This document shows, piece after piece, positions 1-34,254 of a DNA stretch of 34,254 nt. The stretch comes from an uncultured Pelagibacteraceae bacterium (GTDB lineage: Bacteria > Pseudomonadota > Alphaproteobacteria > Pelagibacterales > Pelagibacteraceae): the NCBI GenBank assembly GCA_902626045.1, contig CACODU010000007.1, positions 1 to 34,254 of the forward strand, in the 5' to 3' direction. Both the position numbers and the translations under genes were made by a program. The first letter of the stretch is position 1. The number at the start of each line of letters is the position of its first letter. The notes under the pieces were generated by a model. That model saw only the letters and a list, made by a program, of their open reading frames with translations, made no database searches and was not told the origin of the DNA.

Positions 1-252
1 CATTCTATAATTAAAAATCTAAAAAGTTTTGAAAATTTAAGCAAAGAAGAAATCTATGATCATAGAAAATCAAAATTTCTTCAAATTGGCAGAGATCAAG
101 GTTTTAACAAGTCTACCAATCTTGAAGGAGGCGGATTGAGTTACAAAGAGTCAAATATTCAAAAACTGATATTTCACATAGAGAAAAATAAACTAATTTA
201 TGCAGGAATAGGTTTATTAGCCATTACTAGCTTAATATCTCTAATATTTTAA
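1..252 (+). CDS. accA: Acetyl-CoA carboxylase carboxyltransferase subunit alpha, C-terminal fragment (5' end outside window)
   Basis: Frame 1 is open from base 1 to TAA at 250-252: HSIIKNLKSFENLSKEEIYDHRKSKFLQIGRDQGF...KLIYAGIGLLAITSLISLIF. The 'R.xKFLxIGR' ending resembles the alphaproteobacterial AccA C-terminus. Only 83 residues are visible. Confidence 0.6.
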   Translation, partial: HSIIKNLKSFENLSKEEIYDHRKSKFLQIGRDQGFNKSTNLEGGGLSYKESNIQKLIFHIEKNKLIYAGIGLLAITSLISLIF

Positions 253-297
253 CTATTGTTGCAAAAAAACAATTTAATTAAATAACATTTTCTCCTA

Positions 298-324
298 TTG
301 ACTTTTATTGCTGTAAGATATTAA
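298..324 (+). promoter_or_regulatory. Putative sigma70-type promoter for the cold-shock gene (TTGACT ... TATTAA)
   Basis: TTGACT at 298-303 and TATTAA at 319-324 with a 15-nt spacer, about 60 nt upstream of the csp ATG. By eye only. Confidence 0.4.
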
Positions 325-385
325 AGAAACAAATAACTAATCTCTGATTAGTTTAAGTTAAAAACAATAAGGAAAAAAAAATAAT

Positions 386-598
386 ATGAGTACACTAAAA
401 GGTAAAGTAAAGTGGTTCAATGGTACTAAAGGATATGGTTTCATTGAAAGAGAAGACAAAGAAAAAGACGTGTTCGTGCATTCTTCAGCTGTTAGAGAAG
501 CAGGTTTAAAATACTTAAACGAAGGTGATGAGTTAACGTTTGAAGTGGAGAGCACGGATAAAGGTCCTTCAGCAGTAAAACTGCAGAAAACATCTTAA
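386..598 (+). CDS. Cold-shock domain protein (CspA family)
   Basis: [36 protein letters not shown] carries RNP1-like (KGYGFI) and RNP2-like (DVFVH) motifs; 70 aa; purine-rich AAGGAAAA upstream. Confidence 0.97.
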
Positions 599-625
599 TC
601 TAAATTTCCAAAAATCACTGGTTAA

Positions 626-665
626 CGGGACATTAAGATAAGTCTTAAACTTTTTTTATGTCCCG
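626..665 (+). terminator. Nested stem-loop downstream of csp, possible intrinsic terminator or 3'-UTR element
   Basis: Outer stem CGGGACAT (626-633)/ATGTCCCG (658-665) encloses an inner hairpin TTAAGA-TAAG-TCTTAA (633-648) followed by ACTTTTTTT. Confidence 0.45.
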
Positions 666-838
666 CTAATTCCTTCTTGAAAAAGACACATTTATTTCTT
701 AAATAGTTATCAATGGTTATAAAAAACAAATTATCTACAATAAGAATACATTCTCACAGAATGCACGCTAGGCTATTGCTTAGCTTATAATCAAAAATAT
801 ATAAATTTAACAAAAATTAAGATAAATATAACTAGGAT

Positions 839-915
839 GCAGCAGTAGCTCAGTTGGTTAGAGCACTAGTTTGTGGAACTAGGGGTCGGTGGTTCGAATC
901 CACCCTGCTGTACCA
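839..915 (+). tRNA. tRNA-His (anticodon GTG), CCA encoded
   Basis: Full cloverleaf: acceptor GCAGCAG/CTGCTGT (one G.U at 1:72), D arm GCTC-AGTTGGTTA-GAGC, anticodon arm CTAGT-TTGTGGA-ACTAG, T arm GGTGG-TTCGAAT-CCACC, A73, CCA. Confidence 0.97.
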
Positions 916-919
916 AACA

Positions 920-2254
920 ATGACAAAAGAAAAAAACAACAAACCTTCAAAAGAACTTCCATTAGGGTTTGTGGATAGGCAAGAAAAAGAATTACTGGTA
1001 CGTGATTTTATAATTTCTAATATTAAAGAAGTTATGATCAAATATGGTTTTCAATATCTCGAAACACCAAGTTTTGAGTATTCAGATAGTATTGGAAAAT
1101 TTTTACCAGATAAGGAAAGACCAGACGAAGGTGTCTTCTCGTTCAAAGATGAAAATAAATGGTTATCATTACGGTATGATCTTACCGCACCACTGGCGAG
1201 ATACGTTGCAAAAAATTATTTAGAAATTCCTAAACCATTTAAAAGATATCAATTAGGAACTGTTTGGAGAAATGAAAAACCAGGGCCTGGAAGATTTAGA
1301 GAATTTTTACAATTTGATGCAGATTTTGTTGGAACAACAAGCTTACAGGCAGATGCAGAGTTATGTGTTATGATTTCAGAAATTCTTGAAAAGTGTGGTT
1401 TAACGAAATCAGAATATATTATCAAAATTTCATCAAGAAAAATCACTGAAAAATTATTTAAAAGAATAAACATAAATGATAATCAACAAAAACTTACCAC
1501 ACTTAGAGCCTTAGATAAAATTGATAGACTTGGTTGGAGTGGAGTAAAAGAATTATTAGGTGAGGGAAGAAAAGATAAATCTGGTGATTTCACAAAAGGT
1601 GCAAATTTAACACCAAAGGATATTAAAACGATAGAAGAAACGCTTAAGAAGAATTCACCTGAAACAGAAGATTTAGTTGAGATATTGAAAATTTTTAAAG
1701 ATTATAATTTTAAAAATTTTGAATTCGATCCATCAATTATTCGAGGACTAGAATATTATACAGGAGCAATTTTTGAGGTGAATTTAAAATTTGATGTTAC
1801 AAACAATAAAGGGCAAGTTATTCAATTTGGTTCCATAGGTGGTGGAGGGAGATACGATAATTTAGTAAATAATTTTGGCAACTTTGATGCTCCTGCTACA
1901 GGTATATCAATAGGATTAGATCGACTGGTTTATGCATTAATGCAGAAAAAGGAATTCAAGGTAAAACAATCAAAACCAGTCGTGATTTGTGTTTTCGATA
2001 AAAATTCAATGAAAGAATATATAAATGTTCAAACAATTTTGAGAAATGCTGGTGTTAGTGCTGAAATTTATCCTGGAGAAAGTAAACTAAAAAAACAAAT
2101 GGAATATGCAAATAAAATAAAATCTCCAGCAGTTATTTTATATGGTGAGAATGAAATTAAATCAGGAAAGCCGACTTTAAGGAACCTAATTTCAGGTGAA
2201 GAAAAATCAATTGAAATAAAAGAATTAGTAAATGAAATCAAAAAAGTTATCTGA
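920..2254 (+). CDS. hisS: Histidyl-tRNA synthetase
   Basis: Class II motif 2 (WRNEKPGPGRFREFLQFDAD), histidine motif IRGLEYYTGAIFEV and motif GGGRYD. The listed ORF start (854) lies inside tRNA-His; the first plausible ATG is at 920. Confidence 0.95.
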   Translation: MTKEKNNKPSKELPLGFVDRQEKELLVRDFIISNIKEVMIKYGFQYLETPSFEYSDSIGKFLPDKERPDEGVFSFKDENKWLSLRYDLTAPLARYVAKNYLEIPKPFKRYQLGTVWRNEKPGPGRFREFLQFDADFVGTTSLQADAELCVMISEILEKCGLTKSEYIIKISSRKITEKLFKRININDNQQKLTTLRALDKIDRLGWSGVKELLGEGRKDKSGDFTKGANLTPKDIKTIEETLKKNSPETEDLVEILKIFKDYNFKNFEFDPSIIRGLEYYTGAIFEVNLKFDVTNNKGQVIQFGSIGGGGRYDNLVNNFGNFDAPATGISIGLDRLVYALMQKKEFKVKQSKPVVICVFDKNSMKEYINVQTILRNAGVSAEIYPGESKLKKQMEYANKIKSPAVILYGENEIKSGKPTLRNLISGEEKSIEIKELVNEIKKVI

Positions 2255-3269
2255 ACTAATAATTAAAACCTTTAAGATCAATGGTTTTGTTTTATCGGAA
2301 CCTGATGTTCTCTTAGATTCAGACTATATCATAGAAAGATCTGGTGAAAAATTTAGAAGTTCAATGCTTACTTTTGATGGTGAGGATGGAAAAACGATGT
2401 GTCTGAGACCAGACTTAACAGTTGCTTCATGTATAAGTTTCTTACAAAAAAAAACTTCCTCAAACATTTATTATTCCGGTCAAGCATATAGAAGATCTGG
2501 CGGTAAAGGTGAAAACTTTATTAATGATCAATTGGGTATCGAAATTCTAGGTTCAAAAAATCTAATTAAAGATGATTTTAAAGTAATCAGCACAATCTTA
2601 AGTTCAGCTAAAAGAATTAAAATGAAAAAAATTAAAATTAAAGTAGGTGACATAAGTTTATTTAAAAATTTAATAAACTCTCTTGAGATGCCTGAAAGAT
2701 GGAAATTAAGATTAATTAGACATTTTTGGAGACCAAGTTACTTTGAAGAACTTTTAAAGAGATTAGAAGAAAATACAGATATTGATGCGGTAACTTTTGA
2801 TGCAGATAAAAAAAGATTTTATGAAATGAAAAAACTAGATCAGGATAAACTGATTGCCGGAAGGTCAGTATCAGAAATTTTAAATAGATTTGATAAGAAG
2901 ATAAAAGATCCAAGATCTTTTGCCGATGGAAAAAAAATTGTAAAAATTATCAAATCTTTTCTTGAAATTAATTGTAAAATATCAGAACTCGACGAAAAGT
3001 TATTAAATTTTGCTAAAAAAAATAATCTGAAAAAAAACATATTTAGAAATTTTCAATCTATTCAAAATTTAAAAAAACTTAATCATGATATTAACTTCAT
3101 CTCAAATTTTGGCAGAGATGTAGAATATTACACTGGAATTGTATTTGAAGTCTTTTCAGGAAAGAAAGAATTTGCTAGGGGCGGTCGTTATGATGATTTA
3201 TTAAAAAGCCTAGGAGCTAAAAAAAATATTCCAGCTGTTGGTGCAGCAATCAATTTAAAAAATATATGA
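2232..3269 (+). CDS. hisZ: ATP phosphoribosyltransferase regulatory subunit (HisRS paralog)
   Basis: HisRS-like fold segments (CLRPDLTVASCISF, YSGQAYRRSG, GRDVEYYTGIVFEVFS, RGGRYDDLL) in a shorter protein directly upstream of a short-form hisG; overlaps the hisS 3' end. Confidence 0.9.
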   Translation: MKSKKLSELIIKTFKINGFVLSEPDVLLDSDYIIERSGEKFRSSMLTFDGEDGKTMCLRPDLTVASCISFLQKKTSSNIYYSGQAYRRSGGKGENFINDQLGIEILGSKNLIKDDFKVISTILSSAKRIKMKKIKIKVGDISLFKNLINSLEMPERWKLRLIRHFWRPSYFEELLKRLEENTDIDAVTFDADKKRFYEMKKLDQDKLIAGRSVSEILNRFDKKIKDPRSFADGKKIVKIIKSFLEINCKISELDEKLLNFAKKNNLKKNIFRNFQSIQNLKKLNHDINFISNFGRDVEYYTGIVFEVFSGKKEFARGGRYDDLLKSLGAKKNIPAVGAAINLKNI

Positions 3270-3943
3270 AAGATTTAATTACTATAGGTTTACCAAGCAA
3301 AGGACGATTAAAAGATAAAGCGATATCATTTTTTAATAATAGAGGGCTTAAAATTTTACAAAGTAGAAAAGAAAGAAATTATTTTGGGACTATTGAAAAT
3401 AAACCCAATATAAAAATTATTTTTCTTCATGCTAAAGAAATCATTCAAAGATTAGCAGATGGAACTTTAGACATAGGTGTATCTGGGTTAGATCTTTTAA
3501 AAGAGTCTGAAAAAAATTTACAAGGTAGAATAAGTTCTCAAAAAAAACTTGATTTTGGTAATGCTAATTTAGTTATAGCAGTACCAGATGACTGGATAGA
3601 TGTGCAGACTATTGCTGATCTTGAAGAGACATCATTTGATATTAGATCTAAAAGAAATGCCAGATTAAGAGTGGCAACAAAATATCCAAACTTGACAAAT
3701 GATTTTCTAATTTCAAAAGGAGTAACCCAATATAAATTAGTATTAAGCCTAGGTGCTACCGAGACTTACCCTTTTATTGGATCTTCAGAAATTATTACTG
3801 ATATTACATCTACTGGAAAAACTTTGACTGATAATAACTTAAGAGTATTGAAGGATGGTCTAATTTTAAAATCAACAGCTTGTTTATTTTATGCAACTAA
3901 AAAAAAAAGAAGATTGCAGCATTTTTTTAAATTATTAGGATAA
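3266..3943 (+). CDS. hisG: ATP phosphoribosyltransferase, short form
   Basis: GLPSKGRLKDKAI..., ADGTLDIGVSGLDLL, FIGSSEIITDITSTGKTL; 225 aa, consistent with a HisZ-dependent short HisG. Confidence 0.95.
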   Translation: MKDLITIGLPSKGRLKDKAISFFNNRGLKILQSRKERNYFGTIENKPNIKIIFLHAKEIIQRLADGTLDIGVSGLDLLKESEKNLQGRISSQKKLDFGNANLVIAVPDDWIDVQTIADLEETSFDIRSKRNARLRVATKYPNLTNDFLISKGVTQYKLVLSLGATETYPFIGSSEIITDITSTGKTLTDNNLRVLKDGLILKSTACLFYATKKKRRLQHFFKLLG

Positions 3944-3950
3944 TTATAAA

Positions 3951-4919
3951 ATGTATTTTAGCAAAAAAAATAACTTTTATCATGGGATAATGTTTCATCA
4001 TTTTCATGATGATAAGTTACATAAATCAAGCCAAGGATCAATAAACAAGGATAACTTTTATAATATAATAAAATTTATAGGAAAAAAAAATATTCTAGAC
4101 GCTAATATTTTTTTTGAAAAATTAAAAGATAATAAATTAAAAGATAATGAAGTTTGTTTTACTTTTGACGATGCCATTAAAAGTCAAATTGATGTTGCAC
4201 TGCCTGTTTTAGAAGATTTAAAAATTAAAAGTTTTTTTTTTATATACACTTCACTGTTCGAAGGCAAACCAGATTATTTAGAAGTTTATAGACATTTTAG
4301 AATGAATTATTTTAATAGTGTTAATGAATTTTATAATTATTTTTATAAAGTTTTAGATAAAGATTTAAAATTATTTTTTCAAAATAATTATCAAAAAATT
4401 AAAGCATTTAAGATTAAAAATCCTTTCTACTCAATAGAAGATATAAAATTCAGATTTGTAAGAAATTTTTTTTTAACAAACGATCAGTATGAAAAAGTAA
4501 TGTTAAGCATGTTTAAAGAAAAAAAAATAAATCCTAATAGCTTAATCAAACAAATTTTATTTGAAAAAAAAGATATTTTAACTTTAGATAATTTAGGCCA
4601 TTTAATTGGTTTACACTCACACGAACATAATACATTTTTTGAAAAATTAAATTTTGATCAACAAAAAAATAGTTATGAAAAATGTTTATCTATTTTATCC
4701 AATATTTTGAGTAAGCCTAAAAATGAGATAAAGTGCATGTCCCATCCATGTGGTAGTTATAATGACGATACCTTAGAAATTCTAAAAGATCTCGGTGTTG
4801 AATTAGGTTTTAAACATTTAATGACAGTTGAGCCTGAAAAAGGTATGAAAAAAATTAATAATTCTTTTTTAGAAATAGCAAGAGAAGATCATACCAACAT
4901 AATTAAAAAAATAATTTAA
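3951..4919 (+). CDS. NodB-type polysaccharide deacetylase family protein
   Basis: Motifs CFTFDDA, GLHSHEHNT and SHPCGSYND match the three NodB metal/catalytic motif positions; no obvious signal peptide. Confidence 0.85.
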   Translation: MYFSKKNNFYHGIMFHHFHDDKLHKSSQGSINKDNFYNIIKFIGKKNILDANIFFEKLKDNKLKDNEVCFTFDDAIKSQIDVALPVLEDLKIKSFFFIYTSLFEGKPDYLEVYRHFRMNYFNSVNEFYNYFYKVLDKDLKLFFQNNYQKIKAFKIKNPFYSIEDIKFRFVRNFFLTNDQYEKVMLSMFKEKKINPNSLIKQILFEKKDILTLDNLGHLIGLHSHEHNTFFEKLNFDQQKNSYEKCLSILSNILSKPKNEIKCMSHPCGSYNDDTLEILKDLGVELGFKHLMTVEPEKGMKKINNSFLEIAREDHTNIIKKII

Positions 4920-5704
4920 TGAAGATTACTTTATTTACGTCAAATAGTGAAAGACACAATTATTTAATTAATTTGTTAGCCCAAATATCTGAAAAACTAT
5001 TCGTTATTCAAGAAAGTAAAATTATTCCACAATTTACACTTAATCCCAACAAGACATCATCAATTATGAAAAAATATTTTGACAACGTTAATAATGCTCA
5101 ATCTAAATTGTTCAACAACTCTTACACGAATATTAAAAAAAAAAATATTAAAGTTTTACCTATCCCATCTAATGATTTGAATAAATGTTCAATGAGCTTG
5201 TTATCAGACTTTCTTAAAAGTGACATTTATATAATTTTTGGTGGTGCTTACATCAAAGGTGAGCTTGTAGATTTCTTAATTAAACAGAAGGCAATTAATA
5301 TTCATGCGGGGGTGTCGCCTTACTATAGAGGCACAGATTGTAATTTTTGGGCTTTGTATGATGGTAATCCACATTTGGTAGGAGCGACAATTCATTTACT
5401 GTCCAAAGGGTTAGATAGCGGTCCAGTAATTTATCATGCTATGTCAAATTTAAAAACAAATCCTTTCGAGTATACGATGTCGACAGTGAAATCAGCATTT
5501 CACTCTGTTGCTGAAAGAATAAAAGATGGTTCTATTTTTAAAATTAAACCAACTGATCAAGATAAGAGTAAAGAAATAAGATATTCGAGAAAAAATGAAT
5601 TTAATGAAAAGATAGTTAAAAAGTACTTTGATAAAGAAATAAATATTAACAATAAAAACTTTGATAACTCTTTATTAAAGGAACCATTTTTTTATAACGA
5701 TTAG
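4919..5704 (+). CDS. Formyltransferase family protein (methionyl-tRNA/sugar formyltransferase-like fold)
   Basis: FGGAYIKGELVDF, AINIHAGVSPYYRGTDCNFWAL and VGATIHLLSKGLDSGPVIYH retain the N-H-D catalytic pattern of N10-formyl-THF-dependent formyltransferases. Starts 1 nt inside the preceding stop. Confidence 0.85.
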   Translation: MKITLFTSNSERHNYLINLLAQISEKLFVIQESKIIPQFTLNPNKTSSIMKKYFDNVNNAQSKLFNNSYTNIKKKNIKVLPIPSNDLNKCSMSLLSDFLKSDIYIIFGGAYIKGELVDFLIKQKAINIHAGVSPYYRGTDCNFWALYDGNPHLVGATIHLLSKGLDSGPVIYHAMSNLKTNPFEYTMSTVKSAFHSVAERIKDGSIFKIKPTDQDKSKEIRYSRKNEFNEKIVKKYFDKEININNKNFDNSLLKEPFFYND

Positions 5705-5750
5705 ATTTCAAATTAATCACTTTTTAATTACTCTTGATTTTTGATTAGAT

Positions 5751-5784
5751 AAAAAAAAGGGCAGTCATTACTGCCCTTTTTGAA
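5751..5784. terminator. Bidirectional intrinsic terminator between formyltransferase gene and groL
   Basis: GGGCAGT-CATT-ACTGCCC stem-loop (5759-5776) flanked by A8 on the left and T5 on the right; works as hairpin plus U-tract on both strands between convergent genes. Confidence 0.9.
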
Positions 5785-5806
5785 TTTTTTTTGAGATTAA
5801 CGGGGA

Positions 5807-7474
<1,668 letters not shown>

Positions 7475-7483
7475 CTATAAAGG

Positions 7484-7780
7484 TTATTTTTTACTTTTTG
7501 AAATTCCCATTATGTCTGACTCTTTCATAATGCTATATTCTTTACCGTCAATTTTAACATCAGTTCCAGACCACTTTCCGAAAAGAACTATATCTCCAAT
7601 TTTTACGTCCATTGGAGAAACTTTACCGTTTTCATTTTTGGTACCCGGTCCTACGGCTACAACTTCACCTTCTTGAGGTTTTTCTTTAGCAGTGTCTGGT
7701 ATAATTATCCCGCCAGCGGTTTTTTCCTCACTGTCCAGTACTTTAATAAGCACACGATCGTGCAGAGGTCTAAATTTCAT
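7484..7780 (-). CDS. groS: Co-chaperonin GroES (10 kDa)
   Basis: [46 protein letters not shown]. Confidence 0.99.
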
Positions 7781-7815
7781 ATGTATTTTCTCCTATAAAT
7801 TTTTACTTAGTCTTG

Positions 7816-7843
7816 ATATGGTATGTTTTAAATATATTTCAAG
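7816..7843 (-). promoter_or_regulatory. Putative sigma32 (RpoH) heat-shock promoter for groSL
   Basis: Minus strand: CTTGAA (7843-7838), 16 nt, CCATAT (7821-7816), about 35 nt upstream of groS; resembles the alphaproteobacterial RpoH consensus (CTTG ... CCATnT). Confidence 0.75.
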
Positions 7844-7911
7844 AGGCAAAAATCATTAAAAATATCATTAAATACTATATTAATAAGCCTTAAAAGGAGA
7901 GAAATAGTACA

Positions 7912-8718
7912 TTGAAAGAACTAAACCACCTTGCGGATATATTCAAAAATTACGACACTTTTATTATAGACTTGTGGGGAGTAATGCATAATGGGGTTGC
8001 TCTAAATCCTGACGCTATAAAAGCAGTAGATAAACTGAAACAAAATTCAAAAAAAATAGTGTTTTTATCCAATGCACCTAGGCCAAGTTCGAAAGTAATT
8101 AATTTTTTACTTAAAATGAAAATGGACAAAAAATATCTAGGGCATGTAATGACCTCAGGTGAAGCAGCAATGCACGCAATAAACAAAAAAAAGTTTGGAA
8201 AGACATTTTATCATCTTGGGCCTGCTAGAGATATCTCTGTATTTGAAAAAGTAAAAGATAATAGAACTGATCTTGAGAGTTGTGATTTTATTTTATGCAC
8301 CGGATTATTTGATGATCATGATAATGATTTGAATTATTATAAAAAACTTTTATTTAACCATGTTTCAAAAAAATTAGTTTGTACCAATCCAGATTTAATA
8401 GTTCATAAGGGCAGTGTTGAAGAATTATGCGCAGGTTCAGTAGCAAAAGTTTTCGAGGATCTTGGAGGAGAAGTTATTTATTTTGGTAAACCACATAAAG
8501 AGGTTTATAATATGTGTTTTGGTTCCAATGAAAAAGTTTTAGCAATTGGTGATAATTTAAGAACAGATATAAAAGGTGCGAATAATTTAAAAATAGATTG
8601 TATATTCATAACTGAAGGTGTGCATAGAAAAGAATTCAATAACCTTTCTGAACTAAACGAACTTTTAGAAAAATATGATGTAAAAGCAAATTTTTTTCAA
8701 AGAGAATTAAAATGGTAA
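7912..8718 (+). CDS. HAD-superfamily class IIA hydrolase (TIGR01459-like)
   Basis: FIIDLWGVMHNGVALNPDAI, VFLSNAPRPSSKV, FGKPHKEVYNMCF, AIGDNLRTDIKGANN. TTG start preceded by AAAAGGAGAG. Confidence 0.88.
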   Translation: MKELNHLADIFKNYDTFIIDLWGVMHNGVALNPDAIKAVDKLKQNSKKIVFLSNAPRPSSKVINFLLKMKMDKKYLGHVMTSGEAAMHAINKKKFGKTFYHLGPARDISVFEKVKDNRTDLESCDFILCTGLFDDHDNDLNYYKKLLFNHVSKKLVCTNPDLIVHKGSVEELCAGSVAKVFEDLGGEVIYFGKPHKEVYNMCFGSNEKVLAIGDNLRTDIKGANNLKIDCIFITEGVHRKEFNNLSELNELLEKYDVKANFFQRELKW

Positions 8719-8719
8719 A

Positions 8720-9628
8720 ATGAAAATTTACAATAATCCAAATTTAAATAAAAATCATTGTAATGGTGTAATAGCCATAGGTAATTTTGATGGGTTACAT
8801 TTAGGTCATCAAAAAGTTATTAAAGAAGCAAAACAAAAAGCAAAAAAAAACAGGATACCTTTTGGGGTTATGACTTTTGAACCTGTGCCAGTAATGTTTT
8901 TCAATAACAAAATTAAAAATCATAGAATTAATTCATTAGAACAGAAAAAAACTCAATTAAAAAAATTAAAATTAGATTTCTTAATTATCGTAAAATTTAA
9001 TAAAAATTTCTCAACCCAATCAGCAGAAGAGTTTATAAAAAATATAATTTTTAAAAAAACAAAATGTAAATATTTGTATGTAAGTAAAAATTTCAAGTTT
9101 GGTTTTGAAAGGCAAGGAAATATAAACACACTAAAGAAATTCGAAAATAAATATAACTTTAAAAATATTGTTACTAAACCATTTAAACGAGGTAATACAA
9201 TAATTTCGTCCACACTTTTAAGAAACAAAATAAGATTAGGTAAAATAGACGAAGTAAATAAATTATTAAACCGTAATTGGAGCATCAATGGTAAAGTAAT
9301 AAAAGGACAAAGAAGAGGTCGTAAAATTGGTTTTCCAACATGTAATCTAAAATTACATGATTATATTGTCCCTAAGCTTGGTGTCTACGCTGTTAAAGTT
9401 AAAAGTAAGAATTTTTATAAAAACGGTATTGCAAATATAGGTTATAGACCAACATTTAATGGACAAAATTTGTTATTAGAAACAAATATCTTTGGAATTA
9501 ATAAAAACTTATATAATAAAGTAATTAGTGTTTATTTTAAAAAATTTATTAGATCAGAAAAAAAATTTAGAAATTTGAAACAATTAAAAAAACAAATCAA
9601 AATCGATATTAAAAAGGCAAAAAAATAA
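8720..9628 (+). CDS. ribF: Bifunctional riboflavin kinase/FAD synthetase
   Basis: VIAIGNFDGLHLGHQKVI, ISSTLLRNKIRLGKIDEVNKLLNR, GRKIGFPTCNLKL, GIANIGYRPTF. Confidence 0.96.
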   Translation: MKIYNNPNLNKNHCNGVIAIGNFDGLHLGHQKVIKEAKQKAKKNRIPFGVMTFEPVPVMFFNNKIKNHRINSLEQKKTQLKKLKLDFLIIVKFNKNFSTQSAEEFIKNIIFKKTKCKYLYVSKNFKFGFERQGNINTLKKFENKYNFKNIVTKPFKRGNTIISSTLLRNKIRLGKIDEVNKLLNRNWSINGKVIKGQRRGRKIGFPTCNLKLHDYIVPKLGVYAVKVKSKNFYKNGIANIGYRPTFNGQNLLLETNIFGINKNLYNKVISVYFKKFIRSEKKFRNLKQLKKQIKIDIKKAKK

Positions 9629-12357
9629 TGTCCAAAGATACATTACAACTTCCCAAAACAGCTTTTTCAATGAAGGCTAGCTTACCAATTAAAGAGCCAG
9701 AAATTTTAAAGAAATGGGAAAAAAATAAAATTTTTGAAAAGCTTAGAAAAAAATCAAATGGAAAAGAAAAATTTGTTCTTCATGACGGTCCACCTTATGC
9801 GAATGGGCATATACATATGGGCACCGCTTTAAACAAAATTCTGAAAGATATGATTACTCGCTTTCATCAGATGAATGGAAAAGACTCTATCTACGTTCCA
9901 GGTTGGGATTGCCACGGGTTACCAATAGAATGGAAGATAGAAGAGCAATATAAAAAAAAGAAAAAAAATAAAGATGAAGTACCCATTAAAGATTTTAGAC
10001 AAGAATGTAGAGAATTTGCAAAAAGTTGGATCGAAGTTCACATTAAAGAGTTTAAGAGATTAGGTGTAGTCGGAGATTTTGAAAATTATTATTCTACGAT
10101 GAGTTACGAGGCAGAGGCTCAAATTGTAAGAGAGTTAGGTAAATTTCTTTTGGATGGAAGTTTATATCAAGGGTTTAAACCAGTTCTTTGGTCTACTGTT
10201 GAAAAAACTGCTTTAGCTGATGCAGAAGTAGAATACTTAGAGCATACTTCAAATACAATTTATGTTGCGTTTAAAGTTAAGGAGACCGACAAAGATTTTT
10301 TAAAGGATTCCAGCATTATAATTTGGACTACTACACCTTGGACTATACCTGCTAATAAAGCATTAGCTTTTAATAGTAATATTGAATATGCAGTTTTAGA
10401 GATCGAACAGCTTGAGTATTTTAAAGATAAGAGAATTGTAGTTGCAAAAAATTTAATTGAGTCAATTACAAAAGAGTGTGAAATTAAGAATTATAAGCAA
10501 TTAAAGACTTTTAAGGGTTCAGAATTTAGAGGAACAGTATGTAATCATCCATTCTTAAAAATGAATTTTGACTATGATGTTCCAATGTTGGATGCTCAAT
10601 TTGTTAATTTGGAACAAGGAACTGGGATTGTTCATTGTGCCCCAAGCCACGGTCCAGATGACTTTAATTTATGTTTAAAAAATAATATACCATCTCTTTA
10701 TACAGTTGATAACTCAGGTGTTTATACTAAAGAGGTACCTTATTTTACAAATACACACGTCTTTAAAGCTGACCCGATTGTTATAGATAAACTTAAAGAA
10801 CAAAAACAATTACTTAAAAACGATAAACTTAATCATAGTTATCCTCATTCATGGAGATCTAAGGCTCCATTAATTTACAGAGCGACACCTCAATGGTTTA
10901 TATCTATGCAAAAAAATAAACTTAGAGATAAAGCCATTAAAGCAATAGATGAAACCACCTTTTATCCAAATAAAGGCAAGGATAGGCTTTTATCAATGAT
11001 CGAAGGAAGACCAGATTGGTGTGTTTCAAGACAAAGAGTTTGGGGAGTACCATTGCCAATTTTTATAAATAAAAAAACAAAAGAGCCATTAAGAGACCAA
11101 AAAATTATTGATAGAATTGCTTCTATTTATGAAAAACAAGGCTCTGACTGTTGGTTCACTGATGATGCTAAAATTTTTTTAGGTGATGATTATGATGTCA
11201 AAGATTATGAGAAACTTAATGATATTGTTGAAGTATGGTTCGATAGTGGCTCAACACATAGTTTTGTTTTGGAGAAAAGAAAAGATTTGAAATGGCCCGC
11301 AGACATGTATCTAGAAGGATCTGACCAACATAGGGGGTGGTTTCACTCATCTTTACTAGAGTCGTGTGGCACTAGAGGCAAAGCACCATTTAAAAGTATT
11401 CTTTCACATGGCTTTGTCGTAGACGGCAAAGGTATGAAAATGTCTAAATCAATGGGCAACGTAATTTCTCCAGAAGATATTTTAAAGAACTATGGGGCAG
11501 ACATTCTTAGAGTTTGGGCATCAGCATCTGATTATGCTGAAGATTTAAGAATTGATAAAAATATTTTAGTACAGCATGCAGAGTCTTATAGAAAAATTAG
11601 AAACACCTTCAGATTTATGCTTGGAAATTTAAAAGATAATTTTGAGAAACAAAGTTTTGAAAAAATTAAACCAAATGAATTTGACGAATTGGAACAATTT
11701 ATTTTACATAAATTATTTATATTAAATGAATCTGTCGATGAAAATTTGAATAATTATAATTTTCATAAATTATATAAAGAGCTATTAAATTTTTGTACAC
11801 TGGACCTTTCATCATTTTATTTTGATATTAGAAAAGATGTTCTTTACTGCGATAGCATAAATTCAAAAAAAAGAAAAAACTGTGTAATTGTTTTAAATAT
11901 AATTTTAGAGAGCTTATTGAAATGGTTTGCTCCAATTTTAGTTTTTACCTCCGAGGAAATTTATAGCTTGTTAAGTAAAGATAAGAATGAAAGTATTCAT
12001 GAATGTAATTTTGTAAAAATCCCGGCTAATTGGAAGAATGATAAACTAAATGAAAAATGGACAAATTTATTCAAAATTAAACAAGAAGCAAATGTCGCTA
12101 TCGAAGAAAAAAGAGCCAACAAAGAAATTGGATCGAGTTTAGAGGCTGAAATTAAGCTAATATTAAAAAAAGATAAATTTGAACTTCTCGATAAATTAGA
12201 TTTATCAGATTATTTTATCGTTTCAAAAGCAGAAAAAGCATTATCAAATAATGATGAAATCAAGATTGAAGTGAAAAAAGCCAAAGGGCAAAAATGTGAA
12301 AGATGTTGGAAAATTTTAGAGAAAAAATGTGAGAGATGTTCAAAAGTTCTCCAGTAA
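9628..12357 (+). CDS. ileS: Isoleucyl-tRNA synthetase
   Basis: DGPPYANGHIHMGTALNKILKD (HIGH), WDCHGLPIEWKIEE, KMSKSMGN (KMSKS), C-terminal Cys-rich zinc motif CERCW..CERC. Confidence 0.99.
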   Translation: MSKDTLQLPKTAFSMKASLPIKEPEILKKWEKNKIFEKLRKKSNGKEKFVLHDGPPYANGHIHMGTALNKILKDMITRFHQMNGKDSIYVPGWDCHGLPIEWKIEEQYKKKKKNKDEVPIKDFRQECREFAKSWIEVHIKEFKRLGVVGDFENYYSTMSYEAEAQIVRELGKFLLDGSLYQGFKPVLWSTVEKTALADAEVEYLEHTSNTIYVAFKVKETDKDFLKDSSIIIWTTTPWTIPANKALAFNSNIEYAVLEIEQLEYFKDKRIVVAKNLIESITKECEIKNYKQLKTFKGSEFRGTVCNHPFLKMNFDYDVPMLDAQFVNLEQGTGIVHCAPSHGPDDFNLCLKNNIPSLYTVDNSGVYTKEVPYFTNTHVFKADPIVIDKLKEQKQLLKNDKLNHSYPHSWRSKAPLIYRATPQWFISMQKNKLRDKAIKAIDETTFYPNKGKDRLLSMIEGRPDWCVSRQRVWGVPLPIFINKKTKEPLRDQKIIDRIASIYEKQGSDCWFTDDAKIFLGDDYDVKDYEKLNDIVEVWFDSGSTHSFVLEKRKDLKWPADMYLEGSDQHRGWFHSSLLESCGTRGKAPFKSILSHGFVVDGKGMKMSKSMGNVISPEDILKNYGADILRVWASASDYAEDLRIDKNILVQHAESYRKIRNTFRFMLGNLKDNFEKQSFEKIKPNEFDELEQFILHKLFILNESVDENLNNYNFHKLYKELLNFCTLDLSSFYFDIRKDVLYCDSINSKKRKNCVIVLNIILESLLKWFAPILVFTSEEIYSLLSKDKNESIHECNFVKIPANWKNDKLNEKWTNLFKIKQEANVAIEEKRANKEIGSSLEAEIKLILKKDKFELLDKLDLSDYFIVSKAEKALSNNDEIKIEVKKAKGQKCERCWKILEKKCERCSKVLQ

Positions 12358-12374
12358 AATAGAAAGTCAATATT

Positions 12375-12866
12375 TTGATTGATCTTAAAGAGATAAGAAA
12401 CAAAATTTTTACAAAAAATAATCTTTATTGTTTGTGTGTTATTTTATTAATATTTTTTTTAGATAGGTATACAAAATTACTAATTTTAAATAATTTTAAT
12501 GAAAATTCATATTATTTAAATGACTTTTTAAATCTAAACTTAATTTGGAACATTGGAATAGGTTTTGGATTTTTAAGCACAGAGTCAGGTTTACTTTATA
12601 ATTTTATTACTTTTGTTATTGCTGTAGTATTATTGGTTCTCTTTTATTTTTTATTAAGTTCTGAAATATTAGATAAAATTATATATGCTGTTATAATTGG
12701 TGGTGCATTAGGGAATTTTTATGATAGATTGTTTTTTAAAGCAGTTCCTGACTTTATTGATCTACATTATAACAACTTTCACTGGTTTACTTTTAATGTG
12801 GCAGATATATTTATATCTATAGGAATATTATTTATAATTGTAAAAAGTTTTTTTGTTAAAAATTAG
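12375..12866 (+). CDS. lspA: Lipoprotein signal peptidase (signal peptidase II)
   Basis: Multi-TM protein with LDRYTKLLI, NIGIGFGF, IIGGALGNFYDRLF and FTFNVADIFISIG; TTG start. Confidence 0.93.
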   Translation: MIDLKEIRNKIFTKNNLYCLCVILLIFFLDRYTKLLILNNFNENSYYLNDFLNLNLIWNIGIGFGFLSTESGLLYNFITFVIAVVLLVLFYFLLSSEILDKIIYAVIIGGALGNFYDRLFFKAVPDFIDLHYNNFHWFTFNVADIFISIGILFIIVKSFFVKN

Positions 12867-12869
12867 AAT

Positions 12870-13178
12870 ATGAAAAATATTTATCTTTTGTTAATTACTT
12901 TTTTTCTTCTCACGTCTTGTGGAGGTTTAGGCGAAGCTGGTAAAGTTTTAAGAAACGAGAAAGTAAAAACTACTGATGAGTTTCTAGTTAAAAAAAGAAA
13001 CCCACTTGTTTTACCTCCAAATTTTGAAGACATTCCTGAGCCTGGAAAAAAAATTGAAAAACAAGAAGAAGAGAAACAAAAAATTAAAAAGATTTTACAA
13101 GCACCAGAAATAAACAATGAATTAAAAAATAAACCATCTTCTATCGAAGAGTCAATTTTAAATAAAATAAAAAAGTGA
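12870..13178 (+). CDS. Small lipoprotein, DUF3035-like (BamF-like candidate)
   Basis: Signal peptide with lipobox (LLTSCGG); TTDEFLVKKRNPLVLPPNFEDIPEP resembles the conserved 'PDEF.V....PL..PP.F' segment of alphaproteobacterial DUF3035 lipoproteins, commonly next to lspA. Confidence 0.7.
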   Translation: MKNIYLLLITFFLLTSCGGLGEAGKVLRNEKVKTTDEFLVKKRNPLVLPPNFEDIPEPGKKIEKQEEEKQKIKKILQAPEINNELKNKPSSIEESILNKIKK

Positions 13179-14392
13179 AATTAAATAAAATTATTTTTAA
13201 AGAAAGTATTTTTCCAAATTATAAAGCAAAAAAAAAATATAAATCTTTTTCTAAAAAATTTGATAAAATTTTTTCAAATTTTAAATCAGATATTAAAAAT
13301 TCAAAAAAAACTGAAAATATTTTAAACGATAATTTTGAATTTAATTTTAATATCAAAGATCTTAAAAAATTTCAAAAATTTAGAACTATTGCTCTGGTTG
13401 GAATGGGAGGATCTATACTTGGAGCTGAAGCAATATATAATTTTTTTCAAAAAAAAATAAAAAAGAAAATATTTTTTTTTAACAATCTTGATGAAAATAA
13501 ATTAATTGAATTTAAAAAAAAAGAGAATACGTCAAAAGTTCTTTTCATTTTAATTTCAAAGTCAGGAAATACAGTTGAGACACTATCGAATATTTTTGGA
13601 TTAAATATAATTAAAAAAAAATCTAAAAATATTATTGTAATTTCAGAAAAGAAAAATAGCACACTTTATTTAATGTCAAAAAATTTAGGTCTTTTTTATA
13701 TTGAGCATAAAAACTATATAGGCGGTAGGTATTCAGTTTTGTCCGAAGTTGGCATAGTGCCAGCATACTTTATGGGTATAAATATAATAAAACTCAGATC
13801 AAAAATCCTTGATTGCCTTAAAAATGAAAATAAGATCTTTCTTAAAAATAGTACATTAAAGATTGCAACTTTAATAAAATCAAAAAAATTTAATAATTTG
13901 ATATTTTTAAATTATTTTCCTGAGCTTGAAAAATTTTTGTTTTGGTGCCAGCAATTAGTGGCAGAAAGTTTAGGTAAAAAGAATACAGGTTTTTTACCGG
14001 TAATATCTAATGTTCCAAAAGATCACCATAGTTTATTACAATTATATTTAGATGGACCTAAAGATAAAATTTTTAACATTTTTAGTTTTGAAAAAAAAAC
14101 AAAAAATAAGATTTATTTTAATAAAAATTTTGGAATAAATAGTTTTCTTAATAATAAAAAAATATATGAGATAAAAAATGCTCAAAAAAAAGCTTTAATT
14201 TTATCTTTTAAAAAAAAAAATATACCATTTAGGGAGTTTAAAATTAATATAATTAGTGAGGAGTCACTTGGAAAATTATTTTCGTACTTTATTGTAGAAA
14301 CAATTATTTTAGGACGATTATTAAATGTGGATCCTTTTAATCAGCCAGCTGTTGAACAAGTTAAAATTTATACAAAAAAATTTCTCACTTAA
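13175..14392 (+). CDS. pgi: Glucose-6-phosphate isomerase, short divergent form
   Basis: ALVGMGGSILGAEAIYNFF, FILISKSGNTVETLS, GGRYSVLSEVGIVPAYFMG, DHHSLLQLYLDGPKD, DPFNQPAVEQVK; GTG start overlapping the upstream stop. Confidence 0.93.
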   Translation: MKLNKIIFKESIFPNYKAKKKYKSFSKKFDKIFSNFKSDIKNSKKTENILNDNFEFNFNIKDLKKFQKFRTIALVGMGGSILGAEAIYNFFQKKIKKKIFFFNNLDENKLIEFKKKENTSKVLFILISKSGNTVETLSNIFGLNIIKKKSKNIIVISEKKNSTLYLMSKNLGLFYIEHKNYIGGRYSVLSEVGIVPAYFMGINIIKLRSKILDCLKNENKIFLKNSTLKIATLIKSKKFNNLIFLNYFPELEKFLFWCQQLVAESLGKKNTGFLPVISNVPKDHHSLLQLYLDGPKDKIFNIFSFEKKTKNKIYFNKNFGINSFLNNKKIYEIKNAQKKALILSFKKKNIPFREFKINIISEESLGKLFSYFIVETIILGRLLNVDPFNQPAVEQVKIYTKKFLT

Positions 14393-14945
14393 AAACTGCA
14401 AATATTATTTTTGATCTTCCGTAAATTTTAATATCAATTATCTTTAATAATTCATTAAAGTTATCTTTTGACTTATTTTCTCTGTGTATAATTAATATAT
14501 GTTTGTTATTACACAATTTTTTATTCTTTATAGTTTTAAGGTTATCTAAAAAACTCGAGTCTTTAAATGGGGGATCAAGAAAAATTACGTCAAATTTATC
14601 AAAAATATTTTTGCTTAAAATTTCTTCAATTCTACAAAAATAAACTTTTGTAAAATTAATAATTGATAATTTAATTAAATTTTCCTTTAACGATTTTGTT
14701 GCTAAAAAATCTTGCTCTATAAATGTAACTTTTTTTGCTCCTCTCGATACACATTCAATTCCAAATGATCCAATTCCAGAGTACAGATCTAAAATTTCTG
14801 AATTTGAAATATTTACTTTGATTTTTTTTGAATGGCTTAAAATATTAAAAATACTTTCCCTAACACTATTCTTAAGAGGTCTTGTATTTGTATTTTTTAA
14901 AAATTTGATAGGCCTTCCTTTTAAAGTACCACTAATAATTCTCAT
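14385..14945 (-). CDS. rsmD: 16S rRNA (guanine(966)-N(2))-methyltransferase
   Basis: MRIISGTLKGRPIKF...TRPLKNSVRESIFNIL, ILDLYSGIGSFGIECVSRGAKKVTFIEQD, FDVIFLDPPF. Confidence 0.93.
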   Translation of the reverse strand: MRIISGTLKGRPIKFLKNTNTRPLKNSVRESIFNILSHSKKIKVNISNSEILDLYSGIGSFGIECVSRGAKKVTFIEQDFLATKSLKENLIKLSIINFTKVYFCRIEEILSKNIFDKFDVIFLDPPFKDSSFLDNLKTIKNKKLCNNKHILIIHRENKSKDNFNELLKIIDIKIYGRSKIIFAVFK

Positions 14946-16212
14946 TTTTTTTATTAATTACTTTCCATCCAATATCTTTTCTATAAAAAATACCTTTTAA
15001 TTTTAATTTTTTAATATTTGAAATAATTTTTTTTCTTATAGATTTAAAATTGGTTCCTAATGATAATACATTTAAAACTCTACCTCCATTAGATCTAAGT
15101 ACATTATTAACTATCTTAGTACCTGCGTGAAAAATAAAATCTTTTTCTGATAAATTTATTTTATCAATATTTTGTATTTTCAAATTTTTTTTATATGCAC
15201 CTGGATATCCCTTTGCACATAATACCACAGTCATAGATTTTTGTTTTTTCCAATTAATTTTAATATTTTTTAATTTGTTCAAAGTAGCGTATTTAAATAT
15301 CTTAAAGATATCAGTTTTTAATCTAGGTAAAATTACTTGACACTCAGGATCTCCCATTCTGATGTTATACTCTATTAAGAAAGGCTCATTATTTTTAATC
15401 ATTAAGCCTACATACAAAAAGCCATTGTAAGGATTATTTTTAGTTTTAAGAGCTTTTAAAGTTGGAACAATTATTTTTGAAATTATTTTTTTTTCCAATT
15501 TTTTTGTGATAATTGGAGCAGGCGAGTAGGCACCCATACCACCAGTATTAGGACCCTTATCGTTCTCAAATACACGTTTATGATCCTGGGCAGAGCCAAA
15601 AAATTTGAAAGTATTATTATCAACAATTACAAAATAACTAGCTTCTTCACCTAATAAATATTCTTCTAATACAACTAATTTAGATGATTTAAACTTTCCT
15701 TTAAATATATCATTAGTACTTTTAAGAACTTCTTTTTCGGTTTTACATATTGTAACACCCTTACCAGCAGCTAAACCATCTGCTTTTACTACGATAGGAA
15801 GACTACAATCGGTTAAAAATTTTTTTACCTGATTTTTTTTATTACAAATTTTAAATTTAGCAGTTGGAATCTTATTTTGCTTACAAATCGTTTTCATAAA
15901 TGCTTTTGATCCCTCTAACTTAGCTGCATATCTATTGGGGCCAAAAACTATAATTTTTTCTTTTTTTAAAAAATCAACTATTCCATTAACTAATGGCTCT
16001 TCAGGACCAACTATTACTAATTTAATTTTATAGAATTTGATTAACTTTAGAATTTTTTTAAAATCTAATATATCTACTTGCACATTTATGGCTAGCGAAG
16101 ACGTGCCCGCATTTCCTGGGAAGCAAATTATTTTATCAACAAATTTTGACTCAGAAAGGTTTTTGCATAATGCATGCTCTCTTCCCCCACTACCAATTAA
16201 TCCAATATTCAT
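14932..16212 (-). CDS. purD: Phosphoribosylamine-glycine ligase
   Basis: MNIGLIGSGGREHALCKNL, VGPEEPLVNGIVDFL, GPNRYAAKLEGSKAFMK, YNGFLYVGLMIKNNEPFLIEYNIRMGDPECQVILP. Start placed at M23 of the listed ORF. Confidence 0.97.
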   Translation of the reverse strand: MNIGLIGSGGREHALCKNLSESKFVDKIICFPGNAGTSSLAINVQVDILDFKKILKLIKFYKIKLVIVGPEEPLVNGIVDFLKKEKIIVFGPNRYAAKLEGSKAFMKTICKQNKIPTAKFKICNKKNQVKKFLTDCSLPIVVKADGLAAGKGVTICKTEKEVLKSTNDIFKGKFKSSKLVVLEEYLLGEEASYFVIVDNNTFKFFGSAQDHKRVFENDKGPNTGGMGAYSPAPIITKKLEKKIISKIIVPTLKALKTKNNPYNGFLYVGLMIKNNEPFLIEYNIRMGDPECQVILPRLKTDIFKIFKYATLNKLKNIKINWKKQKSMTVVLCAKGYPGAYKKNLKIQNIDKINLSEKDFIFHAGTKIVNNVLRSNGGRVLNVLSLGTNFKSIRKKIISNIKKLKLKGIFYRKDIGWKVINKKNENY

Positions 16213-16228
16213 GTTAGATTTTATATTG

Positions 16229-16234
16229 TATAAT
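16229..16234 (+). promoter_or_regulatory. Putative -10 box (TATAAT) for the DUF2093 gene
   Basis: TATAAT ends 6 nt before the ATG at 16241. Confidence 0.4.
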
Positions 16235-16240
16235 TTATAG

Positions 16241-16435
16241 ATGAGTAAAAAAAAAGCTAAACTTATATTTAAGCACAATTATTATGAAATAGTCGAGGAA
16301 GGGGACTATGTTTTGTGCGCAGTATCAGGAAAAGAAATAAAATTACAAAATTTGAATTATTGGAATGTAGAACTGCAAGAAGCCTATCTCTCACCGATAG
16401 AAGTAAATGAACGATTTAAAAATCAAAAAAAATAA
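16241..16435 (+). CDS. DUF2093 family protein
   Basis: AKLIFKHNYYEIVEEGDYVLCAVSGKEIKLQNLNYWNVELQEAYLSP matches the alphaproteobacterial DUF2093 pattern (GDYV.CAV.G..I.L..L.YW....QEAY.S). Confidence 0.85.
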   Translation: MSKKKAKLIFKHNYYEIVEEGDYVLCAVSGKEIKLQNLNYWNVELQEAYLSPIEVNERFKNQKK

Positions 16436-16437
16436 CT

Positions 16438-17316
16438 TTACTTCCAGCGATTATGTGTCCATATCCACTGATAAGGATTTCTAATTATCATTTCTTCTAA
16501 AACTTTATTTAATTTTTTGGTTAATTCAATTCTATTATCAAAATTATGAGGACTTATACTTTGTTGAAACTCAATAAGAAAATTATTATTTTCATCTCTC
16601 TCTATATATACAGGTACTATGTCTAAACCAAATTTAGTCGAGAGTTGTGCAGGTAAAGTTGTCGTTAATGCCGGCTTATCAAAAAAAACAATTTTTTCAC
16701 CCTCACTAACCCTTTGATCAATCATAAGAGCTATACAATGTTTTTTTTTTATATATTTAATTGTTTCTCTTAATCCATTAATTCCTTTTCTAATTTGATT
16801 ATGACAAACATATTTTTTACGTAAATACTCCATAAATGGATTTAAAAAAAAATTATTTAAAGGTCGATAAATAGTAGCTAAAGGAATATTTTTTTTTGTT
16901 ATCTCCATAGACATCAATTCAAAATTTGCGAAATGTCCTGAGACAAAAATAACTTGATTACCGTTATTTGTTACTTGTTTTAAATTTTCTTCACCTGTTA
17001 TTCTAATATGTGAGTTTCTTTTTCTGAAGTTACTTAAATAAACATATTCAATAAAAGTTTTTCCATAATTTTTCCACATCTGATTGATAATTTTCTTTCT
17101 ATTTAAAGATAAATTTTTCTTTAAAATAACATCAAGATTATTATTGATAATTTTTTTGGATTTAAAAAAAGGTCCAATTTTAGAAAATAAAAAGGCAAAT
17201 ATTGTTCTACTTATATTAAGGCCAAAAATTAGACCTATTAAAAAAAATAAATATATAAAAAGAGACTGATAAAAATAGTTAAATGTTTTTATCATAAATT
17301 TTGCAAATTTTTTCAT
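16438..17316 (-). CDS. Lipid A biosynthesis acyltransferase (LpxL/HtrB family)
   Basis: VIFVSGHFANFELM (HX4-5E-type motif), ALMIDQRVSEGEKIVFFDKPALTTTLPAQLSTKFG, PYQWIWTHNRWK. Confidence 0.92.
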   Translation of the reverse strand: MKKFAKFMIKTFNYFYQSLFIYLFFLIGLIFGLNISRTIFAFLFSKIGPFFKSKKIINNNLDVILKKNLSLNRKKIINQMWKNYGKTFIEYVYLSNFRKRNSHIRITGEENLKQVTNNGNQVIFVSGHFANFELMSMEITKKNIPLATIYRPLNNFFLNPFMEYLRKKYVCHNQIRKGINGLRETIKYIKKKHCIALMIDQRVSEGEKIVFFDKPALTTTLPAQLSTKFGLDIVPVYIERDENNNFLIEFQQSISPHNFDNRIELTKKLNKVLEEMIIRNPYQWIWTHNRWK

Positions 17317-18220
17317 AAAAGATTTCTTTTTTTTCTATCTCTAGAGACACTTTAAGATAATTTATTTTTTGAAGATTAAAATGGTTAATTTTATAAAAAT
17401 CTTTCTCAGTCATAATAATTTTACATCTTCTACTTTCAGCTTCATTAATTAATTTCTCTATCTCAATTTTTGAAAAATTATAATGGTCAGGCAATGCAAT
17501 TTTTTTTTCTATTTTTAAATTGTTCTCTTTTAAAAGTTGAAAAAAATTCTCAGGATTTCCTATTCCAGCTATCGCCATAAGTTTTGTATCTCTAAATTGA
17601 TCTAAATTAATCGGTTTATAAGATGAATAAAATATTTCTAGATTTTTGTTAATTTTTACCAATTTCTCCTCAAAATTTTTATCTTTTTTCCCGTTAATAA
17701 TAATTATGTCTGCATTTTTAAGAGATGATAAATTTTCTCTTAAAGGACCTGACGGTAAAGCTAATCCATTCCCAATTAATTGATTTTGATTGAAACAAAT
17801 TATATTAATATTTTTTTGAATTCTTATGTCTTGAAAACCATCATCTAGAATTACAGTATCAAAATCTGATTTATTTATTTTTTTTAAAAATTTTAATCTA
17901 TCTTTACAGATGGCTAAATTTTTAAAATTATTTCTGATAAGATTGTATTCATCATTATGGTTAGAATAATATTTTCTTACTATAATTGGTTTTTTTTTTA
18001 ATTTTGAGAGCTCATTAGCTAAATGTATTGAAACAGGTGTTTTACCAGTTCCGCCAATATAAATATTTCCAACACAGATAATTGGAATTTCAAACTTTTT
18101 ACTTTTGGTTAATTCCTTTCTAAAGAAATTAAGAAAAATGAAAATTAATGTAAAGGGGTATAGCAGGATTGCAATCAAACCTAATTTTCTATCCCAAAAT
18201 ATTGGTTTTCTAAGCCTCAT
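17279..18220 (-). CDS. lpxK: Tetraacyldisaccharide 4'-kinase
   Basis: IPIICVGNIYIGGTGKTPVSIHLANEL (Walker A), VILDDGFQDIRIQKN, LPSGPLRENLSSLKNADIIIING, TEKDFYKI. Confidence 0.96.
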   Translation of the reverse strand: MRLRKPIFWDRKLGLIAILLYPFTLIFIFLNFFRKELTKSKKFEIPIICVGNIYIGGTGKTPVSIHLANELSKLKKKPIIVRKYYSNHNDEYNLIRNNFKNLAICKDRLKFLKKINKSDFDTVILDDGFQDIRIQKNINIICFNQNQLIGNGLALPSGPLRENLSSLKNADIIIINGKKDKNFEEKLVKINKNLEIFYSSYKPINLDQFRDTKLMAIAGIGNPENFFQLLKENNLKIEKKIALPDHYNFSKIEIEKLINEAESRRCKIIMTEKDFYKINHFNLQKINYLKVSLEIEKKEIFYEKICKIYDKNI

Positions 18221-19487
18221 TTTTTACAAAATTATTAATTAATACCATTGTTTCTTTTAATGTTTGTCGTCCTAAATTATCAATCAGATTTGCATTTTTA
18301 TTTTTCATATTAAGATTTTCAAAATCTAAAAATAAATTTGAACAAAGACCTTCAAAATTTTCTATTTGTTTAGAAATTTTATTTGCCTCTAATATCTTAT
18401 ATATATCTTTAAAATTACTAACATAGGGTCCGTGATAAATTTTGCAATTAAGCTTTGCAGCTTCAATTGGATTTTGACCGCTTTCATTTTTTAATTTTCT
18501 GTCAATCGATTTTCCTATAAAAACACTTTTTGCATACTTAAAGTAATTATTTAATGCGCCAAAATAATTAATTATTATAATTTCTTTGTTATCTAAAATT
18601 CTCTCATTTTGATTTAATATTTGTGTTTTTAAATTAAATTTTTCTGATAGGATTTTTATTTTTTCTGACCTTTCAATATGTCTAGGAGCAATTATTGTAA
18701 CTATGTCACTTAACTTCTTTTTTAAACATAAATGAGTTTTAAGGCAAATTACATCTTCATTTTTATGTATGCTTGCAGCAAGCCAAAATCTTTTTTTTAA
18801 AAGAAAATCCTCATTAAAATCTTTAATTTTTTTTTCATCTATGAGCCCAACTAATTTAATATTTCCTTTAAAATAAACTTGTTTTATTTCTAATTTATCT
18901 AGAAATTCTTTTGTCTCCTTATTTGAACATAAGCACATATCAAATATTTCAAAAATTTTTTTAGCAACTTTAGGAAACATCATCCATCTCTTAAATGATT
19001 TAGAAGTTAGTCTTGCGTTAATAAGGGATATTGAAATTTTATGTTTTTGTGCGTTCAAAATTAAATTTGGCCAAATTTCTGAGTCAACAAGAAAAACTTT
19101 GTCAGGTTTCCAAACAATTAAAAATTTCTCAATTAAAAAATTTACATCAAAAGGAAAAAATCTATGCTCTACATTATTAAATTTTTCTAATTCTATTTTT
19201 GCAAGATTAGCTGAACTTAAAGTTGTTGTAGTTATTAAATACTCATAATTTTTATTTAAAATATTTAATTGTTCAATTATTGGTATTATACTTTTAAATT
19301 CTCCTATGCTTGCTGCATGAAACCAAATTAGTTTTGACTTATTTTTTCGTTTTACTTTAAAGTGCGAGGTAAAAATTTTCTCTTTATATCTAATTGGATC
19401 TTCTTTATTTTTTAATTTTCTGTAATATAAGTATATCAATAATAATGGATATAAAATTGTTGTTAATATCCTATAAGCAAGTATCAT
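18210..19487 (-). CDS. waaA: 3-deoxy-D-manno-octulosonic acid transferase
   Basis: LIWFHAASIGEFKSIIPIIEQL, WPNLILNAQKHKISISLINARLTSKSFKRW, FWLAASIHKNED, ESGQNPIEAAKLNCKIYHGPYVSNF. Confidence 0.95.
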   Translation of the reverse strand: MILAYRILTTILYPLLLIYLYYRKLKNKEDPIRYKEKIFTSHFKVKRKNKSKLIWFHAASIGEFKSIIPIIEQLNILNKNYEYLITTTTLSSANLAKIELEKFNNVEHRFFPFDVNFLIEKFLIVWKPDKVFLVDSEIWPNLILNAQKHKISISLINARLTSKSFKRWMMFPKVAKKIFEIFDMCLCSNKETKEFLDKLEIKQVYFKGNIKLVGLIDEKKIKDFNEDFLLKKRFWLAASIHKNEDVICLKTHLCLKKKLSDIVTIIAPRHIERSEKIKILSEKFNLKTQILNQNERILDNKEIIIINYFGALNNYFKYAKSVFIGKSIDRKLKNESGQNPIEAAKLNCKIYHGPYVSNFKDIYKILEANKISKQIENFEGLCSNLFLDFENLNMKNKNANLIDNLGRQTLKETMVLINNFVKNEA

Positions 19488-21230
19488 TTACTTTAGTTGT
19501 TTTTTGTAAAGAGATTTATATTCCTCACAATTTTCTATTAAAAAAGTATGATTTCCAGAATTAATTATATGGCCATCCTTTAAAACGAATATTTTATCAG
19601 CATTGTGAATAGTCGATAACCTATGAGCAATTACTAAAGTAGTTTTATTCTTTGTTAAATTATTAATTGCATTTTGAACAATTTCCTCAGATTCTGCGTC
19701 TAAGGATGAAGTAGCTTCATCCAAAAGAATTATGGGAGACTCTTTTAAGATGGCTCTAGCAATAGAAATCCTTTGTTTTTGTCCTCCCGAAAGCCTTACA
19801 CCATTTTCCCCAATCATAGTGTCATAACCATAAGGCAGTTTGTTTATGAACTCATCTGATGCAGCAAACTTGCAGGCCTTGATAATCTCATTATCGGATG
19901 CACCGGGTTTTGCATATGCTATATTATTTTTTACAGTATCATCAAAAAGAATTACGTCTTGACTAACTAAAGATAAATTTTTTCTTAATGAACTAAGAGA
20001 AACTTTTTTAATATTTTGATCATCTATTTCAATTGATCCTTCCTGAGGATCATAGAATCTTGGAAGTAAATTTATAATTGTGCTTTTACCTGCTCCACTA
20101 TGTCCAACAAATGCAGCCATTGAATTACCCTTGATATCGAAAGAAACATTTTCGATAGCTCTTTCTTTTGTTGTTTCATATTTAAAATTCACTTTATTAA
20201 ATTTTATGTTGGTATCTTTTAAAATTAGTTCAGGAGAATCAGCCAATTCTTTAATTTTAATCTCTCTATCTATAATATTACTTATTCTTTTAAATGCTGC
20301 AGCTCCCTGATAAGCAGACATATTAATAGTAGCAAGAGATCTTATTGGTTGATACGCAAGCATCATAGCGGCTAAAAAAGAAAAAAAATTGTTAACACCC
20401 AATTCCCCAGATGCAATCAGCTTTCCTGAAAAAATTATAAATCCTGCTATCATAAATCCAGTTAACGCTTCCATTATTGGAGTTGCTCTAATCATTACAC
20501 TTCCTATTTTGATATTTTTTTCTACAAGGTCATCTATTACTTTATTTGCTTTTTCATTTTCCACATTTTCTTTTTGATAAATTCTAATCATTTTAGATCC
20601 TTTAAATATTTCAGTTAAAAAAGAAGCTAAATTACCAGAAGAAATTCCAGCTTTTGATGTAGCTTTTCCAATTCTTTTTCCAAGAGATTTAGCAAGTCCA
20701 CCGGCTAAAGGCATCATCAATATCGCAAACAATGCTAACTTCCAATTTTGATAAAACATTAATGAAACTAATGCAATAACTGAAAAAGTGTCTTTCATTA
20801 AATTCAAAACTCCGGTACTTACAAGATTTTGGACATGATGTGTGTCAAACATTACATTTGAAATATACTTTCCTGAGTGTCTATTATCTAATGTTTGAAT
20901 GTCAGATGTTAAAATATTATTTGCTACTTTTTTTTGAAGTGCACCTGCAACTTCCTCTCCAACTCTTATGATATTAATTCTAGCAAAATAAAGAGATAGT
21001 CCTTTACTTGAAAAAGCGACTACAATCAAAATTGGAATTGACCAGGTAAAAACTTTATTTTGTTCAATAAAAATCTTTTTAACAGCCGGATCTAGTAACC
21101 ATGCTATACCAGATGTACTTGCTGCAACCACCAAAGATAATATTAAAGCTATTAAAATTCTTTTAATGTGTTTTTTCACGTACTCTTTGAAAAGTCTTTT
21201 TAGAATTATTTTAAGTTCATCAAATTTCAT
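19488..21230 (-). CDS. ABC transporter, MsbA-like fused permease/ATPase
   Basis: Six-TM N-terminal domain plus ATPase: FVGHSGAGKSTIINLLPRFYDP, VRLSGGQKQRISIARAI, PIILLDEATSSLDAESE; immediately upstream of waaA-lpxK-lpxL. Confidence 0.93.
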   Translation of the reverse strand: MKFDELKIILKRLFKEYVKKHIKRILIALILSLVVAASTSGIAWLLDPAVKKIFIEQNKVFTWSIPILIVVAFSSKGLSLYFARINIIRVGEEVAGALQKKVANNILTSDIQTLDNRHSGKYISNVMFDTHHVQNLVSTGVLNLMKDTFSVIALVSLMFYQNWKLALFAILMMPLAGGLAKSLGKRIGKATSKAGISSGNLASFLTEIFKGSKMIRIYQKENVENEKANKVIDDLVEKNIKIGSVMIRATPIMEALTGFMIAGFIIFSGKLIASGELGVNNFFSFLAAMMLAYQPIRSLATINMSAYQGAAAFKRISNIIDREIKIKELADSPELILKDTNIKFNKVNFKYETTKERAIENVSFDIKGNSMAAFVGHSGAGKSTIINLLPRFYDPQEGSIEIDDQNIKKVSLSSLRKNLSLVSQDVILFDDTVKNNIAYAKPGASDNEIIKACKFAASDEFINKLPYGYDTMIGENGVRLSGGQKQRISIARAILKESPIILLDEATSSLDAESEEIVQNAINNLTKNKTTLVIAHRLSTIHNADKIFVLKDGHIINSGNHTFLIENCEEYKSLYKKQLK

Positions 21231-21231
21231 A

Positions 21232-22128
21232 TTATAGATTTATCGAACAAATACTTACAAATAATAATAATCCAGAAATATTATTAAATTTAAATAGTGA
21301 AAGATAATTTTCAGAATTATTTTTTCTTAACTTTATTAGCTGATAAATAAGACTTAAAAAAAATATTAATAAAAATAAAGTAAAAAAGTTTAATCCAAAA
21401 AAATTAATAAATAAAAAAAATATAGATATAATAGTCACAAAATAACAAACTGAAACGAATAAAAACATATTTTCTTTAAATTTAATTGAAGTAGATTTTA
21501 GTCCAATGATTTCATCTTCCGACATATCCTGAGCGCCATAAATCGTGTCATAACCCAATGTCCAAAATATGGCCGATACATAAAGAGCAATAATTTCTTG
21601 AGTAATATTATTATTCACTGCTGCCCAAGCCATTATAATCCCCCAGTTAAATGTTACTCCTAGGAATAATTGAGGCCAGTAAGTAAATCTTTTCATATAT
21701 GGATAAGAGAACGCTAGAACCATTGAGCCCATACCCAGGATGATTGTGAATAAATTAAATTGCAGCAAAATCATTAATGCTAAAAAACAAAGAATTAAAA
21801 CATACATTAAAGAATGCTTTACAGTTATTTTTCCTGAAGCAATTGGACGATTTTTTGTTCTTTGAACCTTTTTGTCAAAATCTTTATCAACTATATCGTT
21901 GACGATACAACCAGCACTCCTCATTAAAACTGATCCTAAAAAAAATAATATTAAGTAATTTAGAAATAAATTTAAATTTGGAGTTATGGTATTAGCTAAA
22001 GCTAATCCCCAAGAGCAAGGCCAAAATAATAGCATAAAACCTATCGGCTTATTTAATCTAGTTAATTCAATGAATATTTTAAAATGATACATGAAATATA
22101 ACTTGTAAATATCAAACACTAACTTCAT
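21232..22128 (-). CDS. ubiA: 4-hydroxybenzoate polyprenyltransferase
   Basis: LNKPIGFMLLFWPCSWGLALA, NDIVDKDFDKKVQRTKNRPIASG, YDTIYGAQDMSEDEIIGLKSTSIKF. Start uncertain; MKLVF (22128) or MYHFK (22092) more plausible than the listed 22173. Confidence 0.93.
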   Translation of the reverse strand: MKLVFDIYKLYFMYHFKIFIELTRLNKPIGFMLLFWPCSWGLALANTITPNLNLFLNYLILFFLGSVLMRSAGCIVNDIVDKDFDKKVQRTKNRPIASGKITVKHSLMYVLILCFLALMILLQFNLFTIILGMGSMVLAFSYPYMKRFTYWPQLFLGVTFNWGIIMAWAAVNNNITQEIIALYVSAIFWTLGYDTIYGAQDMSEDEIIGLKSTSIKFKENMFLFVSVCYFVTIISIFFLFINFFGLNFFTLFLLIFFLSLIYQLIKLRKNNSENYLSLFKFNNISGLLLFVSICSINL

Positions 22129-22145
22129 AATCAATTTGATTCGAT

Positions 22146-22556
22146 ATGGATATTGATTACACAGTTGCTGCATTGATGTTCCCTGCTATACCTTTAATGA
22201 TGACAATGTATAGCAACAGATTTCATACTCTAAGTGCCTTAATTAGAAAGATTCATGACCAGTATACTTTTGAAAAAAAAGTTCCTCCAGAATGGGAAAA
22301 TCAACTTCATGTTCTTAACAAAAGAACAAACTATCTAAAATTTGTTATGGGATTTTCGGCTTTTGGTTTTTTATTCAATATGCTTACAGTCTTACTTTTA
22401 TATTTAGATTTAGTTCTATACGCAAGATTGAGTTTTGCTTCGTGTTGTATTTGTATGATTTTTTCTATTTTTCTATTTTTACAAGAAATAAGGCTTTCAA
22501 ATGAAGCTTTAAAATTTCATCTTAGTGACATGGACTCGATGAAGAAAGATTATTGA
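22146..22556 (+). CDS. DUF2721-like membrane protein
   Basis: LMFPAIPLMMTMYSNRFHTLSALIRKIHDQY with two further TM segments; resembles the DUF2721 family. Confidence 0.7.
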   Translation: MDIDYTVAALMFPAIPLMMTMYSNRFHTLSALIRKIHDQYTFEKKVPPEWENQLHVLNKRTNYLKFVMGFSAFGFLFNMLTVLLLYLDLVLYARLSFASCCICMIFSIFLFLQEIRLSNEALKFHLSDMDSMKKDY

Positions 22557-22557
22557 A

Positions 22558-22818
22558 TTATTTTTCTATAAGACTTTTTTTATATAATGAAATTCCTTGT
22601 CTCACCTTATGATTGTAAGACTCCTTAAATGTTTCTAATTGCCAACCTTTCATCCTAGAGGTTATTTCTTCTAGATTTTTTATTTTCCATTCAATAGTAA
22701 TATTTTCATCCTTCCAAAGTTTTTTCTCTTCATTTGTTCTAGCGCATCCATAGCAATATCCTGTAACAGGATCGGTTTTACAAATGCTTATGCAAGGGGA
22801 GATTATTTTTTTTTCCAT
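22558..22818 (-). CDS. DUF1289 family protein
   Basis: ISPCISICKTDPVTGYCYGCARTNEEKKLWKD matches the DUF1289 Cys pattern (SPC...C..D...G.C.GC.RT..E...W). Confidence 0.92.
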   Translation of the reverse strand: MEKKIISPCISICKTDPVTGYCYGCARTNEEKKLWKDENITIEWKIKNLEEITSRMKGWQLETFKESYNHKVRQGISLYKKSLIEK

Positions 22819-23792
22819 TATGGAATCAAAATAGCGGGGCCTGTAAGCTTTCTTGCTTCTAAGTCTTCATGCGCTTTTCTCGCATCAATTAAACTATATT
22901 CTTTTGAAATTTTAATTTTTATTTTTCCAAATTTTACCTTTTCAAATACTGCATCTGCACCAGCTTGAAGTTCTTTGCGATTCGTAAAGTATTGACCTAT
23001 TGAGGGTCTGGTCAAATAAAGTCCTTTGGGCTGAATATCCTTAGGAACGTCAATTGGATCTAAAGGACCTGAAGCGTTTCCAAAGCTTATCATCATTCCT
23101 CTTGTTTTAAGACACGCTAAAGAACCATGAAAAGTTTTTTTTCCAACTCCATCGAATACAGCTGGAACTCCCTCATTATTTGTAACCTCCATAACTTTTT
23201 TTGCAAAATCATCTTTTGTGTAATTAATTACATGTGCGTAACCATTTTCTTCCGCAACTTTAATTTTTTCGTCTGAACCTACCGTACCTATAACTTTTGC
23301 ACCAATGCTGTTTGCCCATTGAGAAAAAATTTGACCAACACCTCCTGCTGCTGCATGAAATAAAACAGTTTCTCCAGCCTTAAGTTTATAAGTTTTACAA
23401 AGTAAATAATTTGTTGTTAACCCTTTAGTCATCAGGGCAGCTGCTTGTTTATGAGAAATACCTTCAGGGACTTTTACAGCTATGTTTGATGGAATAATTC
23501 TTTGTTGTGAGTATGCACCTAGTGGCACAGAAGCGTAAGCTATATTATCACCTATATTAAATTCCTTAACATTAGATCCTAATTCATCTATTTTACCTGC
23601 TGCTTCTAAACCAATACCACTTGGCAACTTAAGGGAATACAAACCTGATCTATGATAAGTATCAATATAATTTAACCCAATTGCATGGTTAGTCACCTTA
23701 ATTTGATCTGGTCCGGGAGAACCAACCTCTACATCTTGAATTTCTAAAACTTCAGGTCCTCCGTTTTTTTTAATGATTATTGATTTTGGCAT
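22818..23792 (-). CDS. NADPH:quinone oxidoreductase family protein (zinc-independent MDR)
   Basis: IGLNYIDTYHRSGLYSLKLPSGIGLEAAGKI, VLFHAAAGGVGQIFSQWANSIGAKVIGTVGSDEK. Confidence 0.93.
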   Translation of the reverse strand: MPKSIIIKKNGGPEVLEIQDVEVGSPGPDQIKVTNHAIGLNYIDTYHRSGLYSLKLPSGIGLEAAGKIDELGSNVKEFNIGDNIAYASVPLGAYSQQRIIPSNIAVKVPEGISHKQAAALMTKGLTTNYLLCKTYKLKAGETVLFHAAAGGVGQIFSQWANSIGAKVIGTVGSDEKIKVAEENGYAHVINYTKDDFAKKVMEVTNNEGVPAVFDGVGKKTFHGSLACLKTRGMMISFGNASGPLDPIDVPKDIQPKGLYLTRPSIGQYFTNRKELQAGADAVFEKVKFGKIKIKISKEYSLIDARKAHEDLEARKLTGPAILIP

Positions 23793-24619
23793 TAATCTCT
23801 TAACAAATCGTTTATAGATGTTTTGCTTCTTGTTTTCGAGTCAACCTTCTTTACAATTACAGCACAATATAAAGAAGGACCATCTGGATTAGATTTATTT
23901 GGTAAGCTACCCGGAACTACAACAGAATATGCTGGCACTTTTCCAAAAGTAATTTCACCAGTTAATCTATCTACAATTTTTGTTGAAGCTCCAATATAAA
24001 CTCCCATCGAAATAACCGCACCTTCTTCAACTAAAACACCTTCAGCTATTTCAGATCTTGCTCCTACGAAACAATTATCCTCTATAATAACCGGACCAGC
24101 TTGAAGAGGTTCAAGTACACCACCAATTCCAGCTCCACCAGAAATATGACAATTTTTTCCAACTTGTGCACATGAACCAACAGATGCCCAAGTATCAATC
24201 ATTGTGCCTTCATCAACATAAGCACCTAAATTTACAAATGAAGGCATTAGGACAACATTTTTTGCAATATAAGATCCTCTTCTAACAACTCCATTGGGAA
24301 CATGTCGATATCCAGCTTTCTTCCAATCTTTTTCTTTCCATTTTACTGTTTTGCCTGGAACTTTATCATACCAGGTCGTGTAAGGTCCTTTTGACATTGT
24401 CATTTTATTTACTCTAAAACTTAAAAGGATTGCTTTTTTGATCCACTGATTAACAATCCATATACCATTAGTTTTGTTTGCAACTCTTATTTTACCAGAG
24501 TCTACCAAATTAATGGTTTCGTTGATTGCTTTGATAAGTTTTTTGTCTGATTTAGGTCCTATTTTTTCTTTAATTTCAAAACTTTTATTAATAATTTTTT
24601 CTAGCTTATCGTAACCCAT
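23792..24619 (-). CDS. dapD: 2,3,4,5-tetrahydropyridine-2,6-dicarboxylate N-succinyltransferase
   Basis: [64 protein letters not shown] (hexapeptide repeats). Confidence 0.98.
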
Positions 24620-25271
24620 TAATCTCCTTTAAAAATTTTGCCAAATTCTCAGTTTTATAATTGATAAATTTCGAGTCAGAATATTTTGCTGCCCAAGGTT
24701 CATCATTTTTTATCCAAACAGTTTTCATGCCCAATTCGTATGCTGGTTTTAAATTTCTTGCAATATCTTCAAAGAATATACAATATTGTGGCTCAATTTT
24801 GTAATTTTCTACTAATTTTTTATAAGGTTCTTTTGAAGGCTTTGGAATAAATTCGCAATCTCGTATATCAAAAATTCCATCAAAAAGCTTATCTATTCCT
24901 ATTCGTTTCGTAACATTAAGAGCATGGGCTCTAGAGCCATTTGTAAAAATTATTTTTTTTCCGTCTAATTTTTTAATTTCGTTCTCTAAAAATTTGTTTT
25001 TATTTAAGAAACTAAGATCAACATCATGTACAAATTCTAAAAATTCATCAGCGTCTATTTTGTGATGTTTTATCATTCCGTTTAAAGTTGTATTATACGC
25101 TTGGAAATAATTCTTTTGAATTTTTCTGGCTTCTTCAATGCTGACATTAAGTTTTTCAGAGATAAATTTTGACATTTTTTTATCTACCTGATCAAAAACT
25201 TTGGTAGCGCCATCATAAAGCGTATTGTCCAAGTCAAATAACCAAAATTTTATATTTTTTAAGTCTTTCAT
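24606..25271 (-). CDS. HAD hydrolase, pyrimidine 5'-nucleotidase-like
   Basis: [69 protein letters not shown]. Confidence 0.88.
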
Positions 25272-26137
25272 TCTCTAATCAATGTTCCAGATCCCTTATC
25301 TGAAAAAATTTCGTGTAAAATCGAATGGGGTTTTCTCCCATCTAAAATCACTACTCCTCTCACTCCATTTTGCACTGCATCTACACAGTTTTCTATTTTT
25401 GGAATCATACCGCCTTGAACAACTTTCCATTTAATGAGATTTTCAAGATCGAAAGGTTTAATTTCTGATATTAATTTTTTCTTATCATCATATACACCCT
25501 CTACATTTGTCATTAATATTAATCTTCTAGACTTAAGTTTTTTTGCGATAGCACTAGCAGCAGTGTCACCATTTATATTGTATATTTGTTCATTCTTTCC
25601 TAAACCTAAAGGTGCTATGATTGGAATTTTATTTTCATTTAGTGCGTTTTGAATTAAATTAACATTTATTTTATTTGGCATTCCCACAAATCCAAGTTCC
25701 TCTCTTTCAGGCTCAACTTCTATAATGTTTTCAGTTTTAGTATGAAACATAGCTGCTTGAGAACCTAATTTCTCGAGAGAGCTAGCTATGTCTTTGTTAA
25801 AATCAATTAAAACTTCTTCCACAGTATTAATTATGTTTTTATCAGTAACCCTCAAGCCATTAATAAATTTCGATACGATTTTTTTCTTATCTAATTCTCT
25901 TTTGATTCTCGGACCACCACCATGAACCACAACTATAGATAAGCCCAATCTATTGAGAACATTTATATCAGATATAAAATTATTAAAGACATTTCTGTCT
26001 ATAAGAACATTGCCACCATATTTAATTACAATTTTTTCATTTTCGTATTTTTTTATGTATTTTTGAACGATGTTAATGTCTGGGGCTTTATCAGGCCAAA
26101 ATTCTTTTATCTCGTCTAGAGAAATATTTTTTGACAT
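25268..26137 (-). CDS. argB: Acetylglutamate kinase
   Basis: IVIKYGGNVL, VVHGGGPRIKRELDKKKI, INGDTAASAIAKKLKSRRLILMTNVEGV, GGMIPKIENCVDAVQNGVRGVVILDGRKPHSILHEIF. Confidence 0.97.
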   Translation of the reverse strand: MSKNISLDEIKEFWPDKAPDINIVQKYIKKYENEKIVIKYGGNVLIDRNVFNNFISDINVLNRLGLSIVVVHGGGPRIKRELDKKKIVSKFINGLRVTDKNIINTVEEVLIDFNKDIASSLEKLGSQAAMFHTKTENIIEVEPEREELGFVGMPNKINVNLIQNALNENKIPIIAPLGLGKNEQIYNINGDTAASAIAKKLKSRRLILMTNVEGVYDDKKKLISEIKPFDLENLIKWKVVQGGMIPKIENCVDAVQNGVRGVVILDGRKPHSILHEIFSDKGSGTLIRE

Positions 26138-27820
26138 CTAATTTGTTTTCACAGTCGTTTTTTTAACAATTACATACTGTTGAGCTATTGTGAGAATATT
26201 ATTTATCGTCCAGTAAACAACCAACCCAGATGGGAAAGAGGCAAGTATGATCGTTAAAAATAATGGAAAGAAAGCAAATATTTTCGCTTGTATAGGATCA
26301 GCAGGAGCAGGGTTTAACTTTTGTTGTACCCACATAGAGGCCCCCATTAATATTGGCCAAATGCCTATTATCATAAACCCTGGAGGATCCCATGGAATTA
26401 GTCCAAATAAATTAAACAAAGAAGTTGGGTCTTGTGCTGATAAGTCTTTTATCCAACCAAAAAATGGTTGATGCCTCATTTCTAAAGAAATAAATAGCAT
26501 CTTATAAATTGCAAAAAAGAAAGGTATTTGAATTAAAACTGGCAAGCAACCTGATGCAGGATTTATTTTTTCTTTTCTATATAAAGCCATCATCTCTTGC
26601 TGTAATTTAACTTTATCGTCTTTATGTAGCTCTTTGAGTCTCATCATTTCCGGTTGAACTGCTTTCATTTTTGCCATTGACCTGAATGAAAAATTAGCCA
26701 GTGGGAAGAAAATAAGTCTTATAGCAATAGTTAATAACACTATTGCTGTTCCAAAATTTCCAGAAATTTTAAATAAATAATCTATAACGAAAAATAAAGG
26801 TTTTGTGAAAAAATAGAACCATCCCCAGTCTATAACTAAATCAAATTTATTTATATTTTGGTCTGCAGCATATCCATCAACTGTTTCTACCTCTTTAGCG
26901 GCAATAAATAATCTGAGGTTATTTGCTCCAACTGATGATTGATCAATATTTACTGGTTCATTAATAATATAATTCGCTTTAAATCCATTTTCATAAAGGA
27001 ATGTAGTTTTAAAATTTTTACCTGACTCAGGTACGAATGCAGTCATCCAATATTTATCTGTTATTCCAAGCCAGCCTTCATTTGACTCTCTTACTATTTT
27101 TTTTTCTTCTACATCATCATAGTCGTCTTCTTTTAATTCATCATCAAATACACCTATAAATCCCTCATGTTGGATGTAAAAATTTTGAATATCATCAGGG
27201 ATTTTATTCCTTGTCATCTGTGCGTACGGATACAGATCTATAGGTGAATTCGAATTATTTTTTACTTGCTGTGATATTTTAAATAAATACTTGTCATCTA
27301 ATTCAATTCTTTTTTCAAAAGTAACACCCTCATTATTATTCCACTGCAAAATAACCGGAGATTTATCGCTTAATATATTATTACCTTTTACTTTCCATAC
27401 AGAATCCTTTGTTGGAACTTTAATTTTATTTCCAATACTTGTCCAACCAGTCTCTATGTAAAAACCGTTCTCAGTATCAGATGGGTTTAAAAAAATGATA
27501 TTTTTTCCATCTTCAACTTTTTGTTTATGTTTTTTAAATGATATATCGTCAATTAAAGCACCCTTTAAATTAACAGAGCCCACTATACTGTCATTTTCTA
27601 TTTTAATTCTTTTACTGGAATTGATAGATTCTTCTCTGGTAATTTTTTTTATTATCTGTGGTTGACTAATCGTTGGTGCAATAGAGCCTTGCTCATTCTT
27701 TTGCTCTACTTTTTGATTTGTTTGTTGTTCAGAATTTTTCTTTGGAGTTTCAAAAAAAGCACCCCAGAAAAGTAAAACAGACATTGAAAGAGCAATTGCT
27801 ACAAAAACATTTCTATCCAT
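26138..27820 (-). CDS. yidC: Membrane protein insertase YidC
   Basis: [90 protein letters not shown]. Confidence 0.98.
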
Positions 27821-28136
27821 TATTACTTTCCTTTTTATCTTCTAATTTCCAGCCAGCCTTTTGTAAGCCTTCTACAATTTTTTTAAGTCTTTCTTGCCTA
27901 CTAGCATTTTTGGGAATTGGTACGAAATCTATACCGTGACTGCCACCAAGTTTCTTAAATGGATGACATTTTAAAATTCTTTTTACGCCTAATCTAAATC
28001 CCATTGTCAAGCCTTGAGTTTTAAGTGCTTCAATAAAATACTCGGAACAAGTAGGTAAAAATCTGCATCTACTACCCAGCAGTGGAGAAATTAAATATTG
28101 ATAAATTTTGATTATGAAAATAAGAGTTTTTGTCAT
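27813..28136 (-). CDS. yidD: Membrane protein insertion efficiency factor YidD
   Basis: [32 protein letters not shown]...[22 protein letters not shown]. Confidence 0.97.
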
Positions 28137-28137
28137 T

Positions 28138-28488
28138 TTATTTTTTTAATTTACTAAAACTTTTCTCCATTAATGGCAAAAGCACATCTTGTTTTTGAGC
28201 ATAAGCATTAGACTTACCGAAAACTATATAAGTGTAATCTTTATTAATTGCACCTCTTTTTTTTATTAATTTTTGAGTAATTGCTTTTAATTTTCTTCTA
28301 ATTTTGTTTCTTTTAACTGCATTTCCAATTTTTTTTTTCATTACGAAACTAATGAGCAAATTATCTTTTTGTTTTGGCTTAATGAAATTTTTAGCAGCGA
28401 ATATTGAAAAAAAATCAGTATGAATTTTTCTTTCTTTTAGAGCCTTTTTGAATTGGTAGCTTTTTTTTAAACTTTCAAGCTTTACCAT
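28138..28488 (-). CDS. rnpA: Ribonuclease P protein component
   Basis: [26 protein letters not shown] (RNR motif), between rpmH and yidD. Confidence 0.95.
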
Positions 28489-28493
28489 TAAAT

Positions 28494-28628
28494 TTATGTT
28501 GAAAGTGTTTTTCTTCCTTTAGCACGTCTTCTAGAGATAAGCTGTCTGCCAGTTTTAGTAGCCATCCTAGCTCTAAAACCATGTCTTCTTTTTCTAACTA
28601 AATTGCTAGGCTGATATGTTCTTTTCAT
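28494..28628 (-). CDS. rpmH: 50S ribosomal protein L34
   Basis: Not in the ORF track. Reverse-strand translation: [44 protein letters not shown] (44 aa), the canonical L34 sequence. Confidence 0.98.
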
Positions 28629-28678
28629 AAATATTTAAAGGTATATATTTTAATTGATGTCTATTGTACAGGTAAAAT

Positions 28679-29401
28679 ATGAGTAAAAATTTAAAAACAT
28701 TTTTGGGTATTTCTTACATAATAATACTTATCGCATTCTTATATTTTATTTTCACTAGCATAGAAATAAGTAAATTAAATGATTTTTCATATTATAAAAA
28801 AATTCAGAAAGATCTAAACAATTTTGTTAGTGTGAGTTTAATTACAAACTTAATTTACTTTTTTATTTTTGCAGTAATTTGGGTTGCCCTTCTAGGTTTT
28901 GGTGCACCTTTATTAATAATTTCTGGAATATTATTTGGTCAGTGGATTGGAACTTTTATTTCTATAATTTCAATTTCAGTTGGAGCATTGATTTTGTATT
29001 CTATAGGAAATTTCTTTTTTAGGGACTTGGTTAAAAAGATTCTTCAACAAAAATTCGATAAGTATATTTTTTTATTTAAAAAAAATGAATTTTATTATTT
29101 TTTTATATATAGATTTATTGGTGGCTTGGGAGTACCATTTGGACTGCAAAACTTGATACCGATTTTATTTGGCATGGGTAAGATGAATTATTTTCTTTCA
29201 AGTTTTTTTGGATTTATACCTGGGTTTTTTATTTTTAATACTATAGGTGCTGGACTTGATTCTTACGTAGCTCAATCAGAAAATTTTAATATGCTTGACT
29301 TTATCTTAACTCCAGGAATTTATTTACCAATTCTTATGTTTGCATGCCTTATGATCATTTCTTTAATAATGAAAAAAAAATTTTTTGATGATAAAAATTA
29401 A
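28679..29401 (+). CDS. TVP38/TMEM64 (SNARE-associated/DedA-like) family membrane protein
   Basis: Multi-TM; GAPLLIISGILFGQWIGTFISIISISVGALILYSIGNFF and FIYRFIGGLGVPFGLQNLIPILFGMGKMNYFLSSFFGFIPGFFIF. Confidence 0.8.
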   Translation: MSKNLKTFLGISYIIILIAFLYFIFTSIEISKLNDFSYYKKIQKDLNNFVSVSLITNLIYFFIFAVIWVALLGFGAPLLIISGILFGQWIGTFISIISISVGALILYSIGNFFFRDLVKKILQQKFDKYIFLFKKNEFYYFFIYRFIGGLGVPFGLQNLIPILFGMGKMNYFLSSFFGFIPGFFIFNTIGAGLDSYVAQSENFNMLDFILTPGIYLPILMFACLMIISLIMKKKFFDDKN

Positions 29402-31127
29402 TGAAAATGTTTTGTCTAATGATTTAAGTCCGTATCTTAAACAACATAAAGACAATCCAGTTAATTGGCAAATTTGGTCTACAGAAACTTTAGAGTTTTC
29501 GAAAAAAAATAAAAAACCTATTTTACTAAGTATTGGATACGCAAGCTGTCATTGGTGTCACGTTATGGCCCATGAAAGTTTTGAAGATATTGAAACAGCA
29601 AATTTAATGAATGAACTTTTCGTAAATATAAAGGTTGATAGGGAAGAAAGGCCTGATCTAGATTTTATATTTCAAAGCTCATTTCAATTATTTAATCAAA
29701 CTGGGGGAGGGTGGCCTTTGACAATGTTCTTGGATGAAAACGGTGTTCCATTTATGGGAGGCACTTATTTTCCTAAAGAAGCTAAACATGGATTACCAAC
29801 ATTTAAAGAAGTTTTACTTAAAGTTTCTGAAGCTTACAAAGATCAAAGGGAAAAAATAATAAAGCAAAAAGATTTAATAATTAAAAATTTAGATTTAAAA
29901 AAAAATTCTGTCCTAAATCAAGATCTTGAGCCCATTCTTGAAATATCCTTAAGTCAATTAGATCCAGCAAAAGGTGGTTATAAAGGCGCGCCTAAATTTC
30001 CAACTTTTAATTTATTTGAAACCCTACTTTATTTTTATAATTCTACTAAAAATACAAAGTATCTAAAGCCAGTCGAAATTATTATTAAAAAATTATGTTC
30101 AAAAGGAATATACGATCATGTTGAAGGCGGCATAGCTCGATATACAGTTGATGAAGATTGGGTTATTCCACATTTTGAAAAAATGCTTTACGATAATACT
30201 CAATTTGTTCTATTACTTTCTAAATATTGTAAAATAAATTCTGAAAATTATTTTAAAGAAAAATTGGAACAAACTATTGAATTTCTAAAAAAAAACTTCA
30301 TTAATAAAGAGGGTTTTTTTGGTTCCGCGTATGACGCAGATAGCGACGGAGAAGAGGGTAAATATTATGTTTATTCTTATAGCGAAATTAAAGATATAGA
30401 AAATATTGAAAATTACTTTGAAATAGCACCTGACGGTAACTGGGAAAATAAAATTATTCTCGTTGAAAAACAAAAACCAACAAATGAGATTTTAAATAAG
30501 CTTTTAAAAATTAGATTAAAAAGAAGTAAGCCTTTTTTTGATGACAAAACGCAATTAGATTTAAACTGCCTAATGGTAAGTGCTTTAATTTCTGCAAGTG
30601 AAATCCTACCAAATAATAGGTACTTAGAATTTGCTGAAGAATTTTTCCTAAAAATTGAAAATAAATATATCAAGAATAAAATTTATCATAGTTACTCAAC
30701 TAATATCGCTTTTATCGAAGATTATGCTTTTTTAATAAATGCAATAAATGATTTATCAGATAAAACAATGAATTTTAAGTACAAGGATTTAGCAAAAAAA
30801 TTGTCACAAGAGGCTTTAACTAAATTTTTTCTAGAAGAAAAACATATTTTTCAAAAAAATCAAAAAAATAGTAACGATACTTTTTTTGAACCAATTGACA
30901 TAAGCGACAACACTATTCCTAACGGAAACGCTATCATGCTCATAAATATGGTTAAATTAGGAATGATGAACGAGGCAAAAAAATTATCTTATAGCTTAAA
31001 TGGATATCTTAACGTTTATAAAAACCATATGATGACAGCTATAAGAGCTTTAGATTTTTTTAAAAATGTGAATTCAGGTAAAAATTGTAATGAGCAAGGT
31101 TGTGAAATTGATGGTAAAAAAAATTAA
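29385..31127 (+). CDS. Thioredoxin-domain protein, DUF255/YyaL (SPATA20-like)
   Basis: LSPYLKQHKDNPVNWQIWSTETLEFSKKNKKPILLSIGYASCHWCHVMAHESFED, GGWPLTMFLDENGVPFMGGTYFP, GGIARYTVDEDWVIPHFEKMLYDN, AYDADSDGEEGKYYVYS. Confidence 0.95.
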   Translation: MMIKINENVLSNDLSPYLKQHKDNPVNWQIWSTETLEFSKKNKKPILLSIGYASCHWCHVMAHESFEDIETANLMNELFVNIKVDREERPDLDFIFQSSFQLFNQTGGGWPLTMFLDENGVPFMGGTYFPKEAKHGLPTFKEVLLKVSEAYKDQREKIIKQKDLIIKNLDLKKNSVLNQDLEPILEISLSQLDPAKGGYKGAPKFPTFNLFETLLYFYNSTKNTKYLKPVEIIIKKLCSKGIYDHVEGGIARYTVDEDWVIPHFEKMLYDNTQFVLLLSKYCKINSENYFKEKLEQTIEFLKKNFINKEGFFGSAYDADSDGEEGKYYVYSYSEIKDIENIENYFEIAPDGNWENKIILVEKQKPTNEILNKLLKIRLKRSKPFFDDKTQLDLNCLMVSALISASEILPNNRYLEFAEEFFLKIENKYIKNKIYHSYSTNIAFIEDYAFLINAINDLSDKTMNFKYKDLAKKLSQEALTKFFLEEKHIFQKNQKNSNDTFFEPIDISDNTIPNGNAIMLINMVKLGMMNEAKKLSYSLNGYLNVYKNHMMTAIRALDFFKNVNSGKNCNEQGCEIDGKKN

Positions 31128-31299
31128 TTGGTTCGCTTGGTTAATTTTAGTGATTTTATGGAATTATGGTTTTCCAAATGCAACTCCACTTCAAGATGTA
31201 ATAGTTGCCGTAATTTTGTCGATTTTATTTATAATTATTAAGAGACTTCAATCAAGAGGCTTGCAAAATAGAGCCTCAAGAAGTAAATTTAAAAATTAA
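31111..31299 (+). CDS. Hypothetical small membrane protein
   Basis: MVKKINWFAWLILVILWNYGFPNATPLQDVIVAVILSILFIIIKRLQ; two TM-like segments; internal start chosen (overlaps DUF255 by 17 nt). Confidence 0.65.
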   Translation: MVKKINWFAWLILVILWNYGFPNATPLQDVIVAVILSILFIIIKRLQSRGLQNRASRSKFKN

Positions 31300-31315
31300 T
31301 GAAGGGACGCTCAAT

Positions 31316-31510
31316 ATGGGAATTCACTATGACTATAAGTCTACGCGAGGCGATAAAGCAATGAAAAAAGAGGCTAAGCGTAAAGCGAGGATTGAGCAAA
31401 GAAGAGCAAAGCGTTCAGTAAGTAATTCTAAAGAGTCCGAGGAAAAATTGATGCATGATATCGATAAACCCATAACGCTTGAGGACTTAACAAACCCAGA
31501 TAAAAATTAA
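31316..31510 (+). CDS. Hypothetical small basic protein
   Basis: MGIHYDYKSTRGDKAMKKEAKRKARIEQRRAKRSVSNSKESEEKLMHDIDKPITLEDLTNPDKN; SD-like GAAGGGA 8-9 nt upstream. Confidence 0.7.
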   Translation: MGIHYDYKSTRGDKAMKKEAKRKARIEQRRAKRSVSNSKESEEKLMHDIDKPITLEDLTNPDKN

Positions 31511-31520
31511 CCTTTTTTAA

Positions 31521-31643
31521 ATGAAATCTTTTGAAAAAAAAGATTCTTTCATAAAAAGTCGTGAGGCAGCTTTAAAAAGAAACCTTAAAAAAAGAAAGAA
31601 AATCAAAACAAAAAAAAGAAAAAATGACAGTTCTTTCCGATAA
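31521..31643 (+). CDS. Hypothetical 40-aa highly basic protein (not in ORF track)
   Basis: ATG at 31521 to TAA at 31641-31643: [40 protein letters not shown]; fits between the 31510 stop and the dcd start, overlapping dcd by 20 nt. Confidence 0.6.
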
Positions 31644-32178
31644 ATGGATAAAAAAAACTGCAAAAGAAAAAGGAATGATAAAACCTTTTGTAGATAAACA
31701 AGTAAGAAAAGGAAAAATTTCCTTTGGTCTTTCATCCTATGGATATGATGCAAGAGTATCTAATGAATTTAAAATTTTTACTAACGTTAATTCAGGTATT
31801 GTTGATCCTAAAATTTTCAAAAAAGAGAGCTTTATTACTAAAATTGGAAAAGAATGTATTATTCCACCTAATTCTTTTGCTCTAGCAAGAACAATGGAAT
31901 ATTTTAAAATTCCTGATGATATTTTGGTTATTTGTCTTGGAAAATCAACTTACGCTAGATGTGGAATTATTGTGAATGTAACTCCTCTTGAGCCAGGTTG
32001 GGAGGGACATGTAACTTTAGAATTTTCAAATACTACACCTTTACCTGCGAAGATTTATGCTAATGAAGGCGTAGCTCAATTTATTTTCCTAAAAGGCAAT
32101 GAGAGACCAAAAGTGACTTACGCTAATAGAAAAGGAAAATATATGAAACAAAAAGGTGTAACACTTCCAAAAGTTTAA
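31624..32178 (+). CDS. dcd: dCTP deaminase
   Basis: [72 protein letters not shown]. Confidence 0.97.
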
Positions 32179-32189
32179 AATCTTTTTTA

Positions 32190-33449
32190 ATGCAGAAGCT
32201 TATAATTAAAGGGAAAAAAAAATTAAGCGGAAAAATTTCTATTTCTGGATCTAAAAATGCAACTCTACCAATTTTAGCTGCCTCAATACTTGCTACAAAT
32301 GTTAAGGTTAAAAATATTCCCTTAGTAAAAGATATTTTTACAATGATTGAATTATTAAAATTTATAGGTTTAAAAACAAAATTAAATAAAAAAAAAAATT
32401 TTATCGAAATTTATAATAAAGATAAAAACATCAATACATTAGCTCCCTATAAACTAGTAAAAACTATGAGAGCCGGCGTATTGGTTTTAGGTTCACTATT
32501 AGGAAAATACAAGAAAGCAAAAGTTTCATTACCTGGAGGATGTGCCATCGGAACACGACCCGTGGATCTACATTTATTTGCTTTAAAAAAACTAGGAGCT
32601 AAAATTAAAATAAAGGATGGATATATTTTAGCCGAAGCGAAAAATGGCCTCAAAGGCACAAAAATAAAATTTCCATCAATTTCAGTTGGAGCTACTGAGA
32701 ACGCTTTGATAGCAGCAGTTAATGCCAGAGGCACAACAATACTTAAAAACTGCGCAATCGAACCTGAAATTAAAGATCTGATATCATTTCTTGAAAAAAT
32801 GGGAGCAAAAATAAGTTTAATAGGCAGAACAATTTTGATTAAAGAAAGCAAGATAAAAACTTCAAAAATTAATCATGAAGTTATTTTTGATAGAATAGAA
32901 CTAGGAACTTACATGATAGCAGGGGCCTTATTGGCAAAAAAAAATTTAATTATTGATAAAATTGACACGAAAATTATTAAAAGCGAAATAAATATTCTTA
33001 AAAAAATAGGAGTGAAAATTACACAAAAAAAAAAATCAGTTATAATAAAAAAATGCAAAAGATTAAAAAAAATAAATATCATTACCAAACCATTCCCTGG
33101 CTTTCCTACAGACTTGCAGGCCCAATTAATGGTTCTCCTAACACAAGCAGATGGTATATCTAAAATTAAAGAGGATATATTTGAAAATAGATTCATGCAC
33201 GTACCTGAGTTGAAAAGAATGGGCGCGCATATAATAATTAAAGATAAAACTGCGCTCATCAAAGGCCCCACAAAACTTACAGGTGCAGAAGTAATGGCTA
33301 CTGACCTCAGAGCTTCAGTAAGTTTAGTATTAGCAGGTATGATTGCCGAAAATAGAACTATAATTAATAGAATTTATCATCTGGATAGAGGCTATGAGTT
33401 TTTAGAGAGTAAACTTAAAAATTGTAAAGCTCAAATAAAAAGAGTTTGA
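32190..33449 (+). CDS. murA: UDP-N-acetylglucosamine 1-carboxyvinyltransferase
   Basis: ISGSKNATLPILAASILA, SLPGGCAIGTRPVDLHLFALKKLGA, KPFPGFPTDLQAQLMVLL, DLRASVSLVLAGMIA, YHLDRGYEFLESKL. Confidence 0.98.
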   Translation: MQKLIIKGKKKLSGKISISGSKNATLPILAASILATNVKVKNIPLVKDIFTMIELLKFIGLKTKLNKKKNFIEIYNKDKNINTLAPYKLVKTMRAGVLVLGSLLGKYKKAKVSLPGGCAIGTRPVDLHLFALKKLGAKIKIKDGYILAEAKNGLKGTKIKFPSISVGATENALIAAVNARGTTILKNCAIEPEIKDLISFLEKMGAKISLIGRTILIKESKIKTSKINHEVIFDRIELGTYMIAGALLAKKNLIIDKIDTKIIKSEINILKKIGVKITQKKKSVIIKKCKRLKKINIITKPFPGFPTDLQAQLMVLLTQADGISKIKEDIFENRFMHVPELKRMGAHIIIKDKTALIKGPTKLTGAEVMATDLRASVSLVLAGMIAENRTIINRIYHLDRGYEFLESKLKNCKAQIKRV

Positions 33450-33450
33450 A

Positions 33451-33894
33451 ATGGAACCTAAAAATTTAAAACTAATTGCAAGAACAGAAGAAGATCTGAG
33501 AGTTGTTTCTGCTCATCTTCAGGACTCTATCGCTAGTGTCGCTGATATAGCAAACTTAAAAAAGAGCAAAATATTTCTTATGCAACTTAATCGTTTTATG
33601 TGGGAAGATGTTGAAAAAGGAGTATTTAGAAAGAATAAACGTATTAGAACAATCTTAAAGTTTGAGAACGTTATTAACGTGATTTCGAAAAACATTAATC
33701 AACAAAAAAAAGATAAGTTCTTGGATTTTCTTGCTATTGAAACAAATATAACTCCTGATAAAAACTATGAGATGAAAATAATATTTGCTGGGGATGCCAT
33801 TATAAGAGTCATATGCGAAGTAATAGAGGTGACTCTAGATGATCAAGGAGACGCTTGGGATACAAAAAATAAACCAAAACATGAAAGTTTATGA
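33451..33894 (+). CDS. DUF2948 family protein
   Basis: LKLIARTEEDLRVVSAHLQDSIASVADIANLKKSKIFLMQLNRFMWED; lies between murA and hisD as is usual in alphaproteobacteria. Confidence 0.85.
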   Translation: MEPKNLKLIARTEEDLRVVSAHLQDSIASVADIANLKKSKIFLMQLNRFMWEDVEKGVFRKNKRIRTILKFENVINVISKNINQQKKDKFLDFLAIETNITPDKNYEMKIIFAGDAIIRVICEVIEVTLDDQGDAWDTKNKPKHESL

Positions 33895-34254
33895 TTTTAA
33901 AAGTTATCAGATTTAATAATAAAAACTCCTCAAAAAAACTAAAAAATTTTTTGGATAAAAGAAAATATATTCAAAAAAATCAAACTACTATTGTAAGTAA
34001 AATTATAAAAAATGTAAGAAGGAATGGAGATAAGGCAGTACTAAACTACGAAAAGAAATTTTCAAAAATAAAAACGAAGTCAACTAAAATTTTTTTCACA
34101 ACTTCCGAACTAAACAAAATATCAAATAAATTAGATCCAAAAATTAAAAAGTCAATTGATTTGGCATATAACAGAATTAAAAAATTTCATCAAAAACAAA
34201 AATTCGAATCCTTCTCTTTTAAAGATAATTATAAGAATGTTCTTTCATATAAAT
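33891..34254 (+). CDS. hisD: Histidinol dehydrogenase, N-terminal fragment (continues past window)
   Basis: MILKVIRFNNKNSSKK...IVSKIIKNVRRNGDKAVLNYEKKF...KKSIDLAYNRIKKFHQKQKFESF; ATGA overlap with the DUF2948 stop; open to the window end. Confidence 0.85.
   Translation, partial: MILKVIRFNNKNSSKKLKNFLDKRKYIQKNQTTIVSKIIKNVRRNGDKAVLNYEKKFSKIKTKSTKIFFTTSELNKISNKLDPKIKKSIDLAYNRIKKFHQKQKFESFSFKDNYKNVLSYK

Follow-up and report, generated by a model that had tools for sequence, protein, structure and literature searches.

ArnA and ArnD couple a sugar formyltransferase to a NodB-fold hydrolase in the transient formylation of L-Ara4N. PseJ (PDB 6ci2, 6ci4, 6edk) is an N-formyltransferase of the pseudaminic-acid pathway and travels with a biosynthetic operon. 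N-formyl legionaminic acid exists in Halorubrum sp. PV6; the available portion of PMC6137143 places a candidate formyltransferase gene for this 5-N-formyl-legionaminic acid pathway in the Leg cluster and names no deacetylase for the N-formyl step. Among CE4 enzymes, the NodB2 layout, in which the MT5 histidine comes first and the arginine has moved elsewhere, is tied only to poly-N-acetylglucosamine de-N-acetylases, while ArnD is classed as NodB1-like (PMC10967932). Orphan cassettes that tailor surface sugars are already known, such as epaA-epaB, a two-gene orphan pair modifying a nonulosonic acid (PMC12053666).

Here we analyse a SAR11 gene pair that joins a NodB-type deacetylase to a formyltransferase (FMT); no paper describing such a pair was found in the literature searched, in which subscription journals are poorly covered. 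It resembles epaA-epaB in being an orphan cassette of two genes that lies apart from the glycan locus and would, in our proposal, alter a nonulosonic acid, although chemistry and enzymes differ and no phage record was found for the SAR11 pair. The proposed product is of the kind known from Halorubrum sp. PV6 (PMC6137143), but the SAR11 FMT has a deacetylase for company, which also sets it apart from PseJ with its operon. We propose, with about even confidence, a self-contained, horizontally moving cassette that would replace N-acetyl by N-formyl on an amino sugar of the cell surface, with a nonulosonic acid as the likeliest target; we infer its reaction order, substrate, surface location and benefit.

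The locus and its two enzymes

The window is the whole 34,254-nt stretch of DNA analysed, from an incomplete SAR11 (Pelagibacteraceae) assembly (G000; 712 kb, ~67% complete). Its gene order runs hisS-hisZ-hisG, the NodB-fold gene, the FMT gene and then groL on the opposite strand, with the two pair ORFs overlapping by 1 nt (TAATG). The sequence-only reading had described just this arrangement of a NodB-type deacetylase and a formyltransferase between hisG and an opposing groL, and ORFs, Pfam matches and motifs bear it out. It had also seen no adjacent glycosyltransferase or sugar aminotransferase, and no glycan gene adjoins the pair at the window locus. The cassette is 1.75 kb long. Foreign base composition was considered and dropped: the GC content of the pair (24.3%, versus 28.1% for the window) is uninformative on foreign origin because 17% of window segments of the same size show GC this low.

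Table 1. Features of the pair and its surroundings (positions within the window)
Feature	Position	Strand	Description
hisG	3266-3943		ends 7 nt before the NodB gene
hisG 3' coding end	3896..3943	+	in empty-site relatives contains the terminator hairpin common to hisG and groL; hairpin eroded in the window
NodB-fold (CE4, NodB2-type) deacetylase, no signal peptide	3951..4919	+	322 aa; Pfam PF01522, AlphaFold2 and PDB matches, 24 full-length same-type sequences aligned
NodB His16, motif MT5	3996..3998	+	N-terminal as in NodB2 topology; invariant in 28 sequences; motif order per PMC10967932
NodB Asp73-Asp74, motif MT1 (TFDD)	4167..4172	+	invariant
NodB His222-Ser-His-Glu-His226, motif MT2	4614..4628	+	H222 and H226 invariant
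NodB Arg311	4881..4883	+	may be the catalytic arginine that is relocated in NodB2 enzymes (relocation per PMC10967932; residue assigned by inference); invariant
PseJ-like sugar N-formyltransferase (predicted)	4919..5704	+	261 aa; Pfam PF00551, PseJ sequence and fold match
FMT Asn127-x-His129, catalytic residues	5297..5305	+	N127 in 27/28, H129 in 28/28 aligned relatives
FMT Asp166, third catalytic residue	5414..5416	+	invariant (28/28)
Bidirectional terminator-like hairpin between pair and groL	5754..5781	.	12-bp stem, T-runs on both strands; surrounding 65 nt fold at -21.0 kcal/mol
groL	5807-7465	-	convergent with the pair

Deacetylase. The protein matches Polysacc_deac_1 (PF01522) above the curated Pfam cut-off (E 6e-14) and contains the motifs quoted earlier for it (TFDDA, HSHEH, HPCGSYND). 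In an alignment of 28 sequences, H16, D73, D74, H222, H226, P266, G268 and R311 are invariant, and every mark of the NodB2 type in the scheme of PMC10967932 is present: N-terminal MT5, the MT1 Asp-Asp, two MT2 histidines, the MT3 Pro-x-Gly and a relocated Arg. The best PDB matches of its AlphaFold2 model (pLDDT 89.7) are PplD, BpsB, PgaB and IcaB, N-deacetylases with which it shares the fold, the N-terminal MT5 histidine, MT1-MT3 and the relocated arginine; unlike them it lacks a signal peptide, is partnered by an FMT and has ~148 residues separating MT1 from MT2, a stretch modelled mostly as helix. By motif order, then, the layout is the permuted one of PgaB/IcaB and not that of the deformylase ArnD. 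Poly-N-acetylglucosamine is the substrate of the NodB2 enzymes characterised so far (PMC10967932), so a different, cytoplasmic sugar would be a new substrate for this type.

ArnA and ArnD are likewise a formyltransferase and a NodB-fold hydrolase, so the FMT might formylate a sugar amine that the NodB protein deformylates after transfer to a carrier. ArnD does appear in the NodB fold search (E 1e-3), but thirteen CE4 chains, mostly N-deacetylases, outrank it, its NodB1-like class (PMC10967932) does not agree with the NodB2 motif order found here, and the NCBIfam matches of the NodB protein include no ArnD model. The pair is not accompanied by a carrier glycosyltransferase, and neither an ArnA oxidase domain nor any other Arn gene lies alongside. 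We rejected an ArnD identity for the deacetylase on its motif order and on the rank of ArnD behind other CE4 enzymes, and consider transient formylation of the Arn kind improbable.

Formyltransferase. Formyl_trans_N (PF00551) is matched above the curated Pfam cut-off (E 3e-9), and the NIHAG...LDSGPV motifs of the sequence-only reading are found in the protein. Its closest PDB sequence match is PseJ (6ci2/6ci4; E 4e-9, next match 1e-5), which is also the top match by profile and the best fold match of the AlphaFold2 model (pLDDT 91.9), with the PurN, Fmt and ArnA folds ranking close behind. The N-x-H, G-x-D-x-N-x-W and LD-x-G motifs are common to both proteins; identity across the fold alignment is ~20%, and the SAR11 FMT is longer (261 versus ~217 residues). 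Its nearer relatives are the sugar enzymes and not PurN or Fmt, although the latter two have close fold ranks. Structure prediction and profile search, both proposed as checks beforehand, thus gave a CE4/NodB fold and a PseJ-like formyltransferase fold, and in alignments of 28 relatives the catalytic residues of both active sites are fully or almost fully conserved.

The sequence recovered for G000 holds no other PF00551 protein, as might be expected if the FMT were a variant Met-tRNA or purine formyltransferase. We regard that as extremely improbable: the FMT scores 36 bits against the methionyl-tRNA formyltransferase model TIGR00460 (cut-off 201.5), its sole Pfam domain is Formyl_trans_N so that the C-terminal domain of methionyl-tRNA formyltransferase is absent, and a canonical fmt above the curated cut-off, separate from the FMT of the pair, is present in 15 of the 18 pair-bearing genomes. 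Because of this last count, the missing fmt of G000 is probably an assembly gap.

Neither protein has a hydrophobic N-terminal stretch (maximum 19-aa hydropathy over the first 40 residues, -0.63 for the NodB protein and 0.69 for the FMT). This accords with the earlier statement that no signal peptide is apparent, and is consistent with a cytoplasmic location for both.

Recurrence and chromosomal sites of the pair

One genome per species was scanned, yielding 38 FMT-related loci. In 34 of these the FMT gene is immediately preceded by the NodB gene, so the pair does recur in other genomes, a check that the sequence-only reading had asked for. The remaining loci are one ended by a contig edge (L064), one fragment (L068) and two FMTs without a NodB neighbour (L040 and L058). 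The L068 fragment (398-733, 65% identity) is from a record labelled as a Gammaproteobacteria MAG and may be a binning error. L045 has two NodB genes (3034-4002, 5033-6004) next to one FMT.

A close FMT relative occurs in 18 of 297 family genomes sampled. Outside the family such relatives are rare: 385 genomes sampled across the class gave three others (one being the L040 genome), and 299 sampled across the phylum gave two weak ones. Public genome sets are rich in incomplete single-cell genomes, so absence carries little weight. For the relatives, ORF calling was mechanical, and neighbourhood counts throughout were taken across related genomes, uncorrected for shared ancestry. Two FMT relatives outside the family keep a NodB neighbour: in L111 the pair is beside a gene recognised by eye as rpoD-like, and in L112, a non-SAR11 alphaproteobacterium, it lies with glycosyltransferase-like and NeuA-like genes (both by eye) and an FkbM methyltransferase gene.

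NodB and FMT distances correlate (Mantel r 0.73), as common host ancestry could also bring about. A second NodB type, ~27% identical, stands beside a conserved FMT in four loci, a single swap on the tree; the deacetylase step was therefore kept when the protein was exchanged. Further FMT subfamilies also have NodB next door, with either gene first (L019, L026, L030, L112). That the two genes have unrelated targets and merely travel together would suit L040 and L058, but given the 34 adjacent loci, the exchange of NodB type beside a retained FMT and the other subfamilies, we find it quite improbable, more so than the Arn-like scheme. None of the three outcomes that the sequence-only reading had listed against itself was encountered, these being no co-occurrence elsewhere, a broken active site and a non-sugar FMT.

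Among 29 close relatives for which hisG was retrieved, hisG and groL are back to back in 25. The expectation that this interval is empty in close relatives holds for those 25; the other four junctions are filled with cargo unrelated to the pair, namely two genes, one of which was scanned and gave no recognised domain (L099), a segment that includes a type III restriction-like helicase and two DNA methylases (L100, 685-6594), a short-chain dehydrogenase (L101) and a TylF-type methyltransferase (L102). Because the cargo differs among these relatives, the hisG-groL junction is an insertion hot spot, and from L100 one that also accepts restriction-modification genes.

The best 30-nt hairpin in the hisG 3' coding end has an energy of -10.7 to -17.4 kcal/mol at all 25 empty sites and is weaker in all five occupied junctions, the window included (-3.1 to -9.9; -3.1 in the window). 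With this hairpin weakened, hisG transcription would run into the pair, which has a new hairpin behind it. The strong terminator previously noted after the pair is thus present, with one correction: it differs in sequence from the hisG-end hairpin, which is the terminator in empty-site relatives and is eroded here. In SAR11 relatives (L070-L098), a bidirectional hisG/groL terminator is encoded within the coding end of hisG.

Elsewhere the pair is near tmRNA (L036, L045, L032) or near 5S rRNA and tRNA genes (L059, L061, L049), or lies between typA and groL (L033), and other copies sit in glycan clusters. On the FMT tree, in which many forks are poorly supported, the site class, taken as inside or outside a glycan cluster, shifts at least nine times. 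From its varying chromosomal sites (for which see also PMC4033161, in the part that cites Wilhelm et al.), the pair is a travelling cassette. This and the insertion hot spot, together with nonulosonic acid as the likely substrate class, go beyond the sequence-only reading.

The tmRNA-adjoining arrangement is found at L036:6902-7196 and L045:6828-7127. In L037 a second, degenerate sequence like a tmRNA end lies downstream of the FMT gene, as at an integration site. In L032 a 154-bp direct repeat (4867-5020, 6857-7011) brackets the pair exactly and has only these two copies in that genome; a shared mobile-element end was rejected, the repeat being absent from four other genomes searched, including that of the window. 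Phage origin was likewise rejected, with no relative among viral contigs (pattern search) or 50,697 phage records and a weak cyanophage PurN-like PHROG as the sole viral-side match. A phage-defence system was rejected too, no PADLOC model matching down to E 0.1.

Glycan context and the proposed exchange

Where the pair lies inside a glycan cluster, its context points to surface sugars, the direction that had been suggested from the sequence. One or more of neuA, neuB and neuC lie within ~6 kb at 11 of the 38 loci, the window locus not among them, and the cluster identities confirmed are NeuB, a WbuX-type amidotransferase and PseB. PseB and a sugar aminotransferase accompany the SAR11 pair that diverges most (L067), and larger stretches from three more genomes (L113-L115) have neuB in the same region. 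In 18 other SAR11 genomes with more distant FMTs, neuB is at most two genes away in 12, NodB adjoins in four (each also with neuB), and a DUF4910/DUF2172 metallopeptidase-like protein adjoins in seven. The genome of the window itself encodes NeuB, NeuC and NeuA on contig C28. NeuB presence was discarded as an association test: it is found in 16 of 18 pair-bearing genomes, but is so common in SAR11 (215/297 family genomes, some with several copies) that the count is weak evidence. Just upstream of the pair in L042 is a polysaccharide-lyase-like gene (PF14099; 3952-4935).

On gene neighbourhood, the substrate class is likely a nonulosonic acid rather than UDP-GlcNAc. The same acetyl-to-formyl exchange could instead act on another common amino sugar (UDP-GlcNAc-derived, LPS-core or perosamine-like). 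Many pairs sit alone and so fit any common amino sugar, GlcNAc-based ones included; most travel alone, for which the substrate must be widely available, and L047, L059 and L061 are in glycan clusters by epimerase/dehydratase or glycosyltransferase genes with no neuA/B/C nearby. Against this, the closest solved relative of the FMT is PseJ and the recurrent neighbour of related SAR11 FMTs is neuB, and we hold such a substrate to be rather unlikely.

In the nonulosonic acid scheme, the cytoplasmic NodB2-type deacetylase would strip N-acetyl from a sugar already produced by SAR11 cells. A nonulosonic acid (sialic, legionaminic or pseudaminic type), free or linked to a nucleotide or lipid, is the likeliest candidate. 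The PseJ-like enzyme would then move formyl from N10-formyl-tetrahydrofolate onto the freed amine, and the resulting N-formyl sugar would be exported to the cell surface.

An exchange is favoured over chance linkage because SAR11 FMTs repeatedly pair with two unrelated hydrolase-like proteins, NodB and DUF4910. FMT genes next to DUF4910/DUF2172 are seen at L023, L024, L025, L027, L028, L029 and L135, sometimes with neuB. This adjacency suggests that DUF4910 could be a sugar-amide hydrolase. DUF4910 has been placed near N-acetylneuraminate synthase, with sugar-amide deacylation allowed as one possible role, in a paper whose main text does not contain 'formyl' (PMC4000134). More tentatively, we suggest a general post-synthesis sugar editing by a hydrolase plus a formyltransferase, which may have arisen with the two unrelated folds and would give strain-level surface variants without change to the main glycan locus.

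The biosynthesis of N-formyl nonulosonic acids is known only in part, and the pair offers one route to them that can be tested; it also hints at what DUF4910 proteins may do. SAR11 bacteria rank with the most numerous in the ocean, and it is their surfaces that phages and grazers encounter. If the proposal is true, a 1.75-kb mobile cassette altering one chemical group would be a cheap source of surface variation in streamlined genomes.
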